Shown here: positions 1-64,000 of the stretch, piece after piece
Layout: each line of letters starts with the position of its first letter
Numbering within the stretch: the stretch's first letter is position 1
IMG/VR virus record: IMGVR_UViG_3300005617_000028
Location: 1 to 64,000 of that record
Direction: 5' to 3' (one strand)
Origin: a virus
Length of the DNA: 64,000 bases
Translations under genes and position numbers: made by a program
Notes under the pieces: generated by a model
Told to the model about the DNA's origin: nothing
Databases searched by the model: none
The model's input: the letters and a program-made list of their open reading frames with translations, nothing else

Positions 1-2
1 CC

Positions 3-914
3 GACCCGGGCCAGCTGGGCATCACCCCGGAAGCCCGCCGCAGCGCCCGCACCACTGTGGCGTGGACCATGTGGGAGTACACGAGCCTGGACCAACTGAA
101 GGGCCGCAGCACCCTACGGGGTCGACTGCGTGACTACAACGTCGTGTTGGGCTACGACACCGTCACCGCTGCCGCACTGGCCCCGTACGCCACCCAGCCG
201 ATGGGCAACCTCGGCGTCCTGCAGGGCGGCTTCTGGCCCCAACAGTGGCCGCCGATGACCCGGGACTGGGGCACTGAGCGGTTCGGGTTCTGCATGGTCG
301 GGCAGCTGCACGAACGCAAAGACCCGTTCGTGGCCATCCAGGCATTCAAAGAACTCAAAGACGAATACCCGGAGTTCGCCGGCGCCGAGCTGCATTTGAA
401 GACCAATATCGGGGGCCTGCACAGCGCCATGGAGGAGTGGATCCCCAAACTCCGGATCCACTACACCGTCTGGCCCGACAGCGTGCTCCGCGAATTCTAC
501 GGCGCCCAGCATGTGCTGCTGGCCCCCAGCCGAGGCGAGGGCAAGAACATGCCGGCGCTGGAATTCCTGTCCACCGGCGGTACCGTCATCGCCACCGACT
601 GGGGCGGCCACACCGGTTGGCTCCACCCCGGGATCGCATACCCGCTGAAATATGTGCTGCGGCCCATCAGCCCGCAGACCCCCGCCTGCCAGAACGCCCG
701 GGCCGACAAGGACCACCTGAAGGCCCTCATGTTGCACGTGTACCGCGACCGCGGTGAAGCCGCCCGCAAGGGTGAGCTGGCGTCCCGGCTGATCCCACAA
801 ATGTGCGCCTGGCCCACCGTCATGGACCGGCTCTTCGACAAGCTCGCCGAATGCGTGCCCGGCTTCATCCGCCCCGTCGCGGTGGCCGCTGAGCGGGGCA
901 CCGTCGGTGTCTGA
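3..914 (+). CDS. Glycosyltransferase, GT4-like (5' end cut by window)
   Basis: The reading frame is open from the left edge with coding character, so the N-terminus is missing; an in-frame GTG at 57 is probably internal. The visible part is the C-terminal half of a GT-B glycosyltransferase: a strand-turn with FCMVGQLHERKDP, then SRGEGKNMPALEFLSTGG, which contains the E-x7-E pair that binds the sugar nucleotide in GT4 retaining enzymes. The acceptor cannot be read from sequence. Its place directly before tail genes suggests a virion protein or a host surface glycan (inference). The next gene starts inside its last codons, so the two are translationally coupled. Confidence 0.75.
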   Translation, partial: DPGQLGITPEARRSARTTVAWTMWEYTSLDQLKGRSTLRGRLRDYNVVLGYDTVTAAALAPYATQPMGNLGVLQGGFWPQQWPPMTRDWGTERFGFCMVGQLHERKDPFVAIQAFKELKDEYPEFAGAELHLKTNIGGLHSAMEEWIPKLRIHYTVWPDSVLREFYGAQHVLLAPSRGEGKNMPALEFLSTGGTVIATDWGGHTGWLHPGIAYPLKYVLRPISPQTPACQNARADKDHLKALMLHVYRDRGEAARKGELASRLIPQMCAWPTVMDRLFDKLAECVPGFIRPVAVAAERGTVGV

Positions 915-1236
915 GGCGCCTGTGGGAGTGCCGGAGGCGCCGGAGCTGGTGGAGGTGCGCTGCCCGGTGGGGCCGCGCCGGTTGTTCACCAAGCTGCGCC
1001 TGCAGGCCGGGGCGGTGCGCTACGTCCAGCCGGAAAACTGGATCGAGATGAGCTGTGCCGACTGCCGTGGCCAGCTGCGCCGCCAGGCTCACGTCGTCAC
1101 CCACGTGCTGCACCGCTACGACTTCACCGGCGCCCTGGTCGAAACCGTGCTGGTCTACGCCGACGACCGCCAAGACGTGCTGCCCGCCTCCGGCGGTGCC
1201 GGGACGGCGGAAGGGCCGAGGGTCCCCGCCGGCTAG
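907..1236 (+). CDS. Small zinc-ribbon-like protein
   Basis: This 109-residue protein starts at a GTG that overlaps the glycosyltransferase stop by 8 bases. Residues about 18-55 carry a CP...LFTK start and a later SCADC pair. The pattern recalls Com/zinc-ribbon proteins that read through structural regions of some phages, but the first knuckle has only one clear cysteine, so zinc binding is uncertain. The C-terminus is Gly/Ala/Pro-rich and probably unstructured. No enzymatic motif is visible. Position between a glycosyltransferase and the major tail gene suggests a late-expressed accessory protein. Confidence 0.5.
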   Translation: MSEAPVGVPEAPELVEVRCPVGPRRLFTKLRLQAGAVRYVQPENWIEMSCADCRGQLRRQAHVVTHVLHRYDFTGALVETVLVYADDRQDVLPASGGAGTAEGPRVPAG

Positions 1237-1285
1237 AGCCGATTAGTCACATGACCCGTCCGCACGCTGTAAAGGGTGTGTCGTT

Positions 1286-1846
1286 GTGACCAGCAAGATC
1301 GTAGAAGGCTTTTCACTCTCACACGCAGCGATCCTGGACGGCACGACCGGCGCCGAAGCAGTTGATGGCGACATCTACGGCGTTCGTACGGGAACTATCG
1401 CTGCCGACACCGGCAACTATGACAACACCGGCGACGACGCCGTGCTCAGCTCGTGGTTCTGGTTCAACTTCGCCACCGTCACGGTCCAGGCCGGCTACGT
1501 ACCGTTCGCCACCATCGCGCTGCTCGCGGGCGCGACGGTCACGTCTTCGGGTACATCCCCGAACGACTACTTCTCCCTGCCGCTGTGGGAGGAAACCTCG
1601 CTCAACCAGCCGCCGCGGCCGATGCTCATCCGGGTTCCCGCCCGGGACAAGGACGGCGCGGTACGCACGCTGGACTTCGTCCTGTACCGGGTTCAGTTCG
1701 GGCCACTGAACTTCGACGGCCCGGCCTACAAGTCGGGGCTGCTGCTCAACTACTCCGGCCGCGCTGTCATGAGCGACAAGGACGAGACCGGTACCGCGAT
1801 TCCCAAGCGCGCCATCGGTCGGCTCCTCAACCGGCCGGCCGTCTAA
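1286..1846 (+). CDS. Probable major tail (tube) protein
   Basis: This 186-residue protein starts with GTG at 1286. It is rich in Ser/Thr/Gly and alternating hydrophobic residues, as expected for the beta-sandwich tail-tube fold, and lacks signal peptide, membrane or enzyme motifs. The identification rests on synteny: it lies directly before a frameshifting chaperone pair and a very long tape-measure gene, where the major tail protein sits in siphoviruses. A head-tail connector is the main alternative, but the size and the direct adjacency to the chaperones favour the tube protein. Confidence 0.62.
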   Translation: MTSKIVEGFSLSHAAILDGTTGAEAVDGDIYGVRTGTIAADTGNYDNTGDDAVLSSWFWFNFATVTVQAGYVPFATIALLAGATVTSSGTSPNDYFSLPLWEETSLNQPPRPMLIRVPARDKDGAVRTLDFVLYRVQFGPLNFDGPAYKSGLLLNYSGRAVMSDKDETGTAIPKRAIGRLLNRPAV

Positions 1847-1881
1847 CCCATCCGCACACCAAGGAGCCGTGGAGGCCACAG

Positions 1882-2565
1882 GTGGCAGAACTCGACGCAC
1901 TCGACCCCGTTCCCGAACAGTGCAAACTGACTTCGGGAACGGTTGTCGTATTACAGGATCTCCGCGCCCGGCAGTTCTTCAAGCTGCTGCGCATCGTCAC
2001 CCACGGCGCGATGCCGCTGATCCAGGACGGCTCACTGCTGCGCCTGGACGGCGACATGGACGTCAACGAGTTCGGCGGCCGGCTACTCAGCCTGATGCTG
2101 CTGTCCATCCCTGACGCCGAAGAAGAGACCATCGCCTTCGTGCAGAGCATGTGCGAGCCGTATGGGCTGATCACCGGCCGCAAACTCAACAAGCAGGATT
2201 CTGAACGAAACACCGTTCTGTGGGACACGCTGCAGGCCGAGCTGGAAAACCCCGAACTGGATGACCTGGTCACCATCGTGGAGGCCATCATCCGACGGGA
2301 GGCCGATGACCTTCAGGCGTTGGGAAAACGCCTCATCGCGATGTTCAAGCTCGCGGAGAAGACCGGCCAGGTACCGTCCCAGCTCCAGATCCCGCAGACA
2401 CTGCCCTCCTCGGCGGATTCTCCCGATCGTTCGACCTCCTCAGCCACGAGTACGGATGGACCGACGACGTCCTCCGGGACCTCACCATCCGACGACTCCG
2501 CCAATGCGTCGCCGCCGTCCGGGAGCGACGCTTCTACACCGGCTGGGACCGCGACCAGTGGCTGA
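1882..2565 (+). CDS. Tail assembly chaperone, short form (G-like)
   Basis: This is the unshifted product of the chaperone locus, 227 residues, GTG start with AAGGAG about 15 bases upstream. Residues 1-150 form an acidic, helical domain (TLQAELENPELDDL, EAIIRREADDL). After about residue 155 the frame turns into a Ser/Thr/Pro-rich string without folding character, because the real coding signal moves to the -1 frame. In siphoviruses the short chaperone is made in excess and binds the tape measure while the tail tube forms. See the separate entry for the frameshifted long form. Confidence 0.72.
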   Translation: MAELDALDPVPEQCKLTSGTVVVLQDLRARQFFKLLRIVTHGAMPLIQDGSLLRLDGDMDVNEFGGRLLSLMLLSIPDAEEETIAFVQSMCEPYGLITGRKLNKQDSERNTVLWDTLQAELENPELDDLVTIVEAIIRREADDLQALGKRLIAMFKLAEKTGQVPSQLQIPQTLPSSADSPDRSTSSATSTDGPTTSSGTSPSDDSANASPPSGSDASTPAGTATSG

Positions 2566-2816
2566 TCTGGCAGACACGCACCCTGTGCACCTTCATCGCC
2601 GCCGCCGTCCCGCTGGAGGAAGGCCAGGACAACCCGCTGCTGGAGCAGGCCCAGAAGATCGGCGAGCCAGCCGACGCCGATGATCCGGTAGCCGGTACCG
2701 GCCAGCCCGCCCAGCCCGACCGACCTGACCGGTCCGCCCAGAGCCAACCGCGGGTCGGCTCATACGAGGACTTCCTGTCCAGCTTCGGCGCTCCGGCGCG
2801 GTGGGCCGGCCGGTGA
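1882..2816 (+). CDS. Tail assembly chaperone, -1 frameshift fusion (GT-like)
   Basis: Reading shifts by -1 at 2322-2328, giving a product of about 311 residues. The -1 frame is closed by a TGA at 2307 just before the slip site and is then open to the TGA at 2814-2816, with clear protein character (segments such as YGWTDDVLRDL, RRFYTGWDRDQWLIWQ, SYEDFLSSFG). This matches the lambda gpG/gpGT arrangement, conserved in tailed phages, in which a minor fusion chaperone bridges tape measure and tube protein. The fusion ends 20 bases before the tape-measure start. Confidence 0.75.
2322..2328 (+). other. Programmed -1 frameshift slippery heptamer G GGA AAA
   Basis: The heptamer GGGAAAA lies in exactly the phase X XXY YYZ relative to the upstream gene (codons TTG GGA AAA CGC). 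Both tRNAs can re-pair in the -1 frame. It follows the last -1 frame stop (2307-2309) and precedes the stretch where the -1 frame looks like protein. I did not find an obvious pseudoknot immediately downstream by eye. Confidence 0.75.
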
Positions 2817-2836
2817 CCGTGGGGAGGTGAGCCGGC

Positions 2837-5800
2837 GTGCAGGCCGACGGTGAACACCGCGTCGTCTACCGGGCGGTCGCTGACTTCGCCGACCTCGATC
2901 GGGCCGTGGCCCGGTCCATGGCCCAAATGGCCGCGTTGCGGGCAGCCAGCGCACAGGTCGGTCCGGCCCAGCGCGGTAGTACCGGCAATCCGGTGGCCGA
3001 TATGGCCAAGCAGCTGCAACAGTCCCGCGACATCACCGCGGCGACCAACCAGCACCGCACCGCTGCCGACGCTGACGCCACCGCCACCCAGAAGCAGGGC
3101 GCGCAGTACCAGCAGCTGGCCGTGTTCAGCCACCAGTACGCCGTCCAGATGTCGGCCGCCGAAGCGAAACGGCGCGAAACGGTTGGCAGCCTGCACGAGG
3201 CGACCACTGCCGAAAATGACCTGACCGCTGCGGTTGAGAAGGGCACCAAGGCCCGCACCCGCAGCGTCGCCGTTGAATCGGAGGCGACGAAGGCCCGCCG
3301 TGACGCCGCTGCCCGGCAGGCCCTGGAGCTGGCGGCGAGCCTGAACGAGGTACGCCGCGCCGGCCAGGTCGAGCGGGACGAGACCAAGAGGACCCAGGCG
3401 CAGAAGGTCGCCGACACGATCCACGCCAATGTTGCCATCCGCGAGAGTGACAAGACGATCACCGCGGATCTGCTCAACGAAATGACCCTGGGCAACGCGC
3501 AGACCCGGGAAAACAGCAAAACGGCGGCACAGAAAAGGATCGACACGGCCAAGGCGGACCGTGAAGAGGACAAGACCCGCACCCAGGTCGATACGAATCG
3601 GCAGAATTTTGCGCAGCGTGCGCTTCTCAATATCCGTGCATTGGCTCAAGGTGACTTCCGTACCCAGGGTGCGAAGAGCACAGCCGGAGCCGCTGAGGCA
3701 CGGCGCGTGTCCGCAGTCATCGGAACGGTCCGGGCCGAGGAGCAGCTGCACACCGCGACCGCCAACACCGAACGAGCGATCTCGTCGGCCGGCGCTGCAG
3801 AGGCGCTGCGCGGTGCGCGGGTGGCCAAGAATGCCCGCGACGCGGAAGGCTTCGCCGCCAAGGAGGCACGAGCCGGCGAACAGCACATCCTGCGGCTGGC
3901 CCGAATGGGGCAGGCGCTGGACAAGAACCGTGGCAACATCAAAGGCTTCTCCGACGAGTTCCTGCTGGCGTTCCGGGGAATCCGTACCGGCTTCCGGGCC
4001 GGCGCCCATGAGGCCAGCAACGCGGCGACAGCGTTCGGGCGGGTACGCGCCCGGGTGAAGGCCATCAAGGCCGAATTCGCCTCCGGTGGCGGCAGCGGCG
4101 GCGTCGGTGGCCGGTTCTTCAACGAGCTGGGCGACATGGCCAACCGGGTCGCCACCCGGTTCTCCGGCGCCTTCCGGGCGATCCTCAGCGGCCGCGGTGT
4201 GATCATCCTGGCGGTCGCGGCGGCCGGGCCGCTGATCGCCGCGCTCGGGTCGCTGGCCGCCGGCGCGATCGGCCTCGCTGACACCCTGGTCAGCCTGTCC
4301 GGGGTGGTGTTCGCCCTACCCGCCCTGTTCGGTGCGGCCGCCACCTCCATCATCGCGATGATCATCGCGATCAAGCCGCTCAAAGACGCGCTGACCGCCT
4401 ACGGCGCCACCCAGAAGGCGGCCCGCCACACCAGTCAGCAGTTCATCGACAGCCAGCGCGAGGAGCGCCGCGCCCAGCTGGCCCTCAACGAGGCCAGAAA
4501 ACAGGCCACCCGCGACCTGGAAGACCTGCGCCGCCAGTTGGAACGCACCGGCCTCAACGAGGATGAGGCCCTGCTGCGGGTCAAGCAGGCCAAGGCGGAC
4601 TACGAGCGGGTGTGGGCGGACCCGAACGCCACGGCGCTGGACCGTGAGGAGGTCGTCAACCGCGTCCGGGAGGCCGAATTCGACTACGGCGACACCCTGA
4701 CCAAGAACAAGCGGGTTGTGGAGGACTACAACACCGCCGTCAAGCAGGGTGTGAATGGCAACCCGGCTGTCGTCGACGCCAACGAGCGCGTCACCAAGTC
4801 GCAGAAGGAGATGGCCGCCGGCGGCAGTGAGGCCTACACCGCCCAGCAGAAACTTCAGGCGGAGCTGGCCAAGCTGGGGCCCAACACGCGCCTGGTCGCC
4901 CTGGCGTTGATGGGGCAGGCCGACGGTTGGACCGCGGTGAAGAAGGCGATCGGTGACCGGTTCTTCGGCCCGCTGGTGGGCCAGCTGGGCCATCTGCCCG
5001 GCCTGCTGATCCTCATCAAGACACTGCTCGGTGAGGCGGCCGGGGCGGTCGGTGATGTGCTGGCCAAGGGCATCGCCATGATCAGCCGGCCGGAGTGGAA
5101 GGCGGACCTGACCGCCTTCGCCGAAGATAACGGCTACATCATCCGCACCCTCGGCGACGCGGTGCTGTACATCGTCGACGCGATCCGCAACACCACCATG
5201 GCCGCCGCCCCGTTCACCAAGTGGCTCGTCAACGCCCTGACGTCGGTGGCCAAGGCCTTCGACGACTGGTCCGCCTCCGCCCGTGGCTCCGGCTCCATCG
5301 CCAAATTCCTCGACGGCACCAAGCACAGCCTGCACGACCTGTGGGAGATCCTGAAAAACCTGTTCGGCCTGTTCGGCTCCCTGTTCGGCGCCTCCCAGGA
5401 CTTCGCCACCAGCATGCTCGACGGGATCGTCACCGTCACCGACAAGTGGGCGCACTGGGGCAAGACGCAGGAACGTCAGGGCAGCTCATTCAAGAACTGG
5501 CTGGCCAACACCAAACCCCTGCTGCGCGACCTGGCCGGCTTCGCCGGCGCGCTGGCTACCGCCATCGGTGCCATCGCCGCCGACCCGAAAAACATCGAAG
5601 AGGCAAAGAAGATCTTCGAGGCGTTGGCCACCAAGGTGCTGCCCGCCCTGGTCGGCATCTTCCATGACCTTTCCGACAGCCACGCCATCAGCGACATCGT
5701 CACCGCCCTGGGCAACCTGCTCGAAGCGGTGAAAAACTTCCTCGACAACGGTGGGGCGTTGCCGATCACCATCTTCATCGGCTCGTTCCTGGGGCTGCTC

Positions 5801-8452
5801 ACCCTGCTCGCCAGTGCGCTGAACAACCCGGTGCTGGCCAACGGTTTCACCATCTTCCTGACGTTCCTGGCCGCCCTGGCCGCCGCCTCGGCGATCGGCA
5901 AGTTCCTCGGCCTGTTCAAGCTCTACGACCTGTTCCGGGTGTTCAAGCCGGCCACCAGCGGTGTCGGCCGCGCCGCCGACGCGATCCTGGGCCGGGGCGC
6001 CTCCGCTGGCAGTACCGGTGCGGCCGCGGGCGCTGCCGCGCTCGACGGTGCGGCGGTAGCCCTCGATGGCGCGGCCGCCGTCTGGCGGGGTGTGGCGGCT
6101 GCCTTCGACGCCACCATGACGGCTGTCTCGGTCCGGCTCAACGCCGCCGGGGCCCTGCTGCTGCGCGCCGGTGAGGCCTTGATCGGGGCCGCGGAGATCA
6201 GTGCGGGGAAGGGTGTTATCCCCTCACTGTCCGGCGGGCGTACCAGGCTGACACCGGCCAACACCCGCGGCGCGGTCGACCTGGCCGGCCCAGCCGTCGG
6301 TGGGGCCGCAGAAGAGGGCGCCGCGGTAGCGCTGCGCGGGTCGGCGCTGGCCCTCGACGGCGCCGCTGAGCAGCTGATCATCGCCGCCGGCGTGCTCCGG
6401 GAAGCCGGCCTGCTTGGCGGGATCCCGCTGGGTGGCAAGGCTGGCAAGGCGGGTAAGGGGGCACTTGCCGCCGGCGAGCGGGAAGGGGTCGCCCTCGCCG
6501 AAGGCGCCGGGGCGGCGAAGGCGGGCAGTTGGCTGAGCCGACTGTTCGGGCGCCGGGGTGCGACGGTGGCCGCCGGCGCCGTCGCAGCGGGAGGTGTCGC
6601 TGAGGCGGCCGCACCACGGCTGCTGCCGCGACTGCTGGGCGGTGCCGTTCGTGGGCTCACCGGCCCGGTGTCCCTGGCTGGCCTGGCCGTCGGCCTGCTC
6701 GCCGACTCCGGGCTACTGGGCAAGCCGAAGTCGGCTGGCGCCACAACCGCCCGCGCGGGCGGCGCGATCCTGACCGGGGCCGGCATCGGCGCCGGCATCG
6801 GCTCTGTCGTGCCCGGTGTAGGTACTGCCATCGGTGCCGGCGTCGGTGCGGCCGCCGGCGCGGTGTACTCGTTCGTCAAAGACCCGCAGCTGCGCAAAGA
6901 CACCGGCGACTTTTTCGCTATGCTCGGAGGATTCTTCAAGTACCTGGGCACCAAGGCCTGGGGTTGGTTCGACAATCACGTGATTCACCCGGTGGTCCAC
7001 TTCTTCGTGGGTGTCGGCGGATTCTTCAAGGACATCGGCGTCAAAACGTGGCAGTGGTTCGACACTCACGTCGTACATCCCGTCGTCCATTTCTTTGTGG
7101 CCATCGGCGACTTTTTCAAGAAGGTCGGCGTCAAAGTCTGGCAGTGGTTCGACAACCACGTCATCCACCCGATTGTCAGCTTCTTTGTCAGCATCGGAAC
7201 CGCGGTCTTTGATTTCGCCAGGAACGTCGGAAAGTTCATCTACGACCACTTCGCCCGACCCATCCTCGCCATCTTTATCGGCATTGGAGTTGTGCTGTGG
7301 CACTTGATTGTCGGAGTCGGAAAATGGATCTACGACCACGTAGTCAAGCCGTTTGTGCATTTCCTCGTCCAGATCGCCGTCTGGGTCGCTGTGCACGCAA
7401 AAAAGGTGCCCGGGTGGATCCTTGATCACGTTGTGCGACCGGTGGTTAGTTTCTTCGTCACTGTGGGCCTGTGGATCGGCCGACACGCGAAGAGCATCGG
7501 AGTCTGGATCTATCAGCACGTCATCCGGCCGGTGGTCAGCTTCTTCACGACCATCGGACTGTGGATAGGCCGCCAGGCGAAGAACATCGGTGTCTGGATA
7601 TACCAGCACGTTATTGTGCCTATAGTGAATTTCTTCGTCATGATCGGCCGGTGGATAGGCGGTCAGGCGAAAAAGATCGGCGTCTGGATGTACGACCACA
7701 TCATCGTGCCGATCGTCGACTTTTTCGTTGGCATCGGTAAGTGGATCGGCACCCAGGTCGGGAAGATCGCTGGATGGCTTGGCGATCACATCGTCACCCC
7801 GGTCGTCGACTTCTTTGTAGGAATCGGAAAGGGAATCGCGGATCTGGCTGTTCAGGCGGCCACCTGGTTCAAAGAACACGTCTACCAACCGGTGCTGAAC
7901 TTCTTCTCCGGGCTCGCCGGATTCTTCGTCAACCTGCCGAGCATGATCGAAAAGAAGCTGGAAAACGTACCGATCATTGGCCCGGCGATCAAGAAGGCGT
8001 TCAACGAGCTGCCCGGTGAGGACCATTCGGCACCCGCCGCCACCACGGCGGCGCAAGAACAACACAAAGGCCATGCCTCTGGCGGCCTGATCGCTGGGAC
8101 CGCGGACGGGCGTACCGACACCAAGCACATCCTGGCCACCATCGGCGAGTACGTGATCCGTAAGCGGGTGGTGGACCAGCCCGGCGCCAAGCGGCTGCTC
8201 AACGACCTCAACGAGGGCCGTCTGGATCCGGCCAGCCTCTACGCCGGCTTCGGCGCGGCCGCCCAGGGCGCCAACCAACCGACCAGCCGGCGGATGTCCG
8301 CCACTGTCGGAACCACCACCGTCACCAACACCAGTACCCGCAACGCCGGCATGTCCCTGGGGGACATCACCATCAACAACCCGGTCCGGGAACCGTCGGG
8401 CCGGTCGCTGCGGCGCACGCTGCAGACGCTGACGTATATGACCGAGCACTAG
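2837..8452 (+). CDS. Tape measure protein
   Basis: At 1871 residues this is by far the longest gene, which alone is diagnostic of a siphovirus tape measure. It starts at GTG 2837 after GGGGAGG. Residues 1-340 are charged, Ala/Gln/Arg-rich and coiled-coil-like; 450-515 are strongly hydrophobic; 530-620 form another charged helical block; 1040-1340 are Gly/Ala-rich; 1384-1713 consist of eleven 30-residue repeats; the end is soluble. At about 0.15 nm per helical residue the tail would be near 280 nm (inference). No peptidase or lysozyme motif was seen. The repeat block uses more AT-ending codons than its flanks. Confidence 0.92.
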   Translation: MQADGEHRVVYRAVADFADLDRAVARSMAQMAALRAASAQVGPAQRGSTGNPVADMAKQLQQSRDITAATNQHRTAADADATATQKQGAQYQQLAVFSHQYAVQMSAAEAKRRETVGSLHEATTAENDLTAAVEKGTKARTRSVAVESEATKARRDAAARQALELAASLNEVRRAGQVERDETKRTQAQKVADTIHANVAIRESDKTITADLLNEMTLGNAQTRENSKTAAQKRIDTAKADREEDKTRTQVDTNRQNFAQRALLNIRALAQGDFRTQGAKSTAGAAEARRVSAVIGTVRAEEQLHTATANTERAISSAGAAEALRGARVAKNARDAEGFAAKEARAGEQHILRLARMGQALDKNRGNIKGFSDEFLLAFRGIRTGFRAGAHEASNAATAFGRVRARVKAIKAEFASGGGSGGVGGRFFNELGDMANRVATRFSGAFRAILSGRGVIILAVAAAGPLIAALGSLAAGAIGLADTLVSLSGVVFALPALFGAAATSIIAMIIAIKPLKDALTAYGATQKAARHTSQQFIDSQREERRAQLALNEARKQATRDLEDLRRQLERTGLNEDEALLRVKQAKADYERVWADPNATALDREEVVNRVREAEFDYGDTLTKNKRVVEDYNTAVKQGVNGNPAVVDANERVTKSQKEMAAGGSEAYTAQQKLQAELAKLGPNTRLVALALMGQADGWTAVKKAIGDRFFGPLVGQLGHLPGLLILIKTLLGEAAGAVGDVLAKGIAMISRPEWKADLTAFAEDNGYIIRTLGDAVLYIVDAIRNTTMAAAPFTKWLVNALTSVAKAFDDWSASARGSGSIAKFLDGTKHSLHDLWEILKNLFGLFGSLFGASQDFATSMLDGIVTVTDKWAHWGKTQERQGSSFKNWLANTKPLLRDLAGFAGALATAIGAIAADPKNIEEAKKIFEALATKVLPALVGIFHDLSDSHAISDIVTALGNLLEAVKNFLDNGGALPITIFIGSFLGLLTLLASALNNPVLANGFTIFLTFLAALAAASAIGKFLGLFKLYDLFRVFKPATSGVGRAADAILGRGASAGSTGAAAGAAALDGAAVALDGAAAVWRGVAAAFDATMTAVSVRLNAAGALLLRAGEALIGAAEISAGKGVIPSLSGGRTRLTPANTRGAVDLAGPAVGGAAEEGAAVALRGSALALDGAAEQLIIAAGVLREAGLLGGIPLGGKAGKAGKGALAAGEREGVALAEGAGAAKAGSWLSRLFGRRGATVAAGAVAAGGVAEAAAPRLLPRLLGGAVRGLTGPVSLAGLAVGLLADSGLLGKPKSAGATTARAGGAILTGAGIGAGIGSVVPGVGTAIGAGVGAAAGAVYSFVKDPQLRKDTGDFFAMLGGFFKYLGTKAWGWFDNHVIHPVVHFFVGVGGFFKDIGVKTWQWFDTHVVHPVVHFFVAIGDFFKKVGVKVWQWFDNHVIHPIVSFFVSIGTAVFDFARNVGKFIYDHFARPILAIFIGIGVVLWHLIVGVGKWIYDHVVKPFVHFLVQIAVWVAVHAKKVPGWILDHVVRPVVSFFVTVGLWIGRHAKSIGVWIYQHVIRPVVSFFTTIGLWIGRQAKNIGVWIYQHVIVPIVNFFVMIGRWIGGQAKKIGVWMYDHIIVPIVDFFVGIGKWIGTQVGKIAGWLGDHIVTPVVDFFVGIGKGIADLAVQAATWFKEHVYQPVLNFFSGLAGFFVNLPSMIEKKLENVPIIGPAIKKAFNELPGEDHSAPAATTAAQEQHKGHASGGLIAGTADGRTDTKHILATIGEYVIRKRVVDQPGAKRLLNDLNEGRLDPASLYAGFGAAAQGANQPTSRRMSATVGTTTVTNTSTRNAGMSLGDITINNPVREPSGRSLRRTLQTLTYMTEH
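6986..7975 (+). repeat. Eleven 30-residue tandem repeats in the tape measure
   Basis: The encoded repeats follow the pattern xPvvxFFvxIG, then about 12 variable residues, then VWxWFDxHVI or VWIYQHVI. Consecutive units begin HPVV, HPVV, HPIV, RPIL, KPFV, RPVV, RPVV, VPIV, VPIV, TPVV and QPVL, each exactly 30 residues apart where I counted. The DNA repeats are diverged, so this is an old expansion under protein-level selection rather than a recent duplication. Aromatic and hydrophobic periodicity suggests amphipathic or membrane-interacting helices. Confidence 0.85.
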
Positions 8453-8481
8453 CCGGTAGAGGCCCAAGGAGGAGGTGGGAG

Positions 8482-9327
8482 ATGGCGAATTCCACGGAGG
8501 AGTACTGGTCACTGGACGGCGTGAGCTTGCACCAGTTCGGCTGGAGCGTGGCCACCGTCGGTGGCGGCCGCTACGACCTGCCGCCCCGCCGGGGGGAGAA
8601 CATCGTCCTGGCCTCCCGCCCCGGCGCTGTACACCGGCCCAAGGTCGCTGACGCCCGGGTCGTCACCCTGATCATGTGGGTCATCGGCATGGACCCGGCC
8701 ACCGGCAACAGCACCGGCGACCAGACGTTGCGGTGGAACGACTCCTGGGATTTCCTGCGTCGACTCGTCTGGCGCGCTGACGGCTCCCAGGTCGCCCTCA
8801 CCCGGCGGTGGCGTCTCACCGTCGCGGGCGTACCGACCCTGGTGGCCGCGACCGCGATGGCCGAGATCTCCGACAGCATGTCACCCACCATGACCGGGCG
8901 GACCCGCGCTGACTTCAGCATGAACCTGCTGCTGGCCGACCCGTTCTTCTACGGGGCGCCCGTGGTCACCACCCTGGCGGTGGGCGTACCGGTGACCGTG
9001 GTCAACGTCGGCCATGACACAGCCGCCCAGACCGGACTGTTCATCGACCTGGTGGGCCCGCTGACCAATCCGCGGGTGACCAACTCCACCCCCGCCGTTG
9101 ACGTGTGGGTGCAGTACAACGGCGTGATTCCCGCCGGCGTGACGGTACGCCTGGACATCGGGGCGGCCACCGACATCCGACTCACCGACGGGGTTGCCCT
9201 GATCGGCATGACCCACGGCGGATCGCCCTGGTGGATGGTGTTGGGCAAGGAATCCAACCTGGTGACGTTGACCGCGGCCGCCGGCACTGGTCATGCCGTC
9301 ATGACCCACTCACCCCCGTACGTGTGA
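8482..9327 (+). CDS. Distal tail protein (Dit-like)
   Basis: This 281-residue protein begins at ATG 8482 after a strong AAGGAGGAGG. The N-terminal half has the features of distal tail / phage tail-component proteins: short strands, then LPPRRGENIVLASRPGAVHR, a WVIG strand and an alpha segment around WDFLRRLVW. The second half (ADPFFYG onward) is a beta-rich domain resembling the distal galectin-like module of such proteins. It sits directly after the tape measure, where Dit is encoded in siphoviruses, and would form the hub joining tube to baseplate. Confidence 0.7.
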   Translation: MANSTEEYWSLDGVSLHQFGWSVATVGGGRYDLPPRRGENIVLASRPGAVHRPKVADARVVTLIMWVIGMDPATGNSTGDQTLRWNDSWDFLRRLVWRADGSQVALTRRWRLTVAGVPTLVAATAMAEISDSMSPTMTGRTRADFSMNLLLADPFFYGAPVVTTLAVGVPVTVVNVGHDTAAQTGLFIDLVGPLTNPRVTNSTPAVDVWVQYNGVIPAGVTVRLDIGAATDIRLTDGVALIGMTHGGSPWWMVLGKESNLVTLTAAAGTGHAVMTHSPPYV

Positions 9328-9331
9328 GGAC

Positions 9332-9715
9332 GTGACCGCGGTGGCGTCCGACACCCTCCTGCTGCTGGCTCCCGGCGAAGACGTCGCCCTGGCCGCCGGG
9401 TACCTCGACTGGGGCCCCGTCGCCCCGGCCAGCTCCGCCGACCTGACGTTTCGGGTCGCCAACGACTCCGCCCTCTACACCGCCGGCGCGGTACACGTGT
9501 CGGTGGCCGACACGGACACGCTGGCGGTGCCGTCGGTGGCGGCCCAGCACCTGCTGTCCACCGACGGCAACACCTTCACCGCTGTCCTGGCTCTGGGTGA
9601 TCTGCCACCGGGCATGGCCACGGGGCTGCTGTGGCTGCGTCGGGTCACCGCGGCGGCCGCCCAGCCCGGTTCGTTCACCTTCACCGTGGTGGCCACCGCC
9701 ACCACCTGGCAGTAG
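9332..9715 (+). CDS. Small beta-rich minor tail protein
   Basis: This is a 127-residue protein starting at GTG 9332, four bases after the Dit-like gene. It is almost free of charged clusters and dominated by Ala/Val/Thr strands (LTFRVANDSALYTAGAVHV, FTFTVVATATTW), resembling an immunoglobulin-like single domain. No cysteine, membrane segment or catalytic motif is visible. Its position inside the minor tail block makes a decoration or baseplate role the best guess. Confidence 0.6.
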   Translation: MTAVASDTLLLLAPGEDVALAAGYLDWGPVAPASSADLTFRVANDSALYTAGAVHVSVADTDTLAVPSVAAQHLLSTDGNTFTAVLALGDLPPGMATGLLWLRRVTAAAAQPGSFTFTVVATATTWQ

Positions 9716-9727
9716 GAGAGGCACACC

Positions 9728-10171
9728 ATGACCGCCATCGCGTTGCCGTACAACCAGTTGGGCCTGCACTTCGGCAACGGAGTGATCAACTTTACCGCTG
9801 GCGGATTGTCCGTGCTGCTGACCACCGCCGCGTACACGCCCAACGTGGACACCCACGCCTTCCTGACCGACGTCACCAACGAGGTGGTCGGCACCGGCTA
9901 CACCGCCGGTGGGGCGCCCCTGACCGGCGTGGGTTGGGCGTTCGACCCGGCCACCCACCGCACCGTTCTCACCGCCGACCCCACCGTCTGGCCGGTGGCC
10001 ACGTTCACCGCCCGTTACGCCGTACTGCACATGTCCTACGGCGCCCCTGAGATCTGCCCCCTGATCGGATTCGTCGACTTCGGCGCGGACGAGTCACCGG
10101 TGGGAATGGACTTCACCCTGACCTGGGCGAACCTCGCCGCTGGGGGGATCTTCCGGACGCTGCCCGAGTGA
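9728..10171 (+). CDS. Minor tail protein, hypothetical
   Basis: This 147-residue protein starts at ATG 9728 after AGGAGAGG. Composition is Thr/Val/Gly-rich with aromatic-ended strands (AIALPYNQLGLHFGNG, VGWAFDPATHRTVL), which suggests a beta-sandwich virion protein. The stop overlaps the next start by four bases (GTGA), so it is coupled to the large minor tail gene. I do not recognise a named family. Confidence 0.6.
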   Translation: MTAIALPYNQLGLHFGNGVINFTAGGLSVLLTTAAYTPNVDTHAFLTDVTNEVVGTGYTAGGAPLTGVGWAFDPATHRTVLTADPTVWPVATFTARYAVLHMSYGAPEICPLIGFVDFGADESPVGMDFTLTWANLAAGGIFRTLPE

Positions 10172-11754
10172 GCGCCTACACCAACACTCCCACCGGAGCC
10201 GCCCCCGGCGTGGCCGCCACCACCGCCAACACTGGCGGCGCCTGCGGTGACGCGCTGACCGTCAACGTGGCCGGCGCCGGTGCGGTCACCTTCGACGACA
10301 GCGCCGGCCCGCTCGCCTACAAGATCGAGGGAATGTTTGACGGCGGCTCGGCGATGGCCACCATCGGCTGGGACTGGGACCCCACCGACCGGGGCGGCGG
10401 GCGGATGGAGCTGTACCTGCCCGCCTATCCGCCACCCGAATCAGGGGTGCTGGTGTTGGCGGTGCTCGCCCCGCAGATCGGGCACCTCTACGTCGACGCT
10501 GACGGCCTGCTTGTCGTCAATCCGGTGGCCGGCGGTACCCTGCCCGGCTCGACCCTGCCGGTACCGCTGAATACCTGGTTCCGCATCGAGTGGGACATCA
10601 CCCACACCAACCCCGACGGCGCCTACCTATTCGCGGTGTTTGCCGACCTGACCAGCGAGACACCCACCGAAACGTTCGGCTCCGTGCAGACCTGGCCCTA
10701 CCCGTACCCGTTCTACCAGGCCACCTTCGGCCAGGAGGCGGTGTACGCCGACGGAACCTACTGGATCGGCAACATCACCATCAACGACACCGGCCTGCCC
10801 GGATCGGTTCCCCCGCCCCCGGCGCCGGTGGTGCTTGACGCAGTTCCGTTCGGGCTGACCCTGGCCAGCAACGCGCCGGTGGCGAGCAGCGTGGCGCCGC
10901 TGAACGTGGCCTGTCCGGGCGGCGGTCTGATTCTGGCGAGCGCCGCACCCGTTGTCGCCCTCACCATCGGTGCCCAGCCACCCCCGATGAGCCTCCTGCT
11001 GGGCATGACCGCACCACCGCATCCGTACTGGGCGCCGCCGCCTCCGCGCCTGGTGCACCCGGACTGCGCACGCTTCGGGCTGCGCCTGGGCGGCAGCACC
11101 GCACGGATCAGTCTGGCCGGAGTTGATCTGCGGGCCCCCGCCGCGGCCGCCGTAATGGCCGCCACGACGCCCGTGTTTCTCGTCACCGTCCGCGCGCCCA
11201 CCGGCCCGGACGGGCTGGTCGTGGCGGTGCAGGTCGCGTCTGAGGTCACCTTCGCCGCACCCACCATGACCATCTACGGCGATGTGAGCGACACGTCGGG
11301 GGCCCTGTCGACCCAGCTGGTCGCCACCGCCCCGCTGGCGCCGGGCACATGGTGGTGGCGCGCCGCGATCGTGCCCGGCCGGTACACCGCGCCAGCCACC
11401 TTCACCGTCAACCCCACCGCCGGGATCGCCACCGCCGCCGGCCATTGGTCCGTTGACCCGGCCGCCGACCCGGCGCCGCACCTGTGGTTGCTCACCCCGC
11501 CACACGGACAGGTCGGTGACACGGTCACGGCCGTCGGCGCTGGTCTGGCCGCAACCCTCAGCGCCACCCTCGGTGGTGTCCCCGCCCCGGTCACCGCGGT
11601 CCGGGTGGTGGCGCCCGGGGTGGATGCCTATACCGGCGGCCGGATCATCGATGCCGTCACCGGAGATGTCACCGTCGGCCACGATGAGGTGGACGTAACC
11701 ATCCCGCCCGGGACGGGATCTCCCGGTGGACCATTGCTGCTGGTGGGGAGCTGA
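10168..11754 (+). CDS. Minor tail protein with lectin-like and IPT/TIG-like domains
   Basis: A 528-residue protein. Residues about 20-210 look like a concanavalin/LamG-type beta-sandwich (YKIEGMFDGGSA, FRIEWDITHTN, YWIGNITIND). Pro-rich linkers follow. Residues about 330-420 carry an Ig/fibronectin-like segment and the C-terminus has HGQVGDTVTAVGAGL ... LGGVPAPVTAV, which fits an IPT/TIG fold. Such multi-domain proteins at this locus are host-binding tail fibres or baseplate adhesins. It is coupled to both neighbours (overlap of 4 bases upstream, 5-base gap downstream). Confidence 0.6.
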   Translation: MSAYTNTPTGAAPGVAATTANTGGACGDALTVNVAGAGAVTFDDSAGPLAYKIEGMFDGGSAMATIGWDWDPTDRGGGRMELYLPAYPPPESGVLVLAVLAPQIGHLYVDADGLLVVNPVAGGTLPGSTLPVPLNTWFRIEWDITHTNPDGAYLFAVFADLTSETPTETFGSVQTWPYPYPFYQATFGQEAVYADGTYWIGNITINDTGLPGSVPPPPAPVVLDAVPFGLTLASNAPVASSVAPLNVACPGGGLILASAAPVVALTIGAQPPPMSLLLGMTAPPHPYWAPPPPRLVHPDCARFGLRLGGSTARISLAGVDLRAPAAAAVMAATTPVFLVTVRAPTGPDGLVVAVQVASEVTFAAPTMTIYGDVSDTSGALSTQLVATAPLAPGTWWWRAAIVPGRYTAPATFTVNPTAGIATAAGHWSVDPAADPAPHLWLLTPPHGQVGDTVTAVGAGLAATLSATLGGVPAPVTAVRVVAPGVDAYTGGRIIDAVTGDVTVGHDEVDVTIPPGTGSPGGPLLLVGS

Positions 11755-11759
11755 CCACG

Positions 11760-13232
11760 GTGACCGTGTCCAATCCGCTCTTCCTCACCGTCTCCGACAC
11801 CTCCACCACGCCGGGCAGCGGTTTCGAGGTGCTGGTCTACCCGCTCACCGACCTGGCCCACCCGCTGGCCGTCATCACCGAATACACCGCCCTGACCTTC
11901 ATGGTGGAACTGTCCGGGGTGGGCGCCGGTTCGGTGAGCATGGACGACGACTCACCGATGTGGAACCGGCGCCTGCGCGACGGCCGCCCGATGCGGGCCC
12001 TGCGGGACGGCGGCTTCGTGTGGGAGGTCCGCATCGACGGGATCATCGTCGCGCAGTGGCTGTCCGGCCAGGTGGACGAAACCCGCGAGAACACCGACGC
12101 CACCCATTCTGTCGTCGTGGCCGGGCCCGGTACCGGCGCTGTGTTGACCTGGGCGAAGATCATGCCACCCAACTTCCCCGCGGCGGCGGTCAAACCCAAT
12201 GCGCCACTGTCGTGGGGCTTCACCTCCAAGACGCCGGCGATGTCGATCTTCGGGTTGTTTCTCCGCGCCGCCAAGGCCCGGGGAGTGTGTTCGTTCGTCA
12301 CCCCGACGTTCACGGACACACATGACTCGGCCGGGATGATGTGGGCGGATGTGGCCCACCCCTACACCCGCCCATCCAACCTGCCCTACGCGCCGGAACT
12401 GGGTACCGACCTGCTCACCGCGCTCAACGTGGCCACCGGTGTGGATCCTGACCAGGCCACCGGCATGCGCGCCGAATGGGTGATGTGGCCCGGATTCCGG
12501 TTGGACGCGCGCCCCACCGTCGGCGTGCACCGGGAAACGCAGGTGATTTTCGGCGAGCCGGCCGTACTGGGGGTGGACCGGACCCGGGTCCGCGACGCCA
12601 TCGCCAACACGGTGGCCATCCGCGACCTCTACGGCGGTATCTCCATCGCCACCGACACCGTCTCAGAAGCTCGGTGGGGTCGCCGGGAGTTGCTACAGGT
12701 GCGGGCCAACTTCACCGACCCACCCAGGCGCCGGGCCATCGCCGCCAACCAGCTGGCCGCACTCTCGCAGGAGAAGTCCAGCTGGACGATCAGCGTGCCG
12801 TACAACTCGCCCCGGCGGCGGCCCTTCATCAACTACCACCTGGGCGACTGGGTCGGCATCGACTCGGTCGACCCGGCCACCGGGGTGTCCACGGTGGACG
12901 CCTACCGGGTGATGGCGATCGCGGTGTCCGTGGACGCCACCAACGACAGCGCTCCCACGGTGGAACTCACCTTGCAGTCGGCGCTGGACGCCTACAGCCT
13001 CACCCTGCAACGGCGCCTCACCGCCATCGTCAACTCGGTCGTCAACGGCGCCCCACCGGTCATCCACGTCCCGGCGGGCACGTCCGACAACTCGCCGCTG
13101 GTCTACGACGCCGCCACCAACACCTGGGGCCCTGGCACCTGGGGTGCCGGAGCCGGCCTCCCGCCGGTGTTCATCCAGCCCACCGACCCTGGCACGGCCG
13201 CCCCGGTGGGCTACCTGTGGTACCAGACCTGA
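11760..13232 (+). CDS. Minor tail protein, ReqiPepy6 Gp37-like
   Basis: This 490-residue protein opens with a beta-rich domain typical of baseplate hub proteins of actinophages: a strand pair around FMVELSGVGAGSVSMDDDSP followed by FVWEVRIDGIIVAQW, matching what I know of the Siphovirus ReqiPepy6 Gp37-like family. The middle has nuclease-free alpha/beta segments, and the C-terminus is a short Pro/Gly tail ending near a Trp-Tyr motif. It is the last gene of the tail block; the downstream 136 bases are AT-rich and hold no gene. Confidence 0.65.
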   Translation: MTVSNPLFLTVSDTSTTPGSGFEVLVYPLTDLAHPLAVITEYTALTFMVELSGVGAGSVSMDDDSPMWNRRLRDGRPMRALRDGGFVWEVRIDGIIVAQWLSGQVDETRENTDATHSVVVAGPGTGAVLTWAKIMPPNFPAAAVKPNAPLSWGFTSKTPAMSIFGLFLRAAKARGVCSFVTPTFTDTHDSAGMMWADVAHPYTRPSNLPYAPELGTDLLTALNVATGVDPDQATGMRAEWVMWPGFRLDARPTVGVHRETQVIFGEPAVLGVDRTRVRDAIANTVAIRDLYGGISIATDTVSEARWGRRELLQVRANFTDPPRRRAIAANQLAALSQEKSSWTISVPYNSPRRRPFINYHLGDWVGIDSVDPATGVSTVDAYRVMAIAVSVDATNDSAPTVELTLQSALDAYSLTLQRRLTAIVNSVVNGAPPVIHVPAGTSDNSPLVYDAATNTWGPGTWGAGAGLPPVFIQPTDPGTAAPVGYLWYQT

Positions 13233-13368
13233 GCCCATGTTTCCCCTGGAAATGTGAATCCTATTGTTGCCCTCGGTCCACTCGTGAATGACGAATAATG
13301 ACTGAGCCAGGATTCGCGGCACATACTGCGAGTAATAATGATCGCGAACGAAACTGAAGGGATTCACC
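13233..13368 (+). promoter_or_regulatory. AT-rich intergenic region after the tail block
   Basis: These 136 bases separate tail genes from the small membrane protein. They are clearly more AT-rich than the surroundings and hold two similar stretches, CGAATAATGACTG (about 13289) and GAGTAATAATGATCG (about 13331), either of which could supply a -10 element. I read this as a promoter region; no hairpin terminator was evident. Confidence 0.4.
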
Positions 13369-13737
13369 ATGGAGTTTCTGCCCATCGCGGCGATGGCCAT
13401 CCTGACTGTGAAGGTCGTCGACTTTCTGCGGTACTTCCGGGCACTGGCCGAACCCACCACCCGGTCCGCGGGCCTCAACGGTGTGTTGACCCAGCTGGGT
13501 GCCTGGTTGGCGGGTGTGGTGGTGGTTTCACTCGTCGCCCACACCAACTGGGCCGGTGAGGTGATGGTCGGGACGTACCCGGTGGCGAAGCTGGGCTTCT
13601 GGTCCCTGGTGTTCTTCGGCATGTCGACCGCGTCGGTCGGGTCGTTGGCCATCGACTTCAAGAAGGCTCTCGACAATAGCCAGAGCGCTGTCATTCCGGT
13701 ACTGGTAGCCGTCCCCAGCACCACTGAATCCGGGTAG
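13369..13737 (+). CDS. Small membrane protein, holin candidate
   Basis: This 122-residue protein starts at ATG 13369 after GAAGGG. It has three hydrophobic segments at about residues 3-18, 43-60 and 75-95, short polar loops and a soluble tail, and no signal-peptidase site. Position just after the tail genes and the size fit an actinophage holin. However, no endolysin is encoded next to it or recognisable elsewhere in the window, so the holin call is only positional. Confidence 0.5.
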   Translation: MEFLPIAAMAILTVKVVDFLRYFRALAEPTTRSAGLNGVLTQLGAWLAGVVVVSLVAHTNWAGEVMVGTYPVAKLGFWSLVFFGMSTASVGSLAIDFKKALDNSQSAVIPVLVAVPSTTESG

Positions 13738-13747
13738 GAGCGCCGGA

Positions 13748-14185
13748 GTGACCTCAGTCGCCACGGGGAACGCCCCGGTTTTCGACCTGACCGACCTGGA
13801 CACGTTCCAGAGCCGCATCGACGCGGCGATGAACGCTTTCCGCCGCGACGCGGGCTATGCCGCCAGCATGGCCCGGGCCGCGGTGGTGATCGCCACCAAA
13901 CGCCGCGCGGGCAGTGCCCGCACCACGCTGCGCGCGGCGGAACTGGCCGCCCACGCCGAATGCGTGGCGGCGGGAACGTTCGCCTGCCACGCGGTCAGCC
14001 CGTGCGGGGTGGGTGACTGCAAATTCGCGGTGGACGGCATGGCCGCCCTGACCGTGGCGGGGGAATCCGGGACCGGCCGCCGCCCGCAGGCTGACAGCAA
14101 CGGGTCGTACAGCATGGCCCCCGCGGTGACCGCTCTGACGCGCCAGCTGGCCACGACACCGCAACGGTTCGGGTCGGCCGCGTAG
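13748..14185 (+). CDS. Hypothetical protein with Cys cluster
   Basis: A 145-residue protein with an Ala-rich helical N-terminus (about 1-75) followed by C-x5-C-x5-C-x4-C spacing (CVAAGTFACHAVSPCGVGDC), which could bind a metal. The C-terminal 45 residues look disordered. It starts at GTG 13748, shortly after the membrane protein and 8 bases before the helicase, so it probably belongs to the same transcript. I do not recognise a family. Confidence 0.55.
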   Translation: MTSVATGNAPVFDLTDLDTFQSRIDAAMNAFRRDAGYAASMARAAVVIATKRRAGSARTTLRAAELAAHAECVAAGTFACHAVSPCGVGDCKFAVDGMAALTVAGESGTGRRPQADSNGSYSMAPAVTALTRQLATTPQRFGSAA

Positions 14186-14193
14186 ACAACAGC

Positions 14194-15843
14194 GTGGAGC
14201 CACTGCTGGTCGACGTTCGTGCCATACCGGTACCGACCCGGCTGGCCGCCGCTGACCAGATCCGGAGCCTGACCAACTTCGCGCTGCCCGAGCTGGACTG
14301 GTTCAACTCCGCTCCCTGCCCGCGCCACACCAGCATCGAAGAAGGCGGCGTGCAGTTCCCGCCGTGCCGCCGCTGCGGGGTGCGGCTGCGTAAACACCAG
14401 CGGGTCGGGGTGGCCTGGTTGTACATGCGTGGCCACGGCCTGATCGCTGATTCCACCGGAACCGGCAAGACCAGCCAGGCGGCCGGGTTGCTCGCGGTGC
14501 TGAAACAGACCGGCGAACTGGACCAGCACCGGGCGGTCATCATCGTGCGGCCGGCGGTGCTCACCCAGTGGGTGGCCGAACTGAGCCGGTTCGTGCCGCG
14601 GCTGCAGGTGGTCACCGCCACCGGTACCCGCCCGCAGCGCATCGAGACGTACCTGGCCGGCTGGCACGTGCTGATCACCGGCTTCCAGATGCTGGTCCGT
14701 GACCTGGATCTGATGCCCCACTTCGCCATCGGCACGGTCATCGTCGATGACGTCGACCCGCTGCGCAACGCCGCCAACCAGACCGCGTACGCCATCAAAC
14801 GCCTCGCCCGCAGCGCCACCCGGGTGGCCATCTTCACCGCCACACCGCTGCAGAAGCGGCTGGAGGAGCTGCATTCGGTGTTCGAGCCGATCGGCGGCCT
14901 GGCCACCCTGGGCACCGCCACCGCGTTCCGGCACCGGTACCTGCGGGAGGAGCGGGTGCGCATGTACAGCCCCAGCGCCGGCCGGATGGTCAACATGCGT
15001 AAGACGGTGGGCTACCAGAACCTGGACGAGTTCATCGCCAAGATCCGGCCGCTGACCCTGCGGCGTACCGCCGACGACATCGACGACGTGGACCTGCCGG
15101 TGATCGCCCCACCCAACAACGTGTTCCTGGACCTGCACCCGGCCCAGCGGCAGCGCTACGACGAGCTGCGCACCGGCGTCCTGAAGATCATCCGGGCGGA
15201 GGGCACCACCGTCACCCGGGCCCGCGCGGTGTCGATGTTCCTCTACGGCGCGCAGATCTGCGCCGGTTTGGCGACCCTCGGCGACCCGGACGGGCCGGGC
15301 GCGTCGGTGAAACTGGACTGGGTCCTGCGCACCCTGGAAGGTGACCTGTCCGAGGAGAAGGTCCTCGTCTTCACCCAGTTCACCAACACCGCCGCGGTCC
15401 TGGCCGCCCGCCTCGACGCCGCCGGCATCGGCCACGTCCTGTTCTGGGGCCGCGAATCGTCCAAGGCGGTCCGCTCCGGCGCGGTGGAACGGTTCTGGAC
15501 CGATCCGGCCTGCCGGGTGCTGATCGGTACCTCCGCCATCGAACAGGGCCTCAACCTGCAGGTGGCCCGACACCTGATCAACGTCGACCAGCTGATGAAC
15601 CCGGCCCGGATGCAGCAACTGGTCGGGCGCATCAAACGCGACGGCAGCGCCTACCGGACGGTGTACGTGCACAACCTGCTCACCCGCGGCACCCAGGAGG
15701 AGAACTACCTGGAAGTGCTCAGCCGCGAACAGGCCCTCGCCGACTTCATCTGGTCCGAATCCAACGAGCTGTACGCCGCACTGAGCCCGCTGGCCCTGCT
15801 GCAACTGGTCGGCGGCACCATCCGGGCTGGAGGAACCCGATGA
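14194..15843 (+). CDS. SNF2-type DNA helicase/ATPase
   Basis: A 549-residue superfamily 2 enzyme. A short Cys-containing N-terminus (CPRH, CRRCG) precedes a Q-motif-like LRKHQRVGVAWLY (65-77), Walker A GTGKT (89-93), motif II VIVDDVDP (about 183-190), motif III TATPLQ, and C-terminal motifs including FTQFTN, GTSAIEQGLNLQ and QLVGRIKRDG. Motif II reads DDVD instead of DEAH, which is unusual. Proteins like this remodel or unwind DNA during phage replication or recombination. The GTG start follows the previous stop by 8 bases, and the stop overlaps the next gene by 4. Confidence 0.85.
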   Translation: MEPLLVDVRAIPVPTRLAAADQIRSLTNFALPELDWFNSAPCPRHTSIEEGGVQFPPCRRCGVRLRKHQRVGVAWLYMRGHGLIADSTGTGKTSQAAGLLAVLKQTGELDQHRAVIIVRPAVLTQWVAELSRFVPRLQVVTATGTRPQRIETYLAGWHVLITGFQMLVRDLDLMPHFAIGTVIVDDVDPLRNAANQTAYAIKRLARSATRVAIFTATPLQKRLEELHSVFEPIGGLATLGTATAFRHRYLREERVRMYSPSAGRMVNMRKTVGYQNLDEFIAKIRPLTLRRTADDIDDVDLPVIAPPNNVFLDLHPAQRQRYDELRTGVLKIIRAEGTTVTRARAVSMFLYGAQICAGLATLGDPDGPGASVKLDWVLRTLEGDLSEEKVLVFTQFTNTAAVLAARLDAAGIGHVLFWGRESSKAVRSGAVERFWTDPACRVLIGTSAIEQGLNLQVARHLINVDQLMNPARMQQLVGRIKRDGSAYRTVYVHNLLTRGTQEENYLEVLSREQALADFIWSESNELYAALSPLALLQLVGGTIRAGGTR

Positions 15844-16130
15844 ACCGTGACTCCCGCGACGGCTGCCCCCTGCACGGGCGGCACATCCCGGTCCCGCACA
15901 CCCTCGTCGCCTACCTGGTCCTGCCGGCCAGCCACGGCGGTGTCAACGAACCCGACAACGTCGTCCTGATCTGCCCCACCGGCCACGCCAACACCCGCCA
16001 ACTACTCAACCTGCTGCTGGTCGCCCAGGGTGTGGTGCCCTACGCCGCCCTGCAGACCTACGCCCGCGGAGAGCGGGACCTGGCCCAGCGCAGCTTCACC
16101 GCCATCACCGCGGTGGTGGCCCGTGGCTGA
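15840..16130 (+). CDS. HNH-like small protein
   Basis: This 96-residue protein begins in the helicase stop (ATGA). It has CPLHGRH at the N-terminus and NVVLICPTGHANTRQLL in the middle, the order C-x2-H ... N-x4-C-x2-GHxN seen in compact HNH (beta-beta-alpha metal) nucleases. The first zinc knuckle is incomplete, so it could be an inactive or very reduced version. Location between helicase and sigma factor suggests a replication or packaging helper. The next gene starts within its last three codons. Confidence 0.55.
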   Translation: MNRDSRDGCPLHGRHIPVPHTLVAYLVLPASHGGVNEPDNVVLICPTGHANTRQLLNLLLVAQGVVPYAALQTYARGERDLAQRSFTAITAVVARG

Positions 16131-16833
16131 ACAGGTCCGGCTGGACCCGGCGGTGGAGGCGATGATCCATGAACACATGGGGCTGGCCCAGTCACTGGCC
16201 CAGCAGGTGTGGCGCGGCGCCCCGCACGCCCTCGACCTGGACGAGCTGCGCGCCATCGCCTACCTGGGCCTGGTGTCCGCCGCCCGACGGTGGCGACCGT
16301 ACTGCACGGAGAAGGGATACTCCCCGGACGCGGTGGAGTACCTGAAAACCTTCATCGTCCGGCGGGTCCGGGGCGCCATCTACGACGCGCTGCGCACCAG
16401 CGACTGGGCCACCCGCAACCTGCGAACCCGGGCCAAAGCGCTGCAGGCCGCCGGCCAGCAACTCGGCGCGTCCTACACCGAACTGGCCGCCCGTACCGGC
16501 ATGAGCGTCAGCGACGTCCGCAACACCGTGCGGGGCATGGCGCGGCGCCCGATCAGCCTGGAAGGCCAGGACCCGCAGCTCATCGACCCGGAAACCGACG
16601 TCGAATCCACCGTCGTGGTCGACCTGCTGCTGGAGGAGGTGGTCGCCACCCTGGCCGCCCTGCCACCCCAGCAGCAGCTGGTGATGACGCTGCACTACTT
16701 CGAAGGCAACCAGCTCCAACACGTGGCCCGGCTGATGGGCATCACCGAAACGCTCGCCTCACAGCTGCACGCTGACGCGGTCCTGGCCGTGCACAGCGTC
16801 CTCATCGCCGCCGTCGCAGGAGACCACACATGA
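16123..16833 (+). CDS. RNA polymerase sigma-70 family factor (sigma A of three)
   Basis: Start chosen at GTG 16123, giving 236 residues and an 8-base overlap with the HNH-like gene. Region 2 is visible around LDELRAIAYLGLVSAARRW and FIVRRVRGAIYDALRTSDW; region 3 around SYTELAARTGMSVSDVRNTV; region 4 around LPPQQQLVMTLHYFEGNQLQHVARLMGI. This order fits the FliA/WhiG class rather than a minimal ECF factor. It would redirect host polymerase to phage promoters, probably for a timed gene set. The stop overlaps the next start (ATGA). Confidence 0.8.
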   Translation: MAEQVRLDPAVEAMIHEHMGLAQSLAQQVWRGAPHALDLDELRAIAYLGLVSAARRWRPYCTEKGYSPDAVEYLKTFIVRRVRGAIYDALRTSDWATRNLRTRAKALQAAGQQLGASYTELAARTGMSVSDVRNTVRGMARRPISLEGQDPQLIDPETDVESTVVVDLLLEEVVATLAALPPQQQLVMTLHYFEGNQLQHVARLMGITETLASQLHADAVLAVHSVLIAAVAGDHT

Positions 16834-17219
16834 GCACACCCGAGCGCGCCCCCGTATCCCGCATCCCGGTACCCACCATCCCCAATGGACGCATCCAACG
16901 GGCCATCCCGAAGCCGTTCGCCCGGCCGTCCATCACCATCGGCGGCACCGCCGCCGGCGAACCCCGGCGGGCGTGGCGAACCGTGGTCGCCCACGCCGTC
17001 AAAGCTGGCGACATCGTCGCCGACTTCGGCCGGGTCACCGTCGTGTCCGACCAGGTACAGGCGCCTGTCTACCGTTCCGGCCTGACCGCCAGCCAGATCG
17101 CCGACGAGCTGACCTGGGTGGTCACCCTCATCGGCACCGACGTCGGCCATGGCGCCCCGGTGCGGCACCTACATGGCGCGGCCACCGTGTACGCCTTCAT
17201 CCCGGAGGACCAGCCGTGA
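16830..17219 (+). CDS. Hypothetical protein
   Basis: This 129-residue protein begins in the sigma-factor stop. The first 40 residues are Pro/Ile/Arg-rich and likely disordered; residues 45-125 form an alternating strand-helix domain (VKAGDIVADFGRVTVVSD, LTASQIADELTWVVTLIG). No conserved catalytic signature is visible. It is coupled to a 70-residue protein by a GTGA overlap and lies between the sigma factor and the DnaB-type helicase, so a role in transcription or replication control is possible but unproven. Confidence 0.6.
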   Translation: MSTPERAPVSRIPVPTIPNGRIQRAIPKPFARPSITIGGTAAGEPRRAWRTVVAHAVKAGDIVADFGRVTVVSDQVQAPVYRSGLTASQIADELTWVVTLIGTDVGHGAPVRHLHGAATVYAFIPEDQP

Positions 17220-17428
17220 CCCGGCCACTGCCGCCGTACCAGACCAGTGACGGGTTCACCTGGGGCCCGGCCGACGTCGGCCCCTGGGCCACCTTCCCCC
17301 GCGACAACGGCCGCTACCTGGTGATCCGGGTCCGCACCCCCTACCGGCTGGTCGACATCTACGTCTCACCGACCGGGCGTACCGTGCGGGTCTTCCGCGA
17401 CCACACCGAACTGAAAGGCACCCGGTAG
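17216..17428 (+). CDS. Small beta-rich hypothetical protein
   Basis: A 70-residue protein starting at GTG 17216, overlapping both neighbours. Aromatic and basic strands dominate (GRYLVIRVRTPYRLVDIYV, GRTVRVFRDH). It resembles a small single-stranded nucleic-acid-binding barrel in composition only; no family is recognised. Tight coupling to the replicative helicase gene suggests it is co-made with the replisome. Confidence 0.55.
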   Translation: MTRPLPPYQTSDGFTWGPADVGPWATFPRDNGRYLVIRVRTPYRLVDIYVSPTGRTVRVFRDHTELKGTR

Positions 17429-18900
17429 TGGCCACCGCGACCGAGCACTGCCGGCAGTTGCTCGCCGCGATCATCCCCGACCGCCGCGACCTGCTCGACA
17501 AGGCGCTGCGGCACCTGTCGGCCAGCCACTTCCCGGACCGGGTGCTGGCCAACCTGTTCACGATGCTGGAAAACTACGCCGGCGTCACCACCGCGGTGAT
17601 CAGCCGGCCGGCCCTGGCCGACATGCTCGCCCGCCTCAACGCCGACATGGGCACCGTCGCCCTGTACCAGGAAACCTACGACCTGCTGGCGTCCACCCAG
17701 GTGGATGACAGCGCGTTCCTGTGGAGCCTGGAACAGATCCGGGAACTGGCCGCCGGCCGGGCCACCGCGGCCGCCCTCACCCACGCCATGCAGATCCTCA
17801 CCCAGGGCGTTGACGAAGAGGGCGAAACCGTCCGCGGCCATGCCCCGGCCCGCGCCCATGTGCTGTCCCGCTTCGCTGACATCGACCGGGACCTGTCCAT
17901 GCAGGAGGCCCCGGAAGGCGACATGCGCGCCGAGGCCGACGAGATCATCGGCGACTACGCCGACCGGAAAGCCGCCCGCCTGTCCGGCCGCAGCATCGGT
18001 GTCGAATTCGGCATCCCCGCCCTCGACGCGAAGATCACCGGCCTGCAGAACGGTGAACTCGTATTGATAGTGGGCTATACCTCGGAGGGCAAAACGAGCT
18101 TGGTGTCCCAACTGGGGTGGAACGCTGCTGTCAACCAGGGCCGCAATGTCGTCATCCTCACTACCGAGACGGTGCGGCAGCAGATACGCCGCCGGATGGT
18201 GGCCCGCCACTCCTGCCTGCCCCATTTCGGTTCGCCGGAAGGGCTCAACAGCCGCGATATCAAACACGGCACGCTCAGCGCTGACCAGGAGCGGGTGCTG
18301 CGCGCTGTGGTGGCAGATTTCACCACCAATCCCGGCTATGGGCGCTGCTATCTGGTGCAGGTCCCCCGCGCGGCCACCATGGGCTACATCGAATCGAAGC
18401 TGTTTCGCATCCAGCGGATGTTCCCGGTCGACCTGGTCATCATGGACTACCTGGCCCTGCTGCGCCCGGAGCGTCGGCGCAACAGCGACCGGGAGGAACT
18501 GGGCTCCATTCTGAAAGAGGCCAAGCAGTTGGCCACCACCTTCAACGACGGCGTGGGCGTACCGTTCGTATCGCCGTGGCAGGTGTCGCGTACCGCCCGC
18601 CAGGAGGCGGAACGGTGCGGCTTCTACACCGCCTCCGCGCTCAGCGAGACCGCCGAGGCGTCCAATTCCGCTGATCTGATCGTCAGTCTGCTGGCGCCGT
18701 TGGACACCAGTGAGCGCACCGCCACGGTGAAGATGCAGGTGATGAAAAACCGTGACGGTGAACGGGCCAATTCGATCGAAGTGTTCGTCGACTACGCCAC
18801 CAGCCGCTTCGGTGGGGTGACCAGCCGGACGGCGTCCGCGGTGGACCAGTCGATTCTGGGTGCCTACACCGAATCGTTCGGTCTGGACGGAGCCCGGTGA
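17428..18900 (+). CDS. DnaB-type replicative DNA helicase
   Basis: A 490-residue protein of normal DnaB length. The N-terminal domain (1-150) is helical; residues 185-205 carry the FGIPALDAKITGLQNGEL segment typical of the DnaB/RecA-fold entry. Walker A is GYTSEGKTS (about 214-222), Walker B VDLVIMDYLALL (about 334-345). Downstream SPWQVSRTARQEAER and ALSETAEASNSAD match DnaB motifs 3-4. It would form the hexameric fork helicase. The start shares its G with the last base of the upstream stop. AT-ending codons rise locally between 18,060 and 18,420. Confidence 0.88.
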   Translation: MATATEHCRQLLAAIIPDRRDLLDKALRHLSASHFPDRVLANLFTMLENYAGVTTAVISRPALADMLARLNADMGTVALYQETYDLLASTQVDDSAFLWSLEQIRELAAGRATAAALTHAMQILTQGVDEEGETVRGHAPARAHVLSRFADIDRDLSMQEAPEGDMRAEADEIIGDYADRKAARLSGRSIGVEFGIPALDAKITGLQNGELVLIVGYTSEGKTSLVSQLGWNAAVNQGRNVVILTTETVRQQIRRRMVARHSCLPHFGSPEGLNSRDIKHGTLSADQERVLRAVVADFTTNPGYGRCYLVQVPRAATMGYIESKLFRIQRMFPVDLVIMDYLALLRPERRRNSDREELGSILKEAKQLATTFNDGVGVPFVSPWQVSRTARQEAERCGFYTASALSETAEASNSADLIVSLLAPLDTSERTATVKMQVMKNRDGERANSIEVFVDYATSRFGGVTSRTASAVDQSILGAYTESFGLDGAR

Positions 18901-18919
18901 TGACCGGCCGGGGGCCGAC

Positions 18920-19543
18920 ATGGCCGTGAAGACCCGCCGCCGGACCCGGATCGCCAACCCGGCGATTGAGCTGGCCAACACTCGGGTTTCCATCATTACC
19001 GCCTGCCGGTTGGTGGGGATGGACATCGGCGACGAGGTCGGCTACGGCCGCAGCCGCAAACTGCACTGCCCGTTCGGCCCGATCTACCACACCGACCAGG
19101 GCGTCGACCCGGCCATGCGGATCTACCCGGAAACCAACCACGCCTACTGCTTCGCGTGCACCATGTCCTTCACCCCGGTCTGGCTGGTCGCGCAGGCCTG
19201 GGGGCTCAGCCCGGCGGCCGCCGCGGTGAACCTGCTCGACCGCTCCGGGTACCGCGCCGCCAGCCTGCGCGAGACGTTCGCCGCCGCCAGCGCCTGGACG
19301 CCCCGTCCGGAGCCCACACTGCTGTGTGAGGCCCTGAAGACGTACTGTCGGCGCATCCACCCGGCCTGGGAGGACATCCAGTTCAGCGCCGACGTGGCAG
19401 GCACGCTGGCCCGGTGCCTCGCCCTGGTGGACCTGGTCACCACCCCCGCGCAGGCCGACCAGTGGCTGTCCGCCTGCAAGCTGATTATGGCCCGGGCCAC
19501 CCAGGCATACAGCGAGCTTTACCTACCGGACCGGATCAGCTAG
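18920..19543 (+). CDS. CHC2-type primase zinc-binding domain protein
   Basis: ATG 18920 is chosen because upstream frame-mates lack an RBS and the protein MAVKTRRRTR starts with a basic segment. Of 207 residues, 15-80 form the zinc domain of DnaG-type primases: LHCPFG, a following His, then YCFACT, which fits a C-H-C-C ligand set. No TOPRIM catalytic domain follows; the rest is helical. It may be only the DNA-recognition half of a primase, or a regulator derived from one. It follows the DnaB-type helicase by 19 bases, the order expected for a primosome pair. Confidence 0.7.
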   Translation: MAVKTRRRTRIANPAIELANTRVSIITACRLVGMDIGDEVGYGRSRKLHCPFGPIYHTDQGVDPAMRIYPETNHAYCFACTMSFTPVWLVAQAWGLSPAAAAVNLLDRSGYRAASLRETFAAASAWTPRPEPTLLCEALKTYCRRIHPAWEDIQFSADVAGTLARCLALVDLVTTPAQADQWLSACKLIMARATQAYSELYLPDRIS

Positions 19544-19569
19544 ACTTAGGTCTACTTTATTCTAAGTCT
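19542..19569 (+). promoter_or_regulatory. AT-rich inverted repeat, probable operator/promoter
   Basis: AGACTTAG (19542-19549) and CTAAGTCT (19562-19569) are perfect inverted arms separated by 12 bases; the left arm also starts the smaller palindrome TAGAC-TTAG-GTCTA. The site covers the stop of the primase-like gene and sits 13 bases before the next start. In DNA this GC-rich such an AT-rich palindrome is a good repressor or promoter site. Confidence 0.55.
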
Positions 19570-19581
19570 GTGTGTGAGGTG

Positions 19582-19899
19582 ATGGGCGTGGCCGTCGACG
19601 ACGACGTGATCCTGATCAAGCCCCTGGAAGGCTGGCTGACGCTGGAGGAGGCCGAGGGGATCCTGGGGCTCACCAAGCAGGGCGTTCACGCCATGGTGTG
19701 GCGGGCCTTGGAATTCGATTTCGACAGGGATGTGCGGGCGGTGGGGAGGCGCCCCACCTACGTATTGCGGGAATCAGCGGTACTGAAGAAGAAGGAGGAG
19801 CGGGACAAGGCGGCCGCGGCCAGGGCGGCCCGGGCGGCAATGAAAGCTGAGACGAAAGACCGGGTTCGTCGCCGGGGTGTGGCGGCACGACCCAACTAG
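19582..19899 (+). CDS. Small HTH-like DNA-binding protein
   Basis: Start chosen at ATG 19582 (a GTG lies one codon earlier). The 105-residue product has a MerR/excisionase-like helix-turn-helix at residues 15-40 (LTLEEAEGILGLTKQGVHAMV), then a basic Lys/Ala-rich coil in the last 40 residues. It lies immediately after a perfect AT-rich palindrome, which could be its own operator (inference). A transcription regulator is the best reading. Confidence 0.6.
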   Translation: MGVAVDDDVILIKPLEGWLTLEEAEGILGLTKQGVHAMVWRALEFDFDRDVRAVGRRPTYVLRESAVLKKKEERDKAAAARAARAAMKAETKDRVRRRGVAARPN

Positions 19900-20037
19900 T
19901 CGACTCGCATGCCGGAAATGCAAGTTGCCCCTGTGGCACGCTTACCCGCAGTGTGCACGTCCTGTCGTATTCGGACCCGCCGCGGTGTTAGCCTGGCCTT
20001 TCATCCCAAATTCGGATTCGAGGCGAGGAGCCCCCGC

Positions 20038-20607
20038 ATGAAACAGGTTCTCCAGCAATTGATCGACGACGTGGACGGTTCGCCAGCCGACGAAACCATC
20101 CGTTTCGCGCTCGACGGCCGCGACTACAGCATTGATCTGAACACGAAGAATGGCTACGAGCTGCGTATGGCGCTGGACCCGTACATCGGCAAAGGCCGGC
20201 GGATCGCCGGATCCGCGCCCGCCGTGCGACGCCAGCAAAGCGCCACCGGTGGCGAGGCCGATGTGCGTAGGCAGGTCCGGGAATGGGCGAACCGTAACGG
20301 ACTTGACGTCGCTCCCCAGGGTCGCATCAGTGAGCGCGTCATGGCCGCGTGGGCGACCCGCGACCAGGCCACCACCACGGCGAAGGTCCAGCCAGCGCCA
20401 AAGGCCACCCGGCCCGCCGCCCTCGACGAGCCGGCAGCCACCGAGACGGTGACCGCCAGCGCTGACCCGCCCGCCGAGGGCCGCCGCAAGCTGTACCGCG
20501 GCGCCAAGACCACCAAGCCGGGGGCTGGCAAGCCCCGTGGTTCGGCGGGTAAGCCTGGCGGCACCAAGCCCCGTGGCGCCGCCGGTAAGGCCAGTAGCAC
20601 TGGCTGA
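20038..20607 (+). CDS. lsr2: Lsr2-family nucleoid-associated protein
   Basis: ATG 20038 follows GAGGAG, giving 189 residues. The N-terminal dimerisation domain (MKQVLQQLIDDVDGS ... IRFALDGRDYSIDL) and the DNA-binding domain (VRRQVREWANRNGLDVAPQG, then RISERV) match Lsr2. The AT-hook-like core is QGR rather than the mycobacterial RGR; QGR is a known functional variant in xenogeneic silencers. Unlike host Lsr2 of about 110 residues it has an extra 75-residue Ala/Lys/Pro/Gly tail. Phage Lsr2 could maintain lysogeny or counter host silencing. A TAGCCT -10-like box lies at 19989. Confidence 0.88.
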   Translation: MKQVLQQLIDDVDGSPADETIRFALDGRDYSIDLNTKNGYELRMALDPYIGKGRRIAGSAPAVRRQQSATGGEADVRRQVREWANRNGLDVAPQGRISERVMAAWATRDQATTTAKVQPAPKATRPAALDEPAATETVTASADPPAEGRRKLYRGAKTTKPGAGKPRGSAGKPGGTKPRGAAGKASSTG

Positions 20608-20637
20608 CGCGACAGACATCTTCTCGCAGATTCAGGG

Positions 20638-20693
20638 GCCTCGTCGGCCCGCCATCGGGGGCATGAGTGCGTACCGGGCCGACGAGGCTTTTT
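20638..20693 (+). terminator. Strong intrinsic terminator after lsr2
   Basis: GCCTCGTCGGCCC (20638-20650) pairs perfectly with GGGCCGACGAGGC (20676-20688), 13 bp, and is followed by TTTTT (20689-20693). The 25-base loop is longer than usual. It closes the transcript of the upstream block. Confidence 0.85.
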
Positions 20694-20849
20694 GCTGCCC
20701 GCACCCACGCGCGTCGGCATGCGGCGCACCGGCGCGATTGGTAACCTGTTGTGTACCCCAGTCCACACGTGGAAGGAATCCCCGTCAGGGGCAGGCCCGC
20801 ACCCGCCGCCGGAGAAGCATACTCGTTGCTGCTCTGAGTGAGGGTGATT

Positions 20850-20935
20850 TGTACGTTCCGCAGACAGCCCGGCGACGGCGCTCGTAGGATCTGCAGAGCG
20901 GGCTTGAGGGATGGACCCGCCGACGTGAACGTACA
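20850..20935 (+). ncRNA. Candidate structured RNA, three-way junction
   Basis: TGTACGTTC (20850-20858) pairs perfectly with GAACGTACA (20927-20935). Inside it are GCAGA/TCTGC (20860-20864 with 20890-20894) and GCGGG/CCCGC (20898-20902 with 20916-20920), making a compact three-way junction. It lies in the 423-base gene-free stretch 20694-21116 between a strong terminator and the next gene. I saw no match to a riboswitch class I know. A cis-regulatory leader or a free RNA are both possible; strand is assigned by the downstream gene only. Confidence 0.4.
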
Positions 20936-21116
20936 TGGCGTGTCGGATGCGGTGTGGTCGCCGTCGGACCTTCTGGTGACGGCTCTCGGCCTCAATTCGG
21001 ACGCTGCTGTGTAGGCACCGCAAACAATTCTCTGCTCTATCGCATAACGGCGCGGATTCCGAGTGTTTCGAGACCGCTGCCGTGGCGAACCGTCATGTCC
21101 ATTAACGGGGGACCGC

Positions 21117-21485
21117 ATGGCGTTGGACAATATCGCTACCGCACCACCGAACTTATTCGACAGCAACAAAGGCGGGCGCCCCGCAGCCGATCCCGAGGGC
21201 CGCCGCCAAGGCCATGGCGAGCTGATGCGCGCCGCCCAGCGCCGCAAGATGGATGCGATGTTCACCGGCCGCACCTTCGACATCATCCGGCGGGTCAGCC
21301 TGCCACCCGGGAAGGTCTTCGTCACTTTCCTCGGTCACCGGGGGCGGCACGGATTCGTGCTCCAGGCCCGCGATGACGGCCAACAGCTCGTTGTCGGGGC
21401 GATCCTGCTGAAGCTCATCCACGACGAGTATCTGGCGGTGGCGCTGCCGGCCAAACGCCGACACCGCGCCGAACGCACCAGGTAG
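21117..21485 (+). CDS. Hypothetical protein
   Basis: ATG 21117 follows GGGGGA, giving 122 residues. The N-terminus is Pro/Gly/Arg-rich; residues 40-110 alternate strands and helices (FDIIRRVSLPPGKVFVTFLG, LQARDDGQQLVVGAILLKLI). It ends in a basic tail. No family is recognised. It stands alone after the gene-free region with the candidate structured RNA, so it may be the gene regulated by that element. Confidence 0.55.
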   Translation: MALDNIATAPPNLFDSNKGGRPAADPEGRRQGHGELMRAAQRRKMDAMFTGRTFDIIRRVSLPPGKVFVTFLGHRGRHGFVLQARDDGQQLVVGAILLKLIHDEYLAVALPAKRRHRAERTR

Positions 21486-21550
21486 TCACCGGCGCTGCCG
21501 GTCCATTCGTCTCCAACAATTGTTCCCGGTTTTAGGCTAGGGGCTATGGT

Positions 21551-22258
21551 GTGAAAACCGCTGACACCTGCGTGGACTATGTTTCCGCGCCCAAGGACTA
21601 TGACCAGTTACACCGCATCTACTACGACTACGTGGTGGCGTTATGCAAGCGGGCCGGCATTGAGGAAAACCGCTCGGAGGATGTCGCCAGCGATATTCTG
21701 TTCCGGTTCTTCGAGCGCGACTTCCTGCACAAGTTCAACCCCGACCTGGTGTTCCAGTACCGCGGGCAGGACAGACCGGCCCGGTTCAAATCATTTCTTA
21801 CCCAATTCGTGCTGACCTATGTTCGGGGGCACCGGGACCGGCTGATGCGTCAGACCACCCGGGAGGTCCTGATCTGCGACCGGCGTATCGGTGAGGAAAA
21901 CGGCGGGGCCGACTGGATCTCCTGGGTGGATGTGTACGGACCCACTGTGGAGGGCCCCGAAGACGGCTACATCGACACGGTGATGGAGGCGGCCCTGGTG
22001 GCCCGGCTGCGGGCCCACATCGAGACGGTGCCACGCCGTTCACCCCAGGACACCTGCAACCTGGTGGCCCTATTCGACGCGGTGATCGCCCAGATCCGGA
22101 TCAACGGACAGTGGAACATCGTCGAGCTGGGCCGGCTGTTCGGGGGAGCGTCCACCACGTCGCTGTACGGCTGGCTCTGGTGGCTGCGGGCCAACCTGGC
22201 CGACGCGATGGGCCGCCCGGTACCGGACAAGCGCCCCCGCATGGTGCGCTCGGCGTGA
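21551..22258 (+). CDS. Sigma-70-like factor (sigma B of three)
   Basis: This 235-residue protein starts at GTG 21551. Residues 15-60 look like sigma region 2 (YDQLHRIYYDYVVALCKRAG, SEDVASDILFRFFER) and 75-100 like its end (RFKSFLTQFVLTYVRGHRDR); residues 190-220 contain an HTH-like ELGRLFGGASTTSLYGWLW comparable to region 4. It is an ECF-like layout but diverged, so it could be another DNA-binding protein. A TTTTAGGCT stretch about 13 bases before the start may be the -10. It is coupled to the clamp-loader-like gene by GTGA. Confidence 0.5.
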   Translation: MKTADTCVDYVSAPKDYDQLHRIYYDYVVALCKRAGIEENRSEDVASDILFRFFERDFLHKFNPDLVFQYRGQDRPARFKSFLTQFVLTYVRGHRDRLMRQTTREVLICDRRIGEENGGADWISWVDVYGPTVEGPEDGYIDTVMEAALVARLRAHIETVPRRSPQDTCNLVALFDAVIAQIRINGQWNIVELGRLFGGASTTSLYGWLWWLRANLADAMGRPVPDKRPRMVRSA

Positions 22259-23061
22259 ACACCATCGGGCACACCGCGGTGGTGGACGCGCTGAGCCGCG
22301 AGCTGCCGCCGATTGCCCTCCTGCAGGGTCCTCCGGGGGTGGGCAAGTGGACTCTCACCGGCCAGCTGGCCGAACACCACGGTGTGCAGACGGTGGACCG
22401 CTTCGACAGCGCCGATCCGCTGACCACGGAAACCGCCCGCGCCGCCATCGGCTTCGCCGCCACCTACCCGCTGGGCCCGTTCAAGCTGGTCCGGCTCCGG
22501 CTGGACCAGGCCGGTCCGGCCGCGCTGCGGGTGCTGCTGAAGACCCTGGAGGAGCCACCCTCCTCGGTGCGGTTTCTGCTCACCAGCTCCGCCCCGACCC
22601 TACCCACCATCACCAGCCGCGCCCAGGTGTTCCGACTGGGCCTGCTCACCACCGACCAGGTCCGCGACGTACTGCTCCGCCGGGGCCTGACCGTCACCGC
22701 CGCGTCGAAGGCGGCGCGTACCGCACACGGACGGGTCGACCTGGCCCTGGCCAGCCTCAGCGACGGGGAAACCGCCCGCGCCGCCGTGCTGACTGTGATG
22801 CGGGCCCTGGCCGCCGGCGACCGCGACCTCTACCAACGGGCCACCCGCGGCGTCGACAGCGCCGTTCGTGACGCGCTGCTGGGCTGGCTCAGCGAAACCA
22901 TCACCGGCCGGTTCGTGACCTACACCCCGGAGGAAACCTTCGGCTGGGCCACCGACCGGCCCCGCCTCGGCCAGATCCTGGCCACCCTGCTGCACACCGC
23001 CGGCGCCCACCCCCGCCTGTCGGTACGGGCCGCCCTCGACCCGTTTCTGCCCACCACCTGA
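22255..23061 (+). CDS. DNA polymerase III delta'-like clamp loader ATPase
   Basis: Start GTG 22255 overlaps the previous stop; 268 residues. Walker A is GPPGVGKW (25-32); LLKTLEEPPSSVRFLLTSS (94-112) is the classic gamma/delta' segment; SRAQVFRL (121 on) sits where the SRC arginine finger lies. The Walker B acidic pair is degenerate (LRLDQAG), as in delta'. Its length is below the usual 330, mainly through a shorter collar domain. Clamp loaders open the sliding clamp at primer junctions. A delta-like gene follows 400 bases later, so the pair appears to be deliberate. Confidence 0.78.
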   Translation: MNTIGHTAVVDALSRELPPIALLQGPPGVGKWTLTGQLAEHHGVQTVDRFDSADPLTTETARAAIGFAATYPLGPFKLVRLRLDQAGPAALRVLLKTLEEPPSSVRFLLTSSAPTLPTITSRAQVFRLGLLTTDQVRDVLLRRGLTVTAASKAARTAHGRVDLALASLSDGETARAAVLTVMRALAAGDRDLYQRATRGVDSAVRDALLGWLSETITGRFVTYTPEETFGWATDRPRLGQILATLLHTAGAHPRLSVRAALDPFLPTT

Positions 23062-23080
23062 AACCACCGGAGGAGAACCC

Positions 23081-23458
23081 ATGACCGACACCTACACCCA
23101 GCCCACCCTGCCCGGCCTGGAAGACGCCGGCGCGGATCTGAAGGCCCTGCGGGAAAGCAACAACCGCAAGTACGAGGCCTTGAAGAAACCCAACGCTCTG
23201 GGCACCCAACCCATCCCCGACCCGCTGGGCGTACTGGCTCTGCGGGTGGGGCTGCTCATCGAGCTGCTGGTCCCGGCGGCCGACCGCGACCGGTACGAGC
23301 TGGCCTTCGAGCAGCGGATAGCGCCCGTCCTCGACGAGTGCCTGGCCCGGCGCCAACAGCAGAATCTGGAGATACCAGCGAATCCGGAAGATGCCCGGCT
23401 GGCGATCCTCACCCCCAGCGGCCTGGTCGTCCCCGGCACCCGCGCCACCGGCGGATGA
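23081..23458 (+). CDS. Hypothetical protein between clamp-loader genes
   Basis: ATG 23081 follows GGAGGAG, giving 125 residues. It is helical and acidic. The N-terminal QPTLPGLE recalls short peptides that dock on sliding clamps (QxxL-type), a tentative observation. Position between the delta'-like and delta-like genes suggests a replisome adaptor. No other motif is visible. Confidence 0.55.
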   Translation: MTDTYTQPTLPGLEDAGADLKALRESNNRKYEALKKPNALGTQPIPDPLGVLALRVGLLIELLVPAADRDRYELAFEQRIAPVLDECLARRQQQNLEIPANPEDARLAILTPSGLVVPGTRATGG

Positions 23459-23462
23459 CCCG

Positions 23463-24425
23463 GTGGGTACCTACAACCAGTGGCGTACCAGCACCGCTGG
23501 CGGTGAGCTTCGCCGGGTGACTTGGGTGTGTGGCGAGGAGAGCGTCCTCGTCGAAGAGGTCGTCGACACCATCGCCGCCACCCTGCGGGTCAGCCAACTC
23601 GACCATGTCCGGCTCACCGCCGGCCAGCACACTGACGCCGACATCTGGGCCGCCGCCAACCAGTACCCGCTCAGCCCGCACGCCCCCCGGCTGATTCTGG
23701 TCCGCGACGCCGACCTGATCACCCACTGGCGACCGCTGGCCGCCTGGGTGGCCGCCGGACGCACCCTGCCACACAGCCACCTGGTGCTGGTTTCGGCGCA
23801 ACCGGACCTGCCGTACCGGACGGTCGACGGCGCCCGGGCGGGGCTCCCGCCGCACCTGGAACTGGTGAAGGCGAAAGGCCGCATCGTGCGGTGCGCCACC
23901 CCCAACGAACGCGACGCGATCGCCTGGGCCCGCCGCCGCGCCCCCGGGCTGACCGACACCACCGCCGCGCACCTGCTCACCCGGGTGGGCGGGGACCTGG
24001 CCGCCGCGGCCGCGGTCTGCGCCAAGCTGGACCTCTTCGACGGCCAGCCCGCCACCGCCACCATCGACAGCCTGTGCGAACTGGCGCCGGCTGACACGTT
24101 GGTGGACAGCCTGCTGGCCCTGCGTAAAGCCGACGCGCTCACCAGCGTGGCCGCGCTGTCCGACCGGGACTACCTGAAAACGGTGGGACTGCTCGAATCC
24201 CGCCTGGACCTGTTGGGCAGCCTCTGGCGCAGTGTCCGCATCGGACTGTCCGCGCGCGACATCACCGGTCAGCCCGCGTTTCTGGTGCACCACTATCTGC
24301 CGATGGCCAAACACTACGACCCGCCCCGCTGCACGTACGCGCGCCGGCTCCTGGCCGTCTTCGACGAGGCGATCCGTACCGGCGCCCGGGTCGGCGCGCT
24401 GGAAGCGTTGGTGGCGCTGTGGTGA
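23463..24425 (+). CDS. DNA polymerase III delta-like clamp loader subunit
   Basis: GTG 23463 is the first start after the upstream stop; 320 residues, near the usual HolA length. The segment VTWVCGEESVLVEEVVDTI matches the signature at the start of delta (G-E-E-xx-L). Next come an LILVRDADLI strand where the degenerate ATPase core has lost its P-loop, the helical middle domain (TAAHLLTRVGGDLAAAAAV) and the collar (LLALRKADALTSVAALSDRD). Delta is the clamp-opening wrench. It partners naturally with the delta'-like protein encoded upstream. Confidence 0.75.
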   Translation: MGTYNQWRTSTAGGELRRVTWVCGEESVLVEEVVDTIAATLRVSQLDHVRLTAGQHTDADIWAAANQYPLSPHAPRLILVRDADLITHWRPLAAWVAAGRTLPHSHLVLVSAQPDLPYRTVDGARAGLPPHLELVKAKGRIVRCATPNERDAIAWARRRAPGLTDTTAAHLLTRVGGDLAAAAAVCAKLDLFDGQPATATIDSLCELAPADTLVDSLLALRKADALTSVAALSDRDYLKTVGLLESRLDLLGSLWRSVRIGLSARDITGQPAFLVHHYLPMAKHYDPPRCTYARRLLAVFDEAIRTGARVGALEALVALW

Positions 24426-24784
24426 CTCGTGACGGAGCCCTCGTCTGCCTGTACGGCTGCACCTTCTACGGCGATGTCACCACGCATCTGAAAACCGCGC
24501 ACCCGCAGGAGTGGCAACGGAGGTCCACAGTGGAAGACCGGGTACAGATCTACCGCAGCGGCGGCCCCGAAAGCTGGTTCTGGCTTCGCGTCAGCCCGGA
24601 CGGCACATTCATCTGCACCGGCACCCACGGCTTCGACACCGCCATGGAAGCGGAAGCGGAAGCCCGGCGCGTCAACGCCCGTCCGTACATCTTCGAGAAC
24701 AGCAGCAGCGTTGACGACACCCTGCAGACCGACACCACTGCCGGCCTGTCGCCTCAATCACCGCAGCAGGAGGAGGCGACATGA
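24422..24784 (+). CDS. C2H2-finger plus DUF1508-like protein
   Basis: This 120-residue protein starts at GTG 24422 in the delta stop. Residues 9-27 (CLYGCTFYGDVTTHLKTAH) form a C-x3-C-x9-H-x4-H finger-like element. Residues about 40-85 (WFWLRVSPDGTFICTGTHGF) resemble the DUF1508/YegP fold, here in a single copy. The C-terminus is Ser/Gln-rich and disordered. Its function is unknown. Confidence 0.55.
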   Translation: MTRDGALVCLYGCTFYGDVTTHLKTAHPQEWQRRSTVEDRVQIYRSGGPESWFWLRVSPDGTFICTGTHGFDTAMEAEAEARRVNARPYIFENSSSVDDTLQTDTTAGLSPQSPQQEEAT

Positions 24785-25020
24785 TGCTGTCCGGGGAGGC
24801 CGAATGGGAACGGGCCCGGGCCCGGCCCGCGTTCTCCAACGGGTTCGAGGCGGACAGCTGGATGGAGCACTGGTGTTTCCGCTGCGCCGTCGACGCCGAG
24901 GCCAACTGCCCGCTGGTGATGGTGGCCATTCTCGGTCGCACCCCGGCGCCGTGGGCGGAGGAGAATCCCCGCGGCCTGGCCGACCGCTACACCTGCTCTG
25001 AATTCGTGGCCGTGTCATGA
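24781..25020 (+). CDS. Small Cys-containing hypothetical protein
   Basis: A 79-residue protein coupled on both sides by ATGA overlaps. It has WCFRC-x7-C in the middle and a late TCSEF, enough cysteines for a metal site. Otherwise it is unremarkable, with a charged helical start and a Pro-rich section. No family is recognised. Confidence 0.55.
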   Translation: MMLSGEAEWERARARPAFSNGFEADSWMEHWCFRCAVDAEANCPLVMVAILGRTPAPWAEENPRGLADRYTCSEFVAVS

Positions 25021-25307
25021 CCGACCCTGACGGCCCGTACGCCGACCTGGGCGCCATCGCTGAGATCGCCGGCAGGCTGGGTGTCAGCCGGGACCTGGTC
25101 AAATACTGGATTCTGAACCGGGAGTCCAACCAGAGCCCCGCACCGGTGTTGGTCCTCACCCGGGTGAAGATCTACCTGATAAGTGAATGGGTGTGCTGGT
25201 TCGCGATATGGAAAATCACCCGCAGTGAAGGCACCTGGTGGCCCGCCCGGATGGAGAAGCCGAGCCCCATTGATAAACCGAGCCGGGCCAAGAAACAGTT
25301 TTTCTGA
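25017..25307 (+). CDS. HTH-type protein
   Basis: This 96-residue protein starts in the previous stop. Residues 10-35 (LGAIAEIAGRLGVSRDLVKYW) form a helix-turn-helix like those of MerR/excisionase-type proteins. A Trp-rich section (SEWVCWFAIWK) follows, then a basic tail with KPSRAKKQFF. It is the last gene of a run of overlapping genes; the next 160 bases have no gene. Confidence 0.6.
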   Translation: MTDPDGPYADLGAIAEIAGRLGVSRDLVKYWILNRESNQSPAPVLVLTRVKIYLISEWVCWFAIWKITRSEGTWWPARMEKPSPIDKPSRAKKQFF

Positions 25308-25378
25308 CACCAAACGCACCGCCGCTCGTTGAACCGTGCAGGCCGGTCCTGTTCCACCAGAAACACCACCGCGAGCCC

Positions 25379-25422
25379 GGCGCAGCCGCCGCCAACCCAC
25401 GCCAGGGAACCCCGGCTGCGCC
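25379..25422 (+). terminator. Hairpin in the 25,308-25,470 gap
   Basis: GGCGCAGCC (25379-25387) pairs with GGCTGCGCC (25414-25422) across 26 bases. No T-run follows, so it is either a Rho-assisted terminator or a leader hairpin for the methyltransferase-like gene. Confidence 0.35.
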
Positions 25423-25470
25423 GCTCCCGGTCTATCCAGCTATGGCGCATGGCGCGGGAGGAGGCGGCGC

Positions 25471-26127
25471 ATGGCCGTGTCACTCATCGTCGACCCCACC
25501 AGCATCCGTGACATCGCCCCCGACGTGCTGGACGACGACCAGCGCCTGCGGATCCTGCCCGCCTCCTACTGGGCGACCACAACCACCACGGAGCGGGCCC
25601 TGTTCGGCCACCGCCAGGGCCTCTACAGCTTCCCCACCGTAGAGTTGGTTGACCACGTGCGGGCCCTCATCGGCGGCCGCAGCGCCATCGAAATCGGAGC
25701 CGGGCACGGCGCGCTGGCACAGGCGCTGGACATCCCGGCGACCGACAGCCACCAGCAGAACAAGAGCCCCTACCGCGAGCTGTACGAGAAGACCGGTCAG
25801 CCCACCGTCCGGTACGGTCCGCACGTCGTCGACCTGGACGCCGCCGCCGCGGTACGTCACCACAAGCCCCAGGTGGTGATCGGCTGCTGGGTCACCCACC
25901 GGTACGACCCCGAGCGCCATTTCGCCGGCGGCAACGAAGCCGGTGTCGACGAGGAGGACATCCTCGACCACTGTGAAACCTATGTGGTCGTCGGCAACGA
26001 CACCGTCCACAAGTGGAAAGCGATCTGGGGCCGCCCGCACCACATCGAACACCCGCGGTTCCTGTACTCCCGCGCCCGTGATGTCACCGCTGACTTCATC
26101 GCCACCTGGGCGGGTACCGGCCCATGA
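25471..26127 (+). CDS. SAM-dependent methyltransferase-like protein
   Basis: ATG 25471 after GGGAGGAGG gives 218 residues. Motif I is AIEIGAGHGALAQAL (about 70-84), the glycine-rich SAM loop; an acidic residue follows at ATDSH, and VVIGCWVTHRY could be motif IV, although it lacks a standard DPPY or NPPF. A DNA target is therefore not supported by the sequence; a small-molecule or protein substrate is equally likely. The stop overlaps the next start. Confidence 0.6.
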   Translation: MAVSLIVDPTSIRDIAPDVLDDDQRLRILPASYWATTTTTERALFGHRQGLYSFPTVELVDHVRALIGGRSAIEIGAGHGALAQALDIPATDSHQQNKSPYRELYEKTGQPTVRYGPHVVDLDAAAAVRHHKPQVVIGCWVTHRYDPERHFAGGNEAGVDEEDILDHCETYVVVGNDTVHKWKAIWGRPHHIEHPRFLYSRARDVTADFIATWAGTGP

Positions 26128-26411
26128 TCTACGCGCTGCTGCGGGGCGGCACGGAAACACTGATGGTGCTGGCCGAAGACCGCGCGGACGACCAGTTCGG
26201 TCCCTACCAGGAGCTGGCGCCCGCGCTGCTGAAAGACCATCCACCGGAGCGGGTCACCTGGTTCGCGCAACACCCCAGCGGAGAACCGGTGGTGGTGGTG
26301 CCCCCGGAATTCATCACCGCGCTGCTGGAGGGTCGGGCCAATGATGCGGCGAACCTACTCCTCGACGTGATGAAAAGCCGGGGCGCCGCATGCGCGACTG
26401 AAGCCGTTTAG
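26124..26411 (+). CDS. Hypothetical protein
   Basis: This 95-residue protein, coupled to the methyltransferase-like gene by ATGA, has mixed helices and strands (YALLRGGTETLMVLAEDRAD, EPVVVVPPEFITALLEG) and no conserved motif that I recognise. The strict coupling suggests a partner protein of that gene. It ends at the start of a tandem repeat. Confidence 0.55.
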   Translation: MIYALLRGGTETLMVLAEDRADDQFGPYQELAPALLKDHPPERVTWFAQHPSGEPVVVVPPEFITALLEGRANDAANLLLDVMKSRGAACATEAV

Positions 26412-26458
26412 AGCGGTTTTAGAGTAAGGCTCTGGAGCGGCTTTACAGTAGGTTGAGA
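26411..26458 (+). repeat. Two tandem 24-bp direct repeats upstream of a gene
   Basis: GAGCGGTTTTAGAGTAAGG (26411) and GAGCGGCTTTACAGTAGGT (26435) begin exactly 24 bases apart and agree at 15 of 19 positions. Each contains a TANNNT-like box. They lie 30-75 bases before the start at 26488, so a tandem activator/repressor site or twin promoter is likely. Confidence 0.5.
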
Positions 26459-26487
26459 GTACGGCGGACAGCGGGGGAGGACTGCGG

Positions 26488-27261
26488 ATGCAACACGACG
26501 TCCGCATCACCATCACCGAAAACCTGTGTGCCTGCTCCTGTCCATTCTCCGCGCACGCCCAATTCGGCGGACCCTGCCGGCGCCACCGCGACTGCACCCA
26601 TTGGCGGGAACCGCGCGCCCGGCTGGACGCCCTGCTGGACCGCGAAATCCAGGAGCTGTCCGACTTCGGCGACCAGGTCCGGCCGCGGCTGAGCACAGCC
26701 GATACCGAGGTCCTGATGTCCATGTTGGAGCGTCTGGCGCGGGACCTGGACGCCGCCGGTGATGACAAGCCCAGCCTGTTCGTGGCGTACCCGCTCCTGC
26801 CGGCCTGGTTGGACAGCTACGTCGTGGCGCGCGGAGCCTGGCGCCGGCACTTCTACGGCACCAGCCCGTTCGTGGGCATCGACTTCGTGGAGCTGGCGGT
26901 ACCCCGACGACGGTGGCGGGCGGAACCCCGCACCGCCTGGGCCCGACTGTCCACAACAGACACCCGTCAGCTGCGGCGACAGGTGCACCATCACCACAAG
27001 CCGGGCACCCCTTGCGGGCTCGTCTACGCCGACGTCCAACCCGCCGACGCGGCCGGACACATGGTCTTCTGCGTCGACCTGGACCAACGCCAGTACCTGA
27101 CCCGGGGGCGGTCCGCCCATCGGCAGGTGCAGACCCCGCAGCGCCTGGCCGAACCCGCCACCGGTGGGCCCCACGTAGGCGGGTTCACCCTGGCCCACGC
27201 CCAACACGAGCCCTGGTCGAAAGCCCTGTCCGCGATGGTGAAAACGGTGATCACGCAATGA
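26488..27261 (+). CDS. Hypothetical protein with Cys/His-rich N-terminus
   Basis: ATG 26488 follows GGGGGAGGA, giving 257 residues. Residues 13-40 are Cys/His-rich (CACSCPF ... CRRHRDCTHW), consistent with a zinc site; 45-100 are helical and charged; the rest is an alpha/beta domain with HHHHK in the middle (about 170) and no recognised active site. A dedicated upstream tandem repeat suggests it is separately regulated. Confidence 0.6.
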   Translation: MQHDVRITITENLCACSCPFSAHAQFGGPCRRHRDCTHWREPRARLDALLDREIQELSDFGDQVRPRLSTADTEVLMSMLERLARDLDAAGDDKPSLFVAYPLLPAWLDSYVVARGAWRRHFYGTSPFVGIDFVELAVPRRRWRAEPRTAWARLSTTDTRQLRRQVHHHHKPGTPCGLVYADVQPADAAGHMVFCVDLDQRQYLTRGRSAHRQVQTPQRLAEPATGGPHVGGFTLAHAQHEPWSKALSAMVKTVITQ

Positions 27262-27271
27262 ACGCACGGCG

Positions 27272-27817
27272 ATGAGCGCGGCCGCCGCGGTTCCGCGGCC
27301 ATGGGTGTTCGACTTCAGCACTCCCGACGTGCGCCTACCACCGCGCAAGGCGCCCCTGGCACCCCCGCCGGACCGGGTGATCGGCTTCAGCGGAGCCCGG
27401 CTGATCAGCCCCGCCATGCGCAAATTCATCGTCGACTCGGTCAGCCACATGGTGGACCCCGACATCGGGTTCGTCACCGGTGCTGCCAACGGCAGCGACG
27501 CGCTCATCGGCCGGACACTGGCCCGGCTGTATCCCCAGATCCCACACATGGTCCTGGTTCCGGCCGACCGTAGCCAGGTGGACCCATGGTGGACGACCCA
27601 GCAGATCCCTATTTCCACCGTCGTCAAATACATGCCAGACGGCAGCACCTTCGCCGACCGCAACCGGGCCATCGTCGAAAACAGCCAGCAGCTCTGGGCC
27701 TACCCGCTGTGGCCTGAACACCACCCGCGGTCGCGACGCTCCGGTACCTGGCAGACAGTCCGGATAGCCCGGGTCTCCCACCGCGAGGTCATCACACACG
27801 TGCTGTCCGGCCTGTGA
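27272..27817 (+). CDS. SLOG-domain nucleotide-binding protein
   Basis: This 181-residue protein has VIGFSGARLIS (about 36-46), then GFVTGAANGSDALIGRTL and a later FADRNRAIVENSQQLWAYPL. The glycine-rich loop after strand 1 and the DRN-x-N motif are the marks of SLOG/YspA-like Rossmann proteins, which bind nucleotides or nucleotide-derived signals and often occur in phage-defence loci. The partner here is unknown. It starts at ATG 27272 shortly after the previous gene. Confidence 0.65.
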   Translation: MSAAAAVPRPWVFDFSTPDVRLPPRKAPLAPPPDRVIGFSGARLISPAMRKFIVDSVSHMVDPDIGFVTGAANGSDALIGRTLARLYPQIPHMVLVPADRSQVDPWWTTQQIPISTVVKYMPDGSTFADRNRAIVENSQQLWAYPLWPEHHPRSRRSGTWQTVRIARVSHREVITHVLSGL

Positions 27818-27854
27818 TGACCTTGCGGGGGAGGTCAACTCCGGTCACCACGAC

Positions 27855-27860
27855 TAGCCT
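27855..27860 (+). promoter_or_regulatory. -10-like TAGCCT box
   Basis: TAGCCT lies 32 bases before the start at 27893 in a short gene-free stretch. The same hexamer precedes starts at 20038 and 43364. No convincing -35 is visible, which is common for actinobacterial promoters. Confidence 0.4.
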
Positions 27861-27892
27861 GGCCCCATCCACGATGGGAAGAGGCCCCCGCG

Positions 27893-28162
27893 ATGACCGA
27901 GCGCGAAGATCAAGCAGCCGCCCGAAGAGCCGCCAGGAAAGCCGAACGGGACCGGGTGGCCGCGGAGGCCCGGGCCGCCTACATCAGGGAGACGGTGGAC
28001 GCTTTCCCACCACCCAGTCCGGAGCTGCTGGAGACGATCCGTGTTCTGATCCGCCCCGGTGTGATCGCTGCCCAGAAGGCCGCACTGGAGAAGGCCCGTG
28101 CCGAGCAGACGGCATCGTCTGGAGAACCGGATTCCAGCGGCGACCCGGTGAACAACGAATAA
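27893..28162 (+). CDS. Charged coiled-coil hypothetical protein
   Basis: An 89-residue protein with a highly charged Ala/Arg/Glu helix (residues 5-40) and a second helix (55-75), ending in a Ser/Asp tail. ATG 27893 follows AAGAGG. It looks like a coiled-coil adaptor or DNA mimic-like small protein; no family is recognised. Confidence 0.55.
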   Translation: MTEREDQAAARRAARKAERDRVAAEARAAYIRETVDAFPPPSPELLETIRVLIRPGVIAAQKAALEKARAEQTASSGEPDSSGDPVNNE

Positions 28163-28208
28163 GAGCGACTGTCATTTGACGGTGGCAGTCATAGGAAAGG
28201 GGGCTGGC

Positions 28209-28451
28209 ATGCTGTCATGGGCGAAGGCTGGTGTCTGCGAGGTGTGTACCGGCGATGCCCGGTGGCGCCTGGAGCGCCTGGGCGACGTGGTCCTGGGCTG
28301 GGCCTGTGACAAGGATCTGTCGGCCGTCGCCAGCCGGCTGCAACGTGACTGGGAAACCACCGCGCTGGTCGTCACCAAGTCCGGGCCCCGCCACGAACCA
28401 GTCGACATCGGCGCCGCCCTGGACCGGATCCCCCCGGAGCCCGACCAATGA
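28209..28451 (+). CDS. Small Cys-knuckle hypothetical protein
   Basis: ATG 28209 is chosen over the upstream TTG because GGAAAGGGGG sits at a suitable distance. Of 80 residues, the N-terminal VCEVCTGDARW and a later CDKD supply three cysteines. The remainder is helical with a Pro-rich end. Its role is unknown. Confidence 0.55.
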   Translation: MLSWAKAGVCEVCTGDARWRLERLGDVVLGWACDKDLSAVASRLQRDWETTALVVTKSGPRHEPVDIGAALDRIPPEPDQ

Positions 28452-28524
28452 GCCAGCCAGGCATTCAGCAGACACACTGTTAGCGTGGGTCTGACACAGG
28501 ACATGTGGCTGGAGTTGTAGGGAC

Positions 28525-28782
28525 GTGCCCGTGAGCGAACTACCTGAGCTTCCTGAGTGGGCTCAGCGCCTGCACACCGTACTCAACCGCTCAGGGCATT
28601 CGGCTGACGCCCTGCTGGCCGACAACGGTCTTTTGTGCGGTGCGGACTGGCTGACCGCGGCGCTGGACGGCACGGTCAAACCCACGGTGTCTCAGCTCGC
28701 GGTTGTGTCCGCTGTCTGCGAGGTGCCCCTTGCCGTCCTCGTTGGCCTCCGCCCGCTGACGGACATCGAGCCCGACCGGTGA
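28525..28782 (+). CDS. Small XRE-like HTH protein
   Basis: This 85-residue protein (GTG 28525) ends in a segment like the second half of an XRE helix-turn-helix: WLTAALDGTVKPTVSQLAVV followed by CEVPLAVLVG. The N-terminus WAQRLHTVLNRSG resembles helix 1. It may be a compact DNA-binding regulator. A TTAGCGT stretch about 40 bases upstream could be its -10. The next start overlaps its stop. Confidence 0.55.
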   Translation: MPVSELPELPEWAQRLHTVLNRSGHSADALLADNGLLCGADWLTAALDGTVKPTVSQLAVVSAVCEVPLAVLVGLRPLTDIEPDR

Positions 28783-29045
28783 GCGCCCAACCAACGGGGG
28801 ACGTCATCCTGGTCGACCAGATCGAACCTGGCGTCACACCCGACTACTGCGTGCACGGGCGGGTGCCATGTATCCGCTGCGGGGAGTGGTGCTGGTTGGG
28901 TAACCGCAGCCATGACGTGGTGGTCAGCGGCCGGGCACATCCCATGTGTATGTCGTGCGCCCGCCGGCTCATCCCACCCAGCGCTGTCGGCGCCCGGGCC
29001 GGCAACGTTGGCGACCACCGACGGGCCGACGGCCCGCACACCTGA
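28779..29045 (+). CDS. Small zinc-finger-like protein
   Basis: This 88-residue protein starts at GTG 28779, overlapping the previous stop. It has CVHGRVPCIRCGEWC near residue 25 and CMSC near residue 60, six cysteines arranged as two knuckles. That supports a structural zinc site. The C-terminus is disordered. It is one of several such small Cys-rich proteins in the window. Confidence 0.6.
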   Translation: MSAQPTGDVILVDQIEPGVTPDYCVHGRVPCIRCGEWCWLGNRSHDVVVSGRAHPMCMSCARRLIPPSAVGARAGNVGDHRRADGPHT

Positions 29046-29090
29046 CGAAAAGCCCTAAAACCGGGTGCCACGCCCACTAAGCTCGCGATC

Positions 29091-29654
29091 ATGCTCCTGT
29101 CGGACACGGACCTCGTGCAGGCGATGCACACCGGCGAGCTGGGCCTGTCTCCGTACCATCCCGACCAGATGCAGCCGGCCAGCTACGACCTGCTGCTCAG
29201 CGACGCCTTCCGCAGCTACCGGATGCCCGCCGGCACGCTGCTGGACCCACGGCAGGACCAGGAACCGCTCACCGAACTGCTCATGGTTTCGGAGGGTCAG
29301 AACATCATCCTGCCGCCGCACGGGTTCATGCTCGGCTGCACCGTGGACTCGGTCAGCCTCGGATCCGGCCTGGCCGCCCGTTTCGAAGGCAAATCCAGCC
29401 TGGGCCGGCTCGGCCTGATGACCCACTCCACCGCAGGCTTCATCGACCCCGGCTTCCACGGTCAGATCACCCTGGAACTGTGCAACGCCTCCGGCCTACC
29501 GATCGCGCTCTGGCCCGGCATGAGGATCGGCCAGCTGTGCGTGCTGCGGCTGTCCTCGCCCTGCACCCGCCTGTACGGCTCACCCGGGCTCGGTTCGCGG
29601 TACCAGGGCAACCAGGGCCCGGCCGCTAGCCGGTCCAGCCTGGGCCCCTCCTGA
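29091..29654 (+). CDS. dcd: dCTP deaminase
   Basis: This 187-residue protein is close to standard Dcd length. The start MLLSDTDLVQAM and QPASYDLLL match the family; EGKSSLGRLGL, HSTAGFIDPGFHGQITLEL and PGMRIGQLCVLRL are the conserved trimer and active-site segments. It converts dCTP to dUTP (or, in the bifunctional type, to dUMP), feeding dTTP synthesis; the bifunctional question cannot be settled by eye. A TAAGCT box ends exactly 7 bases before ATG, so the mRNA is probably leaderless. Confidence 0.9.
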   Translation: MLLSDTDLVQAMHTGELGLSPYHPDQMQPASYDLLLSDAFRSYRMPAGTLLDPRQDQEPLTELLMVSEGQNIILPPHGFMLGCTVDSVSLGSGLAARFEGKSSLGRLGLMTHSTAGFIDPGFHGQITLELCNASGLPIALWPGMRIGQLCVLRLSSPCTRLYGSPGLGSRYQGNQGPAASRSSLGPS

Positions 29655-29731
29655 CCGCGAAGGCGACCACGTCGGCACCGGTGATCTCCTCGCCCCGTAG
29701 GCCACGCGCATTCTAGACGCAGTCCAGCCCC

Positions 29732-29760
29732 TGACGTACAGTTTCTTGTACGGGTAGGCG
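29732..29760 (+). promoter_or_regulatory. Operator/promoter of the yefM-yoeB pair
   Basis: CGTACA (29735-29740) and TGTACG (29747-29752) form a perfect inverted repeat with a 6-base spacer. The E. coli YefM operator is built on TGTACA cores, which these arms resemble. TGACG just before and TAGGCG after (29755-29760) could be -35 and -10, placing the palindrome inside the promoter as expected for autoregulation. Confidence 0.6.
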
Positions 29761-29777
29761 AGGGGAGCTGCGAGCCG

Positions 29778-30035
29778 ATGCGCACGATGACCTACAGCGA
29801 ATCACGGGCTCACTACGCCGATGTGCTCAACCGGGTGGTCGACGACGCGGAAGAGGTCGTCATCACACGTGCAGGCCGCGAGCCCGTGGTCATCGTGTCG
29901 CTGGCCGACTACCAGCGCCTGAAGGAAACCGCCCACCTGCTGCGTAGCCCCGCCAACGCGCGACGGCTGTTCGCGGCCATCGACCAGCTGGAGGCCGGTG
30001 AAGGCAGCGTGCACGAGCTGCTTGACACGGAATGA
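29778..30035 (+). CDS. yefM: YefM-like antitoxin
   Basis: This 85-residue protein begins MRTMTYSESRAHYADVLNRV, the Phd/YefM dimerisation and DNA-binding fold, continues with VVITRAGREPVVIVSLADYQ and LLRSPANARRLF, and ends in an acidic tail that would occupy the toxin. It is autoregulated in known systems through an upstream palindrome, which is present here. The stop overlaps the toxin start (ATGA). Confidence 0.88.
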   Translation: MRTMTYSESRAHYADVLNRVVDDAEEVVITRAGREPVVIVSLADYQRLKETAHLLRSPANARRLFAAIDQLEAGEGSVHELLDTE

Positions 30036-30286
30036 AGATCACCTTCGCGACGCAGGCGTGGGAGGACTACCTCTGGTGGCAAACGCAGGACCGCGCCATG
30101 CTCCGCCGGATCAACACCCTGATCGCGGACATCGCCCGCAACGGCCACACCGGCATCGGCAAACCGGAGCCGCTGGCCCACGCCCTGCAGGGCTACTGGT
30201 CGCGGCGGATCAACGATGAGCACCGGCTGGTCTACAAGGTGACCACCGATGAGGTGTGGATAGCCCAGTGCCGCTACCACTACTAG
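30032..30286 (+). CDS. yoeB: YoeB-like ribosome-dependent mRNA interferase
   Basis: This 84-residue toxin matches the Txe/YoeB family: WEDYLWWQTQDRAMLRRIN, then GIGKPEPL, the GYWSRRINDEHRLVYKV core and the C-terminal CRYHY. In YoeB the core Glu/Arg and terminal His/Tyr act in A-site mRNA cleavage, and all are present, so it is likely active. On a phage or island the pair could stabilise the element or block superinfecting phage (inference). Confidence 0.9.
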   Translation: MKITFATQAWEDYLWWQTQDRAMLRRINTLIADIARNGHTGIGKPEPLAHALQGYWSRRINDEHRLVYKVTTDEVWIAQCRYHY

Positions 30287-30348
30287 GCCCCCGCTAGACG
30301 CAGGTCAACAACGCACATCGCCCCAGGTAGTCGACCGTTGAACCAGTT

Positions 30349-30921
30349 GTGATCATCCTTGACGACGACGAAGCCCTGGACATGATCGGCACCTGTGGTG
30401 GCGCCGGCTTCGGCGCATCCGAGCCCGGGGCGATGGTCAACTACCTGACCCTGGTCCGGGAGGGCCACAACTCCGTGCTGGGCGTACCGGAGAAACGGAC
30501 CTGGATCTACGCGATCCTGCCGTCCGGCGCCAACCCCCGGGAGGTGGAGCAGTTCATCGCCGCGAGCATCCTGAAGGCCGTCAACGAGCCACATTCGGAT
30601 CCGGCGCCGCTGCTGCTCGCCGTGTTCCAGATGGAGATCATGCACATCCACAAGGCCGATGTGGCTGACGAGGTCCAGGAGAACCGGGCCCGGCTGCTGC
30701 GCGCCCAGGGCCAGCTGGCCCAGCACGAGAAGGCGGCCGAAGTCACCCGCCTGTACGCGGTAGCCGACGATGGCCGGCGGTGGACCGGCCAGCACTGGCT
30801 GACCGGCCCCCGCGCCGGCGAGATGGACGGTCCCACCCGGGTGGGACCCCTCGACCGGGTCCAACTCGACGACTGGGTGTTCGCCCGCCTGCTCCGCCAC
30901 GTGATCGGGCTGCACTGGTGA
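30349..30921 (+). CDS. Hypothetical protein
   Basis: GTG 30349 starts a 190-residue protein with an acidic N-terminus (IILDDDEALDMIG), a central helical part (VADEVQENRARLLRAQGQLAQ, about 110-135) and a beta-rich end rich in Trp/Gly. No catalytic signature is seen. It follows the toxin gene by 60 bases and is coupled to the next gene by GTGA. Confidence 0.55.
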   Translation: MIILDDDEALDMIGTCGGAGFGASEPGAMVNYLTLVREGHNSVLGVPEKRTWIYAILPSGANPREVEQFIAASILKAVNEPHSDPAPLLLAVFQMEIMHIHKADVADEVQENRARLLRAQGQLAQHEKAAEVTRLYAVADDGRRWTGQHWLTGPRAGEMDGPTRVGPLDRVQLDDWVFARLLRHVIGLHW

Positions 30922-31397
30922 GTGCCGACGAGCCCCACCGGGTGGAGATGTACGCCGACGCGGTGATGGCCTGCGCTGAACTGGTCGGCCACAGCGGCGC
31001 GACCACCTTCGAGATCGGCTACCTGCACGACGACGTACCGTCCGAGAAGGCCGCCTGGTACGCCCACGCCCTCTTCAAAGGAACACGGGTCATCGCCCAG
31101 GACCACACGTCACCGACCGCCGCCGCGATCGAGCTGGCCGAAAGAATCCTCGCCAACGGCCGCTGCAAGTGTGGCCGGCCGGTCGCGCTATCCGACTGCA
31201 CCGACGGCTGCTGCCGCTGGCACCTGGCCGGGAAGCACTGGGTACCGGGCTGCAACGCGGCGCCCATCACCATGCCCAGCGGCGCCCGCGGCGACCTGGC
31301 CGCCATGCAGACGGTCTACAGCGAGCAGGTGGGCAACCGGGCCCAGCGACGGGCCAAGAAGCGCGAGCAGTGGCCCCGGGCAGGTCCACCGTCGTGA
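30918..31397 (+). CDS. Hypothetical protein with Cys cluster
   Basis: This 159-residue protein starts at GTG 30918 in the preceding stop. Residues 1-70 are an alpha/beta domain (FEIGYLHDDVPSEKAAWYAH). Residues 80-105 carry CKCGRPVALSDCTDGCCRWH, a likely zinc-binding cluster. The end is basic (AQRRAKKREQW), suggesting nucleic acid contact. No family is recognised. Confidence 0.58.
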   Translation: MSADEPHRVEMYADAVMACAELVGHSGATTFEIGYLHDDVPSEKAAWYAHALFKGTRVIAQDHTSPTAAAIELAERILANGRCKCGRPVALSDCTDGCCRWHLAGKHWVPGCNAAPITMPSGARGDLAAMQTVYSEQVGNRAQRRAKKREQWPRAGPPS

Positions 31398-31435
31398 CCC
31401 TTGGCCCGCTGCCGCCGGTACGGCATATTGGGCTC

Positions 31436-31600
31436 ATGGCCAGCGCCCCGGAGGACCCCGCTCGTGCTCAGCTCCGTGCCGAGACGCGGGCGCTGGCGGA
31501 GGACCCCGCCGACCGGGCTGAAATGCGGCGGGTCATGGCCACCATGGACGCGGCACGCTCGACCGATGACAGCTTGACTGAGGTCAACGACCGCTCATGA
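31436..31600 (+). CDS. Small helical protein
   Basis: This 54-residue protein starts at ATG 31436, six bases after a CATATT box, with no Shine-Dalgarno sequence, so its mRNA is probably leaderless. The product is charged and helical with two repeats of the type RAxLRAETRALAEDPADRAEM. It converges on the leftward operon 28 bases further on. Confidence 0.5.
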   Translation: MASAPEDPARAQLRAETRALAEDPADRAEMRRVMATMDAARSTDDSLTEVNDRS

Positions 31601-31628
31601 CGGATGAGCCGTTGATTCGTCTTACGTG

Positions 31629-32363
31629 TCAGCCGACGTTTTCAGCGGCGTCCCGCAGCACCTGAGCGCCCAGCTGCAACTCCGACACCGTGTGGCCCCA
31701 GCGGGGACCGACCTGCGTGGCGTACGCCTCAGCCAGATTCAGCAGTTCAGCCGCTACCGCCGCTCGTGTTTGCTGCCGCACCCGACCGTCCCGCTTCCGA
31801 AGATCAAGAGCCTTCAGAACCTCGCGGGCGGCGGCGCGCCATAACGACTCGGCGCCCGGGCCAGTGGCGCGGAAATGGCGCTGCAGCGTATCCGCCACCA
31901 GCCCCACCTCAACGATGTGGTCGGCGAGGGTCAGCACCTCGCCCAGCAGCTCATCCACTGGTGGTTCGGTTTCGCTCGGCTCCGTCATTCCACCGGCCCG
32001 CTGGTCTGCCTGGTTGGGCACGATGGCCCCCGCTCTGGGCCAGCCGGCAACGAGCGCTTCGCCCTGCTCGCCAGCGTGGCACGTGGTGCCCTTGCCCGCC
32101 GAATAGGCGTAGGACCGCGAACAGAGCAGGCAGAAGATCGGGTAGAAGCCGACCAGGTTCTCCACGCCCAGGGTCATGTTGTCCAAAGCGACCTCTGGGT
32201 CTTCGATGTGGTACACCGCTGCCGTCGACCATAGGTGCTGCTCGCCCGGCGCCCGCGGCCCCAGCCGGGCCGCCAGTTCGCGCATGTCGACCAGCCTGGT
32301 GTCGCTCATGTCGACGTCCTGCTCCGGCCCGACGAACACCTTTGGCTGTTGATCACTGACCAC
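31629..32363 (-). CDS. Hypothetical protein, leftward operon
   Basis: A 244-residue protein. The first half has an H-x-E start (YHIEDPEVALDNM) and a CLLC pair followed by SYAYSAGKGTTCHAGEQGE, possibly one metal site. After about residue 125 a separate helical domain begins at an internal Met (MTEPSETEPPVDELLGEVLT), so a second start inside the gene is possible. A GTG start at 32363 is assumed; ATG at residue 19 is an alternative. Its function is unknown. Confidence 0.5.
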   Translation of the reverse strand: MVSDQQPKVFVGPEQDVDMSDTRLVDMRELAARLGPRAPGEQHLWSTAAVYHIEDPEVALDNMTLGVENLVGFYPIFCLLCSRSYAYSAGKGTTCHAGEQGEALVAGWPRAGAIVPNQADQRAGGMTEPSETEPPVDELLGEVLTLADHIVEVGLVADTLQRHFRATGPGAESLWRAAAREVLKALDLRKRDGRVRQQTRAAVAAELLNLAEAYATQVGPRWGHTVSELQLGAQVLRDAAENVG

Positions 32364-32441
32364 GTTCTCACCCCCCGCACCTGTACCCGGCTTGGTGGAT
32401 CAACGAGTGCCCGGACGGTGGGTCACGGCGCCATCAGTACC

Positions 32442-32816
32442 TCACAAACCAGGGCCCATGACGCGGTCATACTCCGTTGACATTCGCTTCAGCTGTTGGG
32501 CCTCCGCGGCGTCACGAGCCGCGTCCAAGGCGACCAGTACTGGATCTAATGTGTACTCGCCGAGTTTGATGGCTGGGCTGCAGAAGGCACAGGGCCTCGG
32601 GTTAGCTGCCCGGAGTACCGCGAGTGTTGGGGCCGCTTCAATGCGTCGGCGTTCGCTGCGTGGTCCGCGCCGAAGATGGCCACACCCCGTGCGATGCAGC
32701 CGGCCCCGCTCCAACTTGGTGGCGTCGTCACCCATAGCCGCGAGGTAGGTGACCACAATGCCCTCTGGCAGAGAGACGACGATGTTGGTTGGGTCAAACT
32801 GGGGGTTGGGCTTCAT
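32442..32816 (-). CDS. Paralogue B of a CGHL / CxxC protein pair
   Basis: ATG 32816 is chosen because it overlaps the stop of the upstream gene by 4 bases and because the residues before it look non-coding. The 124-residue product has HRTGCGHLRR, then PRPCAFCSPA about 30 residues later, then a helical tail. The upstream gene carries the same order (HRASCGHLHR, DCGSC), so the two are diverged tandem copies and probably bind zinc. Confidence 0.6.
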   Translation of the reverse strand: MKPNPQFDPTNIVVSLPEGIVVTYLAAMGDDATKLERGRLHRTGCGHLRRGPRSERRRIEAAPTLAVLRAANPRPCAFCSPAIKLGEYTLDPVLVALDAARDAAEAQQLKRMSTEYDRVMGPGL

Positions 32817-33358
32817 GATCGAGCGCGGGCGAGTACGGCCGCCACGTCGACACCCGGCTTGCACGACCCGCAGTCCACCGGAGGTCGTCGCCGTCGCAGG
32901 AGCTGCCTGTTTGGTGTCGCGGTGATGTACCAGCATCGGTCAGTGGCCTGACGGCCTGTGTATGACTCAATACGGTGCAGGTGGCCACAGGAGGCGCGAT
33001 GAAACTTAGCGGCCTCAATGACGTTCCCAGGCCCGACCCGGTAGGCCAGACTGACGCCGGTGGGCAGAGGTACGCCCAGCTGTCTCGAAAGCTCCTCTTC
33101 CGGCAGAGGCGCAGCTCCCGCCCAGGGATCGCCTGTTACTAGCTCCCACGCCATGACCAGTGTTTCGTGCCGCAGTACTTCAGTGAGTCCTGCAATGGCG
33201 ATGCCGAGCCCCGCCCCAGGATCGCTGCCAGGCGTGCGGGCCTCCAGCGCCGCCTTGTTGATCGCGTCAACCTCAGAAACCTTGTCTTCAATCGCACGGG
33301 CGAGCCGCTGTATGCCCCCCAGGTGGTGGCCCGTGGTCGGTCGCTTCTCAGTAGCCAT
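32813..33358 (-). CDS. Paralogue A of a CGHL / CxxC protein pair
   Basis: A 181-residue protein from ATG 33358. Residues 10-80 are helical (LARAIEDKVSEVDAINKAAL, LGIAIAGLTEVLRHETLVM); the C-terminal part has FHRASCGHLHRIESYTGRQA and VDCGSCKP, giving paired Cys/His ligands shared with the next gene. TATATA directly abuts the start, hinting at a promoter right at the gene. This is the first gene of the leftward operon next to the tRNA. Confidence 0.6.
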   Translation of the reverse strand: MATEKRPTTGHHLGGIQRLARAIEDKVSEVDAINKAALEARTPGSDPGAGLGIAIAGLTEVLRHETLVMAWELVTGDPWAGAAPLPEEELSRQLGVPLPTGVSLAYRVGPGNVIEAAKFHRASCGHLHRIESYTGRQATDRCWYITATPNRQLLRRRRPPVDCGSCKPGVDVAAVLARARS

Positions 33359-33533
33359 ATATAGGCCGACTGTCGGGAACGGGCGAGATGTCCATAGTTC
33401 ATGATGCTAGACAGCGGGTGATCACTGGCACCATCGGCCAACCGGATGAAGACCCGCAGGTCAAGGCACCTTTCGAGAATATCAAGCCCACAACCGAGGG
33501 TGCGTTGAACACCGGGAGGCCGCTGCCTGATAG

Positions 33534-33606
33534 CGCGCCCGGCAGGATTCGAACCTGCGACCAATGGATTAGAAGTCCATTGCTCTATCCGCTGAGCTAC
33601 GGGCGC
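33534..33606 (-). tRNA. tRNA-Arg (anticodon TCT)
   Basis: On the minus strand a full 73-base cloverleaf folds: acceptor GCGCCCG/CGGGCGC, D arm GCTC-AGCGGATA-GAGC, anticodon arm ATGGA-CTTCTAA-TCCAT with anticodon TCT, T arm GCAGG-TTCGAAT-CCTGC, discriminator G. CCA is not encoded. It reads AGA codons, rare in GC-rich actinobacteria. It lies 398 bases from the integrase start, and its anticodon segment is repeated in that interval. It could be a phage tRNA, an att-restoring copy or a host gene at an element edge. Confidence 0.97.
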
Positions 33607-33801
33607 CTGAGAGGACAGTAGGTCATCGATATACTAACCAACCCGCCCCTATCGGGCGAACAGCTAACTCTACCTAGGCCGAACGGATGTCTTGTCCCCT
33701 CGCCTGTCCCCAACCTTGAGCCATCGCTGCCCGTCAGTGTTAAATAGGCTCTGACCTGCGGGTTTGTGGCCAGTTTGGACATGACTGAAGGATTAGAAGT
33801 C
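33566..33801 (+). other. Putative attachment region: repeated tRNA anticodon segment
   Basis: GGATTAGAAGTC occurs inside the tRNA (33566-33577, anticodon stem-loop) and again, same orientation, at 33790-33801, 203 bases before the integrase. Tyrosine integrases often cross over at tRNA anticodon loops. GTGTTAA at 33737-33743 and 33802-33808 could be arm-type sites. The flanks of the second copy are not tRNA-like, as in an attP core. The rest of 33,607-34,003 has no gene; it holds an 8-bp palindrome CTACGTAG near 33,878 and a CCCCT/AGGGG hairpin near 33,933. Confidence 0.5.
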
Positions 33802-34003
33802 GTGTTAAGGTAACGCAGTGTGACCGGACAAAATGGGGCAAGACGTTACGAACTCCCATTGATTAACGTGCGTGCGCTACGTAGGGTTACGGCGTTTTAC
33901 CCCCTTTTCCACCGACTGTCTCCGCCTGCCCCCTCGACAGGGGACGGTGAACGTGGGTATGGTCCACCCCCGTTCCACCGAGCAGGTGTGTGAGGCGTAA
34001 CCC

Positions 34004-35284
34004 ATGGCATCCATCGAAAAGCGCGGTTCTTCTTTCCGGGTCGTCTGGCGGCATAACAGCGCCAAGCAGTCCACGACATGGCCCAATGAAAGACTTGCGT
34101 GGCAGGCCCGGCGGCTGGTTGAGGGCCGTGAGCACCGCGTCACGCCCGATGAGGTCTACGAGATCGTCGGCGGTGTTGAGATTGCTCCGCGCCGGCAGTC
34201 GGTTCTCACCTTTCGGACGTGGAGCGAGATGTGGATGGCCGCTCTGGTACGGCCCGGGGATTCCACCCGAGCCAACTACCAGGCGCAACTCGACCGGCAG
34301 ATACTGCCCGCCATCGGCGAGCTTGCCTTGGTAGACGTTGACGCCATCGCTGTGGCGACGCTGGTCAACAGCCTCAAGGTCAAATTTGCCAACACCACCG
34401 TCACCCGCTACTACGCCGTGCTGTTCCAATGCCTGAATTTCGCGGTCAAGATGGGCAAGATACCCGTCAACCCGTGCTACCAGATCAACTTCAGGCGGGA
34501 CGAACCCGACCAGCTCGACACCAGCGATGAAGATGACGACCACGTCTACCTGACGCTCCAGGAGTACGAACAGATCCTGTCCAACATCCACCCGGCCGAT
34601 CGACCCCTCGTGGAATTCCTGGCCGGGACCGGTTGCCGGATCTCTGAGGCCACCGCGGTAACCGTCTCGGCAATTCGCCTCCACGGCATCGGGCCGCAGG
34701 ATCCAGCTCCCGTCGTGCGTATCCAACAGACTCACAAAGGCGACGGGTCGGGCGGCCGCCGGGTACTGGGTATCCCCAAGGGACGCCGCCGCCGGTGGGT
34801 ATCACTCGGCCAACGTGTCCTTGAGGCCATCGCGCCCGTGCACACTGATCGGAACCCGACAGAATTCCTGTTCACCGCCACAAGGGGCGGCCCCATCAAC
34901 GCCGACAACTGGCGGAATCGGGTCTGGGACAAGGCAGTCGGCGAAGCCCGTCGGTGTCCGCAACACCCTCCCGCACTGCCGCCCCAACCAGTGCGTGGCC
35001 CTCGCCGCCAATGGACCCCCGATGAGGTTTCCACCTGCAACTGCCCCGGCGTCTTGTCACGCCGTCCAACACCCCACGACCTCAGACACTCACACGCCTG
35101 CTGGTTGCTGTCTGAGGGCCACGACCTGCTGTTCGTGTCACGCCGGCTTGGGCATGCCAGCGTCAGCCTGACCGAGCGGGTCTACGGTGGTATCACCCGT
35201 CAGCGTGATAATGAGGCAGCCACGCTGATAGACCGCGCAATGGGAGCTGGGACGCGGCAACGGCGCCTCCTCAGCTCGGTATAG
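34004..35284 (+). CDS. int: Tyrosine integrase
   Basis: A 426-residue recombinase. An N-terminal arm-binding-like section (1-60) and a core-binding SAM-like domain (about 65-170) precede the catalytic domain. Catalytic residues seen: Arg212 (GTGCRISEA), a Lys in the KGRRRRW turn (about 257), His358-x-x-Arg361 (HDLRH), His384 (LGH) and Tyr394 (RVYGG). A Cys/Pro-rich insert of about 45 residues before HDLRH (CPQHPP, CNCPG) is found in many actinobacterial integrases. It lies next to a repeated tRNA segment, consistent with tRNA-Arg integration. The gene is likely intact. Confidence 0.95.
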   Translation: MASIEKRGSSFRVVWRHNSAKQSTTWPNERLAWQARRLVEGREHRVTPDEVYEIVGGVEIAPRRQSVLTFRTWSEMWMAALVRPGDSTRANYQAQLDRQILPAIGELALVDVDAIAVATLVNSLKVKFANTTVTRYYAVLFQCLNFAVKMGKIPVNPCYQINFRRDEPDQLDTSDEDDDHVYLTLQEYEQILSNIHPADRPLVEFLAGTGCRISEATAVTVSAIRLHGIGPQDPAPVVRIQQTHKGDGSGGRRVLGIPKGRRRRWVSLGQRVLEAIAPVHTDRNPTEFLFTATRGGPINADNWRNRVWDKAVGEARRCPQHPPALPPQPVRGPRRQWTPDEVSTCNCPGVLSRRPTPHDLRHSHACWLLSEGHDLLFVSRRLGHASVSLTERVYGGITRQRDNEAATLIDRAMGAGTRQRRLLSSV

Positions 35285-35326
35285 ACCGGGGAAGGACCCG
35301 GAGCCAGCGGTGAGGAGAACCACCCG

Positions 35327-35581
35327 GTGGAAATGCCCAAGCTCTACACCCTGGCCGAGGTCGCGCAGAACACCGGGCTGTCCCTGCGGGCACTCGCCGA
35401 CGGCGCCCGCGCAGGCAAGTTCGCCCACGTCCACCAGGGCGGGCACCGCTACATGACCATCGAGCAGGTCCACCAGCTAATCCAGGTATCCACAGTGACA
35501 CCGGACCCCATCCCCGACGACCTGGCGCCGCTGCGCCGGCGGTTGATGCAACGGAGCTTGCGCAACCAGGCCGGGGGATAA
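35327..35581 (+). CDS. xis: Excisionase-like HTH protein
   Basis: This 84-residue protein starts at GTG 35327 after GAGGAG, 42 bases beyond the integrase. LYTLAEVAQNTGLSLRALAD is a MerR-type winged-helix entry, followed by a basic wing (AHVHQGGHRYMT). Directionality factors of this size and fold sit beside integrases in actinophages and help excision. The tail with LAPLRRRLMQ is helical. A general regulator is the alternative. Confidence 0.72.
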   Translation: MEMPKLYTLAEVAQNTGLSLRALADGARAGKFAHVHQGGHRYMTIEQVHQLIQVSTVTPDPIPDDLAPLRRRLMQRSLRNQAGG

Positions 35582-35668
35582 GGCAGCGGGTCGGCATGGC
35601 CGTTTAGCGAAATGTCCCCTACCTGGCGGTTGATGACCGGGGGTGGCTGGACCCGTAATCTGAGGATC

Positions 35669-35941
35669 ATGAAACACCCCCTGGTGGAGGGCCTTGAGCC
35701 CGCTCACGTCCTGGACGAAACGTCGCCGGTTGTTATGGCGCTCGTGTCCGCCATCGAGAAGTGGGCCGCGGAGATCGAGTTGATCCGCGTGCAGCGGGAG
35801 GAATCACTTTCCTCGGTCATCGTTTACCTTCGCCGGCTCGATGCTGAGCGCGATGGGCTCATCATCGCCTGGGAGATCATGACGGGCCGAGAGTGGGAAG
35901 GCCCGAGCCCGGACATCGCCCCGCACCCGCGGACCGGCTGA
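35669..35941 (+). CDS. Hypothetical protein, leaderless
   Basis: This 90-residue protein begins at ATG 35669, 7 bases after TAATCT. It is mostly helical and acidic (VVMALVSAIEKWAAEIELIR, LRRLDAERDGLIIAWEIM). The helical pattern TAWEIMTG-like resembles the middle of the paralogue A protein (LVMAWELVTGDPW), so they may share a domain. Its function is unknown. Confidence 0.6.
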   Translation: MKHPLVEGLEPAHVLDETSPVVMALVSAIEKWAAEIELIRVQREESLSSVIVYLRRLDAERDGLIIAWEIMTGREWEGPSPDIAPHPRTG

Positions 35942-35957
35942 AACTGTACGGAAGGAT

Positions 35958-36074
35958 CTAGCCCTCGGGAAACCGCTGCCGGGTCTGCTGATTCATGCCG
36001 CGATTCTCCTCGGGGTCGGAGATCTCCTCCGACACCACACCGACCCGACAGCGGCCGACAGTTTCAACGAGCAC
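35958..36074 (-). CDS. Possible small leftward ORF
   Basis: A 38-residue frame from GTG 36074 encodes LVETVGRCRVGVVSEEISDP and ends in NQQTRQRFPEG, which reads like real protein rather than chance. It is stopped upstream, lacks a clear RBS, and lies in the 186-base gap between two rightward genes. I give it low confidence. Confidence 0.25.
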   Translation of the reverse strand: MLVETVGRCRVGVVSEEISDPEENRGMNQQTRQRFPEG

Positions 36075-36127
36075 GGTCCGCGTGGGGATACCGGTTTTGT
36101 CTGATCTGAGCTGCTACGGTCCGACTC

Positions 36128-36550
36128 ATGGACGGGGAGTGGGTGGATCCGGGGACGGTACCGGCTGTCGAGCTGGCGGTGGCTGATCGGAACTGGGCTA
36201 TCGCGCAGTTGGTTGTGGACAGCCTGGTGCGGGACCTCAAACAACACCGCGCCACCGGGTGTACCGAATGGACGTGCCCGGGAACAGCCGGGCGGGTTCT
36301 GGTGGAGATGGACGACGCCCAGGTCCACATGCTCGCGCGGGCCGCGCTGGAAATGCTTGCCCGACCGCTGGCGACGTTGTGGACCGGCGTCAAGAATCCG
36401 GACTGTATCTGCGAGTGGGAACCTGATCCTGCCGGTGGGTTCGCGATGACCTGGATCGATCCGACCTGTCCGCTGCACGGTCGTGGGCAGCCAGCCGACT
36501 TCTGGACGCTATCGGGCGGCCGGGTGGGTCAGCGCACCAGCTCCCACTGA
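36128..36550 (+). CDS. Hypothetical Cys-containing protein, leaderless
   Basis: ATG 36128 follows TACGGT by 7 bases. The 140-residue product is helical to residue 85 (LAVADRNWAIAQLVVDSLVRD) and contains GCTEWTCPG, DCICEWEPD and PTCPLHG, five to six cysteines that could form a metal site. The 3' end overlaps the convergent gene by 22 bases. Confidence 0.6.
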   Translation: MDGEWVDPGTVPAVELAVADRNWAIAQLVVDSLVRDLKQHRATGCTEWTCPGTAGRVLVEMDDAQVHMLARAALEMLARPLATLWTGVKNPDCICEWEPDPAGGFAMTWIDPTCPLHGRGQPADFWTLSGGRVGQRTSSH

Positions 36551-37179
36551 AGGCAGCAGCGGCCATCCTTCGTCTGGTGGACGCAGCGGATCAGCCCGTG
36601 CCGGGCCATGTCCCGAACGACGTACCGGACCGGTGTCAGCATCACCGGCGTGGCGCCGACCTCCCGCCACAGATCCATGATCGAAAACCCATCCGTGGTG
36701 GGCCGCTGCTCAATCCACTCCACCACCCGTTCGTACCGGGCGAACTGCTTACTCATCCGCGCCGCCTCGCTGAGGTGAGGCACCACGGTAACGCCGCAGG
36801 CGTAGCAATGCGTCTGCTGGTACAACCCAGCCCGGAAAGTGTGTGGTTTCTCGTCCGTCCCGAGCACGTCGCGAAGGTGCTTCTCATACGACTCGACGGC
36901 GTCGGCCGCCTGGGTCATGTTCCAGGCTCCGTCCACACCGAGGAGAAGGGCGATCCCGGGTTGGTGGTCGCCGGGGTCGTAGGTGTCCGCGTTGTTCCAC
37001 ACCTCGTACAGGTGCATGAGCGCCCGGACCGCGTCCAGGGACATCCCCATGGACCGTTGATCATGGCGGGTGAGAATGTCGGCCAGGAGGCGGACCATCG
37101 GTGAGTTGCGGCTGTGCAGCTTGCCGGTGTGTTTGTCGAGCAGATCGATCAGGTCCTGCGGTATCTCGTCTGGTGTCAT
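36529..37179 (-). CDS. Hypothetical protein with winged-helix-like C-terminus
   Basis: A 216-residue protein. Residues 1-60 are helical (IPQDLIDLLDKHTGKLHSRN), a CYACG knuckle lies near 125, and residues 145-210 look like a winged helix (GFSIMDLWREVGATPVMLTP, then RYVVRDMARHGLIRCV) with a CC pair at the end. DNA-binding regulator is a reasonable guess. It is followed 12 bases upstream by another leftward gene. Confidence 0.58.
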   Translation of the reverse strand: MTPDEIPQDLIDLLDKHTGKLHSRNSPMVRLLADILTRHDQRSMGMSLDAVRALMHLYEVWNNADTYDPGDHQPGIALLLGVDGAWNMTQAADAVESYEKHLRDVLGTDEKPHTFRAGLYQQTHCYACGVTVVPHLSEAARMSKQFARYERVVEWIEQRPTTDGFSIMDLWREVGATPVMLTPVRYVVRDMARHGLIRCVHQTKDGRCCLQWELVR

Positions 37180-37191
37180 AGCCGCTGAACC

Positions 37192-37554
37192 TCAGTGCCC
37201 AGTGGGCGTACCGGTGTCCGCGTGGAGGCGGTAGTCGGCCAGCAGGTCGTCGAGCGCCGTGCCGTAGTGGTTGTAGGGGGCGTACCGCTCCCGCATCCGC
37301 ATGATCCACTGCTCGACCGGATCGCCGCGGCGGGCGTCGGCCTTGATCGCCTCCTGCAGCGACCACATCTGCGCGTTGTCCAGTCCGTCCGGGTGGTCGT
37401 CACGACTCAGGTACCACTCGTATGCCTTGGCGACCTGCGCCCAGACATCGAGGCCGGTCGCGTAGCCGTCGGCGGCCAGCGCCGCGTCGTTCAGGACTGG
37501 CAGGGGCGTGTCGCCTGCGTCGGCGGCGTATTCCTCCGGCGAGACTGGCTTCAT
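37192..37554 (-). CDS. Hypothetical helical protein
   Basis: This 120-residue acidic, helical protein (start ATG 37554) has Trp/Tyr-rich stretches (DVWAQVAKAYEWYLSRDD, EQWIMRMRERYAPYNHYGTA). No metal site or catalytic motif is visible. It is the middle gene of the leftward set 38.2-36.5 kb. The order suggests co-transcription with the winged-helix-like gene. Confidence 0.55.
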   Translation of the reverse strand: MKPVSPEEYAADAGDTPLPVLNDAALAADGYATGLDVWAQVAKAYEWYLSRDDHPDGLDNAQMWSLQEAIKADARRGDPVEQWIMRMRERYAPYNHYGTALDDLLADYRLHADTGTPTGH

Positions 37555-37626
37555 CGCTGACGCTCCTTGACAGTTGATGTATCAATCCCCTGATGCCAAC
37601 TACCGGCGCGACGGGCCCTGTTGCGT

Positions 37627-38163
37627 TCAGGGGGCCAATGGGCGGAGCCGGCGGATGTAGGACGGCTGCCAGCTGATTCCGATGACCGCGCCCTCGGCGT
37701 TGACCGCCGTGTCGTACTGGGACAGCCACATCAGCGAGTACGGCTCAGCCGGCTTGCCGGCCGCGCTAGCGGAGTCCGCAGACGGTACCCACCCGCCGCA
37801 GTCGCAGCCGGGCTTGTCGCAGGACAGCACGCTCACGTCGAACGCCGTGCTCCGGTAGTGGCTCATCTGGCCCGATGCCATCGGGCAGGCCGCCGCGGAG
37901 TACCGGGCGCACTCCGGGTGCATGGCGGGCTCACGGCTCCAGCCCGCCTCAAGCTCGCTGGGCGTCACCAGCGCCACGCACGGCTGCTCCAGGCGCTGAC
38001 CGTCGATCTGGCAGCGCTGGTCGACCACACAGGCGTTTCGCCGGCTGGTGTGGACGTGGCCGAGGACATGGCGGCCGTCGCCGGAGGCCACCGAGATGTA
38101 CGGCACCACCAGGCCGCCGCTCAGTGGCCGGCCGAGCAGGCGGGCGGGAATGTCCGGCATCAT
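37627..38163 (-). CDS. Hypothetical phage protein with two Cys clusters
   Basis: Start chosen at the tandem ATG ATG (38163), preceded by TATACC, so the transcript may be leaderless. The 178-residue product has IPARLLGRPLSGGLVVPYI, a CVVDQRCQ knuckle, MHPECARYSAAACP and CDKPGCDCGG. The order of a P-V-P-Y entry, a HPECA motif and a CP pair recalls a family common in actinophages and Streptomyces accessory DNA, of unknown function. Confidence 0.55.
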   Translation of the reverse strand: MMPDIPARLLGRPLSGGLVVPYISVASGDGRHVLGHVHTSRRNACVVDQRCQIDGQRLEQPCVALVTPSELEAGWSREPAMHPECARYSAAACPMASGQMSHYRSTAFDVSVLSCDKPGCDCGGWVPSADSASAAGKPAEPYSLMWLSQYDTAVNAEGAVIGISWQPSYIRRLRPLAP

Positions 38164-38341
38164 CCAGGTATACCCGATCGGGTGAACCTGCACGTCAAAG
38201 GCGCGCGGAGCCGGTCTGAGCGAAAAAACGGAGGCCGGGCAGGTAGTTGCTGGTAGTGACGCGACAAGCAGGTCGCACACTCCACTGAGGACGCTGAACC
38301 GTGGACCCATGACCGTACGGCGCTGGCATCCGACAACTGCC

Positions 38342-38652
38342 CCGGCGGAACGCCGGTAATCAAACCCAAGGCCATCCGGTCCTGGACCCTCAGAAGGTCA
38401 CCTTTACCGGACACCCGAGCAACGGCGCAGTCGTGTAATGGCGAGCCCGGGGCGACACAGGTGGAAGAGACCTGTGGGCTGGAGACGAAAACGAACCGTC
38501 TCCAGTTCTTGACGCCGTTGCTGATCCCGGCCTCGCGGGCTGTGGTGTAACGGCCACAGCAGTCAGGTGAAGCAGCCTGACTGTGCCCGGTGTGACACGG
38601 CCTAAACGCGCCGAGTCAGCACTCTCTCCACCAAGCTCTATGGCATAGCCAT
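38342..38652 (+). ncRNA. Candidate large structured RNA (or hairpin-rich origin)
   Basis: No gene is credible between 38,164 and 38,791. Perfect helices seen: 38342-38347/38351-38356; 38375-38380/38406-38411; a 10-bp closing stem AGCAACGGCG 38418-38427 with 38513-38522; inside it CACAGGT hairpin 38456-38462/38470-38476 and CTGGAGACG hairpin 38479-38487/38497-38505; then 38539-38545/38554-38560, 38561-38567/38576-38582, and ATGGC/GCCAT 38640-38644/38648-38652. Two loops read TGTAAYGG (434-441 and 546-553, last three digits). It is not a normal tRNA. Position between divergent gene sets also fits a replication origin. Confidence 0.45.
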
Positions 38653-38791
38653 GCCCAAGATCGAACCGGGGGGGGGTGTTCTCCAACCACTCAGCTCCCA
38701 GCGGCCAAGCCGAGGCAAGTCAAAAGCACAAGACACTCCACGGTTGGAGCGAACTAATGGTGAACCATGCCCAAAACCGCGGCGGGCTGTG

Positions 38792-39253
38792 ATGGCTCTC
38801 ATCTCCGCTCGTGAGTTCCGGCAGCAGGTGGCCGCCTGGGCCATCAAGGGCCAACGCAAGTTCGAGGTTACCTGCCGGCAACGGTGTGGCCACGACCTCG
38901 TCGTCCGGCTCCGGGTCAACGGTGGCCTGAGCGAACTGGAGCAGGCGGAAAGCCAGCGGTGCGCTCAGTGTTCGGAGCCGGATCCGTTGGGACGCGAGGT
39001 GGTCTATGGGCGGGCCTACGAGGAGGCCAACGCCCGCGCCGCGGAAGCCGGCTTCCCCGCGCTGACCGGTACGCGCAAACAGGTTGGCTGGGCGAACGTG
39101 CTGCGGCTGCGGGCGGTGCGGCTTCATGGCCTTGACGCCATCAAAGACAGCGTGATGGACCGGAAGGAAGCCACCTGGTGGATCGCCCACCGCGACCGCC
39201 TCCGGGATCTGGTTCCGCCGGCGTGGGCGACCGAGTCAGCGGGTCAGCGGTGA
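38792..39253 (+). CDS. Zinc-ribbon-like hypothetical protein
   Basis: ATG 38792 (a GTG lies one codon earlier) gives 153 residues. VTCRQRCGHDLVVRLRVNGG and QRCAQCSEPDP form two knuckles at about 28 and 55. The second half is helical (GWANVLRLRAVRLHGLDAIK) and basic. It is the first rightward gene after the structured region, and its stop overlaps the next start. Confidence 0.58.
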   Translation: MALISAREFRQQVAAWAIKGQRKFEVTCRQRCGHDLVVRLRVNGGLSELEQAESQRCAQCSEPDPLGREVVYGRAYEEANARAAEAGFPALTGTRKQVGWANVLRLRAVRLHGLDAIKDSVMDRKEATWWIAHRDRLRDLVPPAWATESAGQR

Positions 39254-39480
39254 AAGCGGCGGCTGTGCGCACAGCGGTGGGCCGGGTCGGTACCGCGATG
39301 GTCACCAGGCACGCGGACCGCCCAGCGGTGAAGCAGACGGCGGATCGGCTGTGCCCGGTGTGTTTCCAGTTCGCTGGTCTGCCGTGTCGGCGCATTGTGT
39401 CCGCGCCCGGCGCTCGAAAGCTCCGGTTCCGCGGGCAGCTGCTGGAGGTTCACCCTGAGCGGTTGGGAGGTCAGCGGTGA
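39250..39480 (+). CDS. Small CPVC-containing protein
   Basis: GTG 39250 overlaps the previous stop; 76 residues. After a basic Ala/Arg-rich helix comes LCPVCFQFAGLPCRR, three cysteines near residue 45, and a basic end. It is probably a small zinc or nucleic acid-binding protein. It is coupled to the next gene by GTGA. Confidence 0.52.
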   Translation: MKAAAVRTAVGRVGTAMVTRHADRPAVKQTADRLCPVCFQFAGLPCRRIVSAPGARKLRFRGQLLEVHPERLGGQR

Positions 39481-39716
39481 TCACGCATCCGGCCGCGCCC
39501 GATGTCCGGCCCCACCGGAGCGCGTCGGCGCCCGGTCAGGAGATCACCATCCACACGGACGGCAGGGTCCTGGTGTGGCGCCAGATCGGCTGGCACGGCG
39601 GCTCCGGCGCGTTCTACGCCCTCGGCGAGGACCCGTCGCGGTTTGAGCGGGGCTCGTTCCGGCCGCTGTGGATTCTGGCGGACAACGAGCTGGACGAGTC
39701 TGACGTGTTCGGATGA
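39477..39716 (+). CDS. Small beta-rich hypothetical protein
   Basis: This 79-residue protein is coupled on both sides. Residues 22-70 contain ITIHTDGRVLVWRQIGWHGG and FRPLWILADNELDESD. No known family is apparent. It lies directly upstream of the MazEF-like pair, and its stop overlaps the antitoxin start. Confidence 0.5.
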   Translation: MITHPAAPDVRPHRSASAPGQEITIHTDGRVLVWRQIGWHGGSGAFYALGEDPSRFERGSFRPLWILADNELDESDVFG

Positions 39717-39955
39717 AGATCAGGGGTGTGGAGATCAACGTGACCGTGAAACTGCCCAAGCCGGATCTGGCGTTTGTCGACCGGTACGCCGCCGCCCGCG
39801 GGCTGACCCGCTCGACGGCGGTGCAACACGCGGTCGCGCAGCTCCGCACCGTCGAGCTGGCCGGCGAATACGAGACAGCGTTCACCGAGTGGCGAGATTC
39901 GGGTGAGGCGGCGGCGTGGGATGCCGTGGTGGCGGACGGGCTGGCCGGCTCATGA
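39713..39955 (+). CDS. Ribbon-helix-helix antitoxin (MazE-like)
   Basis: The 80-residue protein opens with EINVTVKLPKPDLAFVDRYA and LTRSTAVQHAV, the strand-helix-helix pattern of RHH DNA-binding antitoxins, and ends in an acidic helical tail (EYETAFTEWRDSGEAAAWD) fit for toxin binding. The following gene encodes a MazF/PemK-like protein and starts in its stop codon, the standard antitoxin-first layout. Confidence 0.72.
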   Translation: MKIRGVEINVTVKLPKPDLAFVDRYAAARGLTRSTAVQHAVAQLRTVELAGEYETAFTEWRDSGEAAAWDAVVADGLAGS

Positions 39956-40302
39956 TGGCCCGAGGAACGGTCTGGCTGGCCGCGCTGCCGGCGGGCGCCG
40001 ACGGCGAACAGAGCCAGATGCGGTCCGTGGTGGTGGTCAGCAACGAGGCGGCCAACGGCACAGCGCAGCGGCTGGGCCGCGGTGCCGTGAGCGTGGTTCC
40101 GCTCAGCCCGGACGTGGACCACGTGATGTCCTTTCATGTGCTCCTGGACGCCGGGACGGTCGGGCTGCCGTACGCCACCAAGGCGCAGGCGGAGCAGGTC
40201 CGCACCGTCGAGGTGAGCCGGTTGCTGCGGCGGCTGGGCGCATTGACGCCGGCGGCCCGGCTGCAGCTGGACGCGGCCCTGCGGCTGCACCTGGGCCTGT
40301 AG
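39952..40302 (+). CDS. MazF/PemK-like mRNA interferase
   Basis: Start at the first of two ATGs (39952); 116 residues. GTVWLAALPAG matches the RGdVwla start of MazF, RSVVVVSNEAAN the second strand, and VVPLSP and LPYATKAQAEQVRTV the later conserved parts. The catalytic Thr/Ser-x-Arg region is partly changed, so activity is likely but not certain. It is paired with the RHH antitoxin gene by ATGA. Confidence 0.75.
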   Translation: MMARGTVWLAALPAGADGEQSQMRSVVVVSNEAANGTAQRLGRGAVSVVPLSPDVDHVMSFHVLLDAGTVGLPYATKAQAEQVRTVEVSRLLRRLGALTPAARLQLDAALRLHLGL

Positions 40303-40312
40303 GGGCCGAGCT

Positions 40313-40588
40313 GTGCCGGCTTGGACACCACCGCCGCTGCGGGCCCACCCTGAGCGGGCGCAGACGACAATCCGGGTGGATGTGGCGCGGCGGGACGGGC
40401 TGGCGCAGCTGGCCCGGGAGCTGGGCGGGGTGAGCCTGGATGAGGCGCTGAAGGTCCTGCTGTTCCGACACGACGTGAGCCGGGCAGTGGCCAGCCTGGA
40501 GGCCGATCCGGCGGCGCTGGCCGACTACCGGCGTCAGGCGGCCGCGCTGGCCGAGGTTGACGTAGCGGTGGTCGACCCGATCTGGTGA
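40313..40588 (+). CDS. RHH-like small protein, possible orphan antitoxin
   Basis: This 91-residue protein starts at GTG 40313, 10 bases after the toxin. QTTIRVDVARRDGLAQLARE and LDEALKVLLFRHD fit a ribbon-helix-helix DNA-binding domain, followed by an Ala/Asp helix. No toxin gene follows, so it is either a third component of the MazEF-like locus or an orphan antitoxin. Confidence 0.6.
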   Translation: MPAWTPPPLRAHPERAQTTIRVDVARRDGLAQLARELGGVSLDEALKVLLFRHDVSRAVASLEADPAALADYRRQAAALAEVDVAVVDPIW

Positions 40589-40602
40589 CGACCGGGCGCG
40601 CA

Positions 40603-40655
40603 CGAAGGCGGGCAAGCGGGTGTGGGGGAACCCCCCGGCCGGCTGCCCGCCTTCG
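40603..40655 (+). terminator. Long hairpin after the MazEF-like operon
   Basis: CGAAGGCGGGCA (40603-40614) pairs perfectly with TGCCCGCCTTCG (40644-40655). The 29-base loop has its own GGGGG/CCCCC potential. There is no T-run. It probably ends the operon. The remaining gap to 41,109 carries a second hairpin and a promoter, listed separately. Confidence 0.5.
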
Positions 40656-40736
40656 CGGTGGTGAACCCTCGATGGCTTTGGGAGGCCGAGGGCTCCGCCA
40701 CCCTAGCAACAATGGGTGATATTGGCGTCACAGGAC

Positions 40737-40757
40737 GCGCCGGTGCGGCACCGGCGC
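40737..40757 (+). terminator. Perfect 9-bp hairpin with 3-base loop
   Basis: GCGCCGGTG, loop CGG, then CACCGGCGC. It is very stable and unlikely by chance. Lying just upstream of a promoter, it could stop incoming transcription. A protein-binding palindrome is the alternative. Confidence 0.4.
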
Positions 40758-40775
40758 CATAGATACACATCCTGC

Positions 40776-40805
40776 TTGACGTACGTACAGCGCATAGGGT
40801 ATGTT
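40776..40805 (+). promoter_or_regulatory. Good vegetative-type promoter
   Basis: TTGACG (40776-40781) and TATGTT (40800-40805) are 18 bases apart, the clearest -35/-10 pair in the window; GTACGTAC lies in the spacer as a possible operator. A GAGGGA and a 26-codon frame (40845-40925) follow, then no credible gene until 41110. Confidence 0.6.
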
Positions 40806-41109
40806 CGTCTAGTAGGACAGCACCGAGACGGACGGGTGAGGGAACATGAAGCGTTGTGACGCACAGGATCCCGACCGGCCACGTTCGGCCGATCAGCCGG
40901 CTCCGCCGTCGAACCGGACCGCGTAGGTTCACGGTGCACCTACTCGACTACGCCGCCGTATCTGGGCCGGCTGCTCTGCCGTCAACCATGGCACTCCCGG
41001 CCCAGCTGGGCTCTGCGATGGTGACGGTACGCGGACGCTGGCGAGGCGTGAGGGATGCGCGGTACGGCGCGCTCCCCACCTCAGTCGGTCCAGTAGGAAG
41101 GCGGCTTCG

Positions 41110-41517
41110 ATGCCCCTCATGTCACTGACCCCGCGCCGTAACGGGCGCCTGATGATGACGGTGCGGGTGGCGCATGACCTGGGCGGCGCCCAGTTGGCCG
41201 CGGTGTTGTGCCGGTACACGAATGTGTGGGACTCCTATGGCCCCGGCGTGTGGGAGAAGCCGCCCACACCGGGCCAGGAGTTGAGCCGTACTCAGTTCAC
41301 CGATCTGATCCGCAAGGCGCTCACCGCCGCCGGCAACGGGGCCTTCCTGTCGGAGGACGACTGGTCCACCGACTACACCGCTCACGAGGCGACCCTGATC
41401 GCCACGTGGGCTGTCGCTCAGATCAGCCGGCTGTATCCCGGCCTGGCCGCTGAGTTGGCCGTATGGCTGAAGGACTATCAGCCGCCGGAGCACACCGACG
41501 AGGACGAGGAGCTATGA
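41110..41517 (+). CDS. Hypothetical protein
   Basis: A 135-residue protein from ATG 41110 (an ATG four codons later is also possible). It is helical and acidic towards the end (LSRTQFTDLIRKALTAAGNG, AELAVWLKDYQPPE). It heads a run of coupled genes through the PAPS-reductase-like gene. No motif is recognised. Confidence 0.58.
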   Translation: MPLMSLTPRRNGRLMMTVRVAHDLGGAQLAAVLCRYTNVWDSYGPGVWEKPPTPGQELSRTQFTDLIRKALTAAGNGAFLSEDDWSTDYTAHEATLIATWAVAQISRLYPGLAAELAVWLKDYQPPEHTDEDEEL

Positions 41518-41636
41518 GCGCGGAGTGGGGACGGCCGCCGCTCACCGGATGGTCACCGGACCTATGGCCGTACCGACTACAGGAAGACAGCGGCGTAGCC
41601 GCCCCGGCCGCCATCCACGACCGCCGGCAGGGCTGA
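41514..41636 (+). CDS. 40-residue coupled ORF
   Basis: ATG 41514 overlaps the preceding stop and the stop lies 3 bases before the next start. The product has WGRPPLTGWSPDLWPYRLQE. The tight fit with both neighbours supports a translated micro-gene; its function is unknown. Confidence 0.5.
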   Translation: MSAEWGRPPLTGWSPDLWPYRLQEDSGVAAPAAIHDRRQG

Positions 41637-41639
41637 CCG

Positions 41640-42431
41640 GTGGACCTCGCACCCTACGACGTGATCCTCGTCAGCAGCTCCGGCGGCAAGGACTCGCAGG
41701 CGATGCTCACCCATGTCGTCCACCTGGCCGACCAGCAGGGCATAGAGCGCAGCCGCATCGTCGTCGTGCACGCCGACCTCGGCCGGGTCGAGTGGGCCGG
41801 CACGGTCGAACTGGTACGGGTGCAGGCGGCCTGCTACGGCCTGCGGGTGGAGGTGGTGCGGCGAAGCGAGGACCTGATCGACCAGATCCGCACCAGGCAC
41901 AAGACCCTGCGCGCCAAGGGAGACACCACTACGCCGGCTTGGCCGTCCTCGGCCGCCCGGTACTGCACGAGCGACCAGAAGACTGGCCAGGTCGCCAAGC
42001 TGATGACCCGCATGGCCACCGCGTACCGCGCCAGCGGCGGGCGGGGCCCGATCCGTATTCTGAGCTGTCTTGGCTTCCGCGCGCAGGAGTCGGCCGCCCG
42101 AGCCAAGCGACCCGCGCTCGGCGTCGACCCGCAGACCAACGGGCGTCGGCAGGTGACACGATGGCTGCCCATCTTCGACTGGTCTGTGGAGCAGGTGTGG
42201 GCCACGATCCACCGGTCCGGTCTGCCGTACCACCCCGCCTATGACGCGGGCATGCCTCGGTTGTCGTGTTGCTTCTGTGTGCTGGCCGGCCGGCGTGACC
42301 TGGTCCTGGCGGCCCGGCTCAACCCCGAGCTGGCGCGTGAGTATCTGGCCTTGGAGGAAGAGGTCGGGCACACCTTCAGACTCGATCTGAGCATGGCCAC
42401 GATCGTCGCGGACGCGCTGGTCGCCCTATGA
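41640..42431 (+). CDS. PAPS-reductase/PP-loop family protein
   Basis: GTG 41640, 263 residues. VSSSGGKDSQAML (11-23) is the PP-loop that binds ATP or PAPS, HADLGRVEW follows, YCTSDQKTGQV (about 101) and LSCLGFRAQESAAR are typical, and SCCFCV (about 214) supplies cysteines. Phage proteins of this class are frequent but their substrate is usually unknown. DndC, which sulfurates DNA, is related, yet no other dnd gene is visible here. It is coupled to the next gene by ATGA. Confidence 0.78.
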   Translation: MDLAPYDVILVSSSGGKDSQAMLTHVVHLADQQGIERSRIVVVHADLGRVEWAGTVELVRVQAACYGLRVEVVRRSEDLIDQIRTRHKTLRAKGDTTTPAWPSSAARYCTSDQKTGQVAKLMTRMATAYRASGGRGPIRILSCLGFRAQESAARAKRPALGVDPQTNGRRQVTRWLPIFDWSVEQVWATIHRSGLPYHPAYDAGMPRLSCCFCVLAGRRDLVLAARLNPELAREYLALEEEVGHTFRLDLSMATIVADALVAL

Positions 42432-42805
42432 CCACGAACACAGCGAAAGGCAACGACGTGACGACAGACAGCCACCGCATGCAACAGGTCGACATGACCG
42501 ACGAACAGGCCCTGGCGCTCGGCGGCCGTAGTTCGACCGGCGACGACGGCACGGTGCGGTTCTACTTCGAGGAGCGAATCTGGCACGAGTGGGCCGTCCT
42601 GTTGATCTCGCGATACCACCAGTCGGGTCGGGTGGCCGAAGGACGGTTGGGCGGCTGCCGCATCACCAGAAGTCAGGCCGAGGCGTACGCACAGGGGAAA
42701 GTCTTCGCCGCCGACGGCAAGCTCTGGTTTGAGGACACCGACCCGGTCATCGAACAGCGCGTCCGCGATCACCTGACCGGGTTAGGACAAGCGTGGAGCA
42801 ACTGA
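42428..42805 (+). CDS. Hypothetical protein
   Basis: A 125-residue protein starting in the PAPS-reductase-like stop. Its N-terminus is Thr/Asp-rich; residues 45-110 have mixed strands and helices (VRFYFEERIWHEWAVLLISR, ITRSQAEAYAQGKVFAADG). No known family. The coupling suggests functional linkage to the PP-loop enzyme. Confidence 0.55.
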   Translation: MTTNTAKGNDVTTDSHRMQQVDMTDEQALALGGRSSTGDDGTVRFYFEERIWHEWAVLLISRYHQSGRVAEGRLGGCRITRSQAEAYAQGKVFAADGKLWFEDTDPVIEQRVRDHLTGLGQAWSN

Positions 42806-42996
42806 TGCAGCCCACGTCGCGGCGCGCCTGCCGGACCCACCGTCCGCAGTGGAGGGTGCGGGTCCGGGAAGCTAACTATTCTGCCTTCAATGGCGGTCAC
42901 CGGACGCCGTCGGCGTACTCGGAGGTGGTGTGCCAGACCTGCGGCCGCTGCTGGCGTACCAGGGCGGCCTACGTGGCCACGCTGGAGGATCTATGA
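42793..42996 (+). CDS. Small CxxC protein
   Basis: This 67-residue protein overlaps its upstream neighbour by 13 bases and the downstream start by 4. ACRTHRPQW and VCQTCGRCW provide paired cysteines for a zinc ribbon; the rest is basic. It belongs to the family-rich set of small Cys proteins in this window. Confidence 0.55.
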   Translation: MEQLMQPTSRRACRTHRPQWRVRVREANYSAFNGGHRTPSAYSEVVCQTCGRCWRTRAAYVATLEDL

Positions 42997-43283
42997 CCAT
43001 GTCGGTGCGGGCGTGGTGCCTGCGGCTGAAAGAGCAGCTGCCCGGGTGGCATTTCTGGTACAGCAGCGGGTCCGGGTCCGGCTGGTACGCGGTTCCCGCC
43101 CCGGCGGACATGGCGCACGCCGAGACGCTGGAGCTGCCGAACCGGTTGGGCCCGTACCAGGCGCCGGGGGTGCTGCGGGAGGCGTGCCGGGAGCGGTACG
43201 GCTGGGATGAATTCTGCGGGAACTGCGGGGTGGTGGCCCGTGACTGCGGGCACCGTGGGCCCGAAACCCGGGCGAGGGCCTGA
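42993..43283 (+). CDS. Hypothetical Cys-containing protein
   Basis: ATG 42993; 96 residues. The N-terminus is aromatic (LPGWHFWYSSGSGSGWYAV), and the end carries FCGNCGVVARDCGH, a likely zinc site. It is coupled to the small CxxC gene and followed by an 80-base gap with a promoter. Confidence 0.55.
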   Translation: MTMSVRAWCLRLKEQLPGWHFWYSSGSGSGWYAVPAPADMAHAETLELPNRLGPYQAPGVLREACRERYGWDEFCGNCGVVARDCGHRGPETRARA

Positions 43284-43363
43284 GCGACCCCGGTCGAGCG
43301 GTCCAGGTTGTCGACACGAACGGGCGAGCCATGATCGGCGCACATAGGGCCTAGCCTGGGCGG

Positions 43364-43924
43364 ATGCAGGTCTACCGGGTGGGTGCGCTGTTCAGCGACG
43401 AGCGCCAGTCGTGGCCGCAGGGCTCCCACCTGTGGATGGATGAGACGGTCCGGTTCGCGGTGTTTCTGCACCACCCGCACCCTCGTGAGGTCGATGCCAT
43501 CTACCGCGGCGCGGCGAAGTTCGCGTGGATCGACGAGCCGCTGACCGGCTACCTGGCCTACCGATTCGGCGAGATGCCGTGGTCTGACGCGCCGTTCAAC
43601 CCGCAGCGGCAGGCGGCGGCCGCGCCGTTCGCGATCCCCGAGCAGCCCCGGGGCACCCATCTGCTGGTGCACATCTTCCTGGTCGGCGCCGGCGACGGCG
43701 TGATCCAGGCGATGCGCTTGGTCACCTGGCCGGCCCATTTCGTCAACACGGTCCGGCGTAGCGTGGCGCGGCTGGCGGCCCAGCCCTATTCTGACGTGCG
43801 CGCCCGGGCCGCTGAGGACCAGCACTGGGCGCAGTTCAACGACGGCCCGGCGGTGGCCCGCCTGGTCCGGGAACGGGCGGCGGCCACCTGTACAGGCGGC
43901 ACGGAGCTGCCCGCGATGGAGTAG
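43364..43924 (+). CDS. Hypothetical protein, leaderless
   Basis: ATG 43364 lies six bases after TAGCCT, so the transcript probably starts at the codon. The 186-residue protein has an alpha/beta look (YRVGALFSDERQSWPQG, RFAVFLHHPHPREVDAIYRG, THLLVHIFLVGAGDGVIQAM). It has no cysteine cluster except one near the end. No family is recognised. Confidence 0.58.
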   Translation: MQVYRVGALFSDERQSWPQGSHLWMDETVRFAVFLHHPHPREVDAIYRGAAKFAWIDEPLTGYLAYRFGEMPWSDAPFNPQRQAAAAPFAIPEQPRGTHLLVHIFLVGAGDGVIQAMRLVTWPAHFVNTVRRSVARLAAQPYSDVRARAAEDQHWAQFNDGPAVARLVRERAAATCTGGTELPAME

Positions 43925-44039
43925 TCCCACCCAACCCATTGACCGCCCTTCGATGAACGGGTCCCCGAGCGGGTGACAGCGCCGGGCGTACCCGCGCGAG
44001 TTGGCTGGTCAGGGCCGGGTGGTTTGCCATCCTGACAGG

Positions 44040-44216
44040 ATGTGGATCAGGTCCGGCACGGTGCAACGTCGGCAGGCGTTCGTCGCCGCGCTGGTCGCCT
44101 TCGGAATGGGCTACATCATGGCCACCTACGCCCAGCTGTACCACTGGCCGTGGTGGTCGGCGCTGGTGGTCGGCCTCGGCGCGATGGCCTACATCGCCTG
44201 GCTGGTGGACCAGTGA
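44040..44216 (+). CDS. Small two-helix membrane protein
   Basis: This 58-residue protein has two hydrophobic segments, AFVAALVAFGMGYIMATYA and ALVVGLGAMAYIAWLV, separated by HWPWWS. It could be inner-membrane. ATG 44040 is chosen because the residues before it are non-coding in look. It could be a holin-type or exclusion protein; there is no further evidence. The stop overlaps the next start. Confidence 0.55.
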   Translation: MWIRSGTVQRRQAFVAALVAFGMGYIMATYAQLYHWPWWSALVVGLGAMAYIAWLVDQ

Positions 44217-44461
44217 CCGCGGGCAGCTGTCAGCGTGAGGGCCACCGGTACGCCGCCGAGCTTGACGACACCGGCGCGCTGTTTCTGGGCGGCTCAGACA
44301 TGGACCCGCACCCGGACGGGGTGTTCGAGGCGGTGTGCGCCCGGCGTGGCTGTCAGATGCACCGGTACCACACCTGGTCCGCCGGAGTGCTGATCCACGA
44401 AACCCTGCGGGATGACCCCGCTGCCCTGAAACCCATGTTGGGAGAACCGTTTCATGCTTGA
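44213..44461 (+). CDS. Small hypothetical protein
   Basis: GTG 44213, 82 residues, coupled to the membrane protein by GTGA and overlapping the next gene by 8 bases. CQREGHRYAAELDD near the start and VCARRGCQMHRYHTW in the middle give three cysteines and several histidines, so metal binding is likely. No family is recognised. Confidence 0.52.
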   Translation: MTAGSCQREGHRYAAELDDTGALFLGGSDMDPHPDGVFEAVCARRGCQMHRYHTWSAGVLIHETLRDDPAALKPMLGEPFHA

Positions 44462-45113
44462 CACCGTCAAGGCCCCGGTGGTGCAGGGCCTGGTGGAGCA
44501 GATCGAAATCAACGCTCAACGGCGCGGGTGGAATTCGCCGCCCGGGTTCTACGTCATCTACGACGCCAACGACCGGGAATCCGATGAGGCGTACCGGACT
44601 CTCCTCCCGCCGCAGGCCGCCACCGGTGAATGGCCGCTGAGCCGGCCGCCCTACATCGCCCGGATGGTGTTCCGTTCGGCTTTGCTGTTGCCCAACCCGG
44701 TGCACGCGCTGTACTGGTTGGCGCTCATCTTGAGCGAGCCGAGAATTCCGGGGCACGCCGCCGCGAAGGAGATGATCGCGATGCTGGGCCAGCCGGGTCT
44801 GGTCGCACTGGCGCTTCGGCACGAGGGCTGGGGCCAGGCCGCATCCACCCGGCAGGAGATGCTTGCCCGCATCCCCGGCCGCCCCTTCATGGACCGGCCA
44901 GATTCGAAGGAGTATCGGTTCGTTCACTGTGTGGATGTGACCGGCGCTCACTGTACGGCGTCTCGTGTGCGGGGCCAGACGCCACGGGTGGGGACACCGT
45001 TGGAGGTGATGGGCGCGGTGCCGGAAGCTCTCACCGTGATTCTGGCGGCGGCCACCGGGGCACCGTTGCCGCCCCTGACCTGTGAGCCCAGAGGGTGGGG
45101 AGAACCGGACTGA
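44454..45113 (+). CDS. Hypothetical protein
   Basis: This 219-residue protein is an alpha/beta domain (GFYVIYDANDRESDEAYRTL, then a helical middle KEMIAMLGQPGLVALALRHE). A YRFVHCVDVTGAHCTASRVR segment near 160 looks like strands. It has no clear catalytic motif. It is coupled to the previous gene and followed by a 94-base gap with a TTAGGGT box. Confidence 0.55.
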   Translation: MLDTVKAPVVQGLVEQIEINAQRRGWNSPPGFYVIYDANDRESDEAYRTLLPPQAATGEWPLSRPPYIARMVFRSALLLPNPVHALYWLALILSEPRIPGHAAAKEMIAMLGQPGLVALALRHEGWGQAASTRQEMLARIPGRPFMDRPDSKEYRFVHCVDVTGAHCTASRVRGQTPRVGTPLEVMGAVPEALTVILAAATGAPLPPLTCEPRGWGEPD

Positions 45114-45207
45114 GGGTCGCCTTACGCCGGCGGTGTTAGGGTGTGGGCGAAACCCGGCCCGGAGCCAGCTGGATCACGCGCGCTGTTGAATCCCGCCGAG
45201 GTCGCTC

Positions 45208-45603
45208 ATGTCGAAAGCCACCAGCTGGCCTGCCTATCAGTACCGCGGCACCGTGGTGACCGTCCACGACGGGGACACCTGCACCCTGGACCTGGATCTG
45301 GGCTTTGACGTCAGTCACCGGGCGGTGATCCGCCTGTTGGGGTGCAACGCGATTGAGCTGGCCCAGCCGGGTGGCCGGGAGGCGGCGCGGCATCTGGCTG
45401 AACTGCTCCCGCCCGGCGCGGTGGTGACGGTGGCGACGGTACGCCCGGACAAGTTCGGCGGCCGCTACGACGCCACGGTGACACTGTCCACCGGCGTCAA
45501 CCTGGTGGCGTCGCTCATCGAAGACGGGTGGGCGGTGCCCTGGACCGGGTCCGGCGCCAAGCCGGTACCCGCCTGGCCACGCAAGCCTGCCCCGACCCAC
45601 TGA
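45208..45603 (+). CDS. Staphylococcal nuclease-like (SNase) protein
   Basis: A 131-residue SNase-fold protein: GTVVTVHDGDTCTLDLDLGF is the first beta-meander with the DGDT calcium-ligand motif; IRLLGCNAIELAQPGGREAA is the R-L-x-G-I-D-x-P-E stretch in altered form; and DKFGGRYDATVTL with LIEDGWAVPW is the D-x-Y-G-R end. The catalytic Glu of the second motif reads IELAQPGG, so activity is uncertain. SNase domains cleave DNA or RNA, or act as nucleic acid-binding modules. Confidence 0.72.
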   Translation: MSKATSWPAYQYRGTVVTVHDGDTCTLDLDLGFDVSHRAVIRLLGCNAIELAQPGGREAARHLAELLPPGAVVTVATVRPDKFGGRYDATVTLSTGVNLVASLIEDGWAVPWTGSGAKPVPAWPRKPAPTH

Positions 45604-45614
45604 GAGGAATCCGG

Positions 45615-45791
45615 ATGACCGCCACCCTTGACCCGCCCGAGAAGGAGCCGGCCCGCGCCCAGTCGCAGCCCGGCTACGTCTACGTCAACCCGAACGAGGA
45701 CGAGCACGCCGACCCGGCCGGAGTGTCCAGCTCGCCGGAAGACGCCGACGGTTCGTCGGACACCCCGGAGCCCGATCCGGACGACGAGTAG
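45615..45791 (+). CDS. Small acidic disordered protein
   Basis: This 58-residue protein from ATG 45615 is Pro/Glu/Asp/Ser-rich throughout (VNPNEDEHADPAGVSSSPED). It looks disordered and could be a DNA mimic or anti-protein. It converges with the leftward operon, 3 bases apart, without an obvious terminator. Confidence 0.45.
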   Translation: MTATLDPPEKEPARAQSQPGYVYVNPNEDEHADPAGVSSSPEDADGSSDTPEPDPDDE

Positions 45792-45794
45792 GCC

Positions 45795-46070
45795 TCAGCC
45801 GTCGGCCGGTGGGGGACTGGGGCAGCGGTGGTCAGCAACCATTACCAGTCCGAACCCGGGCACGCCGAGTATTTCGGTGTCGGCGTAACGCTGCCGCAGG
45901 GTGGCGTCGCCCATGCCCGTGCGCACATCCAGCCACCAGTGGTGTTCGTCGGCCCGTCCCACCACGGTGGCCATGCAGATGACGGGCAGCTGGTTGTTCA
46001 TCGCGGCGCTGATGGTGCCGACGGCCACCATGACCACTGTGCCGGGCCGCAGATAGTTCAGGCTCACCAC
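45795..46070 (-). CDS. Small beta-rich protein
   Basis: A 91-residue protein, GTG 46070, of short strands (LRPGTVVMVAVGTISAAM, LPVICMATVVGRADEHHW). It is the last gene of a leftward run of about 4 kb and overlaps its neighbour's stop. No family is recognised. Confidence 0.55.
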   Translation of the reverse strand: MVSLNYLRPGTVVMVAVGTISAAMNNQLPVICMATVVGRADEHHWWLDVRTGMGDATLRQRYADTEILGVPGFGLVMVADHRCPSPPPADG

Positions 46071-46513
46071 CCGCTCGTGCCGGCCGGCCGAAGGTGGGCC
46101 CGCCGAACCGGTGGGGAGTCACCGCCGCGCCGGTACCCGTACAGGGCGAACTCAGCGTCGGGCAGGTCGACCGTGCGGGGCAGGTCCTGCCACCAGGTGT
46201 CGCGGTGGTCGTTGATGTGTTCGTAGAGCCAGACCAGAAATGGCTCAAACAGTGGGCACACCCGGATCTGGTGGCGGGCCAGGTCGGCCTGGGCCAGGCC
46301 GTGGGGGACGAACACCGCGCCCTCCTGGGTGGCCAGATCCAGCACCCAGAAACTGTCCCCGCTGATGCTCTGGCTGGCGATCAGCGACGGGTACTCGCAG
46401 CCCGGGTACCGGGCCGGCTCCGTCCATTTGATCGCGTCAAACCGGGCCACCACGAATTTGCCCCAGTTGCCTGGGCGGTCGCCGTGTCCCGCTTCGACGA
46501 ATTTCGTCTCCAT
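46064..46513 (-). CDS. Hypothetical protein
   Basis: ATG 46513 gives 149 residues; the start lies inside the upstream gene by 77 bases. The protein is alpha/beta with Trp/Tyr-rich strands (GNWGKFVVARFDAIKWTEPA, SGDSFWVLDLATQEGAVFV) and a helical C-terminal part (LFEPFLVWLYEHIND). No catalytic signature is recognised. Confidence 0.5.
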   Translation of the reverse strand: METKFVEAGHGDRPGNWGKFVVARFDAIKWTEPARYPGCEYPSLIASQSISGDSFWVLDLATQEGAVFVPHGLAQADLARHQIRVCPLFEPFLVWLYEHINDHRDTWWQDLPRTVDLPDAEFALYGYRRGGDSPPVRRAHLRPAGTSGW

Positions 46514-46757
46514 CACGTTCCTCCTCAAGCCTTGTAATGGTGAACGAGCCACCGTCACGGAGGCCACACACGATTTCCCCGCGCATGATGGTGGGGCTCA
46601 GATCGGCTACCACCCACACGGCTTTGGAGGCGAGCAGCTTTCGGGCGAAGCGGTGGACGAGCCGGGCCAGATGGTGTTCGTTTGTGGCGTGCAGGACCAG
46701 ATTCGGCACCGATTGGTGGTGGCCGACCCGCTGAAAGGTGATTCGGTACCAGGCCAT
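46437..46757 (-). CDS. Hypothetical protein
   Basis: This 106-residue protein (ATG 46757) has a compact strand-helix start (MAWYRITFQRVGHHQSVPN, LVHRFARKLLASKAVWVVA) and an arginine-rich end that overlaps the next gene by 77 bases. The long overlap makes the last 25 residues doubtful. Its start overlaps the upstream stop. Confidence 0.45.
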   Translation of the reverse strand: MAWYRITFQRVGHHQSVPNLVLHATNEHHLARLVHRFARKLLASKAVWVVADLSPTIMRGEIVCGLRDGGSFTITRLEEERDGDEIRRSGTRRPPRQLGQIRGGPV

Positions 46758-47002
46758 CACAACCAGGTTTCCACAATGTGCGGTGGATCCTCCGGCGAGC
46801 GCGTCAGGCAGGCGTCCGCGGTCAGCGGCAGCAGCAGTCGGATTCCGGGCAGGGTGGCTGCGGTGCCCAGGATCGGCCCGAACACCTGGCCGATGTCACC
46901 GCCGTACACCTTCACCTCCCGTAGCACGTATTCCGCCCCGGGCACGTCGGTCGGCCGGTGGTAGACGTTGTACATCGTCAGCGGTTCGGTCACGCGGATC
47001 AC
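46757..47002 (-). CDS. Hypothetical protein
   Basis: An 81-residue protein with a hydrophobic beta-rich centre (AEYVLREVKVYGGDIGQVFG, LPGIRLLLPLTADACL). It is coupled to its downstream neighbour. No motif or family is visible. Position within the leftward operon is the only context. Confidence 0.5.
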   Translation of the reverse strand: MIRVTEPLTMYNVYHRPTDVPGAEYVLREVKVYGGDIGQVFGPILGTAATLPGIRLLLPLTADACLTRSPEDPPHIVETWL

Positions 47003-47023
47003 TCCACAGAAGACAGTGGCGGG

Positions 47024-48049
47024 TCAGTCCTGCCGGAACGGTGGGCACTGGTAGACGGCGGGCATCCGCGAACTGCTCTTCCATTTGACCGCGATCGGGT
47101 CGCCGCTGGCGAAGCGGTACCAGGCCTGCAGCCCCATGCCGAGCTGGGACACGTTGTCGCGCTTCGTCAGGACGGAGCTGGCCGGGATGGCGTTGCGCAA
47201 CAGCACCCGGGCGTCACCGCGGGGGAGTTCGGTGCCTTCGCAGGCACCCCGCAGAAACTGCCATGTCAGTGGCAGGTCGCTGGTGGGCAGCTCCGGAATG
47301 TCGTCGCGGCCGTGGTCGGGGTTGGCCCGCACGATCAGGTAGCACATCGCGCCCGCTGCGGACCCGATGATGGGGGACGAGTCGCGCCCGGCGCGGGCGT
47401 ACTGCAGCGCGGTTTCCAGCAGGCCTGGGTCCTGGTTGGCTACCGCCTCCACATCGCGGGCCCGTACCTTGGGCATGTTTCTGCGCTGGGTGTTGAACGA
47501 TTCTCCGGTGCTGGCGCCGAAGTCGTAGAGGTAGATCAACCGGCAGACGCTGCCGGCCAGGGCCGCATGCCGTACACCCATCACGGTCAACGTGTCGGCG
47601 AGGGAGCGGCCCTTGCCGCAGTCCACATCGGGGAAATTCTCCGGCGGACAGCCGACGGTGACCATCATCCACTGGCCCTTCTCGGTGTCCACAATGGCCT
47701 TGAGGCGCTTCTGGCCGTCCTGCAGCCGGGCGAGCGTGTCGAACGCGATCCCCTGATGGGTGAGGCGGAAGTCGTCCCGGGAGATCAGGTCCCGCCAGTA
47801 CCGCAGCCACGCCGGCGCAGAGGGCCGGTTGCGCACGTTGCGTTCCAGGGCCAGCGCGGCCAGCTTCGGGGTGACGAAGACGTAGCGCGTCTCCATCGAC
47901 CCCCATGGCTTCAGCTTCTCCGTGTGCGGGTCCAGCATCCACCGGATGGTGCGGGCGTCTGGCTCGAATGACTTCACATCGGGTGGCTTCACGTCATGGC
48001 GTTTGCGGGTGATGGTCACCGGGTGCTCGGTCGCGGTGCTCGCCTTCAC
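47024..48049 (-). CDS. ParB/DndB-like DGQ-x-RL protein
   Basis: Start GTG 48049 overlaps the stop of the previous gene by 4; 341 residues. The segment LARLQDGQKRLKAIVDTEKG, with a following strand MMVTVGCPPENFPDVDCGKG, resembles the DGQHRL core of ParB/DndB-type nucleoside triphosphate-binding folds, here with a Lys replacing the usual His. The C-terminal half is helical (LLETALQYARAGRDSSPIIG, LPLTWQFLRGACEG). It could be a partition, DNA-modification or anti-restriction factor; homology searching would decide. Confidence 0.55.
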   Translation of the reverse strand: MKASTATEHPVTITRKRHDVKPPDVKSFEPDARTIRWMLDPHTEKLKPWGSMETRYVFVTPKLAALALERNVRNRPSAPAWLRYWRDLISRDDFRLTHQGIAFDTLARLQDGQKRLKAIVDTEKGQWMMVTVGCPPENFPDVDCGKGRSLADTLTVMGVRHAALAGSVCRLIYLYDFGASTGESFNTQRRNMPKVRARDVEAVANQDPGLLETALQYARAGRDSSPIIGSAAGAMCYLIVRANPDHGRDDIPELPTSDLPLTWQFLRGACEGTELPRGDARVLLRNAIPASSVLTKRDNVSQLGMGLQAWYRFASGDPIAVKWKSSSRMPAVYQCPPFRQD

Positions 48050-48285
48050 GGTGTGGTCGCCCAACGGGCGAACGCGCCGACCAGGGCGCAGGCGTACGCG
48101 CCGGTGCCCAGCCCGATCCCCCCGGCGAACAGCGCCATCAGCACCGGATGTTCGCGTGGCCAGAAGAACAGCCACCGGGGTGTGCAGTCGTGCCCGACCG
48201 GCAGCACGTGGCGGGTGAACCGCTCACCGCATTTGCCGCACACGACATTGAACTGCGAATCGGACGTCTGTGGACTGTTGGGCAT
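48046..48285 (-). CDS. Zinc-ribbon membrane protein
   Basis: This 79-residue protein has VVCGKCGERFTRH and HDCTP at the N-terminus, then a hydrophobic segment of about 22 residues (MALFAGGIGLGTGAYACALV) preceded by WLFFWP. A small zinc-ribbon with one or two membrane helices is likely. It is coupled to the ParB/DndB-like gene. Confidence 0.55.
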   Translation of the reverse strand: MPNSPQTSDSQFNVVCGKCGERFTRHVLPVGHDCTPRWLFFWPREHPVLMALFAGGIGLGTGAYACALVGAFARWATTP

Positions 48286-48287
48286 CT

Positions 48288-48650
48288 CTATTCCTCGATT
48301 CGGTTTGCGCTCATGGGTTGTGGGCCGTGCAACGCCGGATCGTCCGGGTCGTTGAGGCCCAGCCAGCAGTCCTCGTCATGCCAGTGCCCGGCCATACCGG
48401 CCAGCGCCATACAACCGCAGTACGGACAGTGGTACTGCCCGATCGGGTGGCCGATCAGTTCCTCCGGCTGCTCCGGGCATTCGCCCAACAGGGCGAACCC
48501 GAGTTGGTCGGCCAGCGCGGTCAGGTGCCCGTGCACCAGTCGGTGCACGAAACTGGATGCCGTCGTTGCCGGTCCGAAACGCTCCAGTTGCCGGGTGATC
48601 TCGTCCCGCGCGACGATCAGTTCGTCGTGGTGCCGTTGGGCCAGAATCAC
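48288..48650 (-). CDS. Hypothetical protein with CPYCGC motif
   Basis: A 120-residue protein (GTG 48650). A charged helical N-terminus (ARDEITRQLERFGPATTASS) is followed by YHCPYCGCMALAGMAGHWHD and a final DCW. The Cys/His set could hold a zinc ion. It overlaps the upstream gene by 4 bases. No family is recognised. Confidence 0.55.
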   Translation of the reverse strand: MILAQRHHDELIVARDEITRQLERFGPATTASSFVHRLVHGHLTALADQLGFALLGECPEQPEELIGHPIGQYHCPYCGCMALAGMAGHWHDEDCWLGLNDPDDPALHGPQPMSANRIEE

Positions 48651-48982
48651 TGCTGGTCCAGCCTGTTGTCCTGCCGGCTGTGCGGGGCAGGGTCCTCATC
48701 GGGCAGCAGCGACATGATGGCGTAGGAGCCCAGCTGCAGGCCGAACAGTTCGCCTTTCGCCACGAAGCCGACCCGCTTGACCACCACCCGCCCGGTGTAG
48801 CGGCGCTGACTGCAGCCCGCGTCGTCACAATCGTGTGTGCCGGCCGGGTTGTATTCGCACAGGACCAGGGTGTCCCCGGCCTGGAATCCGCGGCCGTCGT
48901 CCCGGCGGACCTCGAAGGTCTTCTCACCGGACAGGATCCGCTCGAACATCGGCGGGTGTGTCTTCAGTTCATGGTGCATCAT
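48647..48982 (-). CDS. DUF3850/ASCH-like protein
   Basis: This 111-residue protein starts HHELKTHPPMFERILSGEKTF, then VRRDDGRGFQAGDTLVLCEY and YTGRVVVKRVGFVA, the signature of the ASCH/DUF3850 fold found in many phages. The family is thought to bind RNA or nucleobases and one ASCH protein is a modified-nucleoside hydrolase. It overlaps the methyltransferase start by 14 bases. Confidence 0.78.
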   Translation of the reverse strand: MMHHELKTHPPMFERILSGEKTFEVRRDDGRGFQAGDTLVLCEYNPAGTHDCDDAGCSQRRYTGRVVVKRVGFVAKGELFGLQLGSYAIMSLLPDEDPAPHSRQDNRLDQQ

Positions 48983-49586
48983 CGTGTGTCCTCCACCACC
49001 AGCCGGCCGGTGACCCGGTCACCCGGTACCGGCCCTCAATGTCGGTGTCCCGCTGAAAATCGGCCCGGCCCGGCAGGGTCAGCGAAATCGCTTCCAGCGG
49101 ATCGCCGGCGTAGTCGTGTTCGCGCCAGTGGTAGATGCCGTCTTCCACCACCAGGTAGCAGCCGGTGCTGACCAGCGGCGCGTAGTGGGTGATCTCGGCG
49201 ATGACATGGTCGCGGGAATGGTCGGAGTCCAGGCTCACCATGACGCGCCGGCCGGCCACCAGCGCGGCCACCTGGGCCAGGATGCCGCTGTTGATTGAAT
49301 CCCCGATCAGAGCCACGACGTTGTCGCGCTTGCGGGCCTTGTTCGGCCTGCCGTCGGTGTCGATGGTCACCACCAGATCGACCTGGTTGGCGAACCAGTT
49401 CGCCGATGCGCCGAAGCGGGTGCCGCATTCCACCACCACATCGGGTCGGGTCGCGTCGATGATCTCCGCGTAGCGCATCAGGTCGGCGGAGTCTTTCTCC
49501 AACCCGTCGAATTCGCAGGGCGTGCCGAACGTGGCCAGCGTCAGCGCCAGATCCACGCCGACCGCTGGTTCGAGCAGTGTCACCAC
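48969..49586 (-). CDS. CmcI-like methyltransferase
   Basis: A 205-residue protein. VVVECGTRFGASANWFANQ (48-66) is the SAM loop, VVTIDTDGRP the next strand with its acidic residue, and MVSLDSDHSRDHVIAEI the conserved D-S-D-H-S metal-site motif of the CmcI/cephalosporin hydroxylase-type family. Members methylate small molecules or sugars. It is the first gene of a leftward run; its promoter must lie in 49,587-49,713, where TACGAT lies near 49,618 on the minus strand. Confidence 0.72.
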   Translation of the reverse strand: MVTLLEPAVGVDLALTLATFGTPCEFDGLEKDSADLMRYAEIIDATRPDVVVECGTRFGASANWFANQVDLVVTIDTDGRPNKARKRDNVVALIGDSINSGILAQVAALVAGRRVMVSLDSDHSRDHVIAEITHYAPLVSTGCYLVVEDGIYHWREHDYAGDPLEAISLTLPGRADFQRDTDIEGRYRVTGSPAGWWWRTHDDAP

Positions 49587-49713
49587 AGGTGCTCCTCAAA
49601 CTTGGTCCGTCAGCATCGTACGGCGCAAAATCCACCGTATCGGGATATTCCGGCCACAACGTGGTAGAAAAGGTTCACGGGTGGTGCGGGGGCCCATCCG
49701 GTCAACGGGGGAG

Positions 49714-49953
49714 ATGTCTGTGATCTGGCTTCGGCAGCTGTTGCTGCGCCTGTCCGGCCACTGGTACTACTCGACCAGCTGTCTGCACGGTCACCACAAA
49801 CACTGCCAGGCCACGGTCGCCATCGATGGCACCGTCAAAGAGCCGGGCCAGTGCAAGTGGTGTGACCAGATGTGCATCTGCCGGTGCCACCGGCCCCGTC
49901 GTCGTCCGTGGAGTGAGACCACGGTGAACCTGCCGGCCGCCGACGCACAGTAG
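49714..49953 (+). CDS. Cys-rich small protein
   Basis: ATG 49714 follows GGGGGAG; 79 residues. A short hydrophobic N-terminus (VIWLRQLLLRLSGHWYY) is followed by CLHGHHKHC and CKWCDQMCICRCH, seven cysteines and four histidines, then a basic section. Two zinc sites are plausible. A TAGAAA box near 49,667 may be its promoter. It ends at a bidirectional terminator. Confidence 0.55.
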   Translation: MSVIWLRQLLLRLSGHWYYSTSCLHGHHKHCQATVAIDGTVKEPGQCKWCDQMCICRCHRPRRRPWSETTVNLPAADAQ

Positions 49954-49985
49954 GGCGGCCCAGGGGTTCAGGACCTGGGCCGCCC
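49953..49985. terminator. Bidirectional hairpin between convergent genes
   Basis: GGGCGGCCCAGG (49953-49964) pairs perfectly with CCTGGGCCGCCC (49974-49985) across a 9-base loop. It lies between a rightward and a leftward gene end and can stop transcription from both sides. Confidence 0.75.
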
Positions 49986-50006
49986 ATCCCCCGTACGTGC
50001 GTGGTG

Positions 50007-50567
50007 TTACGACACGGACGCGACCCGGGACACGTCGGTCTTGATCCGGGTGCCCTGAAATGACGCCGGCCGGGTGGCCTTGTCGCCGGCCAGGCCGGCC
50101 ACCGCGGTCCCCGTGAGTGTGTCCCCGATGATGGTGATACGCCAGGTCACCTGCAGGGCCGGCGCCGGCTTGCGGGTGCGGGAGGAAGCGTTCAGCTCCA
50201 CGAACGACCCGACGAAGCTCGCCACCCCGGGAACCCCGGTGCCGTGGGTGACCTGCCACGTGCCCAGCCCGATCGAATCGGTGGTGCCGTCCGCGCCGGT
50301 GGCCTGTACGCCGGACGGGTTGGTGCTGATCATGACGCCGCCGGGCAGAAACGCGAACAGGTGTGGCGAGTAGGGCGCCCCGGTCACCTTCACCTGCCAC
50401 GAACCGATGATTGAGGGTTGTCCGGCGTCCGGGACGGCCGTCGGGTGCGTCGACGCCGCCACGGCTGGTACGGCGTGTGTGTCGTGGCTGCTGCAGCCGT
50501 GCAGGCCAAACGACGCGACCACGATCGCCGCCAGGACCGCGCGACGTCCCCATTTGTTCACAACCAC
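50007..50567 (-). CDS. Secreted lipoprotein
   Basis: GTG 50567 follows GAGGAG. The 186-residue product has a lipoprotein signal: NKWGRRAVLAAIVVASFG then the lipobox LHGC, with Cys at about 21. After a Thr/Pro/Ala linker, the mature domain is beta-rich (IGSWQVKVTGAP, HLFAFLPGGVMISTNPSG, VTWRITIIGDTLTGTAV) and lipocalin-like in look. A phage-encoded surface lipoprotein could act in superinfection exclusion (inference). Confidence 0.75.
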   Translation of the reverse strand: MVVNKWGRRAVLAAIVVASFGLHGCSSHDTHAVPAVAASTHPTAVPDAGQPSIIGSWQVKVTGAPYSPHLFAFLPGGVMISTNPSGVQATGADGTTDSIGLGTWQVTHGTGVPGVASFVGSFVELNASSRTRKPAPALQVTWRITIIGDTLTGTAVAGLAGDKATRPASFQGTRIKTDVSRVASVS

Positions 50568-50719
50568 AGTGCTGAACTCCTCTGTTGGTAGGTTCCCTGA
50601 TACGAATGCGCACCGTTGCGGCTGTCCGCGAACGTCCGCGCCCGGCGCTGCTGGCGCTGAGCCAGGTACGCCAGATAGCGCCAGGTGACCGTGGCCGGCC
50701 AGCGGTGCACGGGCTTCAT
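50558..50719 (-). CDS. Small coupled ORF upstream of the lipoprotein
   Basis: ATG 50719 overlaps the upstream stop by 4 bases and its stop lies inside the lipoprotein start region. The 53-residue basic product (RWPATVTWRYLAYLAQRQQR) has no known motif. The tight double overlap argues for real translation, perhaps to couple lipoprotein synthesis. Confidence 0.45.
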   Translation of the reverse strand: MKPVHRWPATVTWRYLAYLAQRQQRRARTFADSRNGAHSYQGTYQQRSSALWL

Positions 50720-51084
50720 CGCCGCGGGCCGGCGTCGCCCGCCAGCCACGGCATCCGGTCGGCCGCGTCACGGCGGGCTTGGGCGTACGCCGCGTAGTCA
50801 CTGCCGGCCGGGGCGGCGACCGGGCAGGCGGCCAGCTCCCGGGCCGGCGGTAGCGCCTGGCGGGTGCCGGGCCACACCGGGCCCCGCGCGACCTGGTAGC
50901 CCCGCTGAGCGGTCTGGGAGGGCACACACGGGAACGTCTCCCCGCAGGTGACACAGGTGCGCCCCTGGGTGTCCGGCCGGTGGTCCTGGTCCAGGTACGC
51001 GCACAGCGCCCAGATGGTCGGGTGCGCCCCCGGTGGCGCCACCAGCATCTCCGGGTCGTACCGGGTGTGCTCGTCGCCTTTCAT
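50716..51084 (-). CDS. Hypothetical CxxC protein
   Basis: ATG 51084 is chosen since it overlaps the upstream stop; 122 residues. HPTIWALCAYLDQDH then TCVTCGETFPCVP near residue 45 suggest a zinc knuckle. The rest is Pro/Ala-rich. It lies third from last in the leftward operon. Confidence 0.55.
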   Translation of the reverse strand: MKGDEHTRYDPEMLVAPPGAHPTIWALCAYLDQDHRPDTQGRTCVTCGETFPCVPSQTAQRGYQVARGPVWPGTRQALPPARELAACPVAAPAGSDYAAYAQARRDAADRMPWLAGDAGPRR

Positions 51085-51413
51085 GCATCCACCTCCTCGG
51101 CTTGTTGTCCGGCGAGTTCTTTCTGTTGCCGAGCCTGTTCTTTCTGTTGTCGGTCCTGTTCGTCTAACCACGCCTGCGCTGCCTTGTTGGCTTCGGCGAT
51201 GTCGCACAGCAAGCTGAAAGGTTCATGGGACAAGCTCCCGTCCCAGTAGACCCTTTTCGCGTGGATGAACGTTTCCTTGTCCTCGAAGTAGCGGAGCAGA
51301 TCCCACCGGACTGCGAGCACCTTGATGGTGATGTCACCTGTGCCGTACTTGTAGTGCGGGTCTTTCAGGGTGATGATCATGTTCGGGGCCACGATCCGCG
51401 GCACCGCCGTCAT
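51081..51413 (-). CDS. Hypothetical protein with Gln/Lys coiled-coil tail
   Basis: A 110-residue protein. Residues 1-65 are beta-rich (MIITLKDPHYKYGTGDITIK, YWDGSLSHEPFSLL). The last 40 residues are a helix with imperfect repeats RQQKEQA RQQKELA GQQAEE, encoded by degenerate 21-base direct repeats. It is coupled on both sides by 4-base overlaps. Confidence 0.55.
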   Translation of the reverse strand: MTAVPRIVAPNMIITLKDPHYKYGTGDITIKVLAVRWDLLRYFEDKETFIHAKRVYWDGSLSHEPFSLLCDIAEANKAAQAWLDEQDRQQKEQARQQKELAGQQAEEVDA

Positions 51414-51682
51414 CGCGGGGGTCCTCCGCCCTCCCGGGCGACCCAGGCGGCGAGGGACTTCTGCAGCTGCAGTGCCGCCGCCACCAGAGCGTCAACCGCG
51501 ATGATCGTGTCGCCGTCCGGGTGGGTCGCCTCCAGCAGCAATTCGCACTGTCCGGTATCGATGATCAGAATCGGGGCGGAGCCCTCGTCGACGTACGCGG
51601 TGGTGCCAGCACCGAGCGTTACGGTGATCGCCACCCGGGTCGGATTGGGCCGGGCCAGGGAGGACGTGGTCGGCTCATCCAC
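51410..51682 (-). CDS. Small beta-rich protein
   Basis: GTG 51682 gives 90 residues and overlaps the upstream gene by 8 bases. VAITVTLGAGTTAYVDEGSA and ILIIDTGQCELLLEATHPDG are alternating strands, followed by a helix (AVDALVAAALQLQKSLAAWV). No family is recognised. Confidence 0.5.
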   Translation of the reverse strand: MDEPTTSSLARPNPTRVAITVTLGAGTTAYVDEGSAPILIIDTGQCELLLEATHPDGDTIIAVDALVAAALQLQKSLAAWVAREGGGPPR

Positions 51683-51872
51683 GGAGGGCCGCCGCGGGTT
51701 CGGCGTTGGCGATGATCCTGTTGCGTTCCTGCAGCCGGTCACGGCATTCGGCACACATCGATCCCACGGCGGCGTGGCAGGTCACACACCAGTTGTCCAC
51801 CCGACGCCGGAGAAACCAGCCCATCGTCCCGCCCGCTGCCATTGCCAGGACGGCAATAACCAGGTAACCCAC
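51675..51872 (-). CDS. Small membrane-anchored zinc-knuckle protein
   Basis: A 65-residue protein with one N-terminal membrane helix (LVIAVLAMAAGGTMGWFL) followed by RRR and WCVTCHAAVGSMCAEC, two CxxC knuckles facing the cytoplasm. It is the first gene of the leftward operon and faces the XRE regulator, so both may be controlled from the intervening 185 bases. Confidence 0.6.
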   Translation of the reverse strand: MGYLVIAVLAMAAGGTMGWFLRRRVDNWCVTCHAAVGSMCAECRDRLQERNRIIANAEPAAALRG

Positions 51873-52057
51873 AGTGTCCTCCAGGCTTGTATAGGCGGCT
51901 CATGCCGCGCGAAGATCAAATAACCCCCGCGGCCGGGTCGGTGATCTGACTCGGCTCTTTTGCTAGCCTCGGCGTTGTGCGTGTGTGAATCCATACGGTG
52001 CAGGTCTTCAAGTCGTCTTCAACAGGCCATGACTCATTCCCCCGGGAGGTGGCGGCA

Positions 52058-53248
52058 GTGCAGGATTTCGGTGAGGCGTTGCGCAGTCTGCGAACCGCGG
52101 CCGGTCTGAGTCAGGCGGACCTGGCCGCAGCGACGTCTTACGCGAAAAGCCATATCGGGAATGTCGAGACCGGTAAGCGGCAGCCCACGACGGAGCTTGC
52201 GGACGCATGCGACCGGGTGCTGGGTACCTCTCCGCTGCTGGTCATGTTGACCACCAACGGAGGCAGCGACATGAGACGACGCGCGCTTGTGAGCATCATC
52301 GGCACCTCGCTCGGGGCCGGCTTCACGTTCGGTCCGGACACGCTGGCTGAGGTGATCCGTACGGCCCTGTCCCGCGACACGGGCGATGACCTGGAGCAGG
52401 TGGTGGCCAACTTCGAGCGCCGCTATTTCTTGGAACCCACCACCGTGTACGGCACCGACTTGCTGTCCGAACTGCTCATCCTGCGGCAGCGGGTAGCGGA
52501 GCGGCCCGACCCGCGGACCCTGGCGACCACGGCGGTGTTGTCCCAGCTGTACGGCCTGTGGTCGGGCAACCAGGGCAAGCTCACCGCCGCGCACGGCTGG
52601 TACGGCACGGCGGCCGGCCTGGCGGACCGTAGCGGCGACAACCGGGTGCGGGCCGATGTGCGGGGCCGCTCGGTGGTGCGGGGCGTCTACGAGGGCTGGA
52701 GCCTGTCGCACGCGCGACGCGAGATCGAGACGACCCTGGCGCTGAGCCCTACGGTCACTGTGGGCCGACTGGAGGCGCACGCGGCGCGGGTGCACATTGC
52801 CGGCCTGACCGGGGCGGTGGACGAGGGCCGTCAGGCGGTGGCCGATATGTGGCGTACCGCCGAGGCGCTGCCGGAGCCGGACCACCCGGCCACCCACACC
52901 GCCCGCACCGCGCTGTTCGACAACTTCCTGGAATGCCGGGCCGGTACCCCCGCCAGCGCCGAGAGGGCACACACCCGGGCGGTACCGCTGCTGGCGGCCA
53001 CGCCGCTGTGGCTGGCCGACGCGAAGATCTACTACGGCCGGGCGTTGGTGACGGGCGGTGACGTCGCCGGCGGTGTCCGGCTGGGCCTGGACGCGGTCAG
53101 CTCCTACAGCGGGGTGAACCTGCGCGTGCACCAGGTCGGCGTCCGTGATCTGCTGTCGGTGGTCCCGCCCGGCTACGCCAGCGACGAGCTGCACGCCCTG
53201 CGGGCCTACGCCAGCCCGCAGCCCGGCCCGTGGGAGACGCTTCAATGA
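52058..53248 (+). CDS. XRE-family regulator with helical-repeat C-terminus
   Basis: GTG 52058 after GGGAGG gives 396 residues. The HTH (2-56) reads FGEALRSLRTAAGLSQADLA, SYAKSHIGNVETGKRQP. A short link (RRRALVSIIGTSLGAGFTFG) leads to a TPR-like all-helical domain (about 110-390). This layout is common in host regulators of Streptomyces and Micromonosporaceae. In the phage it could be an immunity repressor. TAGCCT at 51964 is its likely -10. Confidence 0.75.
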   Translation: MQDFGEALRSLRTAAGLSQADLAAATSYAKSHIGNVETGKRQPTTELADACDRVLGTSPLLVMLTTNGGSDMRRRALVSIIGTSLGAGFTFGPDTLAEVIRTALSRDTGDDLEQVVANFERRYFLEPTTVYGTDLLSELLILRQRVAERPDPRTLATTAVLSQLYGLWSGNQGKLTAAHGWYGTAAGLADRSGDNRVRADVRGRSVVRGVYEGWSLSHARREIETTLALSPTVTVGRLEAHAARVHIAGLTGAVDEGRQAVADMWRTAEALPEPDHPATHTARTALFDNFLECRAGTPASAERAHTRAVPLLAATPLWLADAKIYYGRALVTGGDVAGGVRLGLDAVSSYSGVNLRVHQVGVRDLLSVVPPGYASDELHALRAYASPQPGPWETLQ

Positions 53249-53436
53249 CCAGACCCCGCCGCACCACACCCGAACACCGCGACCAGGTGCACGCCGTCCG
53301 GGCCGCCGTCGGGGCCGGGCCGCAGCGGACCTGCCGGCCCGGCATCCGGGGCCACTGTGGCGACCCGGCGTGTGCATTCTGTCAGCGTGACCGTGAGGAG
53401 AGGGCCGAGCTGGCCGAGGACACTGCGGCGGAGTAA
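53245..53436 (+). CDS. Small Cys-rich protein
   Basis: Starts in the XRE stop (ATGA); 63 residues. CRPGIRGHCGDPACAFCQ in the middle supplies four cysteines and a His; the tail is acidic. It is probably co-made with the XRE regulator, perhaps as its modulator. No family is recognised. Confidence 0.52.
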   Translation: MTRPRRTTPEHRDQVHAVRAAVGAGPQRTCRPGIRGHCGDPACAFCQRDREERAELAEDTAAE

Positions 53437-53460
53437 GGCACCCGCGTTCACGCAAATGCC

Positions 53461-53499
53461 CCGGAGCCTGAATCCGCCGTCGGGAGGTTCAGGCTCCGG
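53461..53499 (+). terminator. Strong hairpin after the XRE operon
   Basis: CCGGAGCCTGAA (53461-53472) pairs perfectly with TTCAGGCTCCGG (53488-53499) across 15 bases. No T-run follows. It separates the XRE pair from the next gene. Confidence 0.6.
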
Positions 53500-53605
53500 T
53501 GTGTGTCCGGGGGAGGCCCGGATGCTGGCTAGGATGAGGCATGCGACATGTCGGATATGACGCTGGCCGGCCCCCCCGTGACGTGCTGGTCGTCAATCCT
53601 GGGCC

Positions 53606-54610
53606 TTGGTAGTGGGCATCCTCCGGGTGAAGGACGGTATCGGATCGTGGGCGACCGTTTCGGTCGACGCGGCCGGACCGACGTCGCCGCAGCTTCTGCG
53701 GTTGAAGCTGCCCGATGGTGTGTGGCTAACTCACGTGGCACCGGACGCCCCAGGCGCCCGGCCGTTGAGGTTGAAGCGCCATGACGGGTCGTGGGTGACT
53801 GTCCTGTATGTGGCCGCCGCGCCGGCGGGCGTGGTTGCCGAGTTGAACTATGCGACGCTCGGGGGCCTGCGCTCCCTGTCCTGGGTCTTGCAGTACCTCG
53901 GCGGCTCCACCCCTACGTGGCAGGTTCAGCTGAACAATGTCACTACGGGTGTGAGTGCGCGCAGCGCGGGTGGTGCGTCATTTGACCGGCGCCGGGTCGT
54001 GTCCTATTTCATTGTTGACTTAAATCCGATTCGTTGGTTGATGGTTCAGGACCCGACCCTACGAAAATATGTGACCATTAATCTTGCTGGTATCGTCGGA
54101 TCAGCGGGTCTGGATATCGTGGACGGTCTCAGTGGTTCGCATTCCACCTTCAACCTCCGGGTACTAGAGATAGCCGAGCCACCCGCGTTTGTGACCGGCC
54201 AGCCTCAAGGCCCGGCCGGCGCACTCGCAGTACGGATCGTCGCATCTGTTTTCCTCAACCGCCTCATCGATGTGCGCGGGATCGTCAACGCCGGCCCGGC
54301 GACACAGTCTTTCGCAGGCGAGGCCGAGGCGGCGGCCGAGACTTTCATGGATCCGGTCGGCGCAGTTCTCAGCACCGTCCAGATTCCAAGCGCTGCACTG
54401 GGTTACTGGACCGTGAGCCGGCCCGTCCCGGAAGCAGAGATGATGACCAGGTCATGTATCGCGTTCGCGATCACTACCGATGTCGTGCCGCTGGATTTTC
54501 CCGAGCGTACGGGCGCCGTGGGTTGGTCAGTGACTGGTCACACCACCGACTATGTGGAAACAATCGGCAGTCCGGTCGTGCGGGCATGTTCCATCACCCT
54601 TTTCGGCTAG
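53606..54610 (+). CDS. Tail-fibre-like protein outside the tail block
   Basis: A 334-residue protein with three short N-terminal repeats of the type L-R-[VL]-K-x-x-D-G-x-W (LRVKDGIGSWATV, LRLKLPDGVWLTHV, LRLKRHDGSWVTV), seen in actinophage minor tail and fibre proteins. The rest is beta-rich (SWVLQYLGGSTPTWQVQL, YFIVDLNPIRWLM, SFAGEAEAAAETFMD). GC content drops in its middle. It sits 40 kb from the other tail genes and abuts a histidine kinase tail-to-tail. TAGGAT near 53,529 may be the -10. Confidence 0.5.
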   Translation: MVVGILRVKDGIGSWATVSVDAAGPTSPQLLRLKLPDGVWLTHVAPDAPGARPLRLKRHDGSWVTVLYVAAAPAGVVAELNYATLGGLRSLSWVLQYLGGSTPTWQVQLNNVTTGVSARSAGGASFDRRRVVSYFIVDLNPIRWLMVQDPTLRKYVTINLAGIVGSAGLDIVDGLSGSHSTFNLRVLEIAEPPAFVTGQPQGPAGALAVRIVASVFLNRLIDVRGIVNAGPATQSFAGEAEAAAETFMDPVGAVLSTVQIPSAALGYWTVSRPVPEAEMMTRSCIAFAITTDVVPLDFPERTGAVGWSVTGHTTDYVETIGSPVVRACSITLFG

Positions 54611-56178
54611 GGTCCGTCGCCGGCAGGTCGTACGGTGCGGAAACCGGCGAAGTGGCCGTTGAGGATGCGGCCCGCCTTTTCGATCAGCGCAGCCGCGGTG
54701 AACGGCTTTTCGATCAGGTTGACATCGCGTTCCAGCCGGCCCTGGGATGCCAGCACCGGCTGGGCGTAGCCGGACATGAACAGCACCTCGATGTCGGGGC
54801 GCAGCGCGATGATCCGCTCCGCGACCTCCTTGCCCAGCATGTGCGGCATCACCACGTCGGTGAGCAGCAGATGGATCTCACCCTCGTATTCGGTGGCCAA
54901 CGCGATCGCCTCCGGTCCGTTGGACGCGGTCATCACCTTGTAGCCACTGCGGCGGAAGATCCGCCGGGTGACGGTACGCAGCGCTTCCTGGTCTTCCACG
55001 ATGAGTACCATCTCCCCGGCCGGAGCCCGCTCGTACGCGACCGGGTCCGTGTTCTCCGGCGTCACCGCTTCCTTGGTGATGGGGATCAGGATGGTGAAGG
55101 TGGTACCCGCACCGGGCTGGGAACGGACCTCGATGGTGCCTTCGGCCTGGGCGACGATGCCGTACACGGTGGACAGCCCCAGCCCGGTACCCAGGCCGTC
55201 GGCCTTGGCGGTGAAAAACGGCTCGAATACGTGACTCAAGATCTCCGGCGGCATCCCGATGCCGGTGTCGGTGACCCGCAGCTGCACATGACGCCCCGAA
55301 TGGAGCAGCACGTCGGTGTCCACATCCACGTTGGCGGTGTCGATGCGCAGGACACCACCCTCGGCCATCGCGTCACGGGCGTTGACCGCCAGGTTGATCA
55401 GGATCTGTTCGATCTGGCCGGCGTTGCCCAGGATCGGCCACAGCCCGTCGGTCAGATCGGTTTCCATCAGAATGTCGGCGCCCAGGGTTCGGCGCAGCAT
55501 GTGCTCCACATCCAGCACCACCGTGTTCAGGTCCAGCACCTGCGGCTGCACCACCTCCCGCCGGGCGAACGCCAGCAGCTGGTGGGTCAGGTCGGTGGCC
55601 CGTTGGGCGGCTCGCTCGATCTGGCCGATGTCGACCACCGACGCCGCCAGATCCGGCTCCGCGCTGGTCAGCTCCTCCACTACGAACGCGGCGTAGTTGA
55701 GGATCACCGACAGCAGGTTGTTGAAGTCGTGCGCCACCCCACCGGCCAGCTGGCCCAGCATCTCCAGCCGCTGGCTCTGGTTAAGCCGCGACTGCAGATG
55801 TTCCCGGTCGGTCAGGTGCTGGGCGTGTTCGGTGTCCATCACCCCCTGGAAACGGTCCTGCGCCGCCTGCACCTGAAGCTGGGCCTGTTCATGTTCCTCG
55901 GCGACCCGCTCCTGGAAACGGTCCTGGGCGGCGTTGACCTGGATCCGCTCGGTGGCCCGCTCGCCGCTCATGGCGTCCTGGAAACGGTCCTGGGCGGCCT
56001 GCACCTCGGCCCGCTCGGTGTCACGTTCCTCACCCATGCGGATCTGTAGCCGGTCATGGGCTTCGCGTACCTGCACCCGCTCGCGGGCGTATTCGGCGCT
56101 CATCTGATCCTGGTGGGGATCAGCGGTAGTGGGCTGCGGTGTGTTGTCGTCCGGGCCGAGTGGAATCGCGTCCGACAT
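54607..56178 (-). CDS. Hybrid sensor histidine kinase / response regulator
   Basis: A 523-residue soluble protein. Residues 39-111 form a coiled coil with (A/E)A(Q/H)DR(F/L)Q repeated exactly every 22 residues (39, 61, 83, 105). HisKA has His150 (GVAHDFNNLL); the ATPase has N266 (NLAVNARDA), DTGIGM and GTGLGLST. The receiver has Glu395-Asp396, phospho-acceptor Asp441 (LLLTDVVMP) and Lys491 (EKPF). There is no membrane segment or PAS domain. Such kinases are typical of chromosomes and very rare in phages. Output must pass to an unseen partner. Confidence 0.9.
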   Translation of the reverse strand: MSDAIPLGPDDNTPQPTTADPHQDQMSAEYARERVQVREAHDRLQIRMGEERDTERAEVQAAQDRFQDAMSGERATERIQVNAAQDRFQERVAEEHEQAQLQVQAAQDRFQGVMDTEHAQHLTDREHLQSRLNQSQRLEMLGQLAGGVAHDFNNLLSVILNYAAFVVEELTSAEPDLAASVVDIGQIERAAQRATDLTHQLLAFARREVVQPQVLDLNTVVLDVEHMLRRTLGADILMETDLTDGLWPILGNAGQIEQILINLAVNARDAMAEGGVLRIDTANVDVDTDVLLHSGRHVQLRVTDTGIGMPPEILSHVFEPFFTAKADGLGTGLGLSTVYGIVAQAEGTIEVRSQPGAGTTFTILIPITKEAVTPENTDPVAYERAPAGEMVLIVEDQEALRTVTRRIFRRSGYKVMTASNGPEAIALATEYEGEIHLLLTDVVMPHMLGKEVAERIIALRPDIEVLFMSGYAQPVLASQGRLERDVNLIEKPFTAAALIEKAGRILNGHFAGFRTVRPAGDGP

Positions 56179-56214
56179 GGGTGGTCACCCCTGGTTTGAC
56201 CGCCGAAAGGCGAA

Positions 56215-56265
56215 GCCCTGGCGTGGGAGCGGTCATCATCCAGGGCGGAAGGTCGGAGGCCGACC
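56215..56265 (-). promoter_or_regulatory. Two hairpins in the kinase 5' leader
   Basis: GCCCTGG/CCAGGGC (56215-56221 with 56240-56246) and GGTCGG/CCGACC (56251-56256 with 56260-56265) lie between the kinase start (56178) and its likely promoter further right. They may act as attenuator, mRNA stabiliser or operator. Confidence 0.4.
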
Positions 56266-56359
56266 AGCGCAGCCAGCGTATCGCCCGGTATGCCCGCCTT
56301 CGCTGCATATCGATGTCTACTGACTAGGCATCGCGGTGTCAATCCGGTAGACTGCTGGG

Positions 56360-56767
56360 ATGGTTAAGACGAAGAAGGTTTTCCCCTGCGCGGTGGATGT
56401 CACCCGGGACTCCACCGGGTGGGTGGCCACCTTTGCCGGGGAGGCACCGGTGGGTGGGGGCACGGTACGCGCCGGCAGCCTGGTCAGCCTGCAGGAACGG
56501 GTCCAGGACCTGGTCGCCGAACGGGTCAGGCCGACGGTGGAGGTGGAGTTCACCTACCGGTTCGACTTCGGCCAGCCCCACCTGGAGGGGGTCACCGCCG
56601 ACATCCGCCGGCGCCGCGCGGAGCTGGCCGCCGCCGAAGCCAGACTCTTCGCCGAAACTGATCAGCTGGCCCGGGAACTGGTCGCCGGTCAAGGTCTGTC
56701 GTTCCGCGACGCCGCGGTCCTGCTTGGCGTGTCCCACCAGTGGATCGGCAAACTGCTCGCCGTCTGA
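56360..56767 (+). CDS. HicB-like antitoxin with HTH
   Basis: ATG 56360 follows TAGACT by six bases (leaderless). The 135-residue product opens with a partial RNase H-like HicB fold (FPCAVDVTRDSTGWVATFAG, SLVSLQERVQDLVAE) and ends in a helix-turn-helix (LSFRDAAVLLGVSHQWIGKL). No HicA-type toxin is found on either side, so it is an orphan antitoxin or a simple repressor. Confidence 0.65.
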   Translation: MVKTKKVFPCAVDVTRDSTGWVATFAGEAPVGGGTVRAGSLVSLQERVQDLVAERVRPTVEVEFTYRFDFGQPHLEGVTADIRRRRAELAAAEARLFAETDQLARELVAGQGLSFRDAAVLLGVSHQWIGKLLAV

Positions 56768-56809
56768 GACCGTACCGGGCCCACCCCGCACCACCTGTGA
56801 GGAGAACCG

Positions 56810-57418
56810 ATGAGCAGCCAGGCTGCCGACACCACCACCATCAGCATCTTTCCCGAGGAGCTGTTGCTCTCCGCCGGCCAGGTTGAGGGATGGACCGGTC
56901 GGGCGCTCGACGCGGAAGAGCTGGTACGCCTGCGGGCGGAGATCGCCGCCTCCCCGGTCATCCAGCAGGCGGTGGTGGCGATCGTGGCACATTTCACCCG
57001 CAGTCCGGTGGACGTGCTGTGGGAGACGGTGAAGCGGTTGGAGGGGGAGGCCGCCCAGACGGCCGCGGTCGCCGCACTGGTGGAGAGCTACGTCCGTGAG
57101 GTGGCGCAGCCGGCCATCGCAGCCAGAGCCCGACCCACGAATGGCCTCGGTGACAGCGCGGCCGCGCTGTTGGCCCTGGCACCGGGTTGGTGTGTCAGTC
57201 GCACCCTACGGAGCGAGGCGCGAAGCTACGTGGAAGCCTCCGCCTTCGCGCAGGGTCCGGATGGCACGCCGGCTCGCCGTGTGCACCGGGCGCTGCAAAA
57301 CCTGGACCGCCGCTATCTGTTCGACGCCCTGGACGCGCTCGGCGACGAGTGGCTGTCCACTGTGGTGTCCGGCAGCGGCTCCACCACGAACGACAGCACC
57401 GAATCCAACGGGATGTAG
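56810..57418 (+). CDS. Hypothetical helical protein
   Basis: A 202-residue protein from ATG 56810 after AGGAGAA. It is mostly helical (LDAEELVRLRAEIAASPVIQ, VVAIVAHFTRSPVDVLWETV, VAALVESYVREVAQPAIAAR) with a Ser/Thr-rich end. Its last 106 bases overlap the 3' end of a convergent gene. No family is recognised. Confidence 0.58.
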   Translation: MSSQAADTTTISIFPEELLLSAGQVEGWTGRALDAEELVRLRAEIAASPVIQQAVVAIVAHFTRSPVDVLWETVKRLEGEAAQTAAVAALVESYVREVAQPAIAARARPTNGLGDSAAALLALAPGWCVSRTLRSEARSYVEASAFAQGPDGTPARRVHRALQNLDRRYLFDALDALGDEWLSTVVSGSGSTTNDSTESNGM

Positions 57419-57555
57419 AGCCGGGGAAACCGGCCGACCACCAGGCACCGCTGGGCGGCGGCAACACGCCAGCTCTCCCGCACCGGGTAGTACATCACCT
57501 GGTGATCCTGGTAGGTCACCACCAACTGCACCCGGGCCGCCGGCGGTTCAGCCAT
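57313..57555 (-). CDS. Small beta-rich hypothetical protein
   Basis: This 80-residue protein has VQLVVTYQDHQVMYYPVRES and RFPRLYIPLDSVLSFVVEPL, regular strands that look real, followed by a Ser-rich end that overlaps a convergent gene by 106 bases. Its start overlaps the upstream gene by 8 bases, so the two form an operon. The final 30 residues are uncertain. Confidence 0.48.
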   Translation of the reverse strand: MAEPPAARVQLVVTYQDHQVMYYPVRESWRVAAAQRCLVVGRFPRLYIPLDSVLSFVVEPLPDTTVDSHSSPSASRASNR

Positions 57556-58030
57556 CTGTGGGCCGCCGGGGCAGGGTCACCCGGCTGGCCAGGTCGCGCA
57601 CCACATCGTCGGCGTACGCCTCATGCCCGGCCAGCATGGGGTCTTCGGCCACCGAGCGAAGCCACGCCCGGATCACCGCCGCCAGGGCCTGGGCCAGTCG
57701 GCTGCCGTCGTCGAGCTTGTCCACCGGCTCGGTACGGGTGTCCCGGTAGATGGCCAGCAGCTCCCCGGCGATCAGCTCAAACCCGTCATCCTCCGGGGTT
57801 TCCTCGAACGCGGCCCGGGCCGCCTTCAACACCTGCCGGGCCGCGTCCTGGTACTCCTGGCGGAACGCGGCGGGGTCACCGCTGCTGCCCGGCCCCGGCC
57901 AGTGCGCATCGGCCATCTCCGGATTGTCGAAGTCGTTGCCCTGGATGGCGGCCATCCGGCGCGCGGCGGCCTGCACCGCGCCCGGGTGGTCTTCCAGGCG
58001 CAGGCGTGTGGGCACAGGGTCCAGGCTCAT
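57548..58030 (-). CDS. Hypothetical helical protein
   Basis: A 160-residue acidic protein (ATG 58030) with helices AVQAAARRMAAIQGNDFDNP, FRQEYQDAARQVLKAARAAF and LAQALAAVIRAWLRSVAEDP. It has no Cys or catalytic motif. A TAGGAT box on the minus strand near 58,070 is a likely promoter. The next gene starts within its end. Confidence 0.55.
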   Translation of the reverse strand: MSLDPVPTRLRLEDHPGAVQAAARRMAAIQGNDFDNPEMADAHWPGPGSSGDPAAFRQEYQDAARQVLKAARAAFEETPEDDGFELIAGELLAIYRDTRTEPVDKLDDGSRLAQALAAVIRAWLRSVAEDPMLAGHEAYADDVVRDLASRVTLPRRPTDG

Positions 58031-58417
58031 TGGCGGTACTCCTCGGATCTGGGCATATGGTCCGGTTTCCGGATCCTACGGTCACAGGGTCACTGAGTTT
58101 GACGAAAAGTCAGTGAATGGCCACGCAGAGTGATTGTCCGTGGTTAGGGTCTGGACAGACCGGCACGAGGCTGTAGCGACAAGGTCAATCCTGGCAGTCA
58201 CCGGGTGGACCCGATGCCGACAACACCGTCCGTGTCCCCTGTTTGTGCCGCCGGGTGTCTGGACCATGCACCCGGCGGCCACCTCAGCCGAGCCCCCTCA
58301 CGCCGCCGCCCGGTCACCCCAACGTGTGGCGCACACACCCAGAACGGCCAGGGCCTCGCTCCACCCGCGGTGAGCTGCCCATACTGCTAACACACCAGCC
58401 AGTCGGGGGGCATCAGA
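58031..58417. promoter_or_regulatory. Divergent intergenic region with inverted repeat
   Basis: These 387 bases lie between divergent genes. TCACTGA (58090-58096) and TCAGTGA (58110-58116) are perfect inverted arms around TTGACGAAAAG. A GTTAGGGT box lies near 58,144. A frame from ATG 58214 to 58390 (58 codons, ending CPYC) could be a small zinc protein, but I saw no RBS. Confidence 0.4.
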
Positions 58418-58819
58418 GTGGCTAACGAAGCGGCCCTACGCGAGGTGCTGGGCTTCATCGAGCTGCACCTGGACCAGTGGGACCCGGCCCGCTGGGTGGA
58501 CGGCTACTGGGGCGACACCTGCGGCACGGTGGCCTGCCTCGCCGGCTGGACCTACCTGCTGCGCACACGGTCCCCGCAACCCCAGCCGCCGGCCCGCGTC
58601 GTGTTCCATGAAGCCAGCGCCCTGCTCGGCCTGAACCGGTCCCAGGCGGTGGCCCTGTTCGGCTACACCACCGTCATGGAGGACGGCCCGGACAACAACG
58701 GCCTCGGCACCGCCCGCCCACCCACCTTCGCCGAACTGCTGGTGAAAGTGCAGGAGATCACCGGTGTGCAGTTCAAACCCGACGACACCACGGCACTGGA
58801 CGGCGCCCGTGCAGACTAG
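58418..58819 (+). CDS. Phage protein with CGTVACLAGW motif
   Basis: This 133-residue protein starts at GTG 58418. Near residue 30 it has WGDTCGTVACLAGWTYLL, a motif I associate with small phage proteins that often precede replication genes, of unknown function. A helical start (LREVLGFIELHLDQW) and an acidic end complete it. It overlaps the next gene by 11 bases. Confidence 0.6.
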   Translation: MANEAALREVLGFIELHLDQWDPARWVDGYWGDTCGTVACLAGWTYLLRTRSPQPQPPARVVFHEASALLGLNRSQAVALFGYTTVMEDGPDNNGLGTARPPTFAELLVKVQEITGVQFKPDDTTALDGARAD

Positions 58820-59285
58820 CCAGGACGCGGCCGCCTCCGACCCGGTCTACCGCGTACGCCAGAGCCTGGCCCGGGCCCGCAGCCTCAACGCCGCCCTGGC
58901 CGCCCTGTCCATGGCCGACACTCCCATGCTGCGGGAAATCGAAGCCGACTACACCTTCCGCGCCGGCCCCGCCGACACCCTGCGTGAACGCATCGCTGCC
59001 GCCCACCTGCTGTCCCTGGCCGGACGGGGAAACCCCATGGGCGACACCGGCCACGTCACCACCGACCTGGTCCGCCAGTGGGCACACGACACCCTGGTGG
59101 AATGGATGGACGGCTACACCGACTACGTCAAAGAATCCGGCGGCCAGTACCGGCTACGGCCGGTACCCGGCCAACACCTGGGCGCCGACGCCGCCGACGA
59201 ACGGGTCACCATCGAGGTGGCCACCACCGCCGGCGCCGACCGCCGCCACTTCCAGATCCGGGTGGAAGTCACCGAAGTGTCGTAG
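58809..59285 (+). CDS. Hypothetical protein
   Basis: GTG 58809; 158 residues. The N-terminal half is helical (QSLARARSLNAALAALSMAD, LRERIAAAHLLSLAGRG); the C-terminal half is beta-rich (VTIEVATTAGADRRHFQIRV). No cysteines or known motifs. It is coupled to the preceding gene by an 11-base overlap. Confidence 0.57.
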   Translation: MQTSQDAAASDPVYRVRQSLARARSLNAALAALSMADTPMLREIEADYTFRAGPADTLRERIAAAHLLSLAGRGNPMGDTGHVTTDLVRQWAHDTLVEWMDGYTDYVKESGGQYRLRPVPGQHLGADAADERVTIEVATTAGADRRHFQIRVEVTEVS

Positions 59286-59310
59286 CCCCGCGCCGCCGAA
59301 GGAGCAGCCT

Positions 59311-59466
59311 GTGAACCCCAACCGGAACACACCCACGTCCAACATGCTCTGGCGGCTGCGCGGCGCCGTACGAGCCATGCAGGCGTGCCTCGTGCTCGCC
59401 GACGTCGACCCTGCCCTCACCGAACTGGACCAGGTGCTGCGGGCCAAGCGCGGCTGCCGCCGTTGA
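59311..59466 (+). CDS. Small helical protein
   Basis: A 51-residue protein, GTG 59311 with AAGGAG at a good distance. Sequence is amphipathic (MLWRLRGAVRAMQACLVLAD) with a basic tail. The 292 bases that follow hold no credible gene; they contain a GTGGAG/CTCCAC hairpin near 59,610 and lead into the third sigma-like gene. Confidence 0.5.
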   Translation: MNPNRNTPTSNMLWRLRGAVRAMQACLVLADVDPALTELDQVLRAKRGCRR

Positions 59467-59758
59467 CCCGCCCGCAAAACAACGCAGCGAGCCGGTAGAC
59501 GTAGTGAGCGGCACCCGTTGTGGACACTCCTCCCACGGTGGGCGCCGAGCCGGAGCACCAGCATGACGCTCTGGTAGGCAGGTGGAGTCGGGCGGCGTGA
59601 GCGACCCGTGGAGTCTTGCGCCTCCACGTGGGCTCGCGGGGGAAGCGCGGCCCGTACCACCTGTCCTCGGCTGGAAAGCGGGGACCGGGCCGTTTGATCT
59701 GACGATCAGGGGGGGCGGCCCGGTCCTCCCACCCCGTCGCGCAGCGGAAGGCTCACCG

Positions 59759-60316
59759 GTGGATCAGAGCGCGCTGCTCGCCCAGTACCGTGGCTGGCTG
59801 CGCACCGTCGCCGCCGGGCTGGTGTCCGACACCCAGCAGCGCGAAGAACTGGCCCAGGAGGGCTGGATCGCGATGTGGCGGGCCACCCAGACCTTCGACC
59901 CGGCCAAGGGCGCCCTACCGGCCTGGCTCACCCAGCACGCCCTGTGGCGCATGCGCGACTGCTCCCGCGACCAGACCTGGACCGGCCGGCCGCCCCGCCT
60001 GATGGGCCGCTCACCGGTGCTCGGTGTGGTTGAAGCACCCTGTTCGGATCATCCGCTGTGGGAGAACCTGGCCACCGCCGACACCGTGGACAGCATCCTC
60101 TGGGCCTACCACCGCGGCGCCATCCTGGACGCCATCGCCCAGCTCAGCCCCAGCCAACGCCGCTACGTCTACCTGCGGTTCTGGCGTGGCCTGCGCGGGC
60201 CGGATCTGGTCGCCGCATTCGGCTACGACCCGCATTCCCTGTGGAATTCCCCCAGAAACGGTGCCCGTAACAAGCTCCGCGCCAGCCTGACCCACCTCGC
60301 CGACGCGGTGACGTAA
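59759..60316 (+). CDS. Sigma-70/ECF-like factor (sigma C of three)
   Basis: Start set at GTG 59759, since the upstream frame is Pro/Arg-rich and unlike protein. The 185-residue product has region 2 (LLAQYRGWLRTVAAGLVSDT, EELAQEGWIAMWRATQTFDP, LPAWLTQHALWRMRDCSRDQ) and region 4 (AIAQLSPSQRRYVYLRFWRG, then LVAAFGYDPHSLWN). It is the most typical ECF-like factor of the three. It lies 28 bases before the DNA polymerase gene. Confidence 0.75.
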   Translation: MDQSALLAQYRGWLRTVAAGLVSDTQQREELAQEGWIAMWRATQTFDPAKGALPAWLTQHALWRMRDCSRDQTWTGRPPRLMGRSPVLGVVEAPCSDHPLWENLATADTVDSILWAYHRGAILDAIAQLSPSQRRYVYLRFWRGLRGPDLVAAFGYDPHSLWNSPRNGARNKLRASLTHLADAVT

Positions 60317-60319
60317 CCC

Positions 60320-60337
60320 CTACCGGATTTGCGGTAG
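60320..60337 (+). promoter_or_regulatory. Palindromic operator-like site before the polymerase gene
   Basis: CTACCG (60320-60325) and CGGTAG (60332-60337) are perfect inverted arms. TACCGGATTTGCGGTAG (60321-60337) recurs with one change at 63744-63760, also just before a start codon. It ends 7 bases before GTG 60345, so it overlaps any leaderless promoter there. Confidence 0.6.
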
Positions 60338-60344
60338 AGACACT

Positions 60345-62867
60345 GTGGCGCACAAGAACTACGGGCTGATCGGCAGCATCGACGAGCTGACCCGGTTCTG
60401 CGACCGCCTCACCCCCGGCGACGGACCGATCTCCTTCGACATCGAAACCGGCTACCTGGGCACCACCGAGCGGGCCAAATTCTCCCTGCATCCGGAAACC
60501 GCCATCGTGGTGGGCATCTCGTTCACCAACTCCACCGACTGGGCCCGCTACATCCCGCTGCGCCACGACGTGGGGGAGAACCTGGACAGCCAGCCGGTGG
60601 CCCGGCTGCTGTGGCCACTGCTGAACAGCGGCCGTGGGGTCGCGCACGGCGCCACGTTCGAGCTACGCCACCTGGCCCGCTGGTTCACCCAGCACCTGGC
60701 CGACGACCCCGAACACGGCCCGGCGGTACGCGCCAACGGCGGCTACTTCCCGCTGCGCTCCGACACCCAGGTGGAGGCGTACCTGGCCGCCGACCACCAG
60801 GAGTTCGGCCTCAAATACCTGACCGAGGCCATCTTCGACCATAAGATGACCGAGCTGGCCGAGCTGTTCCCCGACCTGCCCAAAAACCGGCAGAAGATGC
60901 TGCGGTTCAACACCCTGGAACTGACCCCCCAGGTCATCGACTACGCCTGCGAAGACTCCGCCTGGTGCCTGGCCCTGCACGAGCACTACCACCCGCAGGT
61001 GTGCCGTATGGGCCTGTTCCAGGTGGAGACCGCGGTCCTGCAGGTGGTCTGCGAAATGGAGGAGTTCGGCGTCGTCTACGACTGGGGCTTCATGCGCCGG
61101 GGCGCCGAAGAACTGACCGCGTTCCAGGAACGCTTCAATGCCGAAATCATGACCGAGCTGTCCGAGATGGTCGGCGAGACGGTGGCCATCAACCTGGCCT
61201 CGCCGGCGAAAGTGTCCGCCATCCTCTATGGACAGTTGGGCATGCGCACCTCCGTCTACACCGCCAAGACCCGTGACCTGCCCGCCGACCAGCGCCGGAT
61301 GAGTACCGGCCAGATCGCCCTGGCCACGCTGGCGAAGAAATACCCGGTGGTGAAACGCATCCTCCAGTGGAAGGAAATGACGCGCCTACTCGGGACCTAT
61401 CTGAACTCTTACGAAAAGCAGTACAGTTACGCCGCCGATGGCCGCACCCATCCCCATCACCTGTCCGCGGTGGTGATCACCGGACGATTTGCCGTGGCCG
61501 ATCCGCCGTACCAGCAGAGCCCGAAGATATATCACTTTGATCTGAAAGAGGCCCGCCTCGTTCACGAGGCGCATGCGGAAGCGCACGGCGCCAAATGTCG
61601 CTGCGACGAATACCCGCCGCCGCCCGGGACATGTTTCAAATTCAACTTCCGGGATGCCATCGTCGCGCCGCCCGGGCACTACATCCTTGGCTTCGACCTG
61701 TCCCAGGCGGAGCTGCGCGCCATCGCGGGCGAAGCACAGGAAACCGCCCTGCTCCGCGCGTTCGCCACCGGTCAGGATGTGCACAGCCTCACCGCCGCGC
61801 TGATGCTCAAAATACCCATCGATGAAGTCACCTCCGACTTCCGCGACATGGGAAAGACTTTGAATTTCGCTTTGTTGTACGGCATGGGTGTCAAATCACT
61901 TGCCGACCGGATGGCGATCACTCTGGACGAAGCCCAGTCCCTGTATGACAGCTATTTCCGTGTCTTCTCCAATATCGCCGCGTGGCGGGACAAGCAGATC
62001 CAGCACGGTAAAGCATTCGGCTATGTCACCAGCCGGTTCGGTCGTAAGCTGCCCATCTGGGAATACAAATCAGACAAGCGTTGGATCTACCAGAAAGGCG
62101 ACCGGGCCTGCGTCAACTACCCCATCCAGGGTGCCGCCACCGGGGACATGGTGAAGGCGATGATGGTCCGGGCCCGCATCGCGTTGCGCCGGGCCGGGCT
62201 GCAGGACCGGGTGCACCTGGTGATGAACGTCCACGACGCGCTGGAGTTCTACGTCGACCAAACGGTGCTGCCTCAGCAGGTGATCGGGGTGCTCATGCCC
62301 GCCATCACCATCGACGTACCGGGCTGGCCACCGCTGCATGCCGACTGGCACATCGCCAAACGCTGGGGCAGCCCGGTCAAGATCGAGATCACTGACGACG
62401 GCCGTTACCTGGTGAAAGGCGACTCCGCGGTGCAGGAGCTGTCCCCGGCCGTGGAGGTCGACGACGACACCGGTGAGGAGGATCTGGATCTGGGCGAGAC
62501 GGTCGACGCCGCCGTCATCCGCCAGGCTTTGGCCCTGGTCACCGCCAGCACCGAGGACTCCGCGGCCCGCGACGACGCTGACGGTACGGCCACCGACCAC
62601 AATCCGCGGCGGGTCATCGTCGAACTACCGGAGATGCCGGTACAGGCCGCCTACGGCCAGTTCTGCGCCCTGCTGGCAGAGCGGCCCGGGCCGGATGTGC
62701 TCACCCTGCGCACCCCGGAAGGGGACCTGGACATGGAACTGGAACACGGCACAGACCTGGGGCCCGCCGACGTGGGCGCGGTCGCCATCATCCTCGGCCC
62801 GGTCAGTGTCTTCTACGACGCCGACACCGTCGAGCCGGCTGTGCTGGTGAAAAACCTAGTGCTGTGA
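60345..62867 (+). CDS. polA: Family A DNA polymerase
   Basis: An 840-residue polymerase. The 3'-5' exonuclease domain shows Exo I (FDIET, Asp32/Glu34), a changed Exo II (GATFELRHL instead of N-x-x-F-D) and Exo III (YACEDSAW). Polymerase motif A is GFDLSQAELRAIAG (about 448-461), motif B RDMGKTLNFALLYGMG (about 501-516), motif C VMNVHDALEF (about 626-635). No 5'-3' exonuclease domain. A 150-residue acidic C-terminal extension follows, unusual for the family. It probably copies the phage genome. AT-ending codons rise between 61,380 and 62,100. Confidence 0.95.
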   Translation: MAHKNYGLIGSIDELTRFCDRLTPGDGPISFDIETGYLGTTERAKFSLHPETAIVVGISFTNSTDWARYIPLRHDVGENLDSQPVARLLWPLLNSGRGVAHGATFELRHLARWFTQHLADDPEHGPAVRANGGYFPLRSDTQVEAYLAADHQEFGLKYLTEAIFDHKMTELAELFPDLPKNRQKMLRFNTLELTPQVIDYACEDSAWCLALHEHYHPQVCRMGLFQVETAVLQVVCEMEEFGVVYDWGFMRRGAEELTAFQERFNAEIMTELSEMVGETVAINLASPAKVSAILYGQLGMRTSVYTAKTRDLPADQRRMSTGQIALATLAKKYPVVKRILQWKEMTRLLGTYLNSYEKQYSYAADGRTHPHHLSAVVITGRFAVADPPYQQSPKIYHFDLKEARLVHEAHAEAHGAKCRCDEYPPPPGTCFKFNFRDAIVAPPGHYILGFDLSQAELRAIAGEAQETALLRAFATGQDVHSLTAALMLKIPIDEVTSDFRDMGKTLNFALLYGMGVKSLADRMAITLDEAQSLYDSYFRVFSNIAAWRDKQIQHGKAFGYVTSRFGRKLPIWEYKSDKRWIYQKGDRACVNYPIQGAATGDMVKAMMVRARIALRRAGLQDRVHLVMNVHDALEFYVDQTVLPQQVIGVLMPAITIDVPGWPPLHADWHIAKRWGSPVKIEITDDGRYLVKGDSAVQELSPAVEVDDDTGEEDLDLGETVDAAVIRQALALVTASTEDSAARDDADGTATDHNPRRVIVELPEMPVQAAYGQFCALLAERPGPDVLTLRTPEGDLDMELEHGTDLGPADVGAVAIILGPVSVFYDADTVEPAVLVKNLVL

Positions 62868-62906
62868 CAGGCCGCAACCAGCCGCGCCGAGCAGGCAGTA
62901 CATGGT

Positions 62907-63203
62907 GTGAGAGTGCGGCAGGGGTGGAGTGGCGAGGTTCAGCCCAACGTCTGGGCCAAGATCGATGTGGAGCTGGATGACGATGACCTGCGCCGGCTGC
63001 TGCACGCGGCCGGCCTGCCGGGCGTTGCGCCCGCTGACGTACCGACCGAGGTCGCGTTCCAGCTGCTCGACAACGAGGGCGAGCGGTTCGTGCTGGCCAA
63101 GCTGATGACCCGTTACGGCATGGCCGAGGAGCAGGGCCGGCCCCGCATGGTGGAGCTGAACGCCAGCAAGGTGCGCGCGCTCGACCGGCTGCGCTCGCCG
63201 TGA
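62907..63203 (+). CDS. Small hypothetical protein
   Basis: GTG 62907; 98 residues with AKIDVELDDDDLRRLLHAAG and LLDNEGERFVLAKLMTRYGM, a helical acidic domain. It is coupled to the next gene by GTGA. A replication-linked helper is possible from its place behind the polymerase. Confidence 0.55.
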   Translation: MRVRQGWSGEVQPNVWAKIDVELDDDDLRRLLHAAGLPGVAPADVPTEVAFQLLDNEGERFVLAKLMTRYGMAEEQGRPRMVELNASKVRALDRLRSP

Positions 63204-63691
63204 GCGCCGAGGTGATCGCCACGCTGGAGCGGTTCATGGAGGAGACCGGTCTGCTGCGCACCATGACCGAGCTGCCCCCGGTGGCGGCCACCGTCGGCGA
63301 GGTGCAGGCGTACCTGTTTGACGTACGCCGCCGCCAGGACCGGGTGGAGGAGCTGCTGCGCACCGCGATCCGGATCCGGGCCCGCGCCCACCGGGCCGCG
63401 ACCCGGCTGGACGCCTCCACCAACGACGCCTGGGACAGCGCCGCGGTCCGCGCCCGCTCCGCCGTGGTGCAGCCCGGTGACGGGTTCAGCTCCGCCCGGG
63501 AACGGGCCGCTGAAGCGAATCTGGTCGTGCTCGACCAGCGGGTGGTGGCCCGCCGAGCCGCCGAGCTGGCCCACGTGTGTGACGAGGCGGTGGAGTTTCT
63601 GCGGATTGCGTTCCGGGGTCTGGACGGGCTGCGCTACGACATCACCCAGCTGTTGCGCACGTATCTGCTGGAGACGCACCTGGAGCGGTGA
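63200..63691 (+). CDS. Hypothetical coiled-coil protein
   Basis: A 163-residue all-helical protein (LERFMEETGLLRTMTELPPV, RRRQDRVEELLRTAIRIRAR, LAHVCDEAVEFLRIAFRGLD), strongly charged, without metal or catalytic motifs. It starts in the previous stop. The long helices suggest an oligomer or adaptor. Confidence 0.57.
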   Translation: MSAEVIATLERFMEETGLLRTMTELPPVAATVGEVQAYLFDVRRRQDRVEELLRTAIRIRARAHRAATRLDASTNDAWDSAAVRARSAVVQPGDGFSSARERAAEANLVVLDQRVVARRAAELAHVCDEAVEFLRIAFRGLDGLRYDITQLLRTYLLETHLER

Positions 63692-63743
63692 GGCCCAGAC
63701 GGGAAAACCGTGTGGTGTGGACGGTAGAGATGGGTGCCGGGGG

Positions 63744-63760
63744 TACCGGATTTCCGGTAG
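63744..63760 (+). promoter_or_regulatory. Palindromic operator-like site before the HTH gene
   Basis: TACCGG (63744-63749) and CCGGTA (63754-63759) are perfect arms around ATTT. The 17-base site equals the one before the polymerase gene except at one position. It ends 10 bases before GTG 63771. Confidence 0.6.
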
Positions 63761-63770
63761 GGGAGCGACC

Positions 63771-64000
63771 GTGTTGACCGACGACGACAGCTGCGAAGAC
63801 CACCAGGCCGCCGGCCGGCAGCCGCACCGGCTGTGTGTACTGCTGCGCCAGCTCCGGCACGCGGCCAAACTCAGCCTCGCCGACTTCGAAACCCAGTTCG
63901 GCATCAATGTCGGGGCGTACGAACGCGGCGACCGGATGCCACCCCTGGACCGGCTGGAGGCCGTCCTGAGCTGCTACGGCTACGGGCTGCAGGCCGTCGC
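63771..64000 (+). CDS. XRE-like HTH protein (cut by window end)
   Basis: GTG 63771 (TTG 63774 is also possible). The visible 76 residues contain LCVLLRQLRHAAKLSLADFE and INVGAYERGDRMPPLDRLEA, a clear XRE helix-turn-helix, and run off the edge. The palindrome just upstream may be its own operator and shared with the polymerase gene, so this could be a repressor of the replication region. Confidence 0.65.
   Translation, partial: MLTDDDSCEDHQAAGRQPHRLCVLLRQLRHAAKLSLADFETQFGINVGAYERGDRMPPLDRLEAVLSCYGYGLQAV

Follow-up and report, generated by a model that had tools for sequence, protein, structure and literature searches.

A compact, strongly folded noncoding segment of a probable temperate actinophage as a candidate structured RNA

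The virus record IMGVR_UViG_3300005617_000028 contains, at 38405-38622, a core of about 220 nt that folds above chance, has no recognisable coding gene and matches no known RNA family. The window, meaning the whole stretch of DNA that was analysed, comprises 64,000 nucleotides and is the first half of a record totalling 129,139 bases (~129 kb). The folding signal is real, well delimited and without known relatives. Our tentative reading, with a probability of about 0.4, is that the core acts as single-stranded RNA, whether as the 5′ leader of the rightward operon beginning at 38792 or as a small RNA standing alone. We infer its transcription, its strand, the binding of a protein and a regulatory role.

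Folding was assessed against 200 dinucleotide shuffles of each segment. The core has a folding energy of -109.3 kcal/mol compared with a shuffle mean of -83.9, giving z -5.34 on the + strand, and none of the 200 shuffles folded as well. It includes five stems that are perfect over 7 bp or more, where the shuffles have a mean of 1.23 (p 0.006). Both results argue for the RNA reading. Within the core the junction (38416-38524, 109 nt) gives z -6.29 on the + strand and -6.19 on the - strand, and the hairpin array by itself is weaker (z -2.62 and -1.48). The 5′ flank of the core is ordinary (z -1.2), and the 3′ part (38623-38791) folds at chance level (z +0.7 and +0.5). The first-pass annotation had placed the element at 38342-38790, which is too wide given that the signal is limited to about 38405-38622. 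Its statement that the stems are far above chance is upheld for the core and fails for 38623-38791, where the later hairpins that it described (ATGGC/GCCAT and others) are at chance level. An early z of -8.5, obtained with 25 shuffles, is superseded by the 200-shuffle value of -5.3 for the core.

It is somewhat unlikely that the segment has no present function, its stems having come together by chance or being what is left of an older, decayed element. A window of 64 kb offers many chances for one odd fold, and when the whole window was scanned, with some noise because each segment was compared with 25 shuffles, background segments reached z values down to about -5; segments within 38361-38660 (+ strand) equal or exceed the most extreme of these. 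That no relative was found in any searched collection also favours a lack of function. Decay would bring mismatches, yet the five stems of 7-10 bp are all perfect, and the signal of the whole core lies beyond every shuffle.

The predicted structure comprises a multi-way junction of 109 nt and, after it, three hairpins in an array. The junction (38418-38522) is closed by a perfect stem of 10 bp between 38418-38427 and 38513-38522, with a pair probability of about 0.83. It encloses a short hairpin (38431-38444) with the octaloop TGTAATGG at 38434-38441, whose stem is just 3 bp of Watson-Crick pairs with a pair probability of only about 0.45. This is followed by a hairpin at 38456-38476 with a perfect 7-bp stem (38456-38462 with 38470-38476) and the 7-nt loop GGAAGAG, and by one at 38479-38505 in which a perfect 9-bp stem (38479-38487 with 38497-38505; 11 bp if two G-U pairs are included) carries the loop AAAACGAAC and has a pair probability of about 1.0. 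The array begins with two abutting hairpins, a perfect 7-bp stem with the octaloop TGTAACGG (38539-38560) and a perfect 8-bp stem with the octaloop TGAAGCAG (38560-38583). The base at 38560 is able to pair in either of the two, and the pair probabilities of the 8-bp hairpin are near 1. In the third hairpin of the array (38593-38618) the stem of 8 bp is broken by a single unpaired base in either arm. The closing stem, the 7-bp and 9-bp hairpins and the two abutting hairpins are all present as first described.

Three hairpins with unlike stems carry the octaloops UGUAAUGG, UGUAACGG and UGAAGCAG, each closed by a G-C pair, and the loops constitute a family G[UGWARYRG]C. The most similar pair is alike at seven of the eight bases, and the third loop is related. 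Such likeness of the pair and the triple together occurs in 0.24% of 5,000 shuffles; it was noticed after the fact, so that it serves as a lead in favour of the RNA reading rather than a test. Two of the loops had been singled out earlier as sharing TGTAAYGG; both are present (38434-38441 and 38546-38553) on similar hairpins, but the motif is not rare in the window (three occurrences, 1.35 expected). Loops of one family on unlike stems would suit repeated binding sites for a single protein. Binding of that protein to the loops could then set the expression of the neighbouring genes, or alternatively the RNA could sequester the protein. A long shot is that the element belongs to a class of phage regulatory RNA not described before, or else that it is an origin primed by RNA in an actinophage that carries an integrase; in either case the octaloop UGWARYRG, recurring on several hairpins, would provide the binding sites.

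The core lies in a gene-free region (38164-38791) between divergent genes at 37627-38163 (- strand) and 38792-39253 (+ strand). The earlier figure of some 630 gene-free bases holds once a false start codon is put right. ORF callers start the minus-strand frame so that it spans 37627-38310, of which the first 147 bases are too early. Its homologues begin near residue 50, which places the true start at about 38163; GC3 is 0.91 in the body of the frame and 0.65 in the upstream extension. GC3 likewise rises from 0.53 at 38651-38791 to 0.81 after 38792, which indicates that the rightward gene begins at about 38792. Across the gap itself GC3 is flat, and a minus-strand ORF of 98 aa that spans the core also has flat GC3 and no family match. 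GC3 thus does not indicate coding in the core, which is consistent with RNA function. The minus-strand gene belongs to a family known from actinobacterial genomes and phage contigs (matches in four actinobacterial genomes and nine IMG/VR contigs), and the product of the downstream gene has a weak match to PHROG 16123 (function unknown). A simple scan of 38100-38900 found no sigma-70-type promoter, and no terminator was found downstream on the + strand; both results weigh against the RNA reading.

We note that the 10-mer CCATGCCCAA does occur twice as first reported, at 38649-38658 and 38765-38774 (+ strand), in both cases outside the fold. A third copy is found at record position 87170 (- strand), making three in the record. 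GGTGARCCATGCCCAAAACC is also present in the IMG/VR phages L049 and L050, which resemble each other, in the stretch ahead of their HNH-like and terminase-like genes. CCATGCCCAA/GGTGARCCATGCCCAAAACC may be a shared regulatory site.

The opposite strand of the core gives z -4.39, and calculation with single-stranded DNA parameters gives z -4.75. Since the strands are nearly equal and the DNA folds too, thermodynamics separates neither RNA from DNA nor, clearly, one strand from the other; the assignment of the + strand is based only on its slightly better fold. The slight strand preference and the equally good folding of DNA count against the RNA reading. The first-pass suggestion of a new structured RNA nevertheless survives as a possibility, on the strength of the fold, the lack of an Rfam match or a tRNA, and the noncoding character given by GC3.

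The hairpins could instead act at the level of DNA, extruded or single-stranded, such as in an origin of replication or at sites of recombination or packaging. The nearly complete Watson-Crick pairing would be in keeping with this, as would the strong folding of both strands and of single-stranded DNA and the divergence of the flanking genes. We regard it as distinctly unlikely, however. Positions 38164-38900 contain neither DnaA boxes nor an AT-rich stretch (the lowest GC content of any 40 bases is 47.5%), and the repeats include no iteron family. The GC-skew switch expected at an origin does not coincide with the element: cumulative skew has a local turning point at around 35.5 kb, some 3 kb from the element, and falls to lower values later in the record. 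No match to ParA or ParB was found in the whole record. An origin, as first proposed, is therefore weakly supported at best, with only the analogy to RNA-based origins of parABS mycobacteriophages, discussed below, in its favour.

DNA search, pattern search and a single-sequence covariance model, covering phages, plasmids, contigs of IMG/VR and some 1,000 genomes of actinobacteria, found no homologue of the element; such a model is insensitive and the genomes are a sample, so the absence of homologues is unproven. This result counts against the RNA reading. The DNA search (phages, plasmids, 14 records mostly sharing a gene, and 396 actinobacterial genomes) returned only short chance matches, one of them within a coding gene. 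In IMG/VR the pattern GTGTAAYGGC occurring twice gave 17 matches, including a tRNA-Gln pair, tandem repeats and coding DNA, and GTGTAAYGGC together with GTGAARCRGC gave five matches with dissimilar surroundings. Against 299 + 299 + 39 genomes and related virus records, covariance model R1 scored 20-24 bits at best, in matches that lack most of the junction; the highest of them (24.3 bits) falls in a coding gene and was rejected. Neighbouring genes were also used as bait. The downstream (38792) protein, the integrase and PolA found no match in IMG/VR, and the downstream protein found none in genome contigs. The element is absent at three loci carrying the PHROG family of the downstream protein. 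It is absent too from the region upstream of the minus-strand gene homologues in L002 and L003, and this failure to be kept there is a further point against the RNA reading.

Membership of a known class of phage RNA, whether a tRNA, a degenerate tRNA array or an ornate RNA of the GOLLD or ROOL type, is very improbable. The TGTAAYGG loops do resemble the D-loops of tRNA-Gln, and one of the pattern matches is a genuine array of tRNA-Gln genes in tandem. However, neither ARAGORN with its default settings nor the Rfam tRNA model gives a match, in agreement with the earlier observation that no full tRNA can be folded. At relaxed thresholds ARAGORN makes only marginal calls on the element, of changing isotype, and a degenerate tRNA array was rejected on this basis. 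Rfam searches with gathering scores and with E as high as 10 returned no family except mir-729, a sole hit at chance level (E 9.2). This excludes GOLLD and ROOL, so the comparison with these RNAs drawn from the first inspection is unsupported; the element is also small.

The left part of the genome encodes tail proteins, including a tape measure protein of 1871 aa, followed by a helicase and DnaB, and the right part encodes a PolA-type DNA polymerase. Between DnaB and PolA lies a block of small genes with an integrase (34004-35284), an excisionase (35327-35581) and a helix-turn-helix regulator (51998-53248), and the structured element is situated inside this block. Because the tail-to-polymerase gene order continues through the integrase block, the record is read as a phage genome and not as host DNA. 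Our best reading of the source is a temperate actinophage of ~129 kb, with the element in its lysogeny and early-gene control region. The rightward block next to the element encodes a toxin-antitoxin-like pair (39713-40302), made up of a ribbon-helix-helix protein (39713-39955) and a MazF-like toxin (39916-40302). A location between the integrase and excisionase at 34.0-35.6 kb and the toxin gene at 39.9-40.3 kb suits a control region, and this favours the RNA reading.

Several other features of the region were observed. A second toxin-antitoxin-like pair at 29778-30286 resembles YefM/YoeB by sequence appearance only. A second structured intergenic stretch (40586-40860; z -2.5 and -3.2) has a long hairpin and includes a near-perfect palindrome at 40737-40757. 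The palindrome is followed by a good sigma-70-type promoter whose boxes, TTGACG and TATGTT (the latter ending near 40805), are 18 nt apart and have GTACGTAC between them.

The sole tRNA of the phage is a complete tRNA-Arg(UCU) (33533-33606, - strand). Twelve bases of its anticodon-loop segment (GGATTAGAAGTC, 33566-33577) are copied exactly at 33790-33801, upstream of the integrase (34004), and from its sequence and position this copy is a candidate attP core. The best full-length match to the tRNA in 396 sampled actinobacterial genomes is about 92% identical. In tRNA-dependent lysogeny a complete phage tRNA and a very short core of the same isotype occur together, the phage tRNA replacing a host tRNA broken by integration (PMC10865867); the isotypes named there include Lys-TTT, Lys-CTT, Ile2-CAT and Leu-CAA, and Arg-UCU is not among these four. 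By analogy of layout only with what is described there, the tRNA-Arg(UCU), the 12-bp core and the integrase form a probable module of this kind. The interval from the candidate attP core to the integrase holds a direct repeat of 15 bases, CCCCTTTTCCACCGA / CCCCCGTTCCACCGA (33901-33915 and 33967-33981), whose copies could be sites of the arm type for the integrase.

Few noncoding RNAs of actinophages have been characterised. The main specific rival to a leader or small RNA is an RNA-based replication origin, in which the transcript of the segment would prime or control replication, as proposed for Alma, LadyBird and RedRock. These cluster A parABS mycobacteriophages need transcribed noncoding segments of about 400-500 bp for replication of the prophage (Wetzel et al., PMC7157519), and RNA-based prophage origins are so far known almost only from this group (PMC7157519). 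Like the element, they are noncoding, a few hundred bases long and located mid-genome in temperate actinophages, and the Alma segment folds comparably (497 nt, z -4.6 and -3.6; best 200-nt window -5.35). The differences are that parABS phages lack an integrase, whereas the phage studied here has an integrase and excisionase and no match to ParA or ParB, and that there is no similarity by sequence or model, R1 finding nothing in Alma or RedRock either in the ori segments (L056 and L057) or in the whole records. An origin of this type is unlikely. GOLLD and ROOL are likewise phage-encoded, multi-branched and gene-free (PMC12286853), and the element has a tRNA gene 5 kb away. It is however much shorter at about 220 nt, many members of GOLLD exceeding 800 nt (PMC12286853), and the record has one tRNA and no tRNA island.

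The one named relative of the phage is distant. Its PolA is 38% identical to that of Microbacterium phage Magritte (OR553905; 133 kb) over 81% of the query, and the two genomes are distantly collinear, with the order tape measure, helicase, DnaB, PolA in both. If the element is a transcribed RNA it would add an unclassified regulator or origin to this group. At present it is a well-delimited candidate without relatives, of use mainly as a query once more Magritte-like phages have been sequenced. Magritte has no counterpart of the element by BLAST, and gives one weak covariance-model match (E 0.04). In Magritte DnaB leads to PolA within about 7 kb, through small and replication genes, whereas in the phage studied here the integrase and the control region that holds the element separate the two.
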